DNA from: a bacterium
GTDB lineage: Bacteria; Gemmatimonadota; Glassbacteria; GWA2-58-10
Assembly: GCA_021372515.1 (NCBI GenBank)
Contig: JAJFUG010000155.1
Location: 1 to 38,090, forward strand
Direction of reading: 5' to 3'
DNA: 38,090 bases
Made by a program: the position numbers and the translations under genes. The notes beneath the pieces are model-generated. The model was not told the origin of the DNA, did not search any database, and saw only the letters and a list, made by a program, of their open reading frames with translations. Shown here piece after piece: positions 1 through 38,090 of this stretch (the stretch's first letter is position 1; each line of letters opens with the position of its first letter).

Positions 1-196
1 TTTCAGCCCCGGCCGTTTCACGTTCGATTACACGCTGCCCTGGCGGGAGGCTCAGACAGGTGCGGCCCCCCAAGGCAACAACGGCGGCCTGTCAGCCGCA
101 CGAGGCTTGGCTTTAACCCAGGATCGAGTCATTCCGATACGAACACTGTGTTCGCCCATAACATTCTATGCAAAAACCTAACCGGACATTGCTGGG
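1..196 (-). repeat. Structured intergenic repeat, copy A (truncated by window edge) plus remnant
   Basis: Positions 1-99 match the body and 5' end of the long intergenic element seen complete at 3693-4016 and 9229-9551, in minus orientation. The shared stretch runs through CCTGGCGGGAGGCTCAGACA and ends in the hairpin arms GCGGC/GCCGC at 84-99. After a diverged stretch (100-176) comes the 20-mer CCTAACCGGACATTGCTGGG at 177-196, which in the 9.5 kb copy lies just past the 3' end of a plus-oriented element. The locus therefore looks like a head-to-head pair whose plus-strand partner has mostly decayed. I see no coding sequence in 1-282. Confidence 0.75.
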
Positions 197-223
197 ATCG
201 AGGGGGATTCAATCCTGAGTAAT

Positions 224-244
224 CGGGCCCGGCGCGCCGTGCCA
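224..244. repeat. Imperfect palindrome of the GGCACGGC/GCCGTGCC type
   Basis: GGGCCCGGCGCGCCGTGCC-type inverted repeat just upstream of the radical SAM gene. Related palindromes lie at 4302-4321 (perfect), about 9116-9134, 9612-9630 and about 34043-34060. It may be a short extragenic palindrome. No T-run follows, so it is unlikely to be a terminator here. Confidence 0.5.
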
Positions 245-282
245 CTACAGTCCATATCTTAGCCGGAAAAAAGGAGAGAGTC

Positions 283-1536
283 TTGAGCCGCGTGCTGCTG
301 GTCAACCCCAACCGTTTCGTCACCCCGCCCGTGCCGCCGCTGGCCCTGGAGTACCTTCAGGCGGCCCTGGAGGCGGCCGGCCACACCACCCGCATCGCCG
401 ACCTGACTTTCGCTCCCGACCCGGAGGCCGCCCTGGCCGCTGCCGTGGAAAGTTTCCGCCCCGCATTGGCCGCGGTCACGGTGCGCAACGTGGACAGCGT
501 GCTCTACCTGGGCAACCGCTTTTTCCTGGACGAGATGAAGCCCCTGATCGCCCGGCTCAAGGCCGAGGGCGTGATAACGGTCCTGGGGGGCGCGGGGTTC
601 AGCGCGTTTCGCGGCACAGCCCGTCAGTACCTGGGCGCGGACTATGGGATTGTCGGCCCGGGGGAGCGAGCCCTGCCCGCGCTGCTCGCCGCCCTGGAGG
701 CTGGCGCTCCGCCGGAGAATCCCCTTCTGGATGGCTGGGCCGCAGGGATCGACCCGGCGCTGGAGGTCACGCAGCGCGGCCGGGATATCGATTACCCGGC
801 CTACCTGTCCCAGGGCGGCCTGGCCGGGTTCGAGACCCAGAAAGGCTGCCTGGGTGGCTGCGCCTACTGTCCGGAGGCGGGCGGACGCATGCTCTACCGT
901 GACCCGGCCGCCGTGGTGCGCGAGCTGCAACACCTGACCGGACTCGGGATCAGCGAGTTCCACCTCTGCGACTCGGAGTTCAACCAGAACCTGGAGCACT
1001 GCTACGGTTTCCTCAACGCCCTGATCGCGGCCCGGCTGCCCCTGCGCTGGGCGCTCTATCTTAAAAGCACACCGGCCGAACGCGAGTTGCTGCGCCTTCT
1101 GGCCGCCAGCGGGGCCTGGATGGTCACCCTGAGCCTGCCCACCGGCGACAGCTCCTGGCCGGAGCATGCCGCGCACCTGGGCTCCTGGTGCCACGAGTTC
1201 GGGCTGCGCCTGGCGGTGGATTTCCTCTGCGGCCTGCCCGGCGACACGCCCGCGGGCATACGGCGCGACCTGGAGCGCCTGCGCCAGGTGGGAGCGCAGA
1301 GCGTGGGCCTCAACAGCGTGATCCGCCTCTACCCCGGCACTCCAACCAGCGAGTCCCTGGTGCGGGACCCCGATGAAACCCCGTTCCTGCGCGGGCCGCT
1401 TCAGGACAACCCCGGCTGGCTTGTCCCGGCGTTCTACCACCGGATCGGGCCGGAGGATTTGAAAGAGCTGGTGGGGGATGACCCGCTGTTCAAGGTCGAG
1501 GGCTTCGAGAGCGGCTCCAATTACCAGCGCGTTTGA
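283..1536 (+). CDS. B12-binding-type radical SAM protein
   Basis: This 417-aa protein has the layout of class B radical SAM enzymes: an N-terminal cobalamin-binding-like Rossmann region (about residues 1-150, starting MSRVLLVNPN and including a VLGGAGFSA stretch) and a radical SAM barrel with the 4Fe-4S cysteine motif CX3CX2C at Cys189, Cys193 and Cys196. A DxHxxG B12 motif is not evident, so cobalamin may not be bound. The start is the TTG at 283, seven bases after AAGGAG, and no in-frame ATG upstream has a comparable ribosome site. The substrate cannot be told. Relatives methylate or rearrange lipids, cofactors and natural products. It stands alone, with a hairpin at 1561 after the stop and hcp 360 bp further on. 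Confidence 0.85.
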   Translation: MSRVLLVNPNRFVTPPVPPLALEYLQAALEAAGHTTRIADLTFAPDPEAALAAAVESFRPALAAVTVRNVDSVLYLGNRFFLDEMKPLIARLKAEGVITVLGGAGFSAFRGTARQYLGADYGIVGPGERALPALLAALEAGAPPENPLLDGWAAGIDPALEVTQRGRDIDYPAYLSQGGLAGFETQKGCLGGCAYCPEAGGRMLYRDPAAVVRELQHLTGLGISEFHLCDSEFNQNLEHCYGFLNALIAARLPLRWALYLKSTPAERELLRLLAASGAWMVTLSLPTGDSSWPEHAAHLGSWCHEFGLRLAVDFLCGLPGDTPAGIRRDLERLRQVGAQSVGLNSVIRLYPGTPTSESLVRDPDETPFLRGPLQDNPGWLVPAFYHRIGPEDLKELVGDDPLFKVEGFESGSNYQRV

Positions 1537-1560
1537 GCGAGACAAAAACGGCACTTCGGG

Positions 1561-1584
1561 AACGGCCGCCCGCGGGCGGCCGTT
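1561..1584 (+). terminator. Perfect GC palindrome after radical SAM gene, terminator-like
   Basis: Arms AACGGCCGCCCG and CGGGCGGCCGTT form a perfect 24-bp palindrome 24 bp after the stop codon, followed by a T-rich but interrupted tail (TTTCGCGTTTCTT). It is probably the transcription end of the radical SAM gene. The tail is weak for a classical intrinsic terminator. Confidence 0.55.
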
Positions 1585-1696
1585 TCGCGTTTCTTCGGGA
1601 ACAACCGGCCGATCCGGATGTATTGTATCCTGCACCTGGGGCGCCTGCGCCCGGGCAGCCTCCGCGCGCCCATTCCGAAAATAATCCGTCCGGCTC

Positions 1697-1747
1697 TTGA
1701 CAGGCCCTCTTGTTTGTTCTAATTTAAGATATCCTTATCCTGATATG
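1697..1747 (+). promoter_or_regulatory. Candidate hcp promoter with nearby dyad
   Basis: In the 363-bp gap before hcp there is a TTGACA at 1697-1702 with a 17-bp spacer to TAATTT at 1720-1725. This is a good -35 and a weak -10. Just downstream, ATATC (1729-1733) and GATAT (1742-1746) form a dyad with an 8-bp gap that could bind a regulator. Hcp genes are commonly controlled by nitrosative or anaerobic regulators (HcpR, FNR, NsrR), but this dyad does not clearly match their known sites. The rest of the gap shows nothing further apart from the hairpin at 1561. Confidence 0.4.
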
Positions 1748-1899
1748 TTTTTAGTATCATCCTTTCATCACCAGCGGTTCCGATTCAGATATTCACGCCA
1801 CCGGTTTCCCCGCGTGGACAAACTCACACCCGCCTGCCCAGGCCACCGGACTGTCCGGAGACAGCGGCAGGCACTTTCTGTCCGGTAAGGAGCAAAGCC

Positions 1900-3549
1900 A
1901 TGAGCATGTTCTGCTATCAGTGCGAACAGACCGCCAACGGTGCGGGCTGCACCTCTTTCGGTATCTGCGGCAAAGACCCCGAGACCGCGGTCTTCCAGGA
2001 CCTTCTGGTCCAGGTGACAAAAGGAGTGTCGCAGTACGCCCACCACGCGCGCCGCCTGGGCGCCTCCGACCGTGAGATCGACCAGTTCGTCATCGAGGCG
2101 CTGTTCACCACGGTGACGAACGTGAATTTCGACCCGGCGAGTATAGAGGTGTTCATCCGCCGGGGCGCGGCGGTCAAGGCGGGGGCGCGCGAGTTGTACC
2201 TGCGGGCCTGCCGTGGGAAGGGTGTCCAGCCGGAGGCACTCGGCGGACCGTCGATATGGGAGCCGGCCGCGGACAAGTCGGGACTTGTCTCCCAAGGCCT
2301 CGAAGCCGGGGTCGAAAGCCGCCGCCGTCAGTTCGGGCCGGATGTCTCGGGCCTGCAGGAGCTGATCCTCTACGGCCTGAAAGGCATGGCCGCCTATGCC
2401 GATCACGCCCGGATACTGGGGAGCGAGGACCCGGCCGTGTACGCGTTCTTCCACGAGGCCCTGGATTTCCTGGCCGGCAATCCCTCGGATGTGGACTCAC
2501 TGGTGAGTATGGCCATGCGCACCGGGGAGGTCAACCTGCGCGTGATGGAGTTGCTGGATGCGGCCAACACCGGGGCTTACGGCCACCCGGAGCCAACCCG
2601 CGTGCGTGTCACCCCGCGCGCCGGCAAGTGTATCCTGGTCTCGGGCCACGATCTGCGCGATCTGCAGGCCCTGCTCGAACAAACCGCGGGCCAGGGGATC
2701 GACATTTACACCCACGGCGAGATGCTCCCGGCCCACGGCTATCCCGGGCTCAAGAAACACCCGCACCTGGCCGGCAACTACGGCGGCGCGTGGCAGGACC
2801 AGCGCCGTGAGTTCGAGGAGTTCCCAGGTGCAATCCTGATGACCACCAACTGCATCCAGAAACCCAAGGAAAGCTACCAAGCGAGGATTTTCACCTGCGG
2901 ACTGGTCCAGTGGCCCGGGGTGACCCACATCGCGGACCGCGATTTCGGCCCGGTGATCCAGGCCGCCCTGGCCGCGCCGGGGTTCAAGAAGGACGAGGCT
3001 CTGAAAGAGATCACCGTGGGCTTCGCGCACAACGCGGTGCTGGGCGTGGCGGGCAAGGTGATCGAGCTGGTCAAGGCCGGACGGATCAAACATTTCTACC
3101 TGGTGGGCGGCTGCGATGGGGCCAAGCCGGGGCGCAACTACTACACCGAGTTGGCCGAGAAAATCCCCTCCGACTCGCTGATCCTCACCCTGGCCTGCGG
3201 CAAGTTCAGGTTCAACAAGCTCGAATTCGGCGACATCGAGGGCATCCCGCGCCTTCTGGACATCGGCCAGTGCAACGACGCCTACTCGGCGATACAGATC
3301 GCCCTGGCCCTGGCCAAGGCGTTCGGCTGCGGGGTGAACGACCTGCCGCTCTCGATAATCCTGAGCTGGTACGAGCAGAAAGCGGTCTGCATCCTGCTCA
3401 CCCTTCTGCATCTGGGTATCAAGAACATGCGCCTGGGCCCCAGCCTGCCGGCTTTCATCGGCCCGAACGTGCTCAAGGTGCTGGTGGAGACTTTCAACTT
3501 GCGGCCGGTCTCAACGCCGGAGAAAGACCTGGCCGGGGCGTTGGCTTAA
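1900..3549 (+). CDS. hcp: Hybrid-cluster protein (hydroxylamine / nitric oxide reductase), class I
   Basis: Hcp is a cytoplasmic iron-sulfur enzyme. It reduces hydroxylamine in vitro and, in E. coli, NO to N2O, and serves in nitrosative-stress defence. The 549 aa begin with Cys5, Cys8, Cys17 and Cys23, i.e. CX2CX8CX5C, the spacing of class I enzymes from anaerobes such as Desulfovibrio (class II E. coli type is CX2CX11CX6C). Hybrid-cluster ligand regions are all visible: SGHDLRDL (His), THGEMLPA (Glu), TTNCIQKP (Cys), VGGCDGAKPGR, LACGKFRFN, IGQCNDAYSA (Cys) and WYEQKAVC (Glu, Lys). AAGGAG at 1887-1892 supports the ATG. No hcr reductase gene is adjacent, so its electron donor must be elsewhere. 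Confidence 0.97.
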   Translation: MSMFCYQCEQTANGAGCTSFGICGKDPETAVFQDLLVQVTKGVSQYAHHARRLGASDREIDQFVIEALFTTVTNVNFDPASIEVFIRRGAAVKAGARELYLRACRGKGVQPEALGGPSIWEPAADKSGLVSQGLEAGVESRRRQFGPDVSGLQELILYGLKGMAAYADHARILGSEDPAVYAFFHEALDFLAGNPSDVDSLVSMAMRTGEVNLRVMELLDAANTGAYGHPEPTRVRVTPRAGKCILVSGHDLRDLQALLEQTAGQGIDIYTHGEMLPAHGYPGLKKHPHLAGNYGGAWQDQRREFEEFPGAILMTTNCIQKPKESYQARIFTCGLVQWPGVTHIADRDFGPVIQAALAAPGFKKDEALKEITVGFAHNAVLGVAGKVIELVKAGRIKHFYLVGGCDGAKPGRNYYTELAEKIPSDSLILTLACGKFRFNKLEFGDIEGIPRLLDIGQCNDAYSAIQIALALAKAFGCGVNDLPLSIILSWYEQKAVCILLTLLHLGIKNMRLGPSLPAFIGPNVLKVLVETFNLRPVSTPEKDLAGALA

Positions 3550-3620
3550 TGTCACGGCGTGCCGCGCCCCGGTCTTGGAAAGCAACGGCCTGATTGTAGC
3601 GTAGAATTGTATCTCCGGGT

Positions 3621-3656
3621 GTAGGGGCGACCGGCCGGTCGCCCCTACGTTTTTTT
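3621..3656 (+). terminator. Intrinsic terminator of hcp, 28-bp perfect palindrome plus T7
   Basis: Arms GTAGGGGCGACCGG and CCGGTCGCCCCTAC (3621-3648) are perfectly self-complementary and followed by G then seven Ts (3650-3656). This is a strong intrinsic terminator 72 bp after the hcp stop. The outer GGGGC...GCCCC arms recur at 9686-9708 with a different inside, so it belongs to a repeated palindrome family. Confidence 0.85.
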
Positions 3657-3692
3657 GACCGGCTTTTTGCCAAAGCGATAATTAATTTCTTG

Positions 3693-4016
3693 CCGTCCTT
3701 TCGGTCTTGCCCAGCAATGTCCGGTTAGGAACTTGCAGTGAGAAGCCGAAAGACCCTTTTCTGCTTTGGTTTCGGTCAAAGCAGCAAAGCCAGCGGGGGC
3801 CGCTTGCCTCGTCCCAACCGCGACACTATTTCTGACTATAGTGTTCGCAAAGCATCGATTCCGCTGCCGCGTTGCAGCGGCGGCGCTGCCGCGAATCGCC
3901 GCCGAACCGCGGAACTATTTCCGGCCGGGCCGCATTACGCTCGATTGCACGCTGGCCTGGCGGGAGGCTCAGACAGGTGCGGCCCCCAAAGACAAAACCT
4001 GCGGCCTGAAGCCGCC
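3693..4016 (-). repeat. Structured intergenic repeat, copy B1 (full length)
   Basis: Read on the minus strand, this copy runs from the 5' hairpin (GCGGC..GCCGC near 4001-4016) through TTTGGGGGCCGCACCTGTC and TGAGCCTCCCGCC, the central hairpin GGCGGCG...CGCCGCC (about 3876-3904), to the 3' hairpin at 3761-3784 and the 20-mer at 3710-3729. Positions 3693-3803 (111 bp) equal 9441-9551 inverted with one mismatch. Reading frames are not kept between copies, so I treat it as non-coding. It fills the gap between hcp and the amidase together with copy B2. Confidence 0.88.
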
Positions 4017-4043
4017 TTAAGGTTAAATCGCGCTTTTCCCTAC

Positions 4044-4321
4044 GCGGCCGCAGGCCGCCGGGAGGCCGTATGTCCGAGCCTCGTCAAAGGAGCGGAGCAA
4101 ATGCCGCGTGCACACCGAACGGAGGCAAAGCTCCAGCGGTCCGGCGGGCGGTCAGCGCCAGCGTCGCCCACACCGCAGGCAGCATGCAGAACCCACGTGC
4201 ACACCACGGGTTCAAAGAACGTGAATGCCGGGGCGAGTTTACGGCCCCCCAATGGCTTCTGGTTCTCTTGGCCGTAACCCAGAGAACATAAAGAGCCTTT
4301 CGGGCACGGCGCGCCGTGCCC
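4044..4321 (+). repeat. Structured intergenic repeat, copy B2, head-to-head with B1
   Basis: This copy is plus-oriented and diverged. It has a 5' hairpin GCGGCC GCA GGCCGC (4044-4058), TGTCCGAGCCT, AGCGGTCCGGCGGGCGG, then ACGGCCCCCCAATGGCTTC and a 3' hairpin GTTCTCTTGG-CCGTAA-CCCAGAGAAC (4262-4287). Then come AGAGCCTTTCGG and a perfect 20-bp palindrome (arms GGGCACGGCG/CGCCGTGCCC, 4302-4321). The region 4236-4330 is matched inverted at 9105-9200. No gene is visible between 3550 and 4492. The bases after 4330 show nothing further. Confidence 0.8.
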
Positions 4322-4492
4322 CTGCGGCTTGCTCCCGCCATAGCGAAGCGGCCGTTTTGAGAATGCAACAGCACGTTACTATCGTGCCCCCCTCTTCTCT
4401 TGCCTCAGGCGGCCCGCGGCTGTAATTTAGGCCCTGTACCGGTACTTAAAACGAATATAGACAGCCAACACCAGAGACGGGGCTTGCGGGAT

Positions 4493-6850
4493 ATGCGACG
4501 GTCAAGAAAGCTGTATGCGGTCATTTTCGCGCTGGCGGCGCTGGGCCTGGGCCTGGCCGGCTGCGCGGCGCTCAAGAAAGGCGACCCGGCGGGCTACGGC
4601 CCCCGGGCGCTCAGCTATGCGGGCTATGATTTCAGCGTGCTGGAGGGGCAACGGATCGTGCTCGATCCGGGCCACGGCGGACGCTACAGCGGCGCTATCG
4701 GCCCGGGCGGGCTGACCGAGAAAGAGGTCAACCTGGCCGTGGCGCTGATCCTGCGCGACCTGCTGGCAGGCTACGGCGCCCGGGTGAGCCTCACCCGCAG
4801 CGTGGATGCCGACCTCCTGCCCGCCGGGGCCAGCGGCCCGCTACACGCCGACCTGGCCGCCCGGGTGGACAGCGCCGACTCCGACAGCGGGATGATTTTC
4901 CTTTCCATCCACCACAACAGCCCCGGCGCTCCGGGCAGCCACTACAACGCCACCGAGACCTATTATAAGCGCGGCGACACCGGACCCTCGCTCGACCTGG
5001 CGCGTTTCATCCACGCACGCCTTTCGGCGGACCTGGGCCTGAGCCGCAAGTACCTGCGTCCGGGCAACTATTATGTCCTTCGGCACAACGACCGCACCGC
5101 GGTCCTGGGCGAGGCGAGCTACCTGAGCCACCCAGGCACGGAATCGAAACTGCGCGGCGCCGCGGCCCGTCAGCTGGAGGCCTATTCCTACCTTCTGGGC
5201 CTGGTCGACTACCTGAGCCGCGGGGTGCCGCTGGTCGAGGACCTTACCGTGGGCCCCGGCGCCCCGGCGCAGGAGCTTCAGGCGCGCCTGAGCGCCGGCG
5301 TGCGGGATGAGCTGCGCGGCGGCGGGATCGACCCGCAGGCGATCGAGGTCACGGTGGATGGCGCTCCGGTGCCGTTCAGCTACGACCAGTCCCGTGGCCG
5401 CCTGGACGCCACCCTGGAGGGCCTGCCCAACGGCAATCACCTGGCCGCTGTGCGGGTGCGCAACCTGCGCGGCAACGCCGCCCGCGAGGCCCTGGCCCAG
5501 TTCCAGGTGGCGGTGCCCCCGGCGCACGTGGAACTATCCTCCAGTCTGGGCCGTGTCCCGCTGGATGGGGTGACTCCGGTCAAGTTCACCGCCCGGGTTT
5601 CCGACCGCCGCGGCCTGCCGGTGGCGGACAGCACCTGGGTGCTGTTCGAGTTCTCCGACCCCAACCTTCCCCCGCGCACCGTTCTCACCTCCGGGGGGCG
5701 GGCTTTCTGCGAAGTGATTCCCGCGGCCAACCACAACCTGAGCGTGACCGCCTCCTGCGGGGATGTCAGCGGCACGGCCGGGGTGGAGATCGGACCGGTC
5801 CAGGCGACCGTGCTGGTGCTTCAGGTGGAGGACAGCCGCGGCGGCTTGATCCGCGGCACGGCCCGGGTGAGCTTTCCCGGCGGCGGAGTGTTCAACTGTG
5901 ACGCCGAGGGCTGGCTGAGCCTGGCGGGCCTGAGCGGCGGCCCCTGCCCGCTCGTGGTCGAATGCCCGGGTTACGTGCCCCAGGCGCTGAACCTGGAGCT
6001 GAGCGCAGGGCGCGGATTTCTGGAGCGGGTGCGGCTCGTGCCAGCCCTGGGCGGGACGCTGCTCGGCAAGAGGATCGCCCTCGACCCGGCCGCGGGCGGA
6101 GAGAGCGCGGGCGAGACCGGAGCCCTGGGCACGCGCGAGTCGGATGTCAACTGGCGGGTCTGCGCCTACCTGCGTGATTATCTGGAGCGCGCCGGGGCCA
6201 CGGTGCTGGTTACCCGTCAGTTCGAGGAAGGAGCCGGGGCCTGGGAGCGGGTCAACCGGAGCGAGGATTTCGACCCGGCGGTGCTGGTCTCGGTGACCCA
6301 TTCCGGCGCGGTGAGCAAAAAAGCCCCGCGCGCGGCCACGGTGGTCTACCACTACCCGGCGAGCGAGGAGGGCCGCCGTCTGGCCGTCCTGGCCGCGGTC
6401 AACCTGAAAGGCTTCGCCGGCTGTCCCTGGCGCGGCGCGGCGGGCGGCACTCAGCGCCTTATCCAGCAGGTGAGCTGCCCGGCGGTGCTGGTGTGCGCCG
6501 CTTCCCTGGCCGACACTGTCGCCGAGAACCTCCTGTCCTCCCCAGCCGCGTGCCGGGCCGAGGCCCAGGCCGTGTTCGAGGCCCTCGCGGTCTGGTCCGG
6601 CTGGACCCCCGGGGGCGACAACCCGCACCTGAGCGGACGGGTGAGCGACGGCCACGGGCACGTGGTGCCGGAAGCGCTGGTCTGGCTGGACAGTTGGCTG
6701 CCCACCCAGACCGACAGCCAGGGACGGTTCCTGTTCCAGAACGCCGGGCCGGGCGGCCACAGCCTCACGGTCGAGGCCGGGGGACGCTGCTACGGCCCGC
6801 AGACCGCCACCACCGGGCACCGGGCGGAAATCCTGCTGGGGGGCGATTAA
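4493..6850 (+). CDS. Lipoprotein N-acetylmuramoyl-L-alanine amidase with second, inactive amidase domain
   Basis: The first domain is a zinc amidase_3 that would cut the MurNAc-L-Ala bond of peptidoglycan. A lipoprotein signal ends in LGLAGC (start ATG 4493, 785 aa; a TTG at 4484 is an alternative). Domain 1 (about residues 55-245) has DPGHGG (His61), EKEVN (Glu76), SIHHN (His140) and GEASYLSH (Glu207), all the expected zinc and catalytic residues. Then come two or three beta-sandwich domains (about 250-525), one resembling a bacterial Ig-like Big_1 domain. A second amidase-fold domain (about 527-695) reads DPAAGG, ESDVN and SVTHS and lacks the catalytic Glu, so it is probably a binding module. 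The C-terminus (about 700-785) resembles a carboxypeptidase-regulatory beta domain. It is followed 24 bp later by the hexosaminidase. Confidence 0.88.
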   Translation: MRRSRKLYAVIFALAALGLGLAGCAALKKGDPAGYGPRALSYAGYDFSVLEGQRIVLDPGHGGRYSGAIGPGGLTEKEVNLAVALILRDLLAGYGARVSLTRSVDADLLPAGASGPLHADLAARVDSADSDSGMIFLSIHHNSPGAPGSHYNATETYYKRGDTGPSLDLARFIHARLSADLGLSRKYLRPGNYYVLRHNDRTAVLGEASYLSHPGTESKLRGAAARQLEAYSYLLGLVDYLSRGVPLVEDLTVGPGAPAQELQARLSAGVRDELRGGGIDPQAIEVTVDGAPVPFSYDQSRGRLDATLEGLPNGNHLAAVRVRNLRGNAAREALAQFQVAVPPAHVELSSSLGRVPLDGVTPVKFTARVSDRRGLPVADSTWVLFEFSDPNLPPRTVLTSGGRAFCEVIPAANHNLSVTASCGDVSGTAGVEIGPVQATVLVLQVEDSRGGLIRGTARVSFPGGGVFNCDAEGWLSLAGLSGGPCPLVVECPGYVPQALNLELSAGRGFLERVRLVPALGGTLLGKRIALDPAAGGESAGETGALGTRESDVNWRVCAYLRDYLERAGATVLVTRQFEEGAGAWERVNRSEDFDPAVLVSVTHSGAVSKKAPRAATVVYHYPASEEGRRLAVLAAVNLKGFAGCPWRGAAGGTQRLIQQVSCPAVLVCAASLADTVAENLLSSPAACRAEAQAVFEALAVWSGWTPGGDNPHLSGRVSDGHGHVVPEALVWLDSWLPTQTDSQGRFLFQNAGPGGHSLTVEAGGRCYGPQTATTGHRAEILLGGD

Positions 6851-6874
6851 ACCGTCTTCTCTTCGGAGGTGCGC

Positions 6875-9079
6875 ATGCATAAACATTTTGCAGCCTTGAC
6901 CGCCACAGTCTTACTGTTTGCCGCAGCCGCCTCCGCTTTCGCCCTGACGCAGACCCCGCTCGGCCGGGCCGGGATCAACCTTATCCCCTACCCGCAACAG
7001 GTTCGCCTGATTGGTGAGGACTGCGCCCTGCACGGCCCCCTGGCAGTCGTGCTCGACCAGTCGGCCGCGAGCGCCGAGGCCCGTTTCGCGGCGGAGGCAC
7101 TCTGCCGCGGCCTGTCAAAGGATTGGGGCCTGGACTGCCGGGTCGGCGAGGCCCAGCCCGGAGTGCAGACAGTCAGCCTGAGCCTCACCGGGGCCCCGGA
7201 GAAAGTCGGCCCCCAGGGCTATGTGCTGGAAAGCTCGCCGGAGGGGCTCACTGTCCGGGCCAACACGGCCCAGGGGTTATTCTACGGAGTACAGACTCTT
7301 CTTCAGTGTGTTGTCCAGCGCCGCGAATCACCCGCCGTGCCGGGGCTTGTGATCGAGGACTGGCCCGATATCGCAGTGCGCGCAGTACACTACGACACAA
7401 AACACTTCCAGGAAAAAGCGGACTATGTCGAGGGCTTCATCCGGGTCCTCGCCCACTACAAGATCAACATGCTGATCTGGGAGTGGGAGGACAAGTTCGC
7501 CTACCGCAGCCACCCCGAGATCGGCGCTCCGGGGGCGTTCACCCCGGAGCAGATGCAGGCTTTCACCCGCCTGGCCGCACAATATCACATCCAGCTCGTG
7601 CCGCTGGTGCAGGGTCTGGGCCATGTGAGCTATATCCTCAAGTGGCCGCAGTATCACGATCTGCGCGAGATACCCGCCTCCAACTGGGAAATCTGCCCGC
7701 TCAAGGAGGGGAGCTACAGGCTGCTGTTCGACCTCTGGGACGAGGCCATCGCGGCCACACCAGGCAGCCGCTACCTGCACGTGGGCACGGATGAGACCTG
7801 GGAGCTGGGCACAGGCGCCGTCTGCGGCTGCGCGGAGAAAGCCCGCGAGATCGGGCGATACGGGCTGATGCAGCTTTTCCTGCACCGCGTGGCCGAACAC
7901 GTGACGCAGAAAGGCCGCCAGGTGATGAGCTGGGGCGGCGAGTTCCGCCCGGGCGAGAAAGCCGCGCCACCAGCCGGGCTGATCACGTTCGGCGAAGGCC
8001 GGGATGAGGACCGAACGATCGAGCAGGCTGGCTACCCGCTCTGGTTCTACGACCCTAACCCCGGGATCGAGCACCTGTTCCTGCCCTACCTGTACCGTCT
8101 GGATGACACGGGCCGCGAAGCGCCCGGCTGCCTGGAGCTTTCGGCCAAGGCCGTGGGGGCGGCCGCCCGCAGCGGCCTGTACGATGGGATCGTGGCCACG
8201 AGCTGGAACTGCTCCGGCGTGCACAACCAGGGCTGGATGCTGCGCTATGTCACCGCGGCCGAGTACGCCTGGAGCGGCGGCCAGCCGGGCTGGGAGGAGT
8301 TCCGGGAAAGGTTCTTCAGCAACTACTACGGCCCGCGCTCGGTGGATGTCCAGGAGTTGTACGGCCTTCTCAGCCGGGGCAGCTATTTCTACATGGAATC
8401 GTTCGAGCGGCGGGTCTGGCACTGGGGCGAAGTGGGTAAGACCCACCTGCCCGACCTTCCGCGCGACGACCTGGAATACGACCCGTTCTGGAACACGCAG
8501 TACCGCGAGCGGGTGGAGAAAGCCAGGGCCATAATCCCGTTGATGCGGCGCGCCCGCGCGCTCTGCCGTCTGAACATGCAGGCCGGGGCGGCCAACTCTT
8601 ACGATTTTGAGCTGTTCGGCTGCCTGGCCGATCTTTTCGAGCATACGGCGCGGGTCTACCTTATGCTCTCGCGCCTGGAGCGCACAGTGGGCGAAGCCAG
8701 CGAGCTGCACTTCGCCGACCACGCCGCAGCCCGGGCCAAGCTGATCGAGGCCGCGGGCATGGTCCGGCAGAGCCTGGACAGCCGCGACGCGCTCTATGCG
8801 CGGATCAAGGCCACCTGGGAGAAAAGCCAGCTTCCCAAGGGCATGTCCACGCCCGAGAAAAAATACCTCCACGCCCGGGACCGTCAGCACAATTTCGCCA
8901 ACCGTCGGCCTGACCTGTCGTTTATGCTGTATGACGAGGAAAAGCTGGGGCTGGAGGACTACCTCGCCAAGCTCAAGGCCTACATCGACTGGTACGGCCG
9001 CGCCTGGCCGGATGCGCTGAGCGGCGGCCAGGGGAAAGCCACCGCGGGGGGTGATATGGAGGAGGACGACGACTTGTAG
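6875..9079 (+). CDS. Secreted GH20-like beta-N-acetylhexosaminidase
   Basis: Family GH20 enzymes remove terminal GlcNAc/GalNAc by substrate-assisted catalysis. The 734-aa protein starts at ATG 6875, five bases after GGAGG (a GTG at 6869 overlaps that site). It has a signal peptide (residues 1-24, ending ASAFA), an N-terminal GH20b-like alpha/beta domain (about 30-160, with GYVLESSPEGLTVRA and GLFYGVQTLLQ), then the catalytic barrel (about 160-480) with HVGTDETWELG. Asp306-Glu307 is the catalytic pair. The helical C-terminal 200 residues end in an acidic MEEDDDL tail. It directly follows the amidase, so the pair may act together on peptidoglycan or amino-sugar glycans in the periplasm or outside the cell. 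The exact substrate is unproven. Confidence 0.88.
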   Translation: MHKHFAALTATVLLFAAAASAFALTQTPLGRAGINLIPYPQQVRLIGEDCALHGPLAVVLDQSAASAEARFAAEALCRGLSKDWGLDCRVGEAQPGVQTVSLSLTGAPEKVGPQGYVLESSPEGLTVRANTAQGLFYGVQTLLQCVVQRRESPAVPGLVIEDWPDIAVRAVHYDTKHFQEKADYVEGFIRVLAHYKINMLIWEWEDKFAYRSHPEIGAPGAFTPEQMQAFTRLAAQYHIQLVPLVQGLGHVSYILKWPQYHDLREIPASNWEICPLKEGSYRLLFDLWDEAIAATPGSRYLHVGTDETWELGTGAVCGCAEKAREIGRYGLMQLFLHRVAEHVTQKGRQVMSWGGEFRPGEKAAPPAGLITFGEGRDEDRTIEQAGYPLWFYDPNPGIEHLFLPYLYRLDDTGREAPGCLELSAKAVGAAARSGLYDGIVATSWNCSGVHNQGWMLRYVTAAEYAWSGGQPGWEEFRERFFSNYYGPRSVDVQELYGLLSRGSYFYMESFERRVWHWGEVGKTHLPDLPRDDLEYDPFWNTQYRERVEKARAIIPLMRRARALCRLNMQAGAANSYDFELFGCLADLFEHTARVYLMLSRLERTVGEASELHFADHAAARAKLIEAAGMVRQSLDSRDALYARIKATWEKSQLPKGMSTPEKKYLHARDRQHNFANRRPDLSFMLYDEEKLGLEDYLAKLKAYIDWYGRAWPDALSGGQGKATAGGDMEEDDDL

Positions 9080-9104
9080 GGTGGCTTTGCACCGAACTGA
9101 TTAT

Positions 9105-9200
9105 AAAAATGTTGGGGCACGCCATGCCGTGCCCGAAAGGCTCTTGCGTTCTCTTGGTTACGGCCAAGAGCAGGACCAGACGCCACTGGGGGGCCGGGGG
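9105..9200 (-). repeat. Structured intergenic repeat, copy C0 (3' end only)
   Basis: Read on the minus strand this is the 3' end of the element: GGCCCCCCAGTGGC, a hairpin with CTCTTGG (9151-9157) and CCAAGAG (9164-9170), AGAGCCTTTCGGGCACGG and a GGCACGGCAT..GCGTGCC palindrome. It matches 4236-4330 inverted. It is head-to-head with copy C, mirroring the B1/B2 pair, but its body is deleted. A G-rich run (9188-9204) marks the break. Confidence 0.75.
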
Positions 9201-9228
9201 GGGGCAATACTTCTGTTTTTGCCTATAT

Positions 9229-9551
9229 GCGGCCGCCAAGGACGCCGCTTTGTCTTTGGGGGCCGCACCTGTCTGAGCCTCCCGCCAGGGCAGCGTTCAG
9301 CAGCGAGTGAAAAGGCCAAGCTTTCGACTGCTTCACGGTCCGGCGGCGATTCGCGGCAGCGCCGCCGCTGCATCGCGCGAGCGGTATCAACACTCCGTAA
9401 ACACTTAAGATCGAAGCGGAGGCGTGGTCTGGACGAGTTTGCGGCCCCCGCTGGCTTTGCTGCTTTGGCCGAAACCAAAGCAGAAAAGGGTCTTTCGGCT
9501 TCTCACTGCAAGTTCCTAACCGGACATTGCTGGGCAAGACCGAAAGGACGG
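9229..9551 (+). repeat. Structured intergenic repeat, copy C (full length)
   Basis: This plus-oriented copy has a 5' block GCGGCCGCCAAGG, TTTGTCTTTGGGGGCCGC, ACCTGTCTGAGCCTCCCGCC, a central hairpin GGCGGCG..CGCCGCC (about 9344-9369) and a 3' hairpin CTGCTTTGG-CCGAAA-CCAAAGCAG (9460-9483). Then follow GGGTCTTTCGGC and the 20-mer CCTAACCGGACATTGCTGGG at 9515-9534. The last 111 bp equal 3693-3803 inverted with one mismatch. It lies between the hexosaminidase and the convergent sigma-factor gene. No gene is seen in 9080-9750. Confidence 0.88.
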
Positions 9552-9607
9552 AAAGAAATGCCGGGCGAACACAAGGTTCACCCCTGCGAAAGGCAAAGTC
9601 TTCTGTC

Positions 9608-9637
9608 GTAGGGGCATGGCATGCCGTGCCTTTTTTT
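9608..9637 (+). terminator. Terminator-like hairpin with T7
   Basis: GGCATGGC and GCCGTGCC (9613-9630) pair with one G-T wobble and are followed by TTTTTTT (9631-9637). It could end plus-strand transcription arriving from the hexosaminidase and copy C. The stem belongs to the GGCACGGC/GCCGTGCC palindrome group. Confidence 0.6.
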
Positions 9638-9678
9638 CAAATCCCCCTCGGTTGGGGATTCGTTCAACCAAGACGCAA

Positions 9679-9708
9679 AACAAAAGGGGCGGGTCTTAGA
9701 CCCGCCCC
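9679..9708 (-). terminator. Intrinsic terminator of sigma-factor operon
   Basis: On the minus strand, GGGGCGGGTCT and AGACCCGCCCC (9686-9708, two-base loop AA plus flexible ends) form a near-perfect stem followed by TTTTGTTTTG. It lies 43 bp past the sigma-factor stop. The outer GGGGC/GCCCC arms are shared with the hcp terminator. Confidence 0.75.
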
Positions 9709-9750
9709 TACATCTATATTCGTGTATCTTTTCCTACCGTCCGCCCGTCC

Positions 9751-10608
9751 TCAGTTCAGGAACGACTGCAGGGCGCGGCTGCGCGAGACATGCCGCAGAC
9801 GGCTGATCGCCTTTTCCTTGATCTGGCGCACACGCTCGCGGGTGATCCCCAGCACCGAGCCGATCTGCTCCAGGGTCATCGGTTCCTGGCCGCCCAGCCC
9901 GAAATACAGGCGCAGTATCTTGGCCTCGCGGTCCTTGAGCGTGCCCAGCGATTCCTCGATCGCGCTGGACAGGGCGTTCTCGAACGCACTCTCGGCCGGC
10001 CCGCGGTTATAGTTATCGGGCAGGTAGTCGAGCAGCCGGTTGTCCTCGCCCGGGGTGAGCGGGGCATCCAGCGACAGGTGCGACTGCGAGATCGAGAGGG
10101 TCTTGCGTATCTCCTCCAGGCTGATGTCCATGCCCTCGGCGATCTCCTCCACCGTGGGCTTGCGGCCCAGCTCCTGGGTCAGCATGTTGCTTTTCTTGCC
10201 GATCTTGTAGAGCGTGCCGGCACGGTTCAGCGGCACGCGCACGATCCGGCTCTGCTCGGCCAGGGCCTGCAGGATCGCCTGGCGGATCCACCAGACCGCG
10301 TACGAGATGAACTTGATGCCCTTCGTCTCATCGAACTTGTGCGCTGCGCGAATCAGGCCGACATTGCCCTCGTTGATCAGGTCGGCCAGCGAAACCCCCT
10401 GGTTCTGGTATTTTTTGGCCACGCTCACCACGAAACGCAGGTTGCTGCGGGTCAGCTTTTCCAGGGATTTCTGGCAGCCTTTCTTGATTGTTTTGGCCAG
10501 CTCGATTTCCTCTTCCCGGGTCAGCAACGGGTAGTTGCTGATCTCCTTGAGATATAGGTCGAGCGACCCTTCGTCGAAGTAAGACTTTTTCTGCTGATTC
10601 GCCTTCAT
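9751..10608 (-). CDS. rpoD: RNA polymerase primary-type sigma-70 factor
   Basis: This 285-aa sigma-70 factor lacks region 1.1, as do the short primary sigma factors of Bacteroidetes and relatives. Visible are region 1.2 (SLDLYLKEISNYPLLTREEE), region 2 (LADLINEGNVGLIRAAHKFD, then GIKFISYAVWWIRQAI), region 3 and region 4.2 with the helix-turn-helix LEQIGSVLGITRERVRQIKE. It would direct RNA polymerase to housekeeping promoters. An SD-like CAGGAG lies 10 bases before the ATG. It is the last gene of a minus-strand run behind three signal peptidase genes (61 bp gap), followed by a strong terminator. A second, alternative group 2 sigma factor remains possible. Confidence 0.92.
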   Translation of the reverse strand: MKANQQKKSYFDEGSLDLYLKEISNYPLLTREEEIELAKTIKKGCQKSLEKLTRSNLRFVVSVAKKYQNQGVSLADLINEGNVGLIRAAHKFDETKGIKFISYAVWWIRQAILQALAEQSRIVRVPLNRAGTLYKIGKKSNMLTQELGRKPTVEEIAEGMDISLEEIRKTLSISQSHLSLDAPLTPGEDNRLLDYLPDNYNRGPAESAFENALSSAIEESLGTLKDREAKILRLYFGLGGQEPMTLEQIGSVLGITRERVRQIKEKAISRLRHVSRSRALQSFLN

Positions 10609-10669
10609 TTATTCACGGCTCCTGGCTCATCTGTATAGCTGTGAGACAAACAGCACATTTTCCGGCGGG

Positions 10670-11428
10670 TTATTGAATCAATTGCGCAATCCTGTTGAAA
10701 CGGGGCAGGTTGCGAGCGCTGTCCCAGGAGAAATATAGTATCAACGGCCTTCCCTTGATCAGATCGCGGTCCACGAAACCCCAGAACCGGCTGTCGCTGG
10801 AGGTGTCGCGGTTGTCGCCCAGACAGAAAAATTTGCCCGCCGGCACCACCAGCGGCCCGAAATTGTCGCGGGTCGGGTGGCTGCGCGGATCGTCAATTCT
10901 GTCCGGGTCGGCTCCCTCCACTAAATAGTCGAGCTGCCAGGCGAACTTATTCGGCTCGAACAGACGGTTACGCTCACAGCGCACCTCGGGGTCCACATGC
11001 TGCGCGTACGGCTCATCCTGGCGCACCCCGTTCACATAGAGCACCTTGTCCCGCATCGCCACCGTGTCGCCGCCCACGGCCACACAGCGTTTCACATACT
11101 CCTGGGTCCGGTCGAGCGGGTACTCGAACACCAGCACATCCCCGCGCTCGGGCCGCTCGTAGCCGGGCAGACGGAAACTGGGCAGTTTCACCCCGGTGAA
11201 CGGCACCCGGCTGGGAGATTCCGAGCCGAAAACAGCCTTGTTCACCAGCAGGAAATCACCCGGCAGCAGCGTGCGCTCCATCGAGCCGGAGGGCACGTGA
11301 TAGGCCTGGAGCAGGAACGGCCTCACTATCAGCAGAAAGAACAGCACGCCGAAAAGGGTCGACTTGACCCACTCGCCCAATCCGGGAGCCTTGGCCGACG
11401 GCTCGCTTTCCTGCAACTGCTCTTCCAC
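10670..11428 (-). CDS. lepB: Signal peptidase I, paralog 3
   Basis: Type I signal peptidase (252 aa) that cleaves export signals at the outer face of the inner membrane. One N-terminal membrane segment (about 24-41) is followed by VPSGSMERTLLPGD with catalytic Ser49. The general base is Lys113 in YVKRCVAVGGDT, and the C-terminal box is CLGDNRDTSSDSRFWGFV. The start is GTG 11428 with GAGG seven bases ahead. The stop of paralog 2 lies 25 bp upstream, so the genes are probably cotranscribed. It is closest in layout to paralog 1 but has its own insert (about residues 150-185). Confidence 0.94.
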   Translation of the reverse strand: MEEQLQESEPSAKAPGLGEWVKSTLFGVLFFLLIVRPFLLQAYHVPSGSMERTLLPGDFLLVNKAVFGSESPSRVPFTGVKLPSFRLPGYERPERGDVLVFEYPLDRTQEYVKRCVAVGGDTVAMRDKVLYVNGVRQDEPYAQHVDPEVRCERNRLFEPNKFAWQLDYLVEGADPDRIDDPRSHPTRDNFGPLVVPAGKFFCLGDNRDTSSDSRFWGFVDRDLIKGRPLILYFSWDSARNLPRFNRIAQLIQ

Positions 11429-11453
11429 GCCCCCGCCTCGGTCCGGCCCCGCG

Positions 11454-12209
11454 CTACTGGATTATCCGCCCGATCCGGTCGAAGCGCGGAAAATAATGCT
11501 CTTTGTCCCACGAAAAGTAGATCACCAGTGGCCGCCCGAGCACCAGGTCCCGGTCCACGAAACCCCAGTAGCGGCTGTCGTAGCTGTCATCGCGGTTGTC
11601 GCCCAGACAGAAATAGGCGCCCTGCGGCACCACCAGCGGCCCGAAATTGTCCCGGTTCGGGCAATACTGCGAGCCATCCTCCGGGCGGGCCAGATAGCGC
11701 GCCTGCCACGTGTAATCCGGGCGGGAGAACATCCGTTCGCCCCGGGGCTGCACGGTCGGGTCGACATGCCGCACGTAGGGCTCGTCCTGTCGCACCCCGT
11801 TCACGTACAGGGTCTTGTCCCGCATCTCCACGGTGTCCCCGGCCAGACCCATGCAGCGCTTGACATAGGGCACGCTGCGGTCGAACGGCGGCTCGAGGAC
11901 TATTATATCCCCCCGCTCGGGCGCCGAAAAACCCGGCATGTGGAAGCGTGGCAGCTCCGTCTTGGTCAGGGGCAGCCGCTGGGGGGTTATCCCGCCGTAG
12001 GAGAGTTTTTCCACCAGTAGCAGGTCACCGGGCAGGATATTTTTCTCCATCGAGCCGGTGGGCACATAATAGCCCTGCAGAACGAACGGCCGCAGCACGA
12101 GCAGGAACAGCGCCAGGGCCACACCCAGGGTGCGGACCGATTCCAGCGCCAGGCGCCGTCCCCGGCCGACCGGGGTTTTTATATTTTGAGACGCTGTTTT
12201 CTTTTTCAT
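11454..12209 (-). CDS. lepB: Signal peptidase I, paralog 2
   Basis: Second of three tandem type I signal peptidases (251 aa from ATG 12209, behind a GA-rich SD-like stretch; GTG 12221 is a possible longer start). It has a basic N-terminus, a membrane segment (about 28-45), VPTGSMEKNILPGD with catalytic Ser53, YVKRCMGLAGDT with Lys117 and CLGDNRDDSYDSRYWGFV. It is the most divergent of the three (LAGD instead of VGGD, and a tyrosine/arginine-rich insert). Both catalytic residues are kept, so it should be active. Cleavage-site preference may differ among the paralogs, but that is not shown here. Confidence 0.93.
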   Translation of the reverse strand: MKKKTASQNIKTPVGRGRRLALESVRTLGVALALFLLVLRPFVLQGYYVPTGSMEKNILPGDLLLVEKLSYGGITPQRLPLTKTELPRFHMPGFSAPERGDIIVLEPPFDRSVPYVKRCMGLAGDTVEMRDKTLYVNGVRQDEPYVRHVDPTVQPRGERMFSRPDYTWQARYLARPEDGSQYCPNRDNFGPLVVPQGAYFCLGDNRDDSYDSRYWGFVDRDLVLGRPLVIYFSWDKEHYFPRFDRIGRIIQ

Positions 12210-12257
12210 CCTCACCCTCACCCTTTCTACCCCGCTTGGCGATCTGCGTTCGCCGGT

Positions 12258-12974
12258 TCAGCCAACAATCCGTCCTATCCGGCCGAAACGCGGCAGCCAG
12301 CGCCGGCTGTCCCACGAGAAATACAGGATGATCGGACGGCCCTTGATCAGACTGCGGTCCACAAACCCCCAGTAACGGCTGTCCAAGGAGGCGTCGCGGT
12401 TGTCCCCAAGACAAAAATATTTGCCCTCCGGGACCCAGAGCGGACCGAAATTGTCACGCGTCGGCTCGTAGTTGCCCTGCAACTGCTGCCGCGCCGAATC
12501 CACCATGTACTCGTACTGCCAGTCGAACTTGTTCGGGTCGAACGCCCGGTCCTCACGCCTGAGAATGTTGGGATCCGTATGCTGGGTGAAGGGCTCATCC
12601 TGCGGCACCCCGTTTACATACAGCACCTTGTCCCGCATCTCCACGGTGTCTCCGCCCACTGCCACGCAGCGCTTGACGAAATCGAGCGAACGGTCCTGCG
12701 GGTATTCGAAGACGACTATGTCACCCCGTTTCGGGTTCTCAACCGCCGGCAGACGGAAATACGGGAGCGATACATCTACGAACGGCAGCTTGCGCGGCGT
12801 GGTCGCCCCGTAGACCATTTTGTTGACTAAAAGAAAATCCCCCACCAAAAGCGTATTTTCCATCGATCCGGTGGGGATTTTAAAGGCCTGCACGAGGAAG
12901 GCCCTGATTATCAGAAAGAGCAAAAAAGCCAGACCGAGCGACTTGCCCCATTCTTTTACGAACTCATTTTTCAT
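12258..12974 (-). CDS. lepB: Signal peptidase I, paralog 1
   Basis: First of the three tandem signal peptidases (238 aa). It has a single N-terminal membrane segment (about 12-30), IPTGSMENTLLVGD with catalytic Ser37, FVKRCVAVGGDT with Lys101 and CLGDNRDASLDSRYWGFVD. The ATG at 12974 lacks a strong SD (GGAAG lies 13 bases away). The stop is 48 bp before the start of paralog 2. The AT-rich 165-bp gap upstream (12975-13139) must hold the operon promoter, but I could not fix a convincing -35/-10 pair. Confidence 0.94.
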   Translation of the reverse strand: MKNEFVKEWGKSLGLAFLLFLIIRAFLVQAFKIPTGSMENTLLVGDFLLVNKMVYGATTPRKLPFVDVSLPYFRLPAVENPKRGDIVVFEYPQDRSLDFVKRCVAVGGDTVEMRDKVLYVNGVPQDEPFTQHTDPNILRREDRAFDPNKFDWQYEYMVDSARQQLQGNYEPTRDNFGPLWVPEGKYFCLGDNRDASLDSRYWGFVDRSLIKGRPIILYFSWDSRRWLPRFGRIGRIVG

Positions 12975-13139
12975 GTCGCCGTTCGGTCTTCCTACCGGAT
13001 ATTCAACTTGTTAAAAATGATAAAGTTACACAATTGCTCAAGCTTTACTCGACTGAATCCGGTGAACCTCTAATTATAACCAGATTTAGCAAAAAATGTC
13101 AATGATAATCCGCTTTTCGACGAAGCCCGCCCAACCTCC

Positions 13140-13805
13140 TCAGCAACCCTTGCCCTGCTCCACCATCCGGCGCAGGGCCCGGGCGAATTCGAGCCGCGCA
13201 ACCCGCCGGGACGGCACCTTGAGACTGCTGCCGCTGCGCGGATCACGCACCGCATGGGCCGGCTGCTCGCGGGTGATGAAAGCCCCGAACCCGCGCAGGC
13301 GCACCTGCCCGCCACCGGCCAGGGTGTCGCCCACCACGCTCAGCACCTCCTCGAGGACCTTTTTCACCGTGTCGCGCCCCAGACCGCTACGCTCGGCCAC
13401 CCGTTCCACCAGGTCGGCCCGGGTCAGGCTGGGCGAGGGGGTGAGCTGCCGCTGACGGTAGAACTCCGCCAGCTCGGTTTCGAGCTCCTGGCGGGGCAGC
13501 TTGGCCGTGGCCACCAGCAACTGGCCGATCCGGATACGGCAGACCTCATCCTTCGCCCGCAGATGTTCCTCCTGCGCGCGGGTCAGGATACCCAGCTCCA
13601 CGGCGCACTCGGCGAATGTCAAGCCCGTGCGGTCCACCTGCTCCAGGATACTTCCCACGTCTCTGTATGTGATGATGTCGTTGGCCAGGGCCACCGCGCC
13701 CAGACTGTCCTTGAGGATGTCCTGCAGCATCAGCGCCTCCTCGATGTCCTCCTGACTTACGAGTCCGCGCCGGATCAGATATTGGCCGAACAACTCCTTT
13801 GCCAT
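13140..13805 (-). CDS. Fusion of GspE/MshE-N-like repeats with an HU-family DNA-binding domain
   Basis: This 221-aa protein carries three copies of a G-x2-L-V/I-x3-G-x-L/V-[ST]-x3-like helical motif at about residues 4-28, 63-86 and 93-116. The motif resembles the N-terminal domain of GspE/MshE ATPases, where it binds partners or c-di-GMP. Residues 127-215 are an HU/IHF-type domain (LTRADLVERVAERSGL, VRLRGFGAFITRE, then DPRSGSSLKVPSRRVARLEF). It could be a nucleoid protein that responds to a signal or tethers DNA to a machine, which is inference. The start is ATG 13805 with a GGCAGGG SD. A TTG at 13859 would add 18 residues. It is followed by a 165-bp gap and the lepB genes. Confidence 0.75.
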   Translation of the reverse strand: MAKELFGQYLIRRGLVSQEDIEEALMLQDILKDSLGAVALANDIITYRDVGSILEQVDRTGLTFAECAVELGILTRAQEEHLRAKDEVCRIRIGQLLVATAKLPRQELETELAEFYRQRQLTPSPSLTRADLVERVAERSGLGRDTVKKVLEEVLSVVGDTLAGGGQVRLRGFGAFITREQPAHAVRDPRSGSSLKVPSRRVARLEFARALRRMVEQGKGC

Positions 13806-13872
13806 TTTTTTCCCTGCCTTTGACTGGATTATGTTCCGCGTTTTTCGGGTTTTCTGCAATTATCACCCGAAG

Positions 13873-13902
13873 ACTTTACCACGGCCGGCACCCGGATGTC
13901 AA
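13873..13902 (-). promoter_or_regulatory. Sigma-70 promoter for the HU-fusion gene
   Basis: On the minus strand TTGACA (13902-13897) and TAAAGT (13878-13873) are separated by 18 bp, 67 bp before the ATG at 13805. The perfect -35 and near-consensus -10 make it convincing. It is divergent from the trxB promoter. Confidence 0.65.
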
Positions 13903-13918
13903 GCCGTGGAGGGTAAAT

Positions 13919-13947
13919 TTGCAGACCACGCCGCATTCCCTTATTAT
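13919..13947 (+). promoter_or_regulatory. Sigma-70 promoter for trxB
   Basis: TTGCAG (13919-13924) and TATTAT (13942-13947) have a 17-bp spacer and lie 84 bp before the trxB ATG. It sits in the divergent intergenic region shared with the HU-fusion gene. Confidence 0.6.
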
Positions 13948-14031
13948 ATAGTGTCGCAAAACGAAAATACAGAGCCGGTTCCGAGGGTCGGGGCCGGAGT
14001 TTACCTATTTTAAGACAGGAGTGTTGGACAG

Positions 14032-14973
14032 ATGGTTACAGAAAAAATCACCCGCCTCCGTCAGGCCATCGTGGGCAGCGGTGCGGCCGGGCTCACCGCG
14101 GCGATCTACTCGGCGCGGGCGGGCCTGGAGCCGCTGGTGTTCGAGGGCGACCTGCCCGGCGGACAGCTCACCACCACCACCGAGGTGGAAAACTTTCCCG
14201 GGTTCGAGAACGGCATCCAGGGCCCCGAGCTGATGGACACGCTCAAGCGCCAGGCGGCCCGGTTCGGGGCGACTTTCGCCCCGCGCGGGATCGAAAGCGT
14301 GGACTTTTCGGCTGACAGACTGCTCCTCAAGTCCGATCAGGACTCCTGGCAGGCCGAGAGTGTGATTATCGCCACCGGGGCCAGCCCGCGGCTTCTGGGC
14401 CTGCCCTCCGAGCGCAGGTTCATGGGCCGCGGGGTGAGCACCTGCGCCACCTGTGACGCCTTTTTCTACCGCGGCAAGCGGGTGGCCGTGGTGGGCGGAG
14501 GGGACTCGGCCATGGAGGAGGTCTCGTTCATCGCGCGTTTCGCCTCCGAGGTGGCCCTGATCCACCGCCGTAGCGAGTTCCGCGCCTCGAAGATCATGAT
14601 CGAGCGGGTGCGCTCCAACCCCAAGATCGAAATCATCCGGGACAGCGTGGTGGAGGAGGTGCTGGGCGATGACGCGCGCGGGGTGTACGCGGTGCGGCTG
14701 AAGAACGTGAAGAGCGGACAGACGAGCGAGCGGGAGCTGGACGGGATTTTCATGGCGATCGGGCACACGCCCAACTCGCAGCCCTTTGCGGGGCAGGTGG
14801 AAATGGACGCCGAGGGATATATTCTCACGTTCGACGGCACAATGACCAGTGTGCCGGGGGTGTTCGCGGCCGGGGACGTGGTGGACCACCGTTACCGCCA
14901 GGCGATCACCGCGGCCGGGATGGGCTGCCGGGCCAGCCTGGACGCCGAAAAATGGCTGGCCGCCAGGGAATGA
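14032..14973 (+). CDS. trxB: Thioredoxin reductase (NADPH)
   Basis: This cytoplasmic FAD enzyme transfers electrons from NADPH to thioredoxin. The 313 aa show the FAD-binding GSGAAGLTAAIYSARAG (residues 15-31), the redox pair CATC (Cys138, Cys141), the NADPH loop VVGGGDSAMEE (about 154-164) and the C-terminal FAD motif GVFAAGDVVDHRYRQ. Length and order are those of the low-molecular-weight bacterial family. HRRSEFRAS after the second Rossmann motif fits NADPH rather than NADH. AGGAG at 14017-14021 supports the start. The next gene converges, with a hairpin at the shared end. Confidence 0.96.
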   Translation: MVTEKITRLRQAIVGSGAAGLTAAIYSARAGLEPLVFEGDLPGGQLTTTTEVENFPGFENGIQGPELMDTLKRQAARFGATFAPRGIESVDFSADRLLLKSDQDSWQAESVIIATGASPRLLGLPSERRFMGRGVSTCATCDAFFYRGKRVAVVGGGDSAMEEVSFIARFASEVALIHRRSEFRASKIMIERVRSNPKIEIIRDSVVEEVLGDDARGVYAVRLKNVKSGQTSERELDGIFMAIGHTPNSQPFAGQVEMDAEGYILTFDGTMTSVPGVFAAGDVVDHRYRQAITAAGMGCRASLDAEKWLAARE

Positions 14974-14992
14974 GGGCCGCCCTGTGCGGCCC
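14974..14992. terminator. Hairpin between convergent trxB and lipoprotein
   Basis: GGGCCGC (14974-14980) and GCGGCCC (14986-14992) form a 7-bp perfect stem directly after the trxB stop and touching the stop of the convergent lipoprotein gene. There is no clear T-run, so termination efficiency is uncertain. Confidence 0.45.
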
Positions 14993-15699
14993 TATTCGAT
15001 CAAATCGCACCTCACAACATGCTCTTCGTCAAAGTGTATTCCACCGCTTGTTTGACGGAATACTACATTGAGTATCCCTTTGTTTTTAAGCATCGCGGCA
15101 TAAGTTTCTGAATTAGAACCGTATTTACACGTATCGCCATATACCCCCGTCGAATAAAAGCCATCCTCGGTTGAAAACGGGAACAGCCTCAGGTACATCT
15201 TTCCTCCGCATCCGATTGGAGAGGCCATCATCAGCGTAGTGTCACCCGCGTCGAGCTGTTCGAAGCTTGGCGCGTTTTCTACGTACCATAAAGAGCCGTT
15301 TTTGAGCATCAGATCGTACTCTTTGATCGTAATGGAGTCAGGGACGCTTTGCCAGATCGTATCTTCAGGATTGATGAAGTAATAATCCGCTTGCAGTGAG
15401 AACGCGGTCCTGATTTTATAGAAAATTTCTTTTTCAGATTCTTTTACATGCGTGTCGATCACTTCCAGGTTTAACATGCCGTCTTTTCGGAAACATCTCG
15501 CCAGGCCGTACGAGTCTTCCCAGTAGGAAACTTGCAAGTATTTATAATAATACGAGTACTGCGCCTTATATCCCTTCTGCAATGGGAAATAAACCAGCTC
15601 GCTTTCGGCCAGGCTTTCCGGCCCGAAAGGAAGCGAGTCCTCCGAGCAGGCAATCGACAGGATAATCATAAGCAAAACGCCGCAGGCTGCAATTCGCAT
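14992..15699 (-). CDS. Hypothetical lipoprotein, paralog of the one at 20.4 kb
   Basis: Unrecognised 235-aa protein with a lipoprotein signal MRIAACGVLLMIILSIAC (Cys18). AAAGGG seven bases upstream supports ATG 15699, while ATG 15738 and TTG 15750 would add a charged leader. After the lipobox come SEDSLPFGPESLAESELVYFP, LEVIDTHVKESEKEIFYKIRT and NGSLWYVENAPSFEQLDAGD. The second lipoprotein (20418-21155) shares each of these blocks, so the two form a paralogous family, about 40% identical by eye. Many aromatic residues and beta-prone segments suggest a beta-sheet fold. AT-richer than its neighbours, it may be accessory or acquired. Function unknown. Confidence 0.8.
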   Translation of the reverse strand: MRIAACGVLLMIILSIACSEDSLPFGPESLAESELVYFPLQKGYKAQYSYYYKYLQVSYWEDSYGLARCFRKDGMLNLEVIDTHVKESEKEIFYKIRTAFSLQADYYFINPEDTIWQSVPDSITIKEYDLMLKNGSLWYVENAPSFEQLDAGDTTLMMASPIGCGGKMYLRLFPFSTEDGFYSTGVYGDTCKYGSNSETYAAMLKNKGILNVVFRQTSGGIHFDEEHVVRCDLIE

Positions 15700-15999
15700 C
15701 TCCCACCCTTTGCTGAATTGTTCAGACGGGGATTTCATTTTCTTTGCCAACGATTATCTGCATTTTACACGCCAAAATACACTTTTCCCCTATCTGATAA
15801 ATTATAACAATTTATGAATACAAAACCGCTTTTTGAGCACCGGCGTGTGTTCCTCAACGGGTAACACCTCCGCCGGAAATTGTCAGCCGGGATGTGCACT
15901 CCCCCGCCGCAGAGCGCAATCCGGCTTTTTCATCATCACGGCGGATATGAGCAAAAAATGTCAAGCTTCGGCGCGCGGGGGGCTTTACATTGGAGCAGG

Positions 16000-16875
16000 A
16001 TGACCGAGGACACCCTGAAAGACTATCGGGAGAGAATGACCCGGGTCCTGGTTCATATCGACAAGCATCTGGATGAACCTGTCTCTCTCGATGAGCTGGC
16101 GCGTATCGCCTGTTTCAGCAGCTTCCATTTCCACCGCGTGTTCTGCGGCATGGTGGGGGAAACTGTCAAGGCCTACATACGCCGTCTGAGGCTGGAGCGG
16201 GCCGCCAGCCTGCTGATCTACGGCGCTCTGCCGGTAACGCGGATCGCATTCCAGGCCGGCTACGAGACTGTCGAGTCATTCTCCCGAGCTTTCTGCGCTC
16301 AGTTCGGCGAGCCGCCGAGCCGCTATCGCAGCCGTCGCCGTCCGAGCCATGAAAGCGCCGGGAACGAACACGATTACGCTTTTCTCTACTCAGGAGAAAA
16401 ATCTAAAATGGAAGTCACGCTGAAAAAAATGCCCCGCCGCAAAGTGGCGTTCGTGCGCAACACCGGACCCTACGCCCAGTGCGGGGTGGCCTGGGACAGG
16501 CTCTGCGCCTGGGCCGGCCCGCGGGGGCTGCTCGGCCCGGGCGCCTCTTTCATCGGAATCTGCCACGATGACCCGGAGGTGACCGCACCGGAGAATATCC
16601 GCTATGACGCCAGTATCACGGTCGGGGAGGACATCGAGGGAGAGGGTGGGATCGGGACGCAGTACATACCGGAGGGAGAGTACGCGGTGGTGCTGCACCG
16701 CGGGCCGTTCGAAAACCTGCACCAGACCTATGCCGAGCTGATGGGGCGCTGGATGCCCGAGCACGGGCGCGAGATGAAACCACAGGCCTCGCTGGAAGTG
16801 TACCTCAACCCTCCGGACAGCACCCCGCCGGAGGAACTCCTCACCGAGGTCCAGGTGGCGCTGCTGCCCCGTTGA
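16000..16875 (+). CDS. AraC-family regulator with GyrI-like effector domain
   Basis: Transcription factor of 291 aa. Residues 8-110 hold two AraC helix-turn-helix motifs (LDELARIACFSSFHFHRVF and VTRIAFQAGYETVESFSRAF). Residues about 130-290 match the GyrI/SOUL-like small-molecule domain (MEVTLKKMPRRKVAFVRNTGPY, IPEGEYAVVLHRGPFENLHQTY, LEVYLNPPD). This is the Rob/BmrR-type design that senses hydrophobic drugs and turns on efflux genes. GGAG sits four bases before ATG 16000. An upstream in-frame ATG (15880) lacks an SD. It converges on the RND pump gene and may regulate it, which is inference from neighbourhood only. Confidence 0.9.
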   Translation: MTEDTLKDYRERMTRVLVHIDKHLDEPVSLDELARIACFSSFHFHRVFCGMVGETVKAYIRRLRLERAASLLIYGALPVTRIAFQAGYETVESFSRAFCAQFGEPPSRYRSRRRPSHESAGNEHDYAFLYSGEKSKMEVTLKKMPRRKVAFVRNTGPYAQCGVAWDRLCAWAGPRGLLGPGASFIGICHDDPEVTAPENIRYDASITVGEDIEGEGGIGTQYIPEGEYAVVLHRGPFENLHQTYAELMGRWMPEHGREMKPQASLEVYLNPPDSTPPEELLTEVQVALLPR

Positions 16876-16896
16876 GAACCCGCAGATAAATAAAAT

Positions 16897-16936
16897 GCCC
16901 GGCGCAGACAGGTGTCGTAAGTTGCCTGCGCCGGGC
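16897..16936. terminator. Bidirectional terminator between AraC regulator and RND pump
   Basis: GCCCGGCGCAG (16897-16907) and CTGCGCCGGGC (16926-16936) are a perfect 11-bp stem in the gap between two convergent genes. The minus-strand side is followed by ATTTTATTTAT and the plus side by TTTCCTGTCT, so it can serve both, and best the pump gene. Confidence 0.8.
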
Positions 16937-16946
16937 TTTCCTGTCT

Positions 16947-19900
16947 CTACTTGCGCCAGTCCAGCAGCGAGTAGATCGTGGGCAGCAGCACCAGGGTGAG
17001 CAGCGTGGCCACGCTGAGGCCGCCGATCACCACTATCGCCATCGGGGCGCGCACCTCGCTGCCCTCGCCCAGGCCGATCGCCATGGGCAGAAGGCCCAGC
17101 ACAGTTGTGCCGGTGGTCATCAGGATCGGCCGAAGGCGCGCCTGGCCCGCCTCGATCAGGGCATCGAACTTGTTCATCCCCTTCTCGCGCCGCAGCACGT
17201 TCACGTAGTCCACCAGCACGATGGCGTTGTTGACCACAATCCCGCACAGCATCACCACCCCGATCAGCGCCACCACGCTGATCACGCCGCTGGTCAGGTA
17301 GAGCGACCAGATCACCCCCACCAGGCCGAACGGCACGGTGAAGAGGATCACAAAGGGGTGCAGGAGAGATTCGAACTGGCTCGCCATCACCAGGTAGACC
17401 AGGAAAATGGCCAGGCTCACGGCGAAAATCATGCTGTTGAGCGAGCGGGTCATCTCGAGGCCCTGGCCGCCGAAGGCGATGCTGATCTCGGGCGGCACGG
17501 CGATATCGGCCAGCTTTTTCTGGATCTCGCCGGTGACCTTGCCCAGGTCGGCCCCGGCCAGCCCGGCCGAGATCACCACCACGCGCTCCTGGTCCACTCG
17601 CCGTATCTCGCTCGGCCCCTGCTCGACCACCAGGTCGGCTACGGCCTCCAGCGGGATCGGCTGTCCGCCAACCGTGGCCACGGTGAGCTGGCGGATGTCG
17701 GAGATGCGGTTGCGGTCCTGCTCATCCACCCGCACCCGGATATCAACCTTACGTCCCATGCGGTGCAGCTCGGTGGGGACATCGCCCAACACCTTGCCGC
17801 GCAGCACCTGCGAGATCTGGTTCAGGGTCAGGCCCATGGCGGCCAGACGGTCGCGGCGGAACAGCACCTGGATTTCGGGGTTGCCCCCCTCCATCGAGCT
17901 CTTGATGTCGGTCAGGCCGGGCACCTCACGCATGCGCGCCACCACCTCGTCGCTCATGCGGCCCAGGGTCTTGAGGTTGTAGCCGCGGATATCCAGCTCC
18001 ACCGGGGTGCTGTAGTTGTAGAGCACGGGCCGGCCGAACTTGACCGCCGCCCCGGGGATCATCTCGTAGCGCGCGCGCAGGCGCTCGATCAAGGCCTCCT
18101 CGTGCTCCCGGTCCACACCCGGCTTGAGCAGCAGGGTCATCTGGCCGATGTCCTCGCGCTCGTCTTTCAGGCTGCCGCCGGTCATCGAGCTTACCCCGGC
18201 CGTGACATAGACCAGGCGCATCTCCGGCTGGTCCGAGGCCACGCGCTGCATCTCGTCCATCACGGCCTTGGTCCGCTCCACCGGAGTGCCCACCGGCATC
18301 TTGAGGCCCACCAGCACCTCACCCTGGCTCATCTCGGGGATCAGCTCCATGCCCAGGCGCGGGTAGATCAGCATCGAGGAACCCAAAGTCACCGCGGCGA
18401 CCAGCAGGGTGACCAGACGGTGGGTCAGCACCCAGCGGATCAGCCGACCATAGCCCGGCTCGAGCTTGCCGTACAGGAAACTGTGCGTCCTGAGCAGCGG
18501 CTTGATGAAAAAGCCCAGCACCAGGCCCAGACCCAGACCCAGGTACTTGATCCCGGTAAGAAGGCTGAACGGCAGCCAGTAGAACACCGCCTTGAGCGCG
18601 GTCAGGCTCAGCCCGGACAACCGCCGCAGCCAGGCCGGGCCGCCGTGGTATCCGCCCCACTGCCCGGCCGAGGGGCTCAACGGATGGGTCTCGCTCACGG
18701 GCTGGCCGGTCAGGCCCTCGCTGCCGAAGCTCTGGCCGCCGCGGAACCCGCTGCTCATCATCGGGATCAGGGTCAGGGCCACCAGGAGCGAGGCCAGAAG
18801 GCTGTAGGTCACGGTGAGCGACTGGTCGGCGAAAAGCTGGCCCGCCACGCCACTGATGAAAATTATCGGCAGGAACACGCAGACCGTGGTCATGGTCGAG
18901 GCGATGACCGGCATGCCCACCAGGGCGGCCCCTTTGCGCGCCGCATCGACCCGGCTCAGGCCGTCCTTCCGGTAGCGGTCTATCGACTCCAGCACCACGA
19001 TGGAGTTATCCACCAGCATGCCCACGCCCAGGGCCAGACCGCCCAGGGACATAATGTTTAGAGAGACGTTGGAGATGTACATGAAGAAAAAAGTCGCCAC
19101 CACGCTGATCGGGATGGAAAGCGAGATGATGAGCGTGGGGAAAACCTGCTGCAGGAACAGGTAGAGAATCACAATCGCCAGGCCACCGCCGATCACCGCG
19201 CTGGTGAGCACCTCGTGGATCGACTGGTCGATGAAGCGGCTCTGGTCGGTGATCGTCTCCAGCTTCATCGAGCCGTCCGCCCCGTACTCGTTCTGGATCT
19301 CTTTAAGGCGCTGCTGGACCCGGCGGGCCACCAGCACGGTGTTGGCGTCCGCCTCCTTGTACACGGCCAGCTCGATGTTCTCGGCCCCGCCCAGGGCGGT
19401 GATTATGCGGCGGTCCTTGAAGCCGCGCTCCACCCGGCCGACATCGGACAGGCGGATCAGGGCGTTGTCGCGCCGCTCGATGATGATGTCCTCGATCTCC
19501 TCCGGCTGCTGGTACTGGTTGATCGTGCGCACCAGATAGTCCGCCTCGCCGTCGGTGAGCGTGCCCCCGGTGAGGTTGATGTTCTCAGCCCCCACGCGCC
19601 GGGCCACGTCCTCGATGGACATGCCCAGGGCCGAAATCTTGTTCTCGCTCAAGAGGACATGGATTTCCTCCTCGTAGCCGCCGGAGACCTCAATCGAGGC
19701 CACACCGTCCGTGGTCTCGAGCTTGGGCTTCAGCCGCTCCTCGGCCAGGGTGCGGTAGTACATCAGGTCGCGCTTGCCGGTCAGGCCCACGCGCATGATC
19801 GGCTCGAGCGAGGGGTCGTAGCGCAGCAGGATCGGCTTTTTGATGTCCTGGGGCAGTTGCACGCGGTCCAGTTTCTCGCGCACGTCCAGCGAGGCAAAAT

Positions 19901-20204
19901 CCATCTGCGTGCCCCACTCGAACTCGATAGTGACCTCGCTCATGCCGGAGCGCGAGCGGCTGGAGACCCGCATCACCTTGTTCACCACGCTGACCGCCTC
20001 CTCCACCGGGCGGGTGACCAGGTTCTCCACCTCCTCGGGGGCGGCGCCCTCATACTCGGTCTGAACCGTGAGGGTGGGATAGGAGATGTCGGGCAGGAGG
20101 TTGATCGGCAAACGCTGGTAGGCGACCGCTCCGAACAGCACCAGGGTGACCATCAGCATGGTGACAGTCACGGGCCGCCGGATGGACATGTCTATGAGTT
20201 TCAT
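16947..20204 (-). CDS. RND-family efflux transporter, inner-membrane pump subunit
   Basis: 1085-aa AcrB/MexB-superfamily protein that exports substrates using the proton gradient. It shows the N-terminal MSIRRPVTVTMLMVTLVLFG membrane segment, the porter domain with LPDISYPTLTVQTEYEGAAPEEVE, a TM4 GGLALGVGMLVDNSIVVLE (one Asp kept, the second is Asn), and the matching C-terminal repeat. Between TM6 and TM7 (about residues 485-580) is an unusually long, Gly/Pro-rich segment with an extra hydrophobic stretch. No membrane-fusion protein or outer-membrane channel is adjacent, so partners must be elsewhere. GGCGAGAAG just before the ATG is the likely SD. Its substrate class (drug, metal or lipid) cannot be told. 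Confidence 0.92.
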   Translation of the reverse strand: MKLIDMSIRRPVTVTMLMVTLVLFGAVAYQRLPINLLPDISYPTLTVQTEYEGAAPEEVENLVTRPVEEAVSVVNKVMRVSSRSRSGMSEVTIEFEWGTQMDFASLDVREKLDRVQLPQDIKKPILLRYDPSLEPIMRVGLTGKRDLMYYRTLAEERLKPKLETTDGVASIEVSGGYEEEIHVLLSENKISALGMSIEDVARRVGAENINLTGGTLTDGEADYLVRTINQYQQPEEIEDIIIERRDNALIRLSDVGRVERGFKDRRIITALGGAENIELAVYKEADANTVLVARRVQQRLKEIQNEYGADGSMKLETITDQSRFIDQSIHEVLTSAVIGGGLAIVILYLFLQQVFPTLIISLSIPISVVATFFFMYISNVSLNIMSLGGLALGVGMLVDNSIVVLESIDRYRKDGLSRVDAARKGAALVGMPVIASTMTTVCVFLPIIFISGVAGQLFADQSLTVTYSLLASLLVALTLIPMMSSGFRGGQSFGSEGLTGQPVSETHPLSPSAGQWGGYHGGPAWLRRLSGLSLTALKAVFYWLPFSLLTGIKYLGLGLGLVLGFFIKPLLRTHSFLYGKLEPGYGRLIRWVLTHRLVTLLVAAVTLGSSMLIYPRLGMELIPEMSQGEVLVGLKMPVGTPVERTKAVMDEMQRVASDQPEMRLVYVTAGVSSMTGGSLKDEREDIGQMTLLLKPGVDREHEEALIERLRARYEMIPGAAVKFGRPVLYNYSTPVELDIRGYNLKTLGRMSDEVVARMREVPGLTDIKSSMEGGNPEIQVLFRRDRLAAMGLTLNQISQVLRGKVLGDVPTELHRMGRKVDIRVRVDEQDRNRISDIRQLTVATVGGQPIPLEAVADLVVEQGPSEIRRVDQERVVVISAGLAGADLGKVTGEIQKKLADIAVPPEISIAFGGQGLEMTRSLNSMIFAVSLAIFLVYLVMASQFESLLHPFVILFTVPFGLVGVIWSLYLTSGVISVVALIGVVMLCGIVVNNAIVLVDYVNVLRREKGMNKFDALIEAGQARLRPILMTTGTTVLGLLPMAIGLGEGSEVRAPMAIVVIGGLSVATLLTLVLLPTIYSLLDWRK

Positions 20205-20417
20205 CTTCTCGCCGGGCTCGGGGTTCCAGGGGGCTTATCTTCTCGATTGGCAAAAGATACCGTTTCGGGGGCGGCGGCGCAAGCGAGGACGCCCCTTCCG
20301 GTATAAGACAACCTCGGGCGCAAAAGGTTACAGCGGGATGGGGGTGAGGGGGGAAAAGGCAGGACGCCTATAAATGACCGGACGCCAGGGGGGGCCGCGA
20401 CAAACGCCTGTGAGAAT

Positions 20418-21155
20418 TTACTCTATCAACTCAAGTCTTATCTCGGATTCGTCGTAATTCGACTGGGAGTCTATTATACTTCTGTCTTCTATGAGTGTGA
20501 TCCCTTTATTTTTTTCGGTATAACAACAACCGGAAGGATAATCACAATACCCACAAATATTTGAATTATCTACGCTTATGTCCCCTTGATAGCGATATAT
20601 AGCACTGCCGAACACCCCAGCAGGAAAAAGTAACAAGTGCATTTCTCCCCCGCTTGCCACTGGGGAAGCCATCATCAGGGTGGTGTCCCCCTCCTCCAGG
20701 CGCTCGAAGCTCGGGGCGTTGGTCACGTACCAGAGAGAACCGTTTGTCTGCATAATATAGTGTTCAGTTGTTGTGGTTGTATCTGTCCGGCTGATCCAGG
20801 TAGTGTCTGATGGACTCTTATAGGAATAGGTTGCTTTTATGACAAATACGGTCCTTATTTTATAGAAAACCTCCTTCTCGGATTCTTTGGTATAAGTGTC
20901 AATCACTTCCAGATGAAACTCCCCATCTTTCCGCCAGTTATTTTCATATCTCCCTCCGGTGATAATTTCATATCCGAGTTTTTCGGAGAAGTAATAATTA
21001 TAATCGACTTTATAACCTTTCCGCAGCGGGAAGAAAGCCAGATCTTTTTTAGCCAGGCTTTCCGGCCCGAAAGGCACGGAGTCGTCCGAGCAAGCGGCCG
21101 CAGCCAGGGCCGCCACAGCCAGGCACAACAGCGGGAGTTTAGTCTTCAGCGGCAT
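20418..21155 (-). CDS. Hypothetical lipoprotein, paralog of the one at 15.0 kb
   Basis: 245-aa lipoprotein with signal MPLKTKLPLLCLAVAALAAAAC and mature start SDDSVPFGPESLAKKDLAFFP. It shares blocks LEVIDTYTKESEKEVFYKIRT, NGSLWYVTNAPSFERLEEGDT and TLMMASP with the lipoprotein at 14992-15699. It differs by a Thr-rich loop (about 120-130) and a Cys-rich stretch CGYCDYPSGCCYTEKNKG near the end. GGAAGAG precedes the ATG. The signal peptide is GC-rich while the mature part is AT-rich. No function is recognised. The 213-bp gap downstream to the RND gene shows only G-rich runs and no gene. Confidence 0.8.
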   Translation of the reverse strand: MPLKTKLPLLCLAVAALAAAACSDDSVPFGPESLAKKDLAFFPLRKGYKVDYNYYFSEKLGYEIITGGRYENNWRKDGEFHLEVIDTYTKESEKEVFYKIRTVFVIKATYSYKSPSDTTWISRTDTTTTTEHYIMQTNGSLWYVTNAPSFERLEEGDTTLMMASPVASGGEMHLLLFPAGVFGSAIYRYQGDISVDNSNICGYCDYPSGCCYTEKNKGITLIEDRSIIDSQSNYDESEIRLELIE

Positions 21156-21179
21156 ATCAGCTCTTCCGGCTGCAGGCGA

Positions 21180-21313
21180 TCAGCCCTGGCATTCATTCAG
21201 AAACCACACCGGGGTGGTGAGGGGCGGTTCCGTCTCGGTGGGCAAATTGTCCTCACCGCAACCGGCGGCCAAGGCGGCCAGCAGCACTGCGGCCAGGATT
21301 TTTATCGCACCAT
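21180..21313 (-). pseudogene. Decayed 5' fragment of a SUMF1-like lipoprotein gene
   Basis: On the minus strand this encodes KILAAVLLAALAAGCGEDN, then LPTETEPPLTTPVW and a stop at 21180-21182. It copies the N-terminus of the intact neighbour (CGHDSLPTETEPP...PLTTTVYHG). The only ATG (21313-21311) is out of frame and meets a stop after two codons; one inserted base would restore the frame. The catalytic part is missing. I read it as a duplicated gene that lost its start frame and nearly all of its body. It lies 20 bp after the stop of the intact gene. Confidence 0.6.
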
Positions 21314-21332
21314 TCGTTTGCTGCCCCCGTGG

Positions 21333-22253
21333 TTAATTCCGTACAACACGAAAGCCAACAGAGGAACCGAAATACTCCGATCCAAGATATCCGATCCGAG
21401 ATGCTGAACGTGAGAAGAAATCGTTGCTCCCAAAACTGCTTCCACGTATTACCCGCCCTTCGGTGGTCTTATTGGTGGCAGGCCCGGCCGGGTCATTGCG
21501 CGGGCTGACACTGTAATACTCGCTGGCATACAGGTCCCGGCACCATTCTGAGACATTCCCCACCAGGTCGTAAAGCTTGAACGGATTGGGGGCGTAACCG
21601 CCTATATCTACAGGATGCCAGTATGGTGTTACATTGCCTTTTCCCACGGAGAAAGTGCCGTCATCCGTGCCCCACTCGTACTGCTTGCCCGCCCGGCTGG
21701 CGTACTCCCACTGCGCCTCGGTCGGCAGGTCCAGACCATAAAACCCGGCAAAGGCTTTCGCCCCGCTCCAGTTCACATACACAACCGGCCAGTGCTCCTT
21801 GCCGGCCCGGACAATGAACGCAGTCCCAGTGTACCGGACCCAGCAACTGTCTTCTGGCCCCCCGGAGTAATCATACCCGGCGAGATGGATGTAGTCGCAT
21901 CCCGCGTAGTCACCGGTGACCCCTTTGACATAACCACTGACCACGTTAATTTCCCCGGCGGCCAGGGCCTCGTTCAGGAAAGCAGCGTACTGGGCGTTGG
22001 TGATCTCGTAGGCGCTCATCTCGAATGGGCTTAAAGTGACAGCGTGTATCGGCAACTCGTCGCTGTTGCCAGTGGTGTCACCCATCTGGAAACTGCCGCC
22101 CGGCAGGGAGACCAGGGTTATGCCGTGGTACACCGTTGTGGTCAGGGGCGGTTCCGTCTCGGGCGGTTCCGTCTCGGTGGGCAGGCTGTCGTGGCCGCAG
22201 GCGGCAGCCAAGACGATGAGGAGCGGAATCAATATTTTGAGAAAAGTTTTCAT
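21333..22253 (-). CDS. SUMF1/FGE-fold lipoprotein without the active-site cysteines
   Basis: 306-aa lipoprotein (signal MKTFLKILIPLLIVLAAAC) with a proline/threonine linker PTETEPPETEPPLTT and a formylglycine-generating-enzyme-type fold: LVSLPGGSFQMGDTTGNSDE, YEITNAQYAAFLN, PVVYVNWSGAKAFAGFYG, LPTEAQWEYASRAGK, LYDLVGNVSEWCRDLY, GRVIRGSSF and GFRVVR. True FGEs carry two cysteines in the region after RVxRGGS. Here that stretch (GSSFGSNDFFSRSAS) has none, so it is unlikely to activate sulfatases. Many such proteins are binding or structural paralogs. GGGAGG precedes the ATG. A TTGATA/TAAAAA pair with 17-bp spacer about 60-85 bp upstream is a possible promoter. Confidence 0.88.
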   Translation of the reverse strand: MKTFLKILIPLLIVLAAACGHDSLPTETEPPETEPPLTTTVYHGITLVSLPGGSFQMGDTTGNSDELPIHAVTLSPFEMSAYEITNAQYAAFLNEALAAGEINVVSGYVKGVTGDYAGCDYIHLAGYDYSGGPEDSCWVRYTGTAFIVRAGKEHWPVVYVNWSGAKAFAGFYGLDLPTEAQWEYASRAGKQYEWGTDDGTFSVGKGNVTPYWHPVDIGGYAPNPFKLYDLVGNVSEWCRDLYASEYYSVSPRNDPAGPATNKTTEGRVIRGSSFGSNDFFSRSASRIGYLGSEYFGSSVGFRVVRN

Positions 22254-22457
22254 TTTTATACCTCCCGATTTCTGTTAAACTATGGCAAATATGATACCAT
22301 GATTTTTTTATTTTCTACCTTACTTAATATCAACACTTTACAAAGGAGTGATTTGGAAAATACCCTGAATCCGGTGTTACCGTTCAAGATATATCTCCTG
22401 GACACTGCCGTTCCACAAGTAACCATTCGTTGGCATTACACCTCCAACTTATTTAAT

Positions 22458-22495
22458 TGGAGCGGGGAAAATCGTCCGTGACAATCCCCGCTCCA
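22458..22495 (-). terminator. Terminator-like hairpin after the 216-aa secreted protein gene
   Basis: TGGAGCGGGGA (22458-22468) and TCCCCGCTCCA (22485-22495) form an 11-bp perfect stem, 13 bp past the stop at 22508. On the minus strand an AT-rich stretch AATTAAATAAG follows. The rest of the 254-bp gap (22254-22507) is AT-rich, without a supported gene. Confidence 0.6.
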
Positions 22496-22507
22496 GTTAA
22501 AAGCGGA

Positions 22508-23158
22508 TTAATTCTTGCTCTTCTGCATAGAGTCGGTCTCAACAGCCTGGTAATGGGCTGACAAGGCATCGAGCGTACTGCCAAGCCCGCTGAAGGAAGT
22601 CAAGTACCAGGCGCCCTCTATCTTCCTGAAATTCAGATGTGTTTTTCTGAACCGCGACTTGAAAGCTTTATCAGCGTCCGACATGGCATTCACCTTCTCT
22701 GGCGGTAATTCGGCAAGAACATTGGAATCGCCGGGCAGGGAATAACAACCTATCTTGATATCAAGCTGCGCCGCTTCCCCATCCTCGGAAAACTGCAAAT
22801 CTTTTTCCTGATCGATGAAGTCAAAGGTGTTGGTCATATCTGGATAAGGCTTATTCATCTGGGTCCTGGAAGAAAACGCCTTGAAAAACCGGTCGAGCGT
22901 AGCTTTGAAAGATTCCAGCTCGGCCCCGGCATCAGCTTTCATGTCCTGAGGATCGGGGTGATAATACATGCAAACGAGATAGGGGTCTTGTCGCTGTAAA
23001 CCCATTACCATAGCCAGAATTATTTCCTGGATCTGGGTTATGTCGCGTTCCGAGGAGCCACTTCCCCTGACTGTCAGAAGGGCGTCATCGCCCATGACTG
23101 CAAACGGCATTGCAAGGCAGAATATGAATACAGCGATAGCGATCCTGAATGCGCGCAT
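22508..23158 (-). CDS. Small secreted protein of unknown function
   Basis: 216-aa protein with a signal peptide (MRAFRIAIAVFIFCLAMPFAVMG). I do not recognise a named family. The arrangement of an N-terminal helix pair (IQEIILAMVMGLQRQDPYLVCMYYHPD), ESFKATLDRFFKAF, and beta strands ending KTHLNFRKIEGAWYLTSF resembles NTF2/SnoaL-like folds, which is a tentative reading. AGGAGG five bases before the ATG is a strong ribosome site. It starts 37 bp after the stop of the large sorting-domain protein and is followed by a terminator, so the two probably form an operon. Confidence 0.75.
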   Translation of the reverse strand: MRAFRIAIAVFIFCLAMPFAVMGDDALLTVRGSGSSERDITQIQEIILAMVMGLQRQDPYLVCMYYHPDPQDMKADAGAELESFKATLDRFFKAFSSRTQMNKPYPDMTNTFDFIDQEKDLQFSEDGEAAQLDIKIGCYSLPGDSNVLAELPPEKVNAMSDADKAFKSRFRKTHLNFRKIEGAWYLTSFSGLGSTLDALSAHYQAVETDSMQKSKN

Positions 23159-23195
23159 GGTATCCTCCTGTCGCTATGACTCGGGATGAATGAGA

Positions 23196-25526
23196 TTACT
23201 TTACTATTGCCATCTTGCGAGTGACAGCGTAGTTTCCGGCTCTCAGCCGATAGAAATAAACGCCGGATGCCGCTCTTCGGCCGTCGGATTTAGTCCCGTT
23301 CCAGGCCACTGAATAGGTACCCGGACCTTTCGCCTCGTTGTCGATCAGAGTCGCCACCCTCTGGCCACGGACATTGAAGACCTCCAAGCTGACATTAATG
23401 GATGACACGCCGGAAGGAATTGAATAGCTGATGGTTGTGGACGGATTGAACGGGTTTGGCGCATTCTGCGTTAGGGAAAATGCCCTGGGCAAAGAGGCCG
23501 CTTCCTCTTCTTCACCGGCTGAAGCCAGGATGGTGCTGTCCCGGCAGATGGTGAAGCTGTTGGCCTTGACACTGTCCGCGCCGCTACCGTAATTGGCGAT
23601 GAAACCTATGTTATAAGTTGCAGGACCTTGTGGATAGGCAACCGTGACCACGGTCGAGGCGCTGCCGGAAGTGACGTTGGTGTAGGAATCATAAAATGCT
23701 GATGGCGCTTTTACACCATTTCTGTAAAGATAGCCCTGGACTCGCGCCGCTTTGGAGCAATTGAAAGAAGCCGCGGCGGTAGCGGTGTTACGTGTGCCTG
23801 TTACCTGGGAACCGGTAAGGGTTATCTCAACCGTGGCTGCGGATTCATCAATGACTGAAGTGGAATCGACGATCATACTGCTACTACCGCTTGTTGTGTA
23901 AATCAAGAGTTGCGAATCGAAATCTCCATCTCCATTATACATAGTCGCTTCGCCGAGATAGCTTCCGTCAATGTAAAAATCGGCATAGTATTTCGATCTT
24001 TCTATCTTCAGTTCATGCTTTGTTGCTGGATTGATTCTGCCGAATGCAGTGTACTTAGTCACGACAGGAGGATTATCATCTACTTTAGCCCTCGTATAAG
24101 CGGTGTCGTTTTTGACAAAAAGATAAACACTCCGCGAGGGACTACCTCCACTTCCAGAAAATATCCCTAATTCCTGAGTTGCGTTCGCATCTCCATTTCG
24201 CTTTATAACTGCTCTCGTGGTGGAACTTCCAAAATGAGGTTTGCTTTGGATACTGGCGCTGGATGAAATTGTTATTATACTATCTGCCCCACTGGCGGTT
24301 ATAGTACCGCTTGTATTCCACCAAGCCGTATCAACGTAAGCTTCGCTGAATTTATCAATTACTGGCAAGTAATTTTTATTCAGCCATTTGGATAAAGCGG
24401 TAAAACATTGAGAGGCATCCTTGTTGAAAAAGAAATACTGGTTGACAGAACTGTTCCAAATTCGAACGCTTCCGTCTAAATAGTCCCCTGGAAAAACTGA
24501 TAGAAATTGTGCATTGGTTAAATAGTTCGTCGCGTCCTGAAGGCTTTCATAGAATGACGAGCTTGATTGATTAACACTGAGAGTATCTCCCCACCATGTC
24601 ACCCTTGCGGCGAGCTTTCGCCCATTGCGGCTGATGCTGTCACCAACTGCGTTCGACCCTATTAAATCACCTTGAAGATTATCATAATTAACTATCATGA
24701 CTATATAATTTACATTCATAAGCATATGATACAAATCTATTCTAAATTGGGCGGTATTAGTCGGATCAGTCGTATAGAATTGATTGCGTCCCCAGCCCCA
24801 TTCCACAGCTGTTTTTGATGTGGTTGAATCTCTCATCCTTTGCTTTGCCAACAATGAAATTGAATCCATAACCGAAAAGAACAATCTATAACCAGCAACA
24901 GAATCATACTGAACATATTTTGAAAAATCGTGATTCAACTTACCGTCTTTCCACTGAAATTGCAATTCTTCGCAGATTTGATGATAAATTGAATCGCAAC
25001 CGTACCAACCGCGGAATAAGGAGTCCGTGGTGGCAATGGATTTGGCTATTACCTCCATAGCCTTTGTCTTCTTGCTTGCACTTGGAATATTCGACATACA
25101 ACTGTCCACAAGAAGACAATAGGTATAATTAGTGTTATAGGAAAGAAGCATCTTCTTATTCATTCTATGCCTAAATCGATCGCTCACTGGAGGGAAGTAA
25201 TTTTTATTATTTCCCATCCAGGTTTTATAATCGTTTAAAGCAGCAGTGACATATTGATCATACAATAATATACCTGCTGAATTCAGCTGAGACTCGTGAT
25301 TCCTTAAGAAACCATCAAAATAAACCATTGGTGCACCACTCCAAAAACCGTAATATTGCATTCGTTCGTAAACATTACTGTCTCTGGAGCCTATCGTTCT
25401 GTCAATTGAGGGTGCACGGAATGATAAAAAGTTAGACTTAAGAAGATTATTCTGTGAGAATGCGGCTGAAAAGCTGCATAATATTAGAAAGACGAATGCA
25501 GTAATTATCTTGGACTGAGTCATCAT
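23196..25526 (-). CDS. Large secreted protein with type IX-style C-terminal sorting domain
   Basis: 776-aa AT-rich gene product. A signal peptide (1-25, ending SAAFS) is followed by about 375 residues rich in Tyr, Ser, Asn and Trp with no family I recognise. Then come a concanavalin/LamG-like beta region (about 405-560, with GRINPATKHELKIERSKYYA), an Ig-like region (about 565-670) and an acidic linker SAGEEEEAASLP. The C-terminal domain (about 690-776) begins FSLTQNAPNPFNPSTTISYS and ends GVYFYRLRAGNYAVTRKMAIVK. This last domain is the FlgD-like/Por sorting signal of FCB bacteria, which sends proteins through the type IX system to the surface. Codon use is unlike the GC-rich neighbours, which suggests an acquired or fast-evolving gene. 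Confidence 0.85.
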   Translation of the reverse strand: MMTQSKIITAFVFLILCSFSAAFSQNNLLKSNFLSFRAPSIDRTIGSRDSNVYERMQYYGFWSGAPMVYFDGFLRNHESQLNSAGILLYDQYVTAALNDYKTWMGNNKNYFPPVSDRFRHRMNKKMLLSYNTNYTYCLLVDSCMSNIPSASKKTKAMEVIAKSIATTDSLFRGWYGCDSIYHQICEELQFQWKDGKLNHDFSKYVQYDSVAGYRLFFSVMDSISLLAKQRMRDSTTSKTAVEWGWGRNQFYTTDPTNTAQFRIDLYHMLMNVNYIVMIVNYDNLQGDLIGSNAVGDSISRNGRKLAARVTWWGDTLSVNQSSSSFYESLQDATNYLTNAQFLSVFPGDYLDGSVRIWNSSVNQYFFFNKDASQCFTALSKWLNKNYLPVIDKFSEAYVDTAWWNTSGTITASGADSIITISSSASIQSKPHFGSSTTRAVIKRNGDANATQELGIFSGSGGSPSRSVYLFVKNDTAYTRAKVDDNPPVVTKYTAFGRINPATKHELKIERSKYYADFYIDGSYLGEATMYNGDGDFDSQLLIYTTSGSSSMIVDSTSVIDESAATVEITLTGSQVTGTRNTATAAASFNCSKAARVQGYLYRNGVKAPSAFYDSYTNVTSGSASTVVTVAYPQGPATYNIGFIANYGSGADSVKANSFTICRDSTILASAGEEEEAASLPRAFSLTQNAPNPFNPSTTISYSIPSGVSSINVSLEVFNVRGQRVATLIDNEAKGPGTYSVAWNGTKSDGRRAASGVYFYRLRAGNYAVTRKMAIVK

Positions 25527-25586
25527 GTCATCCCCTGTAAAGAGTTGTTTGTCAATGAAATTGACTTATCACCTCTGCTCCATGCC

Positions 25587-25717
25587 AACCTCCTTTCGGC
25601 AAAGAGGTTGACAATCCCTGGGGGACATGGCTATACTTAAATTGCAATCCCCCAGGGGATTGTCAGTATGGCCCATGCCGGGAATGTCTTGGCGGACTGG
25701 AACGGCATGGGCTTTTT
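25587..25717 (+). ncRNA. Candidate small RNA: promoter, two hairpins and terminator
   Basis: TTGACA (25608-25613) and TATACT (25632-25637) have an 18-bp spacer, predicting a start near 25644. The transcript would fold a hairpin CAATCCCC/GGGGATTG (25645-25662) and then GCCCATGCCG (25671-25680) with CGGCATGGGC (25703-25712) followed by TTTTTATT, an intrinsic terminator. The product is about 75 nt. A further hairpin, AACCTC/GAGGTT (25587-25609), overlaps the -35. The promoter also lies inside a longer inverted repeat (25610-25663, arms GACAATCCC..GGGATTGTC). No known RNA family is recognised. It lies in the 418-bp gap between two outward-unrelated minus-strand genes; the rest is AT-rich. Confidence 0.5.
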
Positions 25718-25874
25718 ATTATCATTCAACGCAACGGTACGCTATATTTCTCCCTTTCAATTCTAAATTTCACTCCTTCGTTTTGTCAAGGTTTTCCCGC
25801 TATTTTTTATGCTTTCAATTTTATTTCTCTATTCACACTACGACATTCATAAATAACATTCTATTCATTCATTA

Positions 25875-25916
25875 CAAACAAAAAGGCCGCCCCGGAGTTT
25901 CCCGTGAGCGGCCTTT
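25875..25916 (-). terminator. Intrinsic terminator of acs
   Basis: AAAGGCCGC (25882-25890) pairs with GCGGCCTTT (25908-25916). Read on the minus strand, the stem is followed by TTTTTGTTTGT. It sits 29 bp past the acs stop codon. Confidence 0.85.
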
Positions 25917-25944
25917 GAGTGCGTTTAGATATAAAGCCTATGCC

Positions 25945-27912
25945 TCAGTCCTCCTCGTAGCGGCGCTTGAGGCTGTCCACCACCGAGGGGTCGGCCAGGG
26001 TGGAGGTGTCGCCCAGCACGCGGCCCATGGCGATGTCCTTGAGCAGACGGCGCATGATCTTGCCGCTGCGGGTCTTGGGCAGCTCGGCCGAGAAAATGAT
26101 CTTGTCGGGCCGGGCGATTGCGCCGATCTTGCGCACCACGTGGTCCTTGAGCCGGTTCTGCAGTCCGGCGTCCGGCTGCACGCTCTCGCGCAGGGTGACA
26201 AAGGCGGCGATGGCCTGACCTTTCAGCTCGTGATCTATCCCCACCGCGGCGCACTCGACCACGTCCGGGTGGTCCACGAACGCGCTCTCGACCTCCATGG
26301 TGCTCACGCGGTGGCCAGCCACGTTCATCACGTCATCCACCCGCCCCAGGACCCAGAAATAACCGTCCGCGTCCCGCTTGGCCCCGTCCCCGGTGAAATA
26401 CAACCCCGGCCACTTGGACCAGTACTGCGCCTTGTACCGCTCCGGGTCACCGTAGATGCCGCGCAGCATCGAGGGCCAGGGACGGGTGAGGGCGAGCAGT
26501 CCACCGCCCTCCTCGATCCGTTCGCCCTTTTCGGTCAGGATCGCGGCCTCGACCCCGGGCAGGGGCAGGGTGGCCGAGCCGGGCTTGGTCCGGGTGATGC
26601 CCGGCAGCGGGGCGATCATGATCGAGCCGGTCTCGGTCTGCCACCAGGTGTCGACTATCGGGCAGCGCTCGCGGCCGATATTGCGGTGGTACCACATCCA
26701 GGCCTCGGGGTTGATCGGCTCGCCCACCGAGCCCAGAAGGCGCAACGTGGACAGGTCGTGACGGGCGGGCTCGGCCTCGCCCCAGCGCATGAAAGCCCGG
26801 ATCGCGGTGGGCGCGGTGTAGAACACGGTCACGCCGTAGTCCTCGATGATCTGCCAGAAACGGTCGCGGTCGGGCCAGTCCGGGGCGCCCTCGTACATCA
26901 CGATAGTCGCTCCGTTGGACAGGGGGCCGTAGACCAGGTAGCTGTGCCCGGTGACCCAGCCCACATCCGCCGTGCACCAGAACACGTCCTCGGGCTTCAG
27001 GTCGAAGACCCACTTCGTGGTGGCGTAGGTGCCGACCATGTAGCCGCCGGTGGTGTGCATGATCCCCTTGGGCTTGCCGGTGGTGCCGGAGGTGTAGAGG
27101 ATGTAGAGCAGGTCCTCCGAGTCCATGCGCTCGGGCTCGCAGAACCCCTCGGCCTCCTGCATCAGACGGTGGTACCAGTGGTCGCGGCCCTCCTTGACCC
27201 GCAGGGGGAACTTATCGCGCTGGACAATTATCACGTGCTCGATGGAGGGTGTATCCATCAGGGCGTAATCGGCGTCATGCTTGAGCGGGATGATCGAGCC
27301 GCGGCGGTAGCCGCCGTCTGCCGTGATCAGCACCTTGGCCTTGGCGTCGTTGATCCGGTCGCGCAACGCCTCGGGGCTGAACCCGGCGAACACCACCGAG
27401 TGCACGGCCCCGATCCGGGCGCAGGCCAACAGCGAGATCACCATCTCGGGGATCATCGGAAGGTAGACCGCCACCCGGTCGCCCTTTTTCACTCCCAGTT
27501 TCTTGAGCACGGAGGCGAACTTGTTCACCTGACGGTAGAGGTCCCAGTAGGTGAGGGTGCGCTTTTCGCCCGGCTCGCCCTCCCAGATCAGGGCCGCCTT
27601 GTTGCGCAGGCCGCCGCGCACGTGACGGTCGACGCAGTTGAAGGAGACATTGGTCTGGCCGCCCACGAACCAGCGGGCATCGGGCGGCTGCCAGTCCAGG
27701 ACTTTCTCCCACTTGCGGTACCAGTGGAGCTGACGGGCGAACTCCTCCCAGAACGCTTCCGGGTCGCGGCGGGCGCGCTCGTAGACCGACGGGTCGTTGA
27801 CATTGGCCTGGGCCGCGAAAGCCGCCGGCGGGTCGAACACCCGCCCCTCCTCGAGCAGTACATCGATAGTCTTGGCGGATTCCTCCGCCGTGGAGCCGGT
27901 GTTCGCTGTCAT
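25945..27912 (-). CDS. acs: Acetyl-CoA synthetase (AMP-forming)
   Basis: Activates acetate to acetyl-CoA through acetyl-AMP. The 655-aa length is that of the Acs family. Visible are the P-loop-like [50 protein letters not shown] and the C-terminal [11 protein letters not shown], whose lysine is the residue acetylated to switch Acs off in other bacteria. Start ATG 27912 has GGGAGG seven bases ahead; a TTG at 27933 would add seven residues and lacks an SD. It has its own promoter at 27982-28011 and terminator, so it is a single-gene unit used for acetate scavenging. Confidence 0.96.
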
Positions 27913-27981
27913 CGACAGACCTCCCGTGGCCAACGGATTGAGCGAGCGTTAAGACATGCACAAAATAATTGATATGTTAAT

Positions 27982-28011
27982 ATTGTAGGAGTAATAAACA
28001 CTCCAAGTCAA
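27982..28011 (-). promoter_or_regulatory. Sigma-70 promoter for acs
   Basis: On the minus strand TTGACT (28011-28006) and TACAAT (27987-27982) have an 18-bp spacer, 70 bp before the acs ATG. The spacer holds a small dyad (GGAGTGTTTATTACTCC) that might bind a regulator. The remainder of the 436-bp gap to the next gene has no recognisable gene. Confidence 0.65.
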
Positions 28012-28304
28012 GCGTTGGCAAAGAGAAAATGGGCCGATCCGTAATTTGATTGATTGTCTTTCTCATTGCAAGGCGAGTCTTGCCGCGCACACAAATCCGG
28101 CGTCCGAATCTGCCCGTCACTGCACGATCTCAGCCAGTAAAACGCTCAACGCTTTTGGGATAAAAAACGGGTTGGTCCTGCCCTGAAAGCAGTTAACGCG
28201 CTGTAAAACCCGGGCACGCATGTTGCTATCATCCTGTCCGGACCGAGACATATCACCGAACGGATCAACCCGTCCGGGCCTGGTGGCCTGGAGTATCTAT
28301 TTAT

Positions 28305-28317
28305 ATTGTCGGACAAT
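28305..28317. promoter_or_regulatory. Short perfect dyad upstream of unknown membrane protein
   Basis: ATTGTC-G-GACAAT is a perfect inverted repeat 32 bp before the start at 28349, next to an AT-rich TATTTATATT stretch that may be the -10. It is a possible operator, not matched to a known regulator. Confidence 0.3.
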
Positions 28318-28348
28318 TCGCTTTCACCAAGAGCTCAGCGGCCGGGAA

Positions 28349-29854
28349 ATGTTGACTAAAGCGTTGATTTTGGAACAGGCCAAAAAGCGCGGCCTCGCCT
28401 TTCTGCAGGGGGAGCAGGAGCTTGAGTATTTCGGCGAGGTGTTCGCCCGGGTCCGCGAATACGACTTCGAGGGCCTGATGGAGGTCGCGCGGTCGCACCC
28501 GGAGGAGCTCAAGCCGGTGCTCAAGCGCCTGGAGGAATGGGGCGCCCGGAGTTTCGAGGCGGAGGATCCGGTTAAAAGCTACAAGTTTTACCTGCTGCGC
28601 AAGCTGTTCGCTCCGGACAGCTTGCGTGAGGGCCTGCCAGATCTGTCTGGCGGCGTTGCGCTGGAGGACTGCCAGCTGATGGAGCTTTTCCTTCTTTTCG
28701 CCACCCGTCCTTTCGGGGTCAAGGAGAACAACAAGGTCCGGGCGCGGGTCCAGGAATGGGAATTGACCCGGCTGCGCGACTGGGCCTGGAACGCCGGCCT
28801 GACTGTCATGCTGAACGAGCGCTACCGCGAGCTGAAAAACATCAAGAGCAAAGACCTCCCGATCCCCGAGATCCTGGAGAAAGTGAAACTGCCCAAGCTT
28901 CTGGATGAAAACCAGATTCTGGACAACTACGTTTTCGACAACATTCGACGCTCCAAGTCGGTCACCGGGATGAAAACGGACACTTTCCTGGAAAAGAAAA
29001 TGCGCCAGGAGGCCATGGAGCTGCGCGACCGTCTGTACACCACGCTCAACAGCCCGACCATAGATTACAACTACTTGAAAAAGAACATGCTCGACCTGCA
29101 CATGGAGCGTGAGGCCGAGACCATCGAGCGCAGCGGCTTCACCGCTTTCAACAACTGGCTGGATGCGAACTGGATCGAGGGCGCGCGCGAGCTGGCCGCG
29201 CAGAACACTCTCGAATTCTTTGTCCCCACCGAGAAAGACCCGGGCCTGGCGGTCATGAAAATCAACCACTCCCTGCTCAACATGTGCCGCACCCGGCCGG
29301 GCGGGGCCAAAGTCCTGCAACGCGAGGCCCTGTTCGGTTGCAGCGGCCTTCCCAGCGAGGCGGCCTGCTATCTGCTGCGCGAGAACTATCTTGTGCTGCG
29401 GGTCCTGCAGGAGGAAACGGTCGAGCACATACTGGTGGTCCAGTTGCTTTCGAACCGGGAACGCGAAAAATATCTCACGGCCTGCCTGTCGGCCTTTTTC
29501 TCGAGCGAGGACCCGAAAATCGCCGCGGCCCTTCTGGTCGAGCGCTACCTGAACTCCCTGGCCGGCTGGCTCCGCCTGCGCAAAGCCATGCGTAACGCGG
29601 CGATAGCTTTCCCGGTCATTTTAGTGACCGCGGCCATGCTGGCCTGGATTTACAACAATACCATGGGCGGGGTGAGCGAGGGTCTGATGCTGGGGATGCT
29701 GCTGGGGATGCTGGGTGAGATTATCGCCGCCCGCAACGGCTACGCGCAGAAAGTACGTCCCGAAAGCCATGAAAAGATCCCGGTCTACACCTCGCTGACC
29801 CATGCGGTGCAGAAACTGTCCGCGGATGAAATCCCGGGCGTAGCCGCGATCTGA
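28349..29854 (+). CDS. Unknown protein with large soluble domain and C-terminal membrane hairpin
   Basis: 501-aa protein (from ATG 28349, GGGA only as SD; an open frame continues upstream to 28220 but reads like non-coding sequence). I do not recognise the family. Residues 1-410 are soluble, mainly helical and charged (VFARVREYDFEGLMEVARSH, ELRDRLYTTLNSPTIDYNYL, with motif-like DLHMEREAETIERSGF). Residues about 420-470 hold two hydrophobic segments, AAIAFPVILVTAAMLAWIY and LMLGMLLGMLGEIIAA, giving a membrane hairpin with a short cytoplasmic tail. It is read toward a convergent DoxX gene. A GC hairpin (CCGCAGGGC...GCCCTGCGG) follows the stop without a T-run. Confidence 0.72.
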   Translation: MLTKALILEQAKKRGLAFLQGEQELEYFGEVFARVREYDFEGLMEVARSHPEELKPVLKRLEEWGARSFEAEDPVKSYKFYLLRKLFAPDSLREGLPDLSGGVALEDCQLMELFLLFATRPFGVKENNKVRARVQEWELTRLRDWAWNAGLTVMLNERYRELKNIKSKDLPIPEILEKVKLPKLLDENQILDNYVFDNIRRSKSVTGMKTDTFLEKKMRQEAMELRDRLYTTLNSPTIDYNYLKKNMLDLHMEREAETIERSGFTAFNNWLDANWIEGARELAAQNTLEFFVPTEKDPGLAVMKINHSLLNMCRTRPGGAKVLQREALFGCSGLPSEAACYLLRENYLVLRVLQEETVEHILVVQLLSNREREKYLTACLSAFFSSEDPKIAAALLVERYLNSLAGWLRLRKAMRNAAIAFPVILVTAAMLAWIYNNTMGGVSEGLMLGMLLGMLGEIIAARNGYAQKVRPESHEKIPVYTSLTHAVQKLSADEIPGVAAI

Positions 29855-29920
29855 CAGAATCCCCCACCGCAGGGCAGCCATGTCCGCCCGCCCTGCGGGT
29901 CTCCTCCGTCTGCAACAATC

Positions 29921-30388
29921 TCACTGCGCTGCGGGTGGCTCCCCCGTTGAAGCGCCGCTGCGTCTGCGCCGGCAGAAAAAGCCGTCCAGGCTGCAGCGCC
30001 CCGGTCCGATGAAAATCAGGCTGAAAAACACCACCAGCAGCTCGATCGCGTGCGAGGCCACCTGGAACCCGTCCCCGCCAGCCAGATGGAATGTCGAGGC
30101 CACGATCATCTGGAACACCAGCACCGCCGCGGCGATACGGAACGCCAGGCCGAGAGCCAGGAACAGCCCCCCGAAAAACTCGGCGCAGGCGGCGGCGAAC
30201 CCCCAGTACACCGGCAGGAAAGTGATCCCCAGGTTGCCCATCGCCTGCCCCAGGTGGCCCCATAGTTCGGCGCCACCCATGAGCTTGGGCCAGCCGTGCA
30301 ACATCATCGATATCCCGATACCCAGGCGCAGGATCAACAGACCCGTGTCGTAACGCCAGCCGCAGACTGCTGTTTCGGATTGTGACAT
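29921..30388 (-). CDS. DoxX-family membrane protein
   Basis: 155-aa integral membrane protein with four predicted helices. DTGLLILRLGIGISMMLHGWPKLMGG at about residues 15-40 is the DoxX/DUF417-type N-terminal motif, followed by YWGFAAACAEFFGGLFLALG and HAIELLVVFFSLIFIGPGRCSLDGF. GGAGGGG just before ATG 30388 fixes the start; upstream in-frame codons lack an SD. Family members are linked to redox or sulfur metabolism (e.g. with thiosulfate oxidation or superoxide defence), but no specific role is shown here. It is divergent from the GT39 gene. Confidence 0.88.
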   Translation of the reverse strand: MSQSETAVCGWRYDTGLLILRLGIGISMMLHGWPKLMGGAELWGHLGQAMGNLGITFLPVYWGFAAACAEFFGGLFLALGLAFRIAAAVLVFQMIVASTFHLAGGDGFQVASHAIELLVVFFSLIFIGPGRCSLDGFFCRRRRSGASTGEPPAAQ

Positions 30389-30495
30389 ATCCCCTCCGGG
30401 AAATAGGTTACCGCAAGCGCCGCTTCCCGAAAGCTCTCCCTCGGGGAAGACAGCATCCAGAGGCATATTCTCATCGAACCGCTTTATTATTATCT

Positions 30496-30549
30496 TTCCT
30501 GGAAATCCGATTGTAAAGACATGGCTGGCCGGATAAGGAAATATTTCCG
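30496..30549. promoter_or_regulatory. Two related inverted repeats between doxX and GT39 gene
   Basis: TTTCC-T-GGAAA (30496-30506) and GGAAATATTTCC (30538-30549, a perfect 12-bp palindrome) share the half-site GGAAA in a 294-bp divergent intergenic region. They could be paired operator sites. No clear sigma-70 promoter or gene was found in the rest of the gap. Confidence 0.3.
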
Positions 30550-30682
30550 GCTGTCTCCGGTCCCTTCCGTGCGGAACCGGGCAGCGGGCATTGTCCTGGC
30601 ATGCTAAGTGCATCCCGGGGGGCAGGAGACAGACCGGCCGCAGCGGCCGGACAGGTGATCACTTCCAACGGCTTGCGAATCA

Positions 30683-32341
30683 ATGGCTTCTGAGATCATC
30701 ACACCCGAACGTCGCGGGCTGTGGGAGAAATTTGCCCCACACCTGCCGCTCGCGGCAATCGTTGCCGCGGCGCTGGCTTTCCGGGTCGCCTACATTCTGT
30801 CCATCCGGGGCAACCCCCTGTTCGGGCCCTCCCTGCCCGGCTACGACATGACCGTGTTCCATGACTGGGCCGTGCGGATCGCCGGGGGGCAGCTCACCGA
30901 TCACAAGGCGTTCTACCAGGCCCCCCTCTATCCCTACCTTCTGGCCCTGGTCTACAAAGCCTGCGGCCCCAGCCCGCTGGCCGTGGCCCTGTTCCAGGCG
31001 CTCGCGGGCAGCCTGTCCGTGGCGCTGGTCTACGACCTGGGGCGGCGGCTTTTCGGCCGGAGCGCCGGGCTCTGGGCCGCGGCCCTGATGGCGCTGACCC
31101 CGATTTTCCCGTACTACGAGGGTTTCCTTCTGCGGGCCACGCTCGTGACCCTGCTGAACCTGCTGTTCCTGCGCGCGCTGCTGGCGTTCAACCCGGAGCG
31201 CCCGCTACGCTCATCCAGCCTGGCCGGGTTCTGGCTGGGCCTCGGCGCCCTGGCCCGCTCGAACGCCCTGGTCCTGCTGCCGCTGGCGGCGTTCTGGGTC
31301 TGGTGGCGCAGTGGCAGAGCCTCCGGCAGGAACCGCCTGGCCCCGGCCGTGCTCATGTGCGCGGTCACTCTCCTGACTGTCTGCCCGGCCACGCTGCACA
31401 ACCGCATTGCCGGGGGGAGCTGGACCCTGGTCGAGTCCGGGTTCGCCGCCAACTGGCGCATCGGCAACAGCCTCGACTCCCGCGGCGGCTACTGCGAACC
31501 GGAGCTGGGCCTGGCTCCGCCGTTTTCGGCTGCGTTCCTGCGCCTGGAGGCGAAAAAGCTGGTCAAGCTCGCCTCAGACTACGAAGAGCCGAACAACATG
31601 AATTTCTACCATTTCAGCCGCTACAGCCGCTGGCTGCACGTGCCCGTTCTGTCCTGGGGCTTTTTCCTGGCTTTCGGCCTGGCCGGGGTGTGGCTCACCC
31701 GCCGCCGCTGGCGGGAGCTGTTGCCGCTCTACGGCTATGCGCTGCTGTACGGGGCTGCGCTGGTGGCCTTTTTCGTGACCAGCCGTTTCCGCCTGCCGCT
31801 CTGGCCGGTGACAATCCTGTTCACCGGCGCGGCGCTGGATGGATTTGTCCGCTCTCTTCGTGAGCGGCGTTGGGCCCTGGCTGCGGCTGTAATCCTTCCA
31901 ACCGCCCTGGCCGCGGGCCTTTTCAAGGCTCTGCCGGACAAGACCATCCAGGCCCAGTATTTCCAGAACGCGGCCCTGGCCGGCGAGAAAGCCGGGCGCA
32001 AGGATTTCGAGCTGAAAGAGCTCCAGGACTGGGCCCGTCTGTATCCCGCCGACCCCAATCCGCTGCCCGCACTGGCCCAGCTTCTGTTCGACGCCGGGGA
32101 CAAGCGCGCCGCCCTGGCCGCCACCGAGCGCCTGACCGAGCTTCAGCCGGGTTTCGCCCGCGGCTGGTACGGGGCCGGGCGGCTGGCCTACGAGCTAAAA
32201 GACAAGACCACAGCGGCCCGGTATTTCAGGCGCTGGCTGGAGCTGGAGCCCGAGGCCCCGGAAGCGCCCGGGGTGCGAGGGTTCCTGGCCCGGATCGACA
32301 GCAGCGCCGCACCTGTCGGCGACCCGGGGAGGACGCCTTGA
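30683..32341 (+). CDS. GT39-like membrane glycosyltransferase with C-terminal TPR
   Basis: 552-aa protein of the ArnT/protein mannosyltransferase superfamily, which uses polyprenyl-phosphate sugars on the outer face of the membrane. Residues 20-395 contain about ten hydrophobic segments. The first periplasmic loop carries GYDMTVFHDWAVRIAGG and FYQAPLYPYLLALVY, the Asp-containing motif and PLYPY box of the family. Residues about 440-540 form two TPR-like repeats (ADPNPLPALAQLLFDAGDKRAAL and GRLAYELKDKTTAARYFRRWLEL). The stop overlaps the TTG start of the sulfatase-like gene by TTGA, so the two are translationally coupled and probably act on the same glycan or protein. No obvious SD precedes the ATG. 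Confidence 0.85.
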   Translation: MASEIITPERRGLWEKFAPHLPLAAIVAAALAFRVAYILSIRGNPLFGPSLPGYDMTVFHDWAVRIAGGQLTDHKAFYQAPLYPYLLALVYKACGPSPLAVALFQALAGSLSVALVYDLGRRLFGRSAGLWAAALMALTPIFPYYEGFLLRATLVTLLNLLFLRALLAFNPERPLRSSSLAGFWLGLGALARSNALVLLPLAAFWVWWRSGRASGRNRLAPAVLMCAVTLLTVCPATLHNRIAGGSWTLVESGFAANWRIGNSLDSRGGYCEPELGLAPPFSAAFLRLEAKKLVKLASDYEEPNNMNFYHFSRYSRWLHVPVLSWGFFLAFGLAGVWLTRRRWRELLPLYGYALLYGAALVAFFVTSRFRLPLWPVTILFTGAALDGFVRSLRERRWALAAAVILPTALAAGLFKALPDKTIQAQYFQNAALAGEKAGRKDFELKELQDWARLYPADPNPLPALAQLLFDAGDKRAALAATERLTELQPGFARGWYGAGRLAYELKDKTTAARYFRRWLELEPEAPEAPGVRGFLARIDSSAAPVGDPGRTP

Positions 32342-33987
32342 GACCGAACGCCCTGAGATACGTGCTCGCGGCCGCCGCGGCTTTCCTCTTCGCCGCGGGA
32401 GCACAGGCCGCGCCCCTGCCCGGACGGCCCAATATCGTGCTGATCACGGTGGACAGTTTCCGCCCCGACCGCCTGGGCTGCTATGGCTACAAGCGGGCGC
32501 ACACCCCGGTGATCGACTCGCTGGCCGCGCACGGGGTGACATTCGAGCGGGCCTACTCCAGCGCCTCCTGGACCAACCCCTCGCTGGTCAGTATGCTCAC
32601 CGGCCTCTACCCCTCGGTGCACGGGGTGGAGCGCCGCGGACTGAGCGTGCCGGAGCAGCTTGTCACCACCCTGGAGCGCCTGCGCGCGGCGGGCTACCTG
32701 GTCCCCGAGATCAACTACCTGTTCCCCATGCCCAACTACACCCACCTGGGGTTCACCCCTTACGACTGCCGCGACCTGGCCCAGTTCCTGGCCTTGGAGC
32801 AGGACACCACATTCTTCGCCTGGTACCACTACCATGGGCCGCACCTGCCCTACAGCCCGCCGGACAAGTACCTGCGCCGCTACCTTCCCGGCCTTAAAAA
32901 GGGCGACCGCGCGGTGGAGGCGGTGCGGGCCAATGTGCTGATGCGCCGGGGCGAGTACCGTTTCAGCGACCGCGACCGCGAGATAATCCACGGCCTGTAC
33001 GACGGCGAGGTGGCGGCCCAGGACGAGGAGCTGGCGGCGGTGTTCCGCGCCCTGGACAGCCTGGGCCTGCGGAAAAACACGATCGTGATAGTCTCGGCAG
33101 ACCACGGCGAGGAGCAGTTCGACCACGGCTGGATCGGGCACGCCTCGACCAGCCTGGACGGCACCCTGTACGAGGAGCTGATCCGTATCCCGCTCATCGT
33201 TAGCTGGCCCGGGCATATCCCGCAGGGCACGCGGGTGAGCGCGCCGGTGCAGGGGGTGGACCTGATGCCGACCCTGTTCGAGCTCGCGGGCCTGGCCCCG
33301 GCCATGCCGCAGCAGGGGGTCTCGTTCCTCAGCCTGTTGAAAGGCGGGACCACCCCCACCCGGACAGCCGTGTTCTGCGAATGCAGTGTCTGCGGCTACC
33401 AGTGCCCGGACTCGACCCAGCCGGACTGGCTGCGCGCGGTGCTGAGCGACAACTGGAAACTGATCCAGCGCACCTCGCCCGGCGCGGCCCCGCGTTACGA
33501 GTTGTTCGACCTGCGCGCCGACCCGGGCGAGCACAAGGACTTGGCCGGCGCGCAGCCGGAGGAATTACTTCGCCTGCAGGGCCTTTTGAGCGCGCACATC
33601 CTGGAAAGCGCCCGTCTGCGCGAGTCGGTCCTGGCCACCCCGGACAGCGCGGGCGATTCCGGCGTCGACCCGTTCATCGGCCAGGCCGCGCCGGTGGTGG
33701 CGTTCCCGGCCGAGGGGCAGGTCGTAAACTGGGACCTGCACCAGGGCGCGGTGCCTGTGCGCTGGAGCGGCCCCGCGGCGGCGGACTACGTGCTCGAATA
33801 CAAGGTCGGCCTGGGCAAGTACCACCTGGAGGGCAGTTTCCCGGTGCGCGGCGCGGGCCAGACTTTCGGCCCCTTCAACCGTCTGTTCTGGCGCGCCTTT
33901 CCGCTGTACAACCCCTGGACTTTCCGGGTGGCGCCCAAGGGGCGCCCGGAGCTGGCCGGGCCCTGGCGGACTTTCAGTTTCGAATGA
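32338..33987 (+). CDS. Sulfatase-superfamily enzyme with Thr at the formylglycine position
   Basis: 549-aa exported protein. The start is TTG 32338 with GGGGAGG five bases before, overlapping the previous stop (TTGA). Signal peptide about 1-24. The alkaline-phosphatase/sulfatase fold shows ITVDSFRPDRLGCYGYKRAHTPVID (metal Asp39), SWTNPSLVSMLTGLYPSVHGV and SADHGEEQFDHGWIGHA (metal Asp-His and His). The C/S-x-P-x-R sulfatase signature is replaced by T-N-P-S-L (Thr79), so there is no cysteine or serine for formylglycine. Enzymes of this superfamily with a Thr nucleophile include phosphoethanolamine and glycerol-phosphate transferases. The last 100 residues form a beta-sandwich domain. It may modify a glycan made by the upstream GT39 protein. 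Confidence 0.85.
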   Translation: MRPNALRYVLAAAAAFLFAAGAQAAPLPGRPNIVLITVDSFRPDRLGCYGYKRAHTPVIDSLAAHGVTFERAYSSASWTNPSLVSMLTGLYPSVHGVERRGLSVPEQLVTTLERLRAAGYLVPEINYLFPMPNYTHLGFTPYDCRDLAQFLALEQDTTFFAWYHYHGPHLPYSPPDKYLRRYLPGLKKGDRAVEAVRANVLMRRGEYRFSDRDREIIHGLYDGEVAAQDEELAAVFRALDSLGLRKNTIVIVSADHGEEQFDHGWIGHASTSLDGTLYEELIRIPLIVSWPGHIPQGTRVSAPVQGVDLMPTLFELAGLAPAMPQQGVSFLSLLKGGTTPTRTAVFCECSVCGYQCPDSTQPDWLRAVLSDNWKLIQRTSPGAAPRYELFDLRADPGEHKDLAGAQPEELLRLQGLLSAHILESARLRESVLATPDSAGDSGVDPFIGQAAPVVAFPAEGQVVNWDLHQGAVPVRWSGPAAADYVLEYKVGLGKYHLEGSFPVRGAGQTFGPFNRLFWRAFPLYNPWTFRVAPKGRPELAGPWRTFSFE

Positions 33988-34042
33988 GCGGGGGCGGCAT
34001 GTGAGCCTGAGGATTCCCCTTACAGGCCGGGGCTGAGGAAGG

Positions 34043-34110
34043 AGCACGGCCTGCCGTGCCCGATTCATAAGATTAAATCCCCCTCAATCCCCCTTTTTCA
34101 AAGGGGGAGG
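34043..34110. repeat. Short palindromes downstream of the sulfatase-like gene
   Basis: GGCACGGCCTGCCGTGCC-type palindrome (about 34043-34060) is followed by AAATCCCCCTCAATCCCCC and TTTTTCAAAGGGGGAGG, whose CCCCC...GGGGG arms pair. The first belongs to the palindrome group also seen at 224, 4302, 9116 and 9612. The second resembles a C-rich intergenic motif also seen at 9641-9662 (AATCCCC..GGGGATT). Either may slow or stop transcription, but neither has a plus-strand T-run after its stem. Confidence 0.5.
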
Positions 34111-34163
34111 CGGGACGGCCACCGCTAAACCCTGGGCTATATCCTCGGGAGTCCCTTCCCACA

Positions 34164-34420
34164 GCGGCCGCAGACCGCCGCAGTTGTCTTCAGGGGCCGC
34201 GCATGTCTGAGCCTGCAGCATTGGCAGCGCGTAAAGGCGTGGGAAAAGGCCCGGCCCGGCAATAACTCAGCGGTCCGGCGGCGATTGCGCTGCAGCGCCG
34301 CCCTGAACACGGGAGCGGAATCATCACTCCGTAGACACTTAAGGTTGAAATGGCGTCGCGGTTGGGACGAGTTCGCGGCCCCGAATGGCTTCTGGTTCTC
34401 TTGGCCGTAACCCAGAGAAC
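34164..34420 (+). repeat. Structured intergenic repeat, copy D
   Basis: This plus-oriented copy has a 5' GCGGCCGCAGACCGC, TTGTCTTCAGGGGCCGC, GCATGTCTGAGCCTGCAGCA, a central GGTCCGGCGGCGATT...CGCCGCC, GCGGAATCATCACTCC, GTTGGGACGAGTTCGCGG and a 3' hairpin GTTCTCTTGG-CCGTAA-CCCAGAGAAC (34395-34420), then TTGGGGCACGGCG. It fills the gap between the sulfatase-like gene and the GT4 gene. The bases after it (34421-34568) show no gene. Confidence 0.85.
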
Positions 34421-34568
34421 AAAAATGTTTGTTGGGGCACGGCGTACGCGAAAAACAAGATTTCCCCGGACAGTTCTGTTATTTAGCGGAAAATGGTTAT
34501 ATATTGCAGCCGGGCGCTTTCGGGCGGCCCGGGATAGGCTGGTGCGCACCATCTGGGGAGACAGACGG

Positions 34569-35843
34569 ATGACCGATAGGCTCAACGTGCTGCTGCTGGT
34601 CGACTCCCTGCCCAACCCGGCGGACCCGGACTCGTTTTTCTGGCAGAAAAACAGCTTCGTCTTCAATGCGATGAAACGTCTGGCGGTCCGGCACAACCTG
34701 CTGCACCCGCTGTTCGTGCCGTTCTGCAGCCGCGCGGTGGCCGGCCTCTACAGTCTGCTCGGCCTGACCCTGCATTTCCCGGCGCCGCGCCGGGGCGAGG
34801 TCGATTCGATCCGGGTGCGCACGCTGCGCTACCCGTTTGTCCCGCGCCTGTACCCGAGCTTAAAGAGCCTGGCCCTGCGCCGCGCGCTGCGGCCCCGGGA
34901 ATTCGACCTGGTCCACTGCCACAGTGTCTACGACCTGGGCCTGACCGGCTTGGCGCTAAAAAGAAAGTACGGCCTTCCGCTGGTGGTCACTGTCTACGGC
35001 ACGGATGTGAACTGGCTGTTCGAAAGCGCCGAACGCCGCGCGAATGAGCGTATCGCCGCGGCCACCGTGAGGGTGTTGCGCGGGGCGGACGCCGTGATCT
35101 GCGTGAGCCGCGACCTGGCCGCCCGGGTGGAATCCCTGGGCGTGCCGCAGGAACGGATTCACTGGATCCCCAACGGCTATGACAGCGCACTATTCCATCC
35201 CGGCAACCGCGCCGCGGAGCGGCAGGCCCTGGGCTGGGAGCAGGACAGCACAGTGCTGCTCTACGTGGGCAACATTTTCGAGACCAAGGGGATCGGCGAC
35301 CTGGTGGAGGCCCTGGGCATTCTGAAGAGCTCGGGCGCTCTGCCGGAGGGTTTCCGCTGCGTGGCCGCGGGACGGCCCACCGCCTACGGCGACTCGCTCA
35401 AGGCGCGGCTCGGCAGCCTGGGCCTGGCGGATAAAGTCGAGTTCTGCGGCCTGGTGCCGCCCGAGCGGGTGGCCGCCATGCTGCGCGCCTGCGACCTTTT
35501 CTGCCTGCCGAGCTGGCGCGAGGGTTGGCCTTGTGTAGTAACCGAGGCCCTGGCCTGCGGCGCCCCGGTCGTGGGGACCGACATCGGCGGGATAAACGAG
35601 CTGCTGCACGACAGCCGTCTGGGCCGCCTCTGCCCGCTTCGCGACCCGCGGGCCCTGGCTGCGGCGCTCAAGGCGGCCCTGGCTCAGACCTGGGACAGAG
35701 ATTATATCAGCCGGTCGGCGGCCGCCTGCGAGTACGGCCCGGTCGCCGGACGGATCGAGACGGTCTATCGCCGCGTGCTGGGGCACTCCCCGGCGCACGG
35801 GCGCATTCACGAACAGGAGAGTGCAGTCGATGCAGAGGCTTAA
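34569..35843 (+). CDS. GT4-family glycosyltransferase
   Basis: 424-aa GT-B fold enzyme that would transfer a sugar from a nucleotide donor to a surface polysaccharide. The N-terminal half shows LNVLLLVDSLPNPADPDSFFWQKNSF and DLVHCHSVYDLGLTGLALKRKYGLPLVVTVYGTDVNW. The C-terminal Rossmann half shows STVLLYVGNIFETKGIGDLVEAL, CDLFCLPSWREGWPCVVTEALACGAPVVGTDIGGI with the GT4 EX7E region. GGGGAG eight bases before ATG 34569 fixes the start. Its end overlaps the epimerase gene by 14 bp, so they are cotranscribed. Sugar and acceptor cannot be told. Confidence 0.93.
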   Translation: MTDRLNVLLLVDSLPNPADPDSFFWQKNSFVFNAMKRLAVRHNLLHPLFVPFCSRAVAGLYSLLGLTLHFPAPRRGEVDSIRVRTLRYPFVPRLYPSLKSLALRRALRPREFDLVHCHSVYDLGLTGLALKRKYGLPLVVTVYGTDVNWLFESAERRANERIAAATVRVLRGADAVICVSRDLAARVESLGVPQERIHWIPNGYDSALFHPGNRAAERQALGWEQDSTVLLYVGNIFETKGIGDLVEALGILKSSGALPEGFRCVAAGRPTAYGDSLKARLGSLGLADKVEFCGLVPPERVAAMLRACDLFCLPSWREGWPCVVTEALACGAPVVGTDIGGINELLHDSRLGRLCPLRDPRALAAALKAALAQTWDRDYISRSAAACEYGPVAGRIETVYRRVLGHSPAHGRIHEQESAVDAEA

Positions 35844-36987
35844 GGTTGTGGCGGTGGTGGGCGCACGGCCCAATTTCATGAAAATAGCCCCTCTGCTCTG
35901 GGCCGCCGGGCGCCGTCCCGACAGCTTCGAGTTCCGTCTGGTCCATACCGGCCAGCACTATGACAAAAACATGAACGAGGTGTTCTTCCAGGAGTTGGGT
36001 ATCCGCGAGCCGGACATCCACCTGGGGGTGGGAAGCGGCAGCCACGCCGAGCAGACCGCCCGGATCATGGTCGCCCTGGAAAAGGTGCTGGTCGAGGACC
36101 CGGCCGACCTGGTGCTGGTTGTGGGGGATGTCAACTCCACCCTGGCCGCGGCCCTGGTGGCCTCCAAGCTGCACGTGCCCACGGCCCACGTGGAGGCCGG
36201 GCTGCGCAGCCGTGACCGCCGCATGCCCGAGGAAATCAACCGCATGGTCACCGACTGCCTGAGCGAGGTCCTGTTCACCACCAGCCGTCTGGCCGACCGC
36301 AACCTTCTGGCCGAGGGCGTGCCGCCGGAGCGTATCTGCCTGGTGGGCAACATCATGATCGACACCCTGATCCATTTCCTGGACCGGGCCGAGGGCCGCG
36401 ACACCCCGGAACGCCTGGGCCTGAAGCGCGGCGGCTACGCCCTGGTCACCCTGCACCGTCCGGGCAACGTGGATGACGCGGCCAAGCTGGGCGGGATCAT
36501 CGACACGCTCTGCCGCATCTCCCGCGAGCTGCCCGTGGTGTTCCCGGTACACCCGCGCACCCGTGGCACCCTGGCCGCGTTCGGCCTGTTCGAGCGCCTG
36601 GAGCGCGAGCCGGGCGTGACCCTGGCCGAGCCGCAGGGCTACCTGGATTTCCTCAGCCTGATGCGCTCATCCCGGCTGGTGATCTCGGATTCGGGCGGCA
36701 TCCAGGAGGAGACCACTTACCTTAAAATCCCCTGCCTGACCCTGCGCGAGAACACCGAGCGGCCCGAGACCGTGGAATTCGGCACCAACCTTCTGATCGG
36801 GCACGATGGCGACAGGCTGTACGAGCAGGCGCGGCGGATACTGGACGGCGGCTGGAAAGCCGGCGGCGAGCTGGAGTTCTGGGACGGCCGCGTGGCCGAG
36901 AGAATCCTGGACGAGCTGGAGCGCCGCCGCGACCGTTTGACCGCGCCGCCCGCCGAGCGGTTGGTGGATACCGGGGCCAGACTGTAG
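35830..36987 (+). CDS. wecB: Non-hydrolysing UDP-GlcNAc 2-epimerase (WecB/WbpI-type)
   Basis: 385-aa cytoplasmic epimerase that inverts C2 of UDP-GlcNAc or a related UDP-sugar. Family motifs in order are VVGARPNFMKIAPLL, VHTGQHYDKNM, VVGDVNSTLAAAL, HVEAGLRSRDRRMPEEINR, GNIMIDTL, TLHRPGNVDD, VFPVHPRTRG, ISDSGGIQEETTYL and CLTLRENTERPET. ATG 35830 has AGGAG ten bases ahead; GTG 35821 is too close to that SD. It overlaps the GT4 gene and is followed by a WbpD-like acetyltransferase, which suggests a WbpI-like role on a 2,3-diacetamido uronic acid rather than plain ManNAc. WecB and WbpI cannot be separated by eye. Confidence 0.92.
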   Translation: MQRLKVVAVVGARPNFMKIAPLLWAAGRRPDSFEFRLVHTGQHYDKNMNEVFFQELGIREPDIHLGVGSGSHAEQTARIMVALEKVLVEDPADLVLVVGDVNSTLAAALVASKLHVPTAHVEAGLRSRDRRMPEEINRMVTDCLSEVLFTTSRLADRNLLAEGVPPERICLVGNIMIDTLIHFLDRAEGRDTPERLGLKRGGYALVTLHRPGNVDDAAKLGGIIDTLCRISRELPVVFPVHPRTRGTLAAFGLFERLEREPGVTLAEPQGYLDFLSLMRSSRLVISDSGGIQEETTYLKIPCLTLRENTERPETVEFGTNLLIGHDGDRLYEQARRILDGGWKAGGELEFWDGRVAERILDELERRRDRLTAPPAERLVDTGARL

Positions 36988-36995
36988 AAACCGGC

Positions 36996-37011
36996 GGCGC
37001 GCAAGCGCGCC
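36996..37011 (+). promoter_or_regulatory. Perfect hairpin between epimerase and acetyltransferase
   Basis: GGCGCGC-AA-GCGCGCC forms a tight 7-bp stem nine bases after the epimerase stop and just ahead of the acetyltransferase ribosome site (AGGAG at about 37021). Without a T-run it is more likely a processing, pausing or mRNA-stability element in a cotranscribed message than a terminator. Confidence 0.4.
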
Positions 37012-37033
37012 CTCAACTTTCAGGAGCGGACCA

Positions 37034-37660
37034 ATGAGCCAGGCGGACAGTCAGGGCAAGCCCTATTTCGCCCATGAGAGCGCCTATGTCGATGACGGGG
37101 CGGTGATCGGCGCGGGCACGAAAATCTGGCATTTCTGCCACGTGATGCCGGGGGCCCGGATCGGCGAGAAGTGCAACCTGGGCCAGAACGTGGTGGTGCA
37201 CTCCACCGCGGTGGTGGGCAACGGGGTGCGCATCCAGAACAACGTCTCGGTCTACGACCGGGTGATCCTGGAGGACTACGTTTTCTGCGGCCCGAGCATG
37301 GTGTTCACCAACGTGATCAACCCGCGCAGCCACACCCCGCGCAAGGATGAGTACATGACCACCCGGGTGCGCGAGGGGGCGACTATCGGAGCCAACGCTA
37401 CGGTGGTCTGCGGCAACACGGTGGGCCGTCACGCCTTTGTCGGGGCGGCCTCGCTGGTCACTCGGGACGTGCCGGACTTTGCGCTGGTGTTCGGGGTGCC
37501 GGCCCGGCTCCAGGGCTGGATGTGTGTCTGCGGCGTACGTCTGCCCCTGGGCCTGGGAAAGGATGAGAGCGAGACCTGCGCCTGCAGCGCCTGCGGGCGG
37601 GCCTACTCACGCCAGGGACTCACGGTGCGGGCGGACGGGGAAAACGTCGGCAAATATTGA
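37034..37660 (+). CDS. Left-handed beta-helix N-acetyltransferase (WbpD/WlbB-like)
   Basis: 208-aa hexapeptide-repeat acyltransferase. Residues 12-150 are a run of [LIV]-G-x4 turns (AYVDDGAVIGAGTKIWHFCHV, ARIGEKCNLGQNVVVHSTAVVG, TIGANATVVCGNTVGRHAFVG) with the family motif GPSMVFTNVINPRSHTPRKDEY. Homologs (WbpD, WlbB) acetylate the 3-amino group of UDP-2-acetamido-3-amino-glucuronate using acetyl-CoA. The C-terminal CVCG...CACSACGRAY has the spacing of a zinc ribbon seen in longer family members. AGGAG precedes the ATG. It follows the epimerase by 46 bp and belongs to the same transcription unit. Confidence 0.9.
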   Translation: MSQADSQGKPYFAHESAYVDDGAVIGAGTKIWHFCHVMPGARIGEKCNLGQNVVVHSTAVVGNGVRIQNNVSVYDRVILEDYVFCGPSMVFTNVINPRSHTPRKDEYMTTRVREGATIGANATVVCGNTVGRHAFVGAASLVTRDVPDFALVFGVPARLQGWMCVCGVRLPLGLGKDESETCACSACGRAYSRQGLTVRADGENVGKY

Positions 37661-37684
37661 CTCCCCGGCAAACTCCGCCCCTCT

Positions 37685-37933
37685 GCGGCCGTCAGGCCGC
37701 CGTGTTTGTCTTTGGGGGCCGCGCATGTCTGAGCCTGCAGCACGGGCAGCGTGCAGCGGAGCGTGAAACGTAAGTGGTCGAAAACGTCCCGTGGTGTGGC
37801 GGCGATTCGCGGCAGCGCCGCCCCGCAACAAGGCAGCGGAATCGCTGCTTCGGGCACACCATAGCCGGAAGTGGCGACGAAGTTTGGACGAGTTCGCCGC
37901 CTGGCTTTGCTGCTTTCGCCGAAACGAAAGCAG
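37685..37933 (+). repeat. Structured intergenic repeat, copy E
   Basis: This plus-oriented copy has a 5' hairpin GCGGCC-GTCA-GGCCGC (37685-37700), TTTGTCTTTGGGGGCCGC, GCATGTCTGAGCCTGCAGCA, a central hairpin GGCGGCG...CGCCGCC (about 37799-37823), GCGGAATCGCTGCTTCGG, TTTGGACGAGTTCGCCGCC and a 3' hairpin CTGCTTTCG-CCGAAA-CGAAAGCAG (37910-37933). The gap 37661-38013 holds little else. Confidence 0.87.
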
Positions 37934-38013
37934 GAATAATTTTCCGGGCCATGCATATCACCTGAAAGCTCAGCATGGTACAAAACTCCGCCGACCGGTG
38001 GAAAAGGCGACTG

Positions 38014-38090
38014 ATGCCCAGAGTGCTCTACCTGATCGCGCTGGAGAACGTGCTCGATAACGCGATCTTCGAAAACCAGGTCCGCCGGAT
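38014..38090 (+). CDS. Start of a probable glycosyltransferase (partial, runs off the window)
   Basis: Only 25 residues are present, opening MPRVLYLIALENVLDNAIFE, then NQVRR. AAAAGG six bases ahead supports ATG 38014 (an in-frame ATG at 37975 has a poorer site). The strand-loop pattern VLYLIALENV and the place in a polysaccharide locus fit the N-terminus of a GT-B glycosyltransferase. This is a weak call because the rest is missing. Confidence 0.5.
   Translation, partial: MPRVLYLIALENVLDNAIFENQVRR

Follow-up and report, generated by a model that had tools for sequence, protein, structure and literature searches.

Translation of a reading frame on the minus strand of the window (the whole stretch of DNA that was analysed, 38,090 nucleotides) gives a protein of 221 codons, which opens with ATG and comprises two distinct domains: an N-terminal four-hairpin module and a C-terminal HU/IHF-type domain (Table 1). 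In the AlphaFold2 model, built from 27 aligned rows (mean pLDDT of 88 and pTM of 0.50), eight helices form the four hairpins and are followed by the HU fold; the model is confident for each domain, but not for the placement of one domain relative to the other. The N-terminal part is acidic (pI 4.7~5.8) and the HU part is basic (pI 10.7~12.0). Pfam and NCBIfam scans found no T2SSE ATPase domain in the fusion protein, whereas this domain is present in another protein of the same genome (L039). That the fusion is an assembly artefact or a chance open frame, a reading for which the assembly of the window genome as 222 contigs gives some ground, was rejected: it is refuted by full-length homologues of 48~52% identity in five other genomes, by profile matches on both domains and by the shuffle test described below.

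Table 1. Features of the fusion gene and its surroundings (positions in the window; residue numbers of the fusion protein).
Feature	Residues	Positions	Strand	Remarks
sigma70-family gene (presumed)		9751..10608	-	next conserved neighbour after lepB
lepB (signal peptidase I; presumed)		12258..12974	-	conserved downstream neighbour
lepB promoter-like site		13073..13102	-	TTGACA-18-TATAAT, sigma70 consensus 12/12; similar sites at this location in 6/6 family genomes
whole fusion gene		13140..13805	-	221 aa; ATG start at 13805, stop 13140-13142; translation and full-length counterparts in 6/6 family genomes
HU/IHF-type domain	127-215	13161..13427	-	PF00216; fold; GFGxF and β-arm RxPRxG
linker	121-126	13428..13445	-	0/6 positions invariant; low pLDDT at 122-124
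motif 4	92-115	13461..13532	-	RIGQLLVATAK...F; R1 and G3 kept; F at 24; GQLLVATxK invariant
motif 3	63-86	13548..13619	-	most degenerate; without G3 and Q24
motif 2	34-57	13635..13706	-	S34 and V57 in place of R and Q
motif 1	5-28	13722..13793	-	LFG...Q; half-site intact; 13/24 positions invariant in 5 orthologues
fusion promoter-like site		13873..13902	-	TTGACA-18-TAAAGT with TG extension; conserved in 6/6 family genomes
trxB-like gene (presumed)		14032..14973	+	divergent conserved neighbour

We take the neighbours of the fusion gene to be a divergent trxB-like gene on one side and, on the other, a lepB gene (the name used in the original prediction) and a sigma70-family gene; this order, trxB followed by the fusion, lepB and sigma70, is kept in all six genomes of the family. 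The window carries three tandem lepB-like genes between the fusion and the sigma70-family gene (10670-11428, 11454-12221 and 12258-12974, all on the minus strand), which are 55~63% identical to one another, and each of the other five family genomes has one copy at this place. Upstream of the fusion, an invariant CTTGACA and the element TG-N-TA(A/G)AGT recur in six of six genomes with an 18-base spacing, 67~101 nt before the ATG, and the rest of this intergenic region aligns poorly among the six. We infer that the site is the phylogenetic footprint of a predicted housekeeping promoter of the extended -10 type. A second strong promoter-like site sits 3~37 nt after the fusion stop and before lepB, again in all six genomes. 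No Rfam element was found in the window at the gathering threshold.

Because the fusion and lepB each possess a promoter-like site of their own, they are probably separate transcription units, and a common operon was rejected. The suggestion that the fusion keeps envelope processes in step with the lepB genes next to it thereby loses its main support, and we consider it highly improbable. The gene order conserved in six of six genomes speaks for it, but such order kept inside one family is weak functional evidence; moreover, the sigma70-family gene is an equally conserved neighbour, and, of the six genomes, only that of the window has lepB in a tandem array.

The C-terminal domain matches PF00216 with an E-value of 2.7e-20 (72.8 bits against a cut-off of 22.4), with boundaries exactly at the residues that had been assigned to HU beforehand, and the same model scores 83.9~88.9 bits in four orthologues. 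Structure comparison of the model matched the HU part (residues 127-216) to 1riy, with a Z score of 11.7 and an RMSD of 0.7 over 71 residues. The domain shares with the HU/IHF family the fold, the GFGxF motif and the RxPRxG β-arm; however, family members are single domains of about 90 residues, whereas the fusion adds an N-terminal module of 120 residues, and it scores under the equivalog cut-offs for IHF-alpha (63 against 111 bits), IHF-beta and HU. Residues R187, P189, R190 and G192 of the β-arm, which include the position of the intercalating proline, and F173, G174 and F176 of the GFGxF motif are invariant in five of five orthologues. As the proline-tipped arm and the GFGxF motif are retained, DNA bending by this domain is likely, judging from its residues. 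Its β-arm is poorer in basic residues than those of the unfused HU proteins used for comparison. Eight HU-domain matches were found in the genome, including the fusion, and with seven other HU-domain genes at hand, the HU of the fusion is probably specialised. In having an HU domain with an extra module, the protein also resembles the HU-HIG family (PF18291), in which HU is fused to a wHTH, Ig or Gly-rich motif; however, the extra module here is N-terminal and made of four hairpins, and the PF18291 match (residues 120-179, 30.3 bits against a cut-off of 26.2) overlaps the HU domain, on which PF00216 scores far higher.

The N-terminal module (residues 5-115) consists of four tandem MshEN/GSPII-type helical hairpins of 24 residues each, joined by five-residue linkers; the spacing reported for MshEN is 24+5+24 residues (PMC5013675). 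In this four-motif register, 25 of 44 consensus positions are matched; when the same residues were shuffled 10,000 times, the mean was 11.0 and the maximum 18, and no shuffle scored as high. The model NF053729 (NCBIfam), which describes c-di-GMP motifs related to MshE, gives 38.3 bits on the whole protein (cut-off 38) and 41.5 bits on residues 1-122 alone; among the five orthologues it is over the cut-off in three (38.3, 42.6 and 42.6) and under it in two (31.1 and 29.7). A profile of 15 N-domains searched against the PDB found Thermus PilF (E 7.8e-13), V. cholerae MshE (3e-7) and PilB (3e-5), and its best MshE stretch covers model positions 3-58, which correspond to motifs 1 and 2. Modelled alone, the N-terminal part reaches a mean pLDDT of 80.6. 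Residues 32-88 of the model (motifs 2 and 3) superpose on residues 7-63 of c-di-GMP-bound MshE (5htl_B) with a Z score of 10.6 and an RMSD of 1.5 over 57 residues, against about 8 for fumarases, Z scores below about 13 being weak by themselves for helical bundles. The profile thus favours motifs 1 and 2, and the structure motifs 2 and 3, as the counterpart of the MshE pair. Foldseek returned no match to the N-terminal part alone at E <= 0.001. The matches of motifs 2 and 3 to FumaraseC_C, fumarase and aspartase (E 0.0059, under the cut-off; Z about 8) were taken to reflect a shared helical arrangement, and a DUF2267 match of 24.6 bits lies under its cut-off of 29.8.

The Pfam MshEN model PF05157 did not match the fusion up to an E-value of 10, nor four orthologues up to an E-value of 1. 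In the GspE/PilB of the same genome the motif pair comes first and the PF05157 match starts at residue 64; on this sequence comparison the PF05157 subdomain is absent from the fusion. Thus, the fusion shares with MshE, PilF and PilB the 24-residue motifs, the five-residue linkers and the pairing of helical hairpins, but differs in having four motifs in a row with neither the PF05157 subdomain nor an ATPase, an HU domain in their stead, and loss of the R and Q contacts in motif 2 and of G and Q in motif 3. Altogether, sequence profiles and the predicted fold show that the N-terminal module descends from MshEN/GSPII c-di-GMP motifs. The original prediction of an HU domain fused to an MshE-N/GspE-N-type module is therefore borne out by PF00216, NF053729, the N-domain profile and the structural matches, and the relation of the N-terminus to these families is what the profile searches do return; the count of three repeats, however, has to be raised to four.

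Among 61 genomes (the genome of the window and 60 relatives), full-length matches to the fusion are present in six of the six genomes of its own family and are missing from the remaining 55. A five-row profile searched against 395 genomes of the phylum matched the six family genomes at E-values of 1.2e-99 or better, compared to a best of 1.3e-22 in the other 389, where the domain pair was not found and where, among the matches listed, only the HU domain was covered. Outside the phylum the search extended to one other phylum, viral contigs and plasmids, and the fusion may exist elsewhere: 299 genomes of the other phylum gave no match at E <= 1e-25, in a group that held no positive control; the viral contigs yielded no fusion; and none of 170 plasmid records with a match covered 80% of the query. 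A single-protein search of genome contigs returned one locus, matching HU only. In one family member (G005) the frame is interrupted by a stop codon between the domains (L012:1831-1833), which may be decay or an assembly error; the fusion is intact in the other five. These five form one group in the tree with support of 99/96, and only this grouping was used, because the branches of the tree are long and its root is arbitrary. We read the fusion as a lineage-specific, single-copy, chromosomal gene that is vertically kept in the family.

Across the five intact orthologues, mean pairwise identity is 56.7% in residues 1-120 (45/120 invariant) versus 46.4% in the HU domain (19/89 invariant). The N-terminal part is more conserved than its DNA-binding partner, and so, as far as sequence comparison goes, it is under constraint. 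Invariant positions are most frequent in motifs 1 (13/24) and 4 (12/24) and least frequent in motif 3 (4/24). The distribution of the four-motif module itself hardly extends beyond the family of the fusion: matches were found in 8 of 150 genomes, namely the six of the family and two of another group (f8) with partial N-profile matches of 55-56 positions.

The contacts published for each MshEN motif are position 1 (Arg stacking), Leu2, Gly3, Leu17, Leu21 and Gln24, and perfect conservation of the motif may not be required for binding, as noted by Wang et al. (PMC5013675). In the fusion, the half-site of motif 1 is complete in five of five orthologues (L5, G7, I21, L25 and Q28). In all five intact orthologues, position 1 of motif 2 is S or T rather than R and position 24 is V, M or I rather than Q, and motif 3 has neither G3 nor Q24; motif 4 keeps R in four of five and its Gly, with Phe replacing Q at position 24. 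When R, K or L at position 1, G3 and Q24 are asked of both motifs in a pair, the full set is found in motif 1 and is missing from motifs 2, 3 and 4. By contrast, ten of ten unfused four-motif relatives retain the motif-2 Gln, the motif-3 Gly and the motif-3 Gln, each of which is found in none of the five fusions. This comparison shows, at the level of residues, that erosion of the putative central pocket (motifs 2 and 3) is specific to the fusion clade, and the eroded pair is the one that superposes on the MshE complex with c-di-GMP.

Biochemical passages on Thermus PilF help to read these substitutions. GSPII-B binds c-di-GMP with a KD of 6 nM while having Lys and Leu rather than Arg at position 1, and its K167L variant, with Leu at that position, binds tighter (KD 2 nM); single Gln-to-Glu changes weaken binding 77- to 158-fold and the double Gln mutant is non-binding (PMC11731258). 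In GSPII-A, Ser at position 1 of motif II blocks binding also when both Gln residues are put back, and with Ala in place of Gly3 binding is about 30-fold weaker (PMC12002112). By analogy with GSPII-B, where Leu is tolerated or even preferred, L5 of motif 1 is permissive for binding. Motif 2 of the fusion resembles the non-binder GSPII-A, in which Ser at position 1 of motif II is likewise combined with loss of the Gln at position 24; however, GSPII-A lacks Gln in both motifs and stands in a different context, whereas motif 1 of the fusion keeps its Gln. Owing to the loss of contact residues in motifs 2 and 3, canonical c-di-GMP sensing by the fusion appears unlikely, although the half-site of motif 1 is intact.

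We weighed whether the fusion is a nucleoid protein gated by c-di-GMP, in which the N-terminal module, through a site of motifs 1 and 2 or of motifs 1 and 4, binds the nucleotide and thereby alters HU dimerisation or DNA bending. The intact half-site of motif 1, with its tolerated Leu, and five GGDEF matches in the genome are consistent with this, as are precedents in other folds, namely the c-di-GMP-binding nucleoid proteins CdbA of M. xanthus (PMC7156744) and Lsr2 of mycobacteria (PMC10808224). The likeness to these two is one of general idea, a nucleoid protein tied to c-di-GMP: CdbA is described as a ribbon-helix-helix protein, and for the window protein a c-di-GMP link is suggested by motif ancestry. 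The second half-site is gone (S/T34 and V/M/I57), motif 3 lacks G3 and Q24, the Ser and double-Gln cases of PilF do not bind, and a stand-alone paralogue, L002, which has R...Q in both motifs 1 and 2, is a better candidate for a c-di-GMP receptor in this genome. Consequently, we regard such gating as unlikely. The proposed "sensing or docking" role is thereby divided, since docking remains open to the module and canonical sensing finds no support in the five intact orthologues when set against their ten relatives and the comparable losses in GSPII-A.

With moderate confidence, we propose instead that the fusion is an HU-type architectural protein whose MshEN-like module has been repurposed for ligand-independent docking or self-association. 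Complexes of the PilB N-domain with PilZ (7lkn and 7lkm) are among the structural matches of the N-terminal part (Z 8.2, likewise in the weak range for helical bundles), and they indicate that the MshEN-like fold class can be a protein-docking surface. As its family and retained residues suggest, the C-terminal domain would dimerise and bend DNA, and each HU dimer would display two acidic four-hairpin modules. These modules may self-associate or dock a partner without any ligand, and with two of them per dimer, DNA-bound HU could bridge DNA segments or recruit a factor. Footprinting suggests that the fusion would be expressed from its own conserved promoter, apart from lepB and sigma70.

Against the docking reading, the intact half-site of motif 1, together with R92 and the strongly invariant GQLLVATxK of motif 4, could mean a ligand. 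In one version, the motif 1 half-site and motif 4 (R92, G94 and GQLLVATxK) would build a composite pocket, in one chain or across the HU dimer, and a cyclic dinucleotide or other nucleotide bound there would switch DNA bending or bridging; we consider this unlikely. Binding of some other small ligand, e.g. another nucleotide, to the conserved surfaces of motifs 1 and 4 seems to us distinctly improbable: the concentration of invariant residues in these two motifs as opposed to motif 3 favours it, but no search points to any ligand.

HU is commonly regarded as a small architectural protein that is blind to signals. Its fusion to a module derived from a second-messenger sensor, in which the N-terminal part is more conserved than the DNA-binding part, indicates that HU acquired a second job in this lineage. 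If a ligand is bound, chromosome architecture would be wired directly to a small-molecule signal through HU; if none is, the ligand-independent docking that we favour would be a clear natural case of a sensor module that lost its pocket and was reused. The domain architecture is new, although its component parts are known: no HU-MshEN fusion was found in the open-licence PMC literature, and the passages of PMC5013675 that deal with MshEN partner domains name ATPase, glycosyltransferase, REC, HD-GYP, CheA, CheX, cyclase and kinase domains, with HU not mentioned there.

Besides the HU fusion, two other kinds of four-motif protein occur in the family: some stand alone (L002, L005 and their relatives), and others continue into an additional C-terminal domain (L006 and L063-L065). 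The stand-alone proteins L002, L005 and L059-L062 are about 130-140 residues long; as motifs 1 and 2 of L002 and L059 both have R and Q, these two proteins are candidates for c-di-GMP adaptors. The C-terminal domain that follows the module in L006, L063 and L064 has no Pfam match, and we assume that this domain, in L006 and L063-L065, is CheX-like. Elsewhere in the window genome, a GGDEF-domain gene (L003, contig C39, positions 51-1508) precedes an ordinary HU gene of 95 residues on the same strand (1522-1809), with 13 bases between them, a possible operon, and on contig C109 a CheA-type kinase (L045) has a pair of MshEN motifs lying between the N-terminal part and the kinase core. Within the window, two paralogous frames on the minus strand (14992-15750 and 20418-21155) share a CS-DS-PFGPESLA start; they are presumably lipoprotein-like and flank what we take to be AraC-like and RND-efflux-like genes.
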